Of a stretch of 12,467 nt of DNA, positions 1 to 12,467 are shown piece by piece. Numbering within the stretch: position 1 is the first letter of the stretch; the number at the start of each line of letters is the position of its first letter. This DNA is from Candidatus Binatia bacterium (GTDB lineage: Bacteria > Desulfobacterota_B > Binatia > UBA9968). The DNA is taken from contig JAICHC010000021.1 of assembly GCA_025922795.1 (NCBI GenBank), forward strand, positions 1-12,467, read 5' to 3'. A program made the position numbers and the translations under genes. Below the pieces are notes generated by a model. It had not been told where the DNA came from and ran no database searches. It saw nothing but the letters and a program-made list of their open reading frames with translations.

Positions 1-372
1 AAAACCGTCAAGGCGTTCAACGACGCGGTCAACGACGCACCGTTCGACCCGTCGAAGCACGATGGCAAATCCACGAGCGGCATCAGTCCGGTGAAGTCCA
101 ATTGGGCGCAGCGCCTGGACACACCACCCTACTATGCGTTCCCGGTGACCTGCGGCATCACGTTCACGTTCGGCGGCGTCGGCATCACCGAGAACGGCGA
201 GGTCAAGGACACGAGCGGTAATGTGATTGGCGGCTTGTTCGCCGCGGGGGAAATTACCGGCGGCTCGTTTTTCAACAATTACCCCGGCGGTTCCGGCTTG
301 ATGAAGGGCGCCGTGTTCGGCCGTCTGGCGGGCACCGGCGCTGCTGCCTTTGCCAGGGCGAACCGAGCCTAG
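1..372 (+). CDS. FAD-dependent dehydrogenase, TcuA/fumarate reductase flavoprotein-like (C-terminal part)
   Basis: The frame is open from the first base of the window and stops at TAG 370-372, so only the last 123 residues are present. They carry the C-terminal signature of the succinate dehydrogenase/fumarate reductase flavoprotein superfamily: a FPVTCGITFTFGG stretch, then GLFAAGEITGG and NYPGGSGLMKGAVFGRLAG, which close the FAD-binding fold and the active-site region. In my recollection this pattern is closest to tricarballylate dehydrogenase TcuA and related FAD dehydrogenases, which oxidise small carboxylic acids in the cytoplasm. The N-terminal Rossmann fold lies upstream of the window, so substrate cannot be judged. 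A GTG at 91 could be mistaken for a start, but homology clearly begins before it. It lies 78 bases upstream of a solute-binding protein gene on the same strand, which suggests a shared transcript for uptake and oxidation of one substrate. Confidence 0.85.
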   Translation, partial: KTVKAFNDAVNDAPFDPSKHDGKSTSGISPVKSNWAQRLDTPPYYAFPVTCGITFTFGGVGITENGEVKDTSGNVIGGLFAAGEITGGSFFNNYPGGSGLMKGAVFGRLAGTGAAAFARANRA

Positions 373-389
373 AGCGCCGGCTGGCGCGT

Positions 390-417
390 TTCAACGTTCA
401 AGGTTCAAAGTTCAACG
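390..417 (+). repeat. Four tandem heptamers TTCAANG
   Basis: TTCAACG (390-396), TTCAAGG (397-403), TTCAAAG (404-410) and TTCAACG (411-417) stand head to tail with no gap, differing only at the sixth base. They sit in the 78-base spacer between the flavoprotein stop codon and the ribosome binding site of the next gene. Heptads have no coding role here. It could be a low-complexity intergenic repeat or a multi-site protein-binding array; no function is known to me. Confidence 0.7.
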
Positions 418-450
418 TCATCGCTCGGTTTAAAGGAGGGAGAAGCGCAC

Positions 451-1467
451 GTGAATCGGCTACGAAAATATTTCATTTTTTCTTTTGTCATTGTTTCGAT
501 GTCTTTACTCGCGGGTCAGCTCGGGGCGCAGGATCGCGATGCGATCATCGCCAAGGCCAAGGAAGAAAAAGTGTTCGTGTATTACAGCACTACGGACATC
601 CGCGACGGGACGGCGATGATCCATGCGTTCCAGAAGAAATATCCGTTCGTCGAGCCCAAGCTGCTGCGTCTCGGCAGCACGCAGGTGGTCGTCAAGGTGC
701 TGCAGGAGCACCGCGGCGGCGTCCACTTGTTCGACGTCATCTCCGCGACCAGTTTTCAGTTCTATGAGATCTTCAAAGAAGGTCTGTTTCAAATGTACAA
801 CTCGCCCGAGCGGCCGGCGTTTGCCGAGGATTTCAAAGACCAGGAAGGCTACTGGGTCAGCGCTTACCACAATGCCAGCGTGGTGTCATACAACACCAAT
901 CTGGTGAAGCCGCAGGAGCTCCCCAAAAGCTACGACGATCTGCTCGCGCCCAAGTGGAAAGGCAAAATGCTCATGGACAGCCGAGAGACCGAGTGGTACG
1001 CGAGCATGCTGCAAATTCTCGGCAGAGAAAAAGGCCTGCGCCTGATGCGCGGCCTGGCCAAACAAGAGTTGAGCTTTCGCCCGGGACGCACGCTGATCAC
1101 CCAGGTATTGGCCTCGGGCGAGGCGCCGCTGGCGGTCAATAATTACGACCATCTCGTGCAGTCGGCCAAGAAACGCGGCGCACCCGTGGAGTCTTTGCCG
1201 CTGACGCCGGTCGTCAGCCGGGTTACCCCGATCGCGCTGGGTCGCTACGCGCCGCATCCCAACATCGGCAAGCTGTTTATCGACTTTTCACTTTCCGAGG
1301 AAGGCCAGAAAATTCTCCGCGGCTTCGGCCGCAGCTCGGCGCGCAAAGGCATCGAACCGGACGATCTGCAGAGAAAAGGCATCAAGCTCCATGTCAGCGA
1401 CATCGGCCTGGCGAAGGATTACGCACGCTACGACAAAGAGTTCAAAGAAATTTTCGATTTAAAATGA
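451..1467 (+). CDS. Periplasmic solute-binding protein, family 1 (FbpA/AfuA-like)
   Basis: This 338-residue protein is the extracytoplasmic ligand-binding component of an ABC importer. Residues 1-26 form a Sec signal peptide: a basic start (MNRLRKY), a hydrophobic core, and a probable cleavage after LGA before QD at about 26/27. The mature protein opens with a VFVYYSTTD strand and ends in a region typical of the family (SEEGQKILRGFGRSSARKG). Both features match family 1 binding proteins such as the Fe(III)-binding FbpA/AfuA group, but many relatives of this length in environmental bacteria bind organic ligands. The GTG start at 451 is chosen because of the strong AAGGAGGG at 433-440 and because it gives the complete signal peptide. 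No permease or ATPase gene lies nearby, so the membrane partners are encoded elsewhere. Being placed between a flavoprotein dehydrogenase and an MmgE/PrpD gene suggests an organic-acid substrate, not iron; that is inference. Confidence 0.88.
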   Translation: MNRLRKYFIFSFVIVSMSLLAGQLGAQDRDAIIAKAKEEKVFVYYSTTDIRDGTAMIHAFQKKYPFVEPKLLRLGSTQVVVKVLQEHRGGVHLFDVISATSFQFYEIFKEGLFQMYNSPERPAFAEDFKDQEGYWVSAYHNASVVSYNTNLVKPQELPKSYDDLLAPKWKGKMLMDSRETEWYASMLQILGREKGLRLMRGLAKQELSFRPGRTLITQVLASGEAPLAVNNYDHLVQSAKKRGAPVESLPLTPVVSRVTPIALGRYAPHPNIGKLFIDFSLSEEGQKILRGFGRSSARKGIEPDDLQRKGIKLHVSDIGLAKDYARYDKEFKEIFDLK

Positions 1468-1536
1468 TCAAAGGTTGCGTGTCACCACGCGCAGCGACTA
1501 TCTCAGTAGGATCATCCGGCATACACGAGAGGAAAA

Positions 1537-2898
1537 ATGGCAAACGGCATTACCGAACAACTGGCGATCCATACGGCGAAAGTGCGCTACGAAGACATTC
1601 CTCCTGAGGCAATCGAAAAAGCCAAAGATTGCATCCTCGACCAGATCGGGGTCGAGCTGATTGGTTCCACCCTGGAGTGGAATAAGATCGCCTACCGCTA
1701 CGTCGCCGAGATGGGAGGGCGCGGCGAAAGCACTGTGGTCAACTACGGCGACAGAGTGCCGACTCTGGATGCGGCGTTCGTCAATGCGACCTTCGGTCAG
1801 GGCTGCGAGCTCGACGACGTCGGCTTTGCCGCGGGCGGCCACCCGAGCGCTGCTACCGTGCCGGTGGCGCTGGCCCTAGGTGAAAAGCAACGCAGCACGG
1901 GCAAAGATTTTCTCGCCGCCGTGGTCGTCGGCTGCGATGTCATGTACCGGCTGCTGGCGGCGGTGCGGCCTTCGTCGGGCAAGCGCGGGTTTCATAGCCA
2001 CGGCATCGGCGCACCCTTCGGCGCGATGGCAACGGCAGCGAGACTGCTTGGATTGAAAGAGGGGCAGATGCTTCATGCCTTCGGCATCGCCGGCATGCAT
2101 TCGAGCGGCACTATGGAATACGATCAAACCGGCGGCGAGGTGAAGCGCGTGATTGCCGGTGTCGGCGCCCGCAGCGGCATCCAGTCGGCGATGCTAGCCC
2201 AACTCGGGCTCACCGGCCCGCCGACCATCATCGAGGGCAAACGCGGATTTCTTAAAGTCTTCGCCGATCTGGTAGAGCCGGAGGAAATCACCCGCAATCT
2301 CGGCAGTGAGTTCAAGATCATGCGCATCTGGTTCAAGCTTTATCCGTGCGTCGCCACCGTCCAGGGAGTGATTTATACGCTCAGCAAATTGATCGAAGAG
2401 CATCGCTTCGGGGCCGACGACGTCGAAGAAATCCGCGTCGGCATCTCCGAAACTTCGTTGTCGCACGGCGGCGCGATTTACGAGCCGCACGATACCGCGA
2501 GCGCGCAGTTCAGCCTGCCGTTCTCGTTGGCCATCCGCCTGTTGAAGAACGACAACGATCTAAGCTTTTACATGGATCCCAAGCTGTGGACCGATCCGAA
2601 AGTTCTGGCGCTAGCCAAGAAAGTGAAGAGCTACGCCGACCCGAACGCGAAGAAGGACCAGAATTACAACACGACGATGGAGGTCAGGCTCACCAACGGC
2701 AAAACGTACAAAGCGTTCGAGCCCTATCCGCCCGGCTCGCCGCTCAACATGGTGAGCCGGGACGTGCTGCGCGCCAAGTTTCGTAAGATGGCGCGCGCCG
2801 TGCTACCTGACGAGCGCATCGACAAATTGATCGAAGCCGTAGATCGACTCGAGACCTGCAACGATACGGCGCAATTGATACCGCTGCTCGTGAAGTGA
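1537..2898 (+). CDS. MmgE/PrpD family protein (2-methylcitrate dehydratase-like)
   Basis: A 453-residue, full-length member of the MmgE/PrpD family, whose characterised members include 2-methylcitrate dehydratase PrpD and cis-aconitate decarboxylase. The N-terminus has the family helix (RYEDIPPEAIEKAKDCILD, about 17-35). ELDDVG at 91-96 followed by GGHPSA at 100-105 corresponds to the family's conserved acidic/histidine segment. GFHSHGIGAPFGAMATAA (about 151-168) forms the glycine-rich helical core. No signal peptide is seen, so it is cytoplasmic. The ATG at 1537 has GAGAGGA at 1527-1533. It starts 69 bases after the solute-binding protein gene on the same strand, so co-transcription is likely. 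Family members are often over-annotated as PrpD; the true reaction (dehydration, hydration or decarboxylation of a di- or tricarboxylate) is not decidable here. The neighbouring TcuA-like dehydrogenase is at least consistent with cis-aconitate-type chemistry. Confidence 0.9.
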   Translation: MANGITEQLAIHTAKVRYEDIPPEAIEKAKDCILDQIGVELIGSTLEWNKIAYRYVAEMGGRGESTVVNYGDRVPTLDAAFVNATFGQGCELDDVGFAAGGHPSAATVPVALALGEKQRSTGKDFLAAVVVGCDVMYRLLAAVRPSSGKRGFHSHGIGAPFGAMATAARLLGLKEGQMLHAFGIAGMHSSGTMEYDQTGGEVKRVIAGVGARSGIQSAMLAQLGLTGPPTIIEGKRGFLKVFADLVEPEEITRNLGSEFKIMRIWFKLYPCVATVQGVIYTLSKLIEEHRFGADDVEEIRVGISETSLSHGGAIYEPHDTASAQFSLPFSLAIRLLKNDNDLSFYMDPKLWTDPKVLALAKKVKSYADPNAKKDQNYNTTMEVRLTNGKTYKAFEPYPPGSPLNMVSRDVLRAKFRKMARAVLPDERIDKLIEAVDRLETCNDTAQLIPLLVK

Positions 2899-3010
2899 CG
2901 CGCAAGACGGCTGGGATGACCGAACCGGCGCTCCGCCACGTCCTCGAGTTCATCCACAAACATTAGCCCAACGTCGCAAGGTTCTTGCTTGCCTTGACTC
3001 TGTGGAGTAG

Positions 3011-3040
3011 ATCCAATCGACGGCACGATCGGATTTGTTT
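3011..3040 (+). terminator. Inverted repeat followed by T-rich run; possible terminator
   Basis: ATCCAATCG (3011-3019) and CGATCGGAT (3026-3034) are inverted copies with one mismatched pair and a six-base loop, followed by TTTGTTT at 3034-3040. It lies 113 bases after the MmgE/PrpD stop codon and 70 bases before the next start, which fits a weak intrinsic terminator. The stem is only about half GC and the T run is broken, so it might instead be an operator for the NIPSNAP gene. A TTGACT hexamer at 3039-3044 could be a -35 box for that gene, but its -10 partner (GATAGG, 3061-3066) is poor. Confidence 0.4.
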
Positions 3041-3103
3041 GACTGTTGGCGACGCACTCGGATAGGTTTCCATGGCGACATAATTAAATCGGAGGGAAAT
3101 AAA

Positions 3104-3394
3104 ATGCTATCGCAGATTCGCATTTACACGATCAATAAGGGTGAGATGGATAATTTTCTGAAGCATTTCAAAGAAGACATCATGGCGCTGCACCAAAAGA
3201 TCGGCGTACCCATCGTCGGCACCTGGGTGAATCGGCCACAGAATGAATTCATTTGGGTCAGGACCTACAAAGATAAGGCGGAGCTCGAAGCGAAGACCAA
3301 AGAGTTCCAAGCCGCGGTCGCGGAGGCCGGAATCAAACTTGGCGGCAACGTTGCGAAGATGGAAGTTCGCGAGGCCGAGTCGGCGTTCGCGTAG
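3104..3394 (+). CDS. NIPSNAP family protein (dimeric alpha/beta barrel)
   Basis: This 96-residue cytoplasmic protein has the NIPSNAP-domain layout. A first strand (QIRIYTINKGEMDNF) leads into a helix ending near HQKIGVPIVGTW. A second strand pair follows with the family-typical FIWVRTYKDKAELEAK, then a helix and a closing strand. Such proteins form dimeric ferredoxin-like barrels; in bacteria they often sit in catabolic or biosynthetic clusters with unproven roles, some resembling small monooxygenase or isomerase folds. The ATG at 3104 is preferred over an upstream in-frame start at 3035 because GGAGGG (3091-3096) precedes it at good spacing and homology begins at residue 2-3. It converges with the extradiol dioxygenase gene on the opposite strand. 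No catalytic residues can be assigned. Confidence 0.82.
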   Translation: MLSQIRIYTINKGEMDNFLKHFKEDIMALHQKIGVPIVGTWVNRPQNEFIWVRTYKDKAELEAKTKEFQAAVAEAGIKLGGNVAKMEVREAESAFA

Positions 3395-3456
3395 AAGTAG
3401 AGTTGACGGCGGTCACCGGTGGCGGCATATCCCCAGGCTATTCTGACGACTTGCGG

Positions 3457-3471
3457 CTCGTCGTAGACGAG
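3457..3471. other. Short perfect hairpin between convergent genes
   Basis: CTCGTC (3457-3462), a three-base loop GTA, and GACGAG (3466-3471) form a perfect six-pair stem in the 184-base space between the NIPSNAP stop and the stop of the convergent dioxygenase gene. The location suits a two-way transcription stop, but there is no T run on either side, so termination is only a guess. I see nothing else in this spacer. Confidence 0.3.
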
Positions 3472-3578
3472 TTGTCGGCCGGCCGGGATCTCTAACTGTC
3501 GGCTTGATGCTTGTTGTGGACCATCTTTTTCGCGCCGACGATCTGTTCACTGCAGGCGGGTTTGAACCCCGGCCCCTA

Positions 3579-4463
3579 CTAACCAAGCTCGAATTCCGTG
3601 CTCTGAACGTCGCCGCCCCAAACATCCACGGGAGTGCCGCTGGGGTAGACGATCGGTTGATGAGTGGCGTCGTCGAGCCGGCGATGGCCCCAGCCAAACT
3701 CCACGGCGAATCCCCCCGGGGTTTGCACATAAACATGTATGGTCTGACAATTGGGATGCCGCCCGGGTCCCATGCCGATGGGCGCTCCGTGGGTCCGCAG
3801 GAAATGATAGGAGCGCATGACGTCATCGAGCGAATCAACTTCGAGCATCACATGTTGCAGTCGGGGAGACTTGCCCGGCATACACGGCGCGAAAGCGATG
3901 TTGTGATGACGCGCATTGCAGCGCAGAAAGCACAAACGTATAGAGTCGTCGATGCATACCCAGTCGCTCAAGCGAAAGCCCAACACACCGGTGTAAAAGT
4001 CGTGTGACCGCTGGGTATCCTTGACCGTGAGCAGCACATGGCCCAGACCTGTGACGTTAAGTTCGCGAGTGTAATGCACCGGCTCTTCGTCAATCTCGAA
4101 GCCGTACGATAACGCCAGAGGATGACCATCGGGATCCTTGAGCTCGATAAACTCAGTCACCTGTCGTTCGAGACATTCCTCCTTGCTGCCTGGGCGCCAA
4201 TCCATGTCTCGGGCGGCGAGTTTGGTTTTCCACTCGTCCAGCGCGGCAGGGCCGCCGACGTCAAAGCCAATGTAATCAAGGACCGGCTCGCGAGCCGTAC
4301 GCGCCGCCAGGCGGTGTCGATAGCGATCGACCCGCATATAGGTCACGTTTCCGTCGGGCGAGTTGGTGGTCGGAAGACCAAGCATGTCATGGGAAAAACG
4401 CGCGAAGGTTTCGCGATCCGGCATGCCGACCCCAATTTGCATGATTTCTTTTATCGTACTCAT
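3579..4463 (-). CDS. Type I extradiol (catechol-type) dioxygenase, two-domain VOC protein
   Basis: A 294-residue cytoplasmic enzyme made of two vicinal-oxygen-chelate modules (about 5-122 and 138-260), the size and layout of 2,3-dihydroxybiphenyl 1,2-dioxygenase (BphC) and related enzymes that open a catechol ring next to the hydroxyls using Fe(II) and O2. The C-terminal module keeps the expected metal ligands His142 (GLGH), His204 (LQHVMLEV) and Glu255 (FAVEFGWG). It also keeps the residues aligned with the catalytic set, His187 (HHNIAFA), His236 (GRHPN) and Tyr245 (YVQTP). An active enzyme is therefore likely; the aromatic substrate is unknown. The ATG at 4463 has GGGAAAGGAT just upstream on the - strand. 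It is transcribed away from the MBL-fold gene, with a shared 216-base upstream region. The stop converges on the NIPSNAP gene. Confidence 0.9.
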   Translation of the reverse strand: MSTIKEIMQIGVGMPDRETFARFSHDMLGLPTTNSPDGNVTYMRVDRYRHRLAARTAREPVLDYIGFDVGGPAALDEWKTKLAARDMDWRPGSKEECLERQVTEFIELKDPDGHPLALSYGFEIDEEPVHYTRELNVTGLGHVLLTVKDTQRSHDFYTGVLGFRLSDWVCIDDSIRLCFLRCNARHHNIAFAPCMPGKSPRLQHVMLEVDSLDDVMRSYHFLRTHGAPIGMGPGRHPNCQTIHVYVQTPGGFAVEFGWGHRRLDDATHQPIVYPSGTPVDVWGGDVQSTEFELG

Positions 4464-4515
4464 GGTAGATCCTTTCCCAGCAAAACAGCGCGGTGTTGAT
4501 CATCCCTCAATCGTT

Positions 4516-4530
4516 CGGTTTGTACAACCG
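4516..4530. promoter_or_regulatory. Palindrome in the divergent upstream region; candidate operator
   Basis: CGGTT (4516-4520), TGTAC, AACCG (4526-4530) form a symmetric 15-base site. It lies 53 bases upstream of the dioxygenase start (- strand) and 150 bases upstream of the MBL-fold gene (+ strand). The size and symmetry suit a dimeric transcription factor site. No convincing -35/-10 pair was found for either gene, and no regulator gene is adjacent, so this is a candidate only. Confidence 0.35.
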
Positions 4531-4679
4531 CACGACGACGCAAGCAGCACCCCACGGGGAATGCCGGTTCAGAAAATCGACAGATCGTTGCAATCGTTTA
4601 TGAAGGTCGGCATCGTGAACGGAGAAAAGAAGTTTCATACATTGGTCACTGTACTAAAAAAAGAGGTGAGGAAAAAGCG

Positions 4680-5408
4680 ATGGCGCAAATCACGGAAATC
4701 GCCCCCGATATTTATCGTATCTCGACATTTATTCCTGAGGTGAATCTCCAGTTTAATCAATTTCTCGTGCGCGACGAGCAGCCGCTGCTGTTTCACACCG
4801 GTATGAAGGGACTGTTTCCGGTCGTGCGTGACGCCGTCGCCACGTTGCTCGCGCCCGCCACCCTCCGATGGATCGGCTTCAGCCATTTCGAGGCCGATGA
4901 ATGCGGTGCGCTCACGGAATGGCAGACGCTCGCGCCTGAGGCAACCGCGGTATGTAGTCTCGTCGCCAAACTGGTGAGCATCGACGATGTGGTCGCTCGC
5001 CGCCCGGCGCAGCCGCTGGCCGATGGAGAACAGCTTTGTACCGGGAAGTACCGGTTTCGCTTTCTCCAGACTCCGCATGTGCCGCACTGCTGGGAAGCGA
5101 GCCTGCTGTTTGAGGAAACCCATGGCACTCTGTTTTGTTCCGACCTGCTCCACCAGAGCGGGGATGTCGAGCCCAGCACCGGCGCGGATGTGGTTGGGCG
5201 ATTCGAGCAGACGCTCGTCGAATATCAGCAGGGGCCTTTTGCGAACTATCTACCGTATACACCCTACACAGAGCCGACGCTGAAACGGCTCGGGGCGCTC
5301 AAGCCCAAAACCTTGGCAACAATGCACGGGTCGACGTTCGTCGGTGATGGTGAGCGTGCCCTTGCCGACGTCGCAAGAGTCTTGAAAGAAGTCCTCGCGG
5401 GCCGCTAG
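4680..5408 (+). CDS. Stand-alone MBL-fold protein with flavodiiron-type metal site (ODP-like)
   Basis: A 242-residue cytoplasmic metallo-beta-lactamase-fold protein. It does not carry the usual HxHxDH motif. Instead it has His69-x-Glu71-x-Asp73, His136, Asp155 and His216. The spacing HxExD-x62-H-x18-D-x60-H equals that of the di-iron domain of flavodiiron proteins (rubredoxin:oxygen/nitric oxide oxidoreductases). There is no flavodoxin or rubredoxin domain after it; the protein ends at about the edge of the MBL domain. Such stand-alone domains resemble the oxygen-binding di-iron proteins (ODP), so O2 binding or sensing, or O2/NO reduction with a separate electron donor, is plausible. The start at 4680 follows GAGGTGAGG (4663-4671). 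It is divergent from the extradiol dioxygenase, an O2-using enzyme, which may be a functional hint. Downstream it is followed by a truncated membrane-protein start on the same strand. Confidence 0.82.
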
Positions 5409-5459
5409 CGGCAAACTGTGATTACACAGCTGGCCGGCTTTCAGAAAGGAAGCTAGCGC

Positions 5460-5624
5460 ATGAAGCTCAAGGTAGTGCTGACAGTCTCGGCGATTTACCT
5501 GGCCGTCCTTGGCGCCGCTTGCTGCGCTTCGCCAATGAGCCGATCGATGGTGGTCAGGTGTTCTTTCGATTCCGCTTCCCCCGGCGCCCAGCTATGCATC
5601 GGAAAATCGGTCGTGTGGACGTAG
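5460..5624 (+). pseudogene. 5' remnant of a small membrane-protein gene, cut at a junction
   Basis: AAAGGA at 5445-5450 leads at proper spacing to ATG 5460. The first 20 or so codons encode a credible signal or membrane segment (MKLKVVLTVSAIYLAVLGAA). From about residue 21 the translation turns into unstructured sequence that is simply the antisense of the phnA gene on the other strand, and it stops at 5622-5624 after 54 residues. I read this as the genuine start of a membrane-protein gene whose remainder was lost at a breakpoint near 5495-5530. It follows the MBL-fold gene by 51 bases and probably shared its transcript. The family is not recognised with certainty. An accidental 54-codon frame is possible but the paired ribosome site and hydrophobic start argue against it. 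Confidence 0.55.
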
Positions 5625-6136
5625 AGCAACCTGATATCCTCGCGGTTCTTGAGGATGTCGATCGCAACGGCCCAGAGCCAATAGTTGATCTCGCGGCTGT
5701 AAATAGGCGGTGGCTTTCCATACAGATCGATAAAATCGGCGGGCGGAGTTTCCGCCGCGACGGCGATGGTTGCGCCTTTGCTCAAGAGTCGAATGGTTTT
5801 GTTCTTGCAAGTGAGCAGAGCGGAGCGAAAGCCGCACTCGGCCGCGCGCGTTAGAATGGTCGGAACCCGGATGAAGTCCGCGCTCTCCATGTAGTCCGCT
5901 TGACCGCTGGTCTCGTCAAAGTACGAGTTTCCGGTGATCCCATGGCTTTTCGGCCAAGCGCCGCAGCAGATCGAGACGTTGTTGGCGTTGGTGACGGTTG
6001 GAAAAACCGCGTTGACCGTGTTGAACAGGCCGTCTTTGCTCATCGACCTCAGCACCGGCATGGGGCCGGCGTCAAAATAATCGATGCCGAAGCCGTCAAT
6101 CATGCCGATCACCACTCTTTGCTTTTCGAGAATCAT
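5495..6136 (-). pseudogene. phnA: Phosphonoacetate hydrolase-like alkaline phosphatase superfamily protein, C-terminally truncated
   Basis: The 213-residue product is the first half of an alkaline-phosphatase-superfamily hydrolase; phosphonoacetate hydrolase PhnA is about 400 residues. Visible active-site positions are Asp14 (MIDGFG), the nucleophile Thr49 (PTVTNANN), Asn70, Lys111 and Lys113 (TCKNK), and the Asp177/His181 pair (TTDFPMH). As I recall, PhnA of Pseudomonas fluorescens has D29, T64, N85, K126, K128, D202 and H206, so every spacing agrees apart from one shift of ten residues before Asp177. The lysines bind the substrate carboxylate, supporting cleavage of phosphonoacetate to acetate and phosphate. 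The following Asp-His metal pair and last His ligand are missing: the frame runs into unrelated sequence after EHLTTIDRLIG and stops at 5495. It is therefore probably inactive. The ATG at 6136, not a longer upstream start, is supported by AGGAGGAG (6143-6150). There is no signal peptide. It begins 16 bases after phnE and is the last gene of the operon. Confidence 0.8.
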
Positions 6137-6152
6137 GGCGAACTCCTCCTGC

Positions 6153-6935
6153 TTAAATGATCCTGCGGCGTATGGCCGCGCTGACTTGTTCGACCGCAAT
6201 GACCAAGCCAAAAATGGCTAAAATGGCGGTCGCGGCCTGACTATAGTTGAACATCTCCATTGCGACCTTGAGCTCGATGCCGATGCCGCCGGCTCCCACC
6301 AGTCCGAGAATCACCGACGAGCGTGTCGCTTTTTCAAGGCTGAAGAGCGAGCTGTTGATGAAGGAAGGCAGAGCCGCCGGTACCACCGAGCAGAAAACCA
6401 CGTCGGCCCGGCGTGCTCCAAGAGCCCGCAATGCTTCTTGCGGACCTTGGTGAGCTTCTTCCATCGCCTCCGCAAAAAAACGTCCGCAAAAACCGATCGT
6501 GTCGATGACGATGGCGAGGGTCGCGGCGAATGGACCAAGCCCGACAGCGACGACAAACAACAGCGCCCAGACAAGGTCCGGGACGGTGCGGAAAAGCGAT
6601 ACGACCATCCTGGCGAGAAAATAGAGCGGCGGAAACGGGCTATGGAACCGGCTTGCCAGGATCGCCAAAAAGAAGCTCAAGACAATTCCGAGCGAGGTGC
6701 CGACCAGGGCCATTCGAAAAGTCTCCGCGATAGCCGTTCCTACCCGGTGGATTTTGTCCAGGTCGGGAGGAAACATCTCCCCGAGGATCCGCCCGATATG
6801 CGGCAGCCCGGCGATAAGTTGGTTGGCAGAAAGGCCGACATTGGCGGCCGAATGAATAAGCAGCGCGAGCGTCAGCAGCCCGAAAAACGAGCCGAGTCCC
6901 GGAAGCTGAAAACGAGGCGGCAAGGAGTTAGGCAT
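6153..6935 (-). CDS. phnE: Phosphonate ABC transporter permease
   Basis: A 260-residue inner-membrane permease of the PhnE family. Hydrophobic segments lie at about 15-33, 76-95, 120-146, 203-222 and 233-252. The EAA-type cytoplasmic loop that contacts the ATPase is at about 154-176 (FAEAMEEAHQGPQEALRALGA), preceded by the PhnE-typical GLGPFAATLAIVIDTIGF (133-149) and followed by VVPAALPSF. The ATG at 6935 overlaps the end of phnC by eight bases (ATGCCTAA), so the two are translationally coupled. It would pair with PhnC and PhnD to import phosphonates, phosphite or phosphate esters. The gene itself looks intact, unlike its two neighbours. Confidence 0.92.
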   Translation of the reverse strand: MPNSLPPRFQLPGLGSFFGLLTLALLIHSAANVGLSANQLIAGLPHIGRILGEMFPPDLDKIHRVGTAIAETFRMALVGTSLGIVLSFFLAILASRFHSPFPPLYFLARMVVSLFRTVPDLVWALLFVVAVGLGPFAATLAIVIDTIGFCGRFFAEAMEEAHQGPQEALRALGARRADVVFCSVVPAALPSFINSSLFSLEKATRSSVILGLVGAGGIGIELKVAMEMFNYSQAATAILAIFGLVIAVEQVSAAIRRRII

Positions 6936-7787
6936 CGGCTGCCGGAGAATCGTAGATCTCCCGTAAGCTCGAAATCGTTTGGCTCTTTGCCGGCGCGTCG
7001 AGAACCAATGAGCCGCCGGAGAGCCCCAGAAGCCGCGCGGAATAGCGTAACGCGTGCTGCAGGTTGTGAGAGCTGAACAGAAACGTGATGCGGCCTTTCT
7101 CCATCAGACCGGCGAAAAGCGTCATGATCTCCTCGGCGGCCTTGGGGTCGAGGCTCGCCACCGGCTCATCCGCGATAACGACGCGCGGCGACTGCATGAG
7201 CGCCCGGGCGATCGCCACCCGTTGGGACTGGCCGCCCGAGAGCCGATCGGCGCGGCGACCCGCACAATCCGCCATTCCGACCAACTCGAGACAGTGAAGA
7301 GCCCGTTCTCTCTCGATGCTCGGGGCGATCTGATGCCACCAGCCACTGATGCCGGTCAGGGACAGCGCGCCTGGAGGACGTTGGAGAGCACCGATAGCCG
7401 TCCGACCAGGTTGTGTTGTTGGAATACAAAGCCCACCCTGGCGCGAAACTCCCTCAGCCTCCGAGGCGGCAACGTCGAAAGCACCTCGCCGAAAAGGCAC
7501 GCGCTGCCTTCATCGATCGGCGCCAGGCCGACACAGCAACGCAACAACGTCGATTTCCCCGCTCCGTTGCAGCCGATGAGAGCCACGGCCTCACCCTTGG
7601 GGACTGCAAAGCTGATATCGTCGAGAACCTTGCCGTTCGGGTCATAGCTCTTGCTCAACCCGATCGCCGCTACATCGATGCTTGGAAACGGGCCGGTAAC
7701 GGCGGCATCAGGAAGTTCGTTACCGATCGGACGACGCGCTCGGAGAACCGCGCCGGATAGCAGCGCCATCGCGCTTATGCCGCTCAT
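6928..7787 (-). pseudogene. phnC: Phosphonate ABC transporter ATPase with a single-base frameshift
   Basis: Two overlapping frames together encode one PhnC. The upstream frame gives a 36-residue extension, then the ATPase core with Walker A GCNGAGKST (72-80) and Q-loop VFQQ (121-124), and reads to a premature TGA at 7356-7358 after SVLSNVLQARCP. The downstream frame continues the family at once with ALSLTGISGWW, the signature LSGGQSQ (183-189), Walker B VVIADE (203-208) and the H-loop His241. Adding one C at the + strand CC 7370-7371 restores NVLQGALSLTGISGWW, matching the PhnC pattern NVLHGAL, and yields a 286-residue protein of nearly normal length. I see no slippery heptamer, so programmed frameshifting is unlikely. 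It is a recent inactivating mutation or a sequencing error. The start at 7787 overlaps the phnD stop by one base (TGATG), with GGAGG at 7794-7798. Confidence 0.88.
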
Positions 7788-8728
7788 CAATTGCCTCCGA
7801 CAAATTGCGCGTACTGCGTGTGGCCGATGGTTGCATCCATGGCGCGGATATAGTCGTAATCCCGTTCTTCGATGCGCGTGAGAAACTTCATGCCTTTGTA
7901 TTTCTGGGTGTCTTTGCCGGTCAAAATCGCTTTGATCAGCTCTTGTGACCGGTTGAGAAAAGCCTGACGAACCGTCTCGACGATTTTTTTGTCGACGTGC
8001 GCGCCGGCCAGCAATGGATCGTTAGGCAGGTCGGGGCCGCGCGAGATCACTCGGAACGCCGCGGGCTCCAATGGCTTTTCTTTATCGCGCAGCACGAGAA
8101 AGTAGCTATAGGTCATGCCGAAGGCCGCAACGTCGCCGCGTTTTAGCGCTTCCCAACCCACGTTGGTGGCGACGTGCTGCGCCTGAATATCTTTGAGAGG
8201 GTCGAGTCCGTCGTCCTTCAGGAGTTGCATGGGCGCGAGATGCTTGGACGTGGAGCCGACGTCGCCGAACGCGACTTTTTTGCGCTTGAGATCCTTGACG
8301 CCGGTGATGCCGCTGTCGGCCATGGTCACCAGCGCCGCAAAGTAATCCGGCCTCGAGAAGCCGATGATCGGGTAGGCGTTCGTGCGCGCACGAAAAATGA
8401 TGTACTCGGCCGGTCCGGTGAGCACCAGATCGATCTTCCGCGACTTGAGCGCTTCGACCGCCGCGGTGCGATTGCTCACGGGGAAGAACTTGATGTCGAG
8501 GCCGCTCGCGGCGCCCAGGACCTTTTGAAACGCGCCATACTCGGCGTGGAGTTCTTCGAGCCCGACGATGTCGGTCACCGCAAGGCGGACGCTCTCCTGC
8601 GCGCACAGCGCGCGCGCAAGCAACAGGCTGGCGCATATTAGAGCGACTGCCAGAACAACTTGAAACCGCAAACGGCGCAACCCTCGCAGAGCCGCTGCAC
8701 CGTCTTGGACGTTAAAGCATGAATCCAT
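7787..8728 (-). CDS. phnD: Phosphate/phosphite/phosphonate ABC transporter substrate-binding protein
   Basis: A 313-residue PhnD-family periplasmic binding protein. An arginine-rich N-terminus leads into a hydrophobic stretch at about 22-39 and probable signal cleavage after ALCA (43/44). The mature part shows PhnD features: VRLAVTDIVG at the first strand, AVEALKSRKIDLVLTGPAEYI, and DLKRKKVAFGDVGSTSKHLAPMQLLKDDGLDPLKDI, where the GSTS loop contacts the phosphonate or phosphate group. The ATG at 8728 is used because AAGGAGG (8734-8740) precedes it; an upstream in-frame start at 8785 would add 19 residues and spoil the signal peptide. It is the first gene of phnD-phnC-phnE-phnA and is divergent from the polyphosphate kinase 2 gene. 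The 258-base shared upstream region has a TAAAAT-like -10 on the - strand at 8804-8809 but no matching -35, so the promoter is unresolved, and I found no obvious Pho box. Confidence 0.9.
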   Translation of the reverse strand: MDSCFNVQDGAAALRGLRRLRFQVVLAVALICASLLLARALCAQESVRLAVTDIVGLEELHAEYGAFQKVLGAASGLDIKFFPVSNRTAAVEALKSRKIDLVLTGPAEYIIFRARTNAYPIIGFSRPDYFAALVTMADSGITGVKDLKRKKVAFGDVGSTSKHLAPMQLLKDDGLDPLKDIQAQHVATNVGWEALKRGDVAAFGMTYSYFLVLRDKEKPLEPAAFRVISRGPDLPNDPLLAGAHVDKKIVETVRQAFLNRSQELIKAILTGKDTQKYKGMKFLTRIEERDYDYIRAMDATIGHTQYAQFVGGN

Positions 8729-8986
8729 AGGATCCTCCTTTGGCAAGTTTTTCTGAAAACCATTGAAACCGCTGAGAGTTAACAAAATGTGACGGGGAGG
8801 CGAATTTTAGATGAACGGATGCAGAGCGGGGAGAGTTCACCCGTTAGATGGTTTCTGCGGCCGGCCATGCGAGAGGCGCTGTCAAGGCACCTGATTGCAA
8901 AAGCTGGCGCTACCCCAACATCTTAAGCTAAGTTTCCGGAAGCGAGCTCGTTTGAACTCGAATGAAAACACCATGAAAGGGCCTTT

Positions 8987-9862
8987 ATGAAGATCGACTC
9001 CGAGGATTTTCGCGTGGGTGAGGGGAAAAACGTCGTGCTCAAGAAGTGGCCAACGAAGTTGAAGCCCTATTACAAGACGGGCAAGCAACTGAAGAAACTC
9101 CTTCAAGACCGCATCGAAAAAATGAGCGATCTGCAAGCCGTGCTTTACGCCTCGAATCGCTACGCGGTGTTGCTGATCTTTCAGTCCATGGATGCCGCCG
9201 GCAAGGACAGCGCCATCAAACATGTGATGTCCGGGGTCAATCCTCAAGGTTGTCAGGTTTTTAGCTTCAAGCATCCAAGCGCGGAAGAGTTGGACCACGA
9301 CTTTTTGTGGCGCACAACTCGCTCCTTGCCGGAGCGCGGCCGGATCGGCATCTTCAATCGCTCCTATTATGAGGAAGTTCTGATCGTCAAGGTTCATCCT
9401 GAGTTGCTCGAAGCCGAGGGGGTTCCGGACGCCGCAAGGGGCCAAAAGTTGTGGAAACAGCGCTACCGATCGATTTGCGATTTGGAGGCGCACCTTCATC
9501 GCAACGGCACTCGGATCGTGAAATTTTTTCTCCACCTCTCCGAGGAAGAACAGCGCCTGCGCTTCCTTGCGCGCATCGACGAGCCGGACAAGAACTGGAA
9601 GTTCAGCCGCGGGGATGTGGAAGAGAGAAAGTTTTGGAAAAATTATATGAAGGCCTACGAGGACTGTCTCAGCGCCACCAGCACCAGCGAGTCCCCCTGG
9701 TACGTCGTACCGGCGGACGACAAGAAGAACGCCCGGCTGATCATATCGCAAATTCTTCTGGACACACTCCGGCAACTAAAACTCGAATACCCAAGAATTA
9801 CCGACGAGCAACAGAAGGAACTACGTGCCATACGGAAGCTGCTCGCAAGTAGGTCCGCCTAG
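8987..9862 (+). CDS. Polyphosphate kinase 2 family protein, class III-like
   Basis: A 291-residue cytoplasmic kinase of the PPK2 family, which moves phosphate between inorganic polyphosphate and nucleotides. The Walker A region is [18 protein letters not shown] (66-83); the lid and Walker B region contains [16 protein letters not shown] (117-132). FNRSYYEE is the form I associate with class III enzymes, which phosphorylate AMP and ADP, as opposed to the FDRSWYN form of class [21 protein letters not shown] and [17 protein letters not shown] also match the family. Ser67 stands where most relatives have glycine in the Walker A loop. The ATG at 8987 has GAAAGGG (8975-8981) upstream. It is divergent from the phosphonate operon. 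A shared role in phosphorus economy is attractive but is inference. Confidence 0.92.
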
Positions 9863-10258
9863 GTCGTGTTCAGTGGGAAATTCGACTGAAATGACAATGC
9901 GCCGGAACGGCCAACCAAGTTGCAACCACAATCGCCCGGAAACCCGAGTGATCTGCCAGACGTGACCGGGGAGAAAATGACGGCTCCACTGCCGTGCTTT
10001 GCCGGTAGGAGATTGAATTTTTAGGAATATTCTCGGCGCAAGTGTGAAGCCCAGGAATGCATCATTGCAAGACCTGATCTTCGATCCGCTCTTGACCCAT
10101 AGACCCACTTCTGCACCTTGATCTAGATTCCGACAGAGTCTCTTGCATGCGCCGCTCGTTATCAGCGATGCGGCTTCCTTGTTTCGTTCACCCGTATTTC
10201 TATAATTAATCGTCTGTACCCATACCGGCCGCACAGGCGCGATTACTCGGAGACGGTC
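9863..10258. other. 396-base stretch with no convincing gene
   Basis: Between the PPK2 stop and the radical SAM start I find no gene I can support. The - strand is open from 10486 to 9821 across this stretch, but its ends lie antisense to two clear genes, it has no ribosome binding site at its start, and the product matches nothing I know. The part from about 9870 to 9960 contains direct echoes (CGGAA- and AAGTT-type words) that faintly recall the ends of IS21-like elements. That is not strong enough to call. The last 80 bases hold the promoter of the radical SAM gene. Confidence 0.5.
10179..10206 (+). promoter_or_regulatory. Sigma-70-like promoter of the radical SAM gene
   Basis: A perfect TATAAT lies at 10201-10206, with TTGTTT at 10179-10184 as a weak -35 and a 16-base spacer. 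In this GC-rich setting an exact -10 hexamer is unlikely by chance at such a position. Transcription would begin near 10213, giving a leader of about 46 bases before the ATG at 10259. Confidence 0.5.
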
Positions 10259-11755
10259 ATGAATATACTCCTTCTTTCGATGCCGGATTCCTCTGAGCAT
10301 ACACCGAGCGTCAGCATGCGGATGCCGAACGGCGCACTCGGTTCCCTCGCAGGAAATGTCGACCCGCACCATCGGATCGCTGTTGCCGATCTCATATTGG
10401 TTGCGAAACGTATCCGAGCAACCGTCGAAGAGCTCATGGAAAAAACCCAGCCGGATTTGGTGGGCCTCTCGGTGATGACCTTCCAACGGAAGACCGCTAA
10501 AGCAATCATCGGGCTAGTGCGCTCGCTTCGGCCGAATGTGCGCGTTGTCGTGGGCGGCTATGACCCGAGCATGGCGCCCGAAGCCTATACCGAGGATTCG
10601 GCCGATTTCGTCGATTTTGTCGTGCGCGGCGAAGGCGAGACCACTTTCCGCGAGTTGTTACGCGCCCTCGAATCGGAAAATGGCTATGAGCGAATCTTAG
10701 GTTTGTCCTTTCGGGAGCACGGGCGGTTTCGACACAATCCCGATCGCCCGGTGAACCAACTTAACACCGGCGAGATTCGGCTGCCGAACCGCAACGCCCG
10801 CGTTCTCCGCGGCTACACGATGCTTGGCCGCCAGGTGGATGTCGTCGAGACTTCCCGCGGTTGTACGTTCGATTGCAGCTTCTGTTCAATTATCGCGATG
10901 CGTGGTCGCCAATTTTACACTTATTCGCTCGATCGGGTATTGGCGGACATCCGCGACGCCCGCGATCACGGCGCACGAGCGATTTTCTTAATCGATGACA
11001 ACATCACCCTGAACGTGCGGCGCTTCGAAGTCCTTTGCCAGGCGATTATCAACGCAGGGCTAAATTGCGTGGATTACATCGTGCAGGCGATGACTTCAGC
11101 GATCGCCAACCATAGTCAGACACTCGTGCCGCTGATGCGCAAAGCGGGTTTTCGGTACGTTTTCCTCGGTATCGAGAACATCCTGGAGTCTGATTTAAAC
11201 TTGCTGCGCGCCGGTTCCAAGAACGCGCGGCGTGAAAACGGGCGCAAGGCTGGCAACGCCACACTCGAGGCGATCGCCGCCCTGCACCGGAACAAGATGT
11301 TTGTCGTCGGCGGCCTGATTGTCGGCAATCCCTCCGATACGCGCGAGGCCGTGGAGGCTAATCTTGAATTCGCGCGGCGATACGTCGATTGGCCCTATAT
11401 CCAGCATCCCACGCCTTATCCTCGCACGCCGATGACCCAAGACTTTCGCGCGCGCGGCCTGATCATCGACGATCAGCCGGAAAACTACGACGGAACAACC
11501 GCCGTCGTGCGAGGCGATCACTTACCGGCCGAAGAGATCGAATTTTTGAGATGGCGTGCGGAGCGCTGGATGAAAGTTCGTCACTTGCGGCCGGTCTTCT
11601 CTCACAGCCCGCTGTTCGTCATGCGCAATGGCGCAAAAATGCTCGCCCATACCTTTCGCGGAGTGACCTTAAAGACCCTGTTGGGCCTCGAAGATGAACG
11701 CACAGCTTTCGCGCGCTACCGCGCAATCCGTCGGGCGGAGCGAGTGTATGTTTGA
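10259..11755 (+). CDS. Radical SAM protein with N-terminal B12-binding-type domain
   Basis: A 498-residue cytoplasmic enzyme. Residues 1 to about 145 resemble a cobalamin-binding Rossmann domain, including PDLVGLSVMTFQ, VRVVVGGYDPS and DFVVRGEGETTFREL. The radical SAM barrel follows, with Cys202, Cys206 and Cys209 in CTFDCSFC holding the 4Fe-4S cluster that cleaves S-adenosylmethionine, then YVFLGIEN and GGLIVGNPSD as later barrel strands. The C-terminal 100 residues (from about HLPAEEIEFLRWRAERW) form an extra helical module. The classical DxHxxG cobalamin motif is absent; the corresponding region reads VDPHHRIAVADL, so cobalamin may be bound without a histidine ligand or not at all. The family includes methyltransferases and hopanoid or chlorophyll-pathway enzymes; the substrate here is unknown. 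GGAG at 10249-10252 supports the ATG. It stands as a single gene with its own promoter. Confidence 0.88.
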   Translation: MNILLLSMPDSSEHTPSVSMRMPNGALGSLAGNVDPHHRIAVADLILVAKRIRATVEELMEKTQPDLVGLSVMTFQRKTAKAIIGLVRSLRPNVRVVVGGYDPSMAPEAYTEDSADFVDFVVRGEGETTFRELLRALESENGYERILGLSFREHGRFRHNPDRPVNQLNTGEIRLPNRNARVLRGYTMLGRQVDVVETSRGCTFDCSFCSIIAMRGRQFYTYSLDRVLADIRDARDHGARAIFLIDDNITLNVRRFEVLCQAIINAGLNCVDYIVQAMTSAIANHSQTLVPLMRKAGFRYVFLGIENILESDLNLLRAGSKNARRENGRKAGNATLEAIAALHRNKMFVVGGLIVGNPSDTREAVEANLEFARRYVDWPYIQHPTPYPRTPMTQDFRARGLIIDDQPENYDGTTAVVRGDHLPAEEIEFLRWRAERWMKVRHLRPVFSHSPLFVMRNGAKMLAHTFRGVTLKTLLGLEDERTAFARYRAIRRAERVYV

Positions 11756-11867
11756 CAAGTTGCTCTTCAGGAATGTCGCGCGCCCACAGATGTCGCATTC
11801 AGTAGTTGTTTAAGATATCCAGGCACGACCCCCAATCAGACGCTTCGAGCTGCCTGGAACCACGCCG

Positions 11868-11892
11868 AAGCGGCGAGTTTCTCAGGCCGCTT
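11868..11892 (+). terminator. Stable hairpin downstream of the radical SAM gene
   Basis: AAGCGGC (11868-11874) pairs with GCCGCTT (11886-11892), and inside it GAG (11875-11877) pairs with CTC (11881-11883) around a TTT loop, leaving a two-base bulge. This GC-rich ten-pair stem lies 112 bases after the radical SAM stop and 33 bases before the next start. The T run behind it is weak (TTACAGCTTT). A further inverted repeat, CCAGGCA at 11819-11825 and TGCCTGG at 11851-11857, lies just upstream. Either could end the transcript or act in the leader of the next gene. Confidence 0.35.
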
Positions 11893-11925
11893 ACAGCTTT
11901 CGGAAGAGTTGCTAAGCTACATTGG

Positions 11926-12467
11926 ATGAAGCGTTGGAAATCGCGGCTGCCCGCTCTGGTCGACCGAGCAGACAAGTTTTCCGACAGCGTCCGCTCGCGC
12001 CTGAGGAAAATCACCGGTTCTAACAATCCTCTGATGATCCTTCCTTATTTGGGTTACGGCACCGCGGACAAGTTCCTGTTTGCCGGTAGAGTATTGGAGG
12101 ACGAAGGATTTACCCCGGGCAGCAGCGCCGATCGTACCTGGCGCAATCTCGTCAACATGTACAGGCGCTTTGAATCCGACGAAGTGCCGGGAGCTCGAAT
12201 ACTCGCCCGCTTCCAGGGAAGCGAAAACGAAGTGACGACCGATGACGAGGGCTATTTTAGTTTCGAAATTCAACCGGTCCGACGCTTGCACTCCCACGGG
12301 TGGCACCAAGTTGAATTGGAGCTGTTGGACCCGCCGTCGCCCAAAGACGATCCGGTGCGCGCGACCGCTCGAGTGCTGGTGCCTTCCGCAAACGCCAGAT
12401 TCGGTATCATCAGCGACATCGACGATACCGTAATATCGAGCAACGTCGTCAACAAGTTAAAAATGAT
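11926..12467 (+). CDS. App1-family phosphatidate phosphatase-like protein (N-terminal part)
   Basis: The frame is open from ATG 11926 to the window end, giving 180 residues and two further bases. The N-terminal domain shows NPLMILPYLGYGTADK, a FLFAGRVLEDEG strand, TWRNLVNMYRRFESDEVPGA, and TDDEGYFSFEI, a beta-sandwich arrangement typical of bacterial App1/DUF2183 proteins. The catalytic HAD-like domain then begins with FGIISDIDDTVISSNV, in which Asp164-x-Asp166-x-Thr168 is the DxDxT phosphatase motif. Yeast App1 removes phosphate from phosphatidic acid; bacterial relatives are little studied and the substrate is unproven. There is no signal peptide. The ribosome site is poor (GGAAGAG at 11902-11908 is too far), but no better in-frame start is visible and homology begins near residue 2. 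The rest of the catalytic domain lies beyond the window. Confidence 0.87.
   Translation, partial: MKRWKSRLPALVDRADKFSDSVRSRLRKITGSNNPLMILPYLGYGTADKFLFAGRVLEDEGFTPGSSADRTWRNLVNMYRRFESDEVPGARILARFQGSENEVTTDDEGYFSFEIQPVRRLHSHGWHQVELELLDPPSPKDDPVRATARVLVPSANARFGIISDIDDTVISSNVVNKLKM

Follow-up and report, generated by a model that had tools for sequence, protein, structure and literature searches.

Genes and features at the locus

The window, by which I mean the whole stretch of 12,467 bases that was analysed, starts at the left with the end of a tricarballylate-dehydrogenase-like gene. Next come, in order, genes for a solute-binding protein and for MmgE/PrpD, one small gene, a gene of the glyoxalase fold and an ODP-family beta-lactamase-fold gene, followed by the joint that is the subject of this study and, on the minus strand, a phnDCEA-like operon. 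The right part is occupied by a polyphosphate kinase of the PPK2 type, a radical-SAM gene of the B12 type and one more open frame. Around the joint, the following features are found.

4680..5408, plus strand: ODP-family metallo-beta-lactamase-fold protein, upstream of the membrane-gene fragment (PF19583, 1.9e-12, profile positions 1-194 of 194, hence full-length)
5445..5452, plus strand: ribosome-binding-like AAAGGAAG, 7 bases before the membrane-gene ATG, read directly from the sequence
5460..5513, plus strand: 5' end of a membrane-protein gene, 18 codons, MKLKVVLTVSAIYLAVLG (whole gene about 129 aa, DUF4345-like; PF26941 label on 22 of 32 matches)
5495..5510, minus strand: foreign tail of the phnA frame, R-T-A-R-stop, antisense to the membrane gene, with the same tail in the database protein P0001
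5511..5516, no strand: junction palindrome GGCGCC, the end of both homologies by position-by-position agreement on both sides
about 5511..6136, minus strand: 5' part of a phosphonoacetate-hydrolase-like gene, 209 codons (PF01663, 1.1e-22)
6153..6935, minus strand: phnE-like permease (PF00528, 2e-15)
6928..7790, minus strand: phnC-like ATPase in two overlapping frames (halves of PF00005 in the two frames)
7787..8785, minus strand: phnD-like phosphonate-binding protein (PF12974, 5e-37)

Judged by spacing and strand, the phnE-like permease probably lies in the same operon as the phnA-like gene. The two frames of the phnC-like ATPase (7356-7790 and 6928-7500, minus strand) are separated by a frameshift near 7370, which may be either decay or a sequence error; TIGR02315 is the best NCBIfam model on the first half of this gene, with a score below its cut-off. 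Two of the four operon genes are broken, the phnC-like one by frameshift and the phnA-like one by the cut described below.

The MmgE/PrpD neighbour has matches in three of five genomes with a top identity of 35%, and thus no close kin among them. The radical-SAM protein of the B12-binding type (10259-11755, plus strand) scores below the cut-offs of all NCBIfam families listed (25 of 26), and at 1e-90 it has matches in none of 395 genomes of one phylum, which is weak evidence of absence, as no genome among the 20 rows listed had more than three candidates scored. The window has no tRNA and no Rfam matches. Between 4400 and 9100 there are no promoter-like sites and eight terminator-like sites, compared with 6.0 in shuffled sequences, none of them at the joint. 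Partial matches were obtained in 77 plasmid records, none of which covers 80% of the query in a single place.

The two gene ends

The phnA-like frame (6136-5495, minus strand) encodes 213 residues, of which residues 12-210 match positions 5-204 of the 342 in PF01663 at 81.5 bits, above the curated cut-off of 23. Its top relatives of solved structure are the phosphonoacetate hydrolases 3szy (2.9e-24) and 1ei6 (5.1e-23). A protein-database search with this fragment gave 1572 matches; of the best 120, which are those listed, 116 are full-length relatives (362-387 aa), and a length of exactly 374 aa is shared by 80 of the 120. P0002 is the closest full-length relative among the matches listed (378 aa, 92% identical, 55 members, 12 contigs), with 15 differences from the window over 209 residues. 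The window tracks its relatives through AQQAAP and then continues with RTAR and a stop, where P0002 has DAAFLITADHGMNYK. Among the matches listed, Pro209 is shared with 111 of the 116 full-length relatives, Arg210 with none, Thr211 with one, Ala212 with 109 and Arg213 with none. I take the agreement at Ala212 to be chance, and on this alignment the homology ends at Pro209, with RTAR and the stop being foreign. A preliminary description of this DNA had put the loss of homology at about residue 203; the truncation stands, but its limit is residue 209.

I also considered that a short phnA family might end at this point, and rejected it: only P0001 of the 120 proteins listed has this end, and 116 are at least 362 aa long. 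The other three short proteins listed (P0003, P0094 and P0111) end at other places. A homologue family of about 213 residues, which could have shown the gene to be whole, was accordingly not found among the matches listed.

I take the metal site of PhnA, including the nucleophile, to consist of seven residues: D29, T68, D211, H215, D250, H251 and H377. By this list the fragment has equivalents of four, namely D14 (in the 1ei6 alignment), T49, D177 and H181, and the Asp-His pair and the C-terminal His, both present in P0002, fall in the lost half. Of the seven, three are lost and four kept. The fragment also keeps a lysine pair, as its TCKNK aligns with TAKDK of 3szy and 1ei6, and K111 and K113 are presumably the counterparts of the two PhnA lysines that act on the leaving group. 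Two lysines of PhnA are described as stabilising the leaving group (PMC10574752). The equivalog cut-off of TIGR02335 (PhnA), 407.55 bits, is missed by the fragment (113.5 bits) and by the intact P0002 (187.6 bits), so that the family would better be called PhnA-like than PhnA, and its substrate is putative.

On the other strand, the ATG at 5460 opens MKLKVVLTVSAIYLAVLG 7 bases after AAAGGAAG, in agreement with the ribosome binding site noted before. Its frame of 54 residues matches no Pfam or NCBIfam profile. A search with the first 20 residues found 32 proteins at E-values from 0.05 to 4.4, singly weak because the query is short. As these 32 were picked by exact words, exact matches are over-represented among them, whereas the agreement in start position and family length carries no such bias: the identical first 18 residues are present, at residue 1, in 27 of the 32, and 22 of the 32 are 129 aa long. 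Of 30 matches selected for sharing the first 15 residues, 29 still agree at residue 18, one at residue 19 and none at residues 20-24. When the comparison of these 30 is extended without gaps as far as residue 40, P25 and S38 are shared by all and S35 by one, and I take the agreement at these three positions past residue 24 to be chance; the homology to the membrane family ends at Gly18. The gene had been said to lose sense within about 20 codons at the same place, which is correct as to the place and more exactly 18 codons.

In a Pfam scan of four members of the membrane family, P0143 matched DUF4345 at 19.8 bits, below the cut-off of 26.5, and the other three matched no family, yet P0121 and P0136 are given as PF26941 in the protein-database listing. 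At 1e-10 the family was found in none of the 35 genomes searched from one order, and at 1e-15 in one of 395 genomes of that order's phylum (G243, with a whole relative, 60% identical). The remainder of the plus-strand frame, 5517-5624, is the antisense of phnA. When the 54-residue frame was searched in 25 genomes, the best match (1.9e-7) was inside and antisense to the minus-strand phnA-like gene of G001, and the others were at 0.05 or worse. I rejected a real 54-residue gene, as residues 20-24 agree in none of the 30 matches and no Pfam or NCBIfam profile fits; the membrane family, mostly of 129 aa, does not match the whole frame.

The codon for Gly18 in the membrane gene has its last base at 5513, and that for Pro209 in the phnA-like gene occupies 5510-5512, so both touch GGCGCC (5511-5516), and the two homology limits meet at 5511-5513, within this palindrome. 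At least GGC, and perhaps all six bases, could be attributed to either gene. The coincidence of the limits implies that both genes were cut at one point, and the central claim of the preliminary description, two truncated head-on genes, is thereby upheld. The missing halves of both genes are absent from the rest of the window. No exact repeat of at least 11 bases connects the joint and its surroundings (roughly 50 bases) with any other place in the window, and none of the window's repeats of at least 16 bases lies at the joint. With a split at 5515 the tetranucleotide distance is 0.175, inside the range of 0.158-0.238 for 16 splits from 2500 to 10000; by this weak test, composition has no step at the joint and gives no hint of two sources. 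The exact 41-base joint has no match in viral contigs, and the RNA fold around it has a z of -1.18. A literature search found no related account of a truncated, disrupted or pseudogene phnA; I claim nothing wider from it.

A second copy of the joint and the search for its counterpart

Among the 120 proteins listed of the 1572 matches, P0001 is the only one with the end seen in the window. It has 213 aa, is encoded on an ENA contig of 1601 bases and closes with the same RTAR; its sole difference from the window is at residue 35, which is A in P0001 and D in both the window and P0002. Its cluster at 90% identity holds five sequences, and the window's own protein may be among them. I read P0001 as a near-identical allele of the same joint and not as an independent family, and to end in RTAR and a stop its contig should hold membrane-gene DNA past the joint. 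As it is improbable that chimeras arose twice, separately, at one base, the joint was probably inherited, and the presence of the same joint in a non-identical sequence speaks for inheritance of the breakpoint rather than for a single misjoin. It may be, though, that P0001 shares the window's sample and that its one-residue difference is an error.

The earlier description predicted a reciprocal junction uniting the rest of the membrane gene with the missing half of phnA; it was found neither in the window nor in the protein database. The database search was made with the C-terminal piece of P0002 and candidates of about 96-304 aa, and gave 203 matches. Among the best 120, which are those listed, the top C-terminal piece is P0153, 78% identical; it was rejected as the reciprocal product, as its phnA sequence extends back before the joint. 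P0003 (220 aa, phnA, 75% identical) was rejected as another instance of the same joint, as its end falls past it and represents a different split. P0003 and P0189, the latter a protein of 160 aa that begins within the missing half, are both listed on one contig of 18,024 bases, and are probably one gene split by a frameshift.

Searching genome contigs with the phnA fragment yielded four loci of 52-70% identity, three of them with full-length genes of 374-375 aa, while the phnA-like locus L004 runs off its contig. The ODP gene is present in three of the four genomes with such loci, and in two of the four ODP loci (L005 and L006) no membrane-family gene is found among the open reading frames of at least 90 aa. 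At 1e-40, P0002 has matches in two of 35 genomes (whole in G001, a contig-end piece in G004) and in none of 24. By eye, from the translations, the phnA-like genes of two other lineages (L002, 1-2885; L003, 4351-9125) come after Pst-type permease and ATPase genes, not phnDCE, and L003 has two phnA-like genes in tandem.

At positions conserved in at least 95% of the full-length relatives among the matches listed, the fragment has changes at 0 of 92, as has P0002, the mean for intact relatives being 1.05. At positions conserved in at least 90%, it has changes at 3 of 112, against a mean of 2.4 in intact relatives, 41% of which have as many or more. The unchanged 92 positions mean that the break is recent, or that an artefact cut an intact gene, or that the fragment is still selected; the break, if real, would be recent.

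Origin of the joint

That both genes are truncated, that the cuts coincide and that the phnA end recurs in another, non-identical sequence are plain observations. The explanation that I consider likely is a genuine and fairly recent rearrangement breakpoint, produced by illegitimate end-joining at a short stretch common to both genes (GGC to GGCGCC). This would have brought the 5' end of the membrane gene head-on against the 5' half of phnA, which closes the phnD-phnC-phnE-phnA operon, with the short homology guiding the join, in an inversion or an insertion/deletion within one genome. As a result, both the small membrane gene and the phnA-like gene, last in an operon for the transport and hydrolysis of phosphonate, would be dead, the phnA product being without the Asp-His pair and the C-terminal His.

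Rather improbable is a chimera from amplification, library making or assembly, in which two pieces of one genome, or of two genomes, were joined. Over 85% of multiple-displacement-amplification chimeras are inverted with intervening deletions, and over 70% are primed at 2-21 complementary bases (PMC1855051), so the inverted orientation and the 3-6 shared bases have the usual anatomy of such chimeras. The phnA fragment also looks undecayed, and the phnC frameshift hints at imperfect sequence. However, P0001 has the joint at exactly the same residue although its residue 35 is different, and the composition, a weak test as noted, is without a step. In addition, the shared bases are far fewer than an assembly k-mer, which makes a simple graph misjoin unlikely. 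The choice between breakpoint and misjoined contig that had been left at the outset is thus tilted towards biology by P0001, with some room for an amplification chimera.

It is very doubtful that the 213-residue product is retained as a protein of its own, for instance binding phosphonate or a partner without cutting. The five-member cluster, the unchanged conserved positions and the transport genes upstream would suit such a protein, but a recent break explains the conservation, the intact P0002 is no different in this respect, and the end is confined to P0001 among the 120 matches listed. A product cut ahead of the Asp-His pair and the C-terminal His would moreover probably be unstable. Least credible of all is a reversible inversion with one end at GGCGCC that toggles the phosphonate hydrolase and the membrane gene together, intact and cut forms coexisting in the population.

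The joint probably reflects a real genome rearrangement of an ordinary sort, with little reach beyond this locus. It does correct the annotation, as the 213-aa 'phosphonoacetate hydrolase' encoded here is about half an enzyme, and where phnA fragments are counted as genes, counts of phosphonate use would be too high. Looking for another allele that carries the same foreign tail is a way to check a contig breakpoint without having its genome at hand.

Compared with known systems, the fragment aligns to the N-terminal half of PhnA (TIGR02335; 3szy, 1ei6), with D14, T49, D177, H181 and K111/K113 at the ligand, nucleophile and substrate-lysine positions, but the copy in the window is truncated and even its intact relative P0002 scores under the cut-off. 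The other gene shares its first 18 residues with 27 of 32 matches in a family of small membrane proteins, about 129 aa long (DUF4345-like; PF26941), but these are just 18 of some 129 residues and fall short of a full-length match. As in short-homology breakpoints and in multiple-displacement-amplification chimeras (PMC1855051), inverted sequences meet at a few shared bases. Unlike a one-off amplification chimera, the joint recurs in a second, non-identical sequence.
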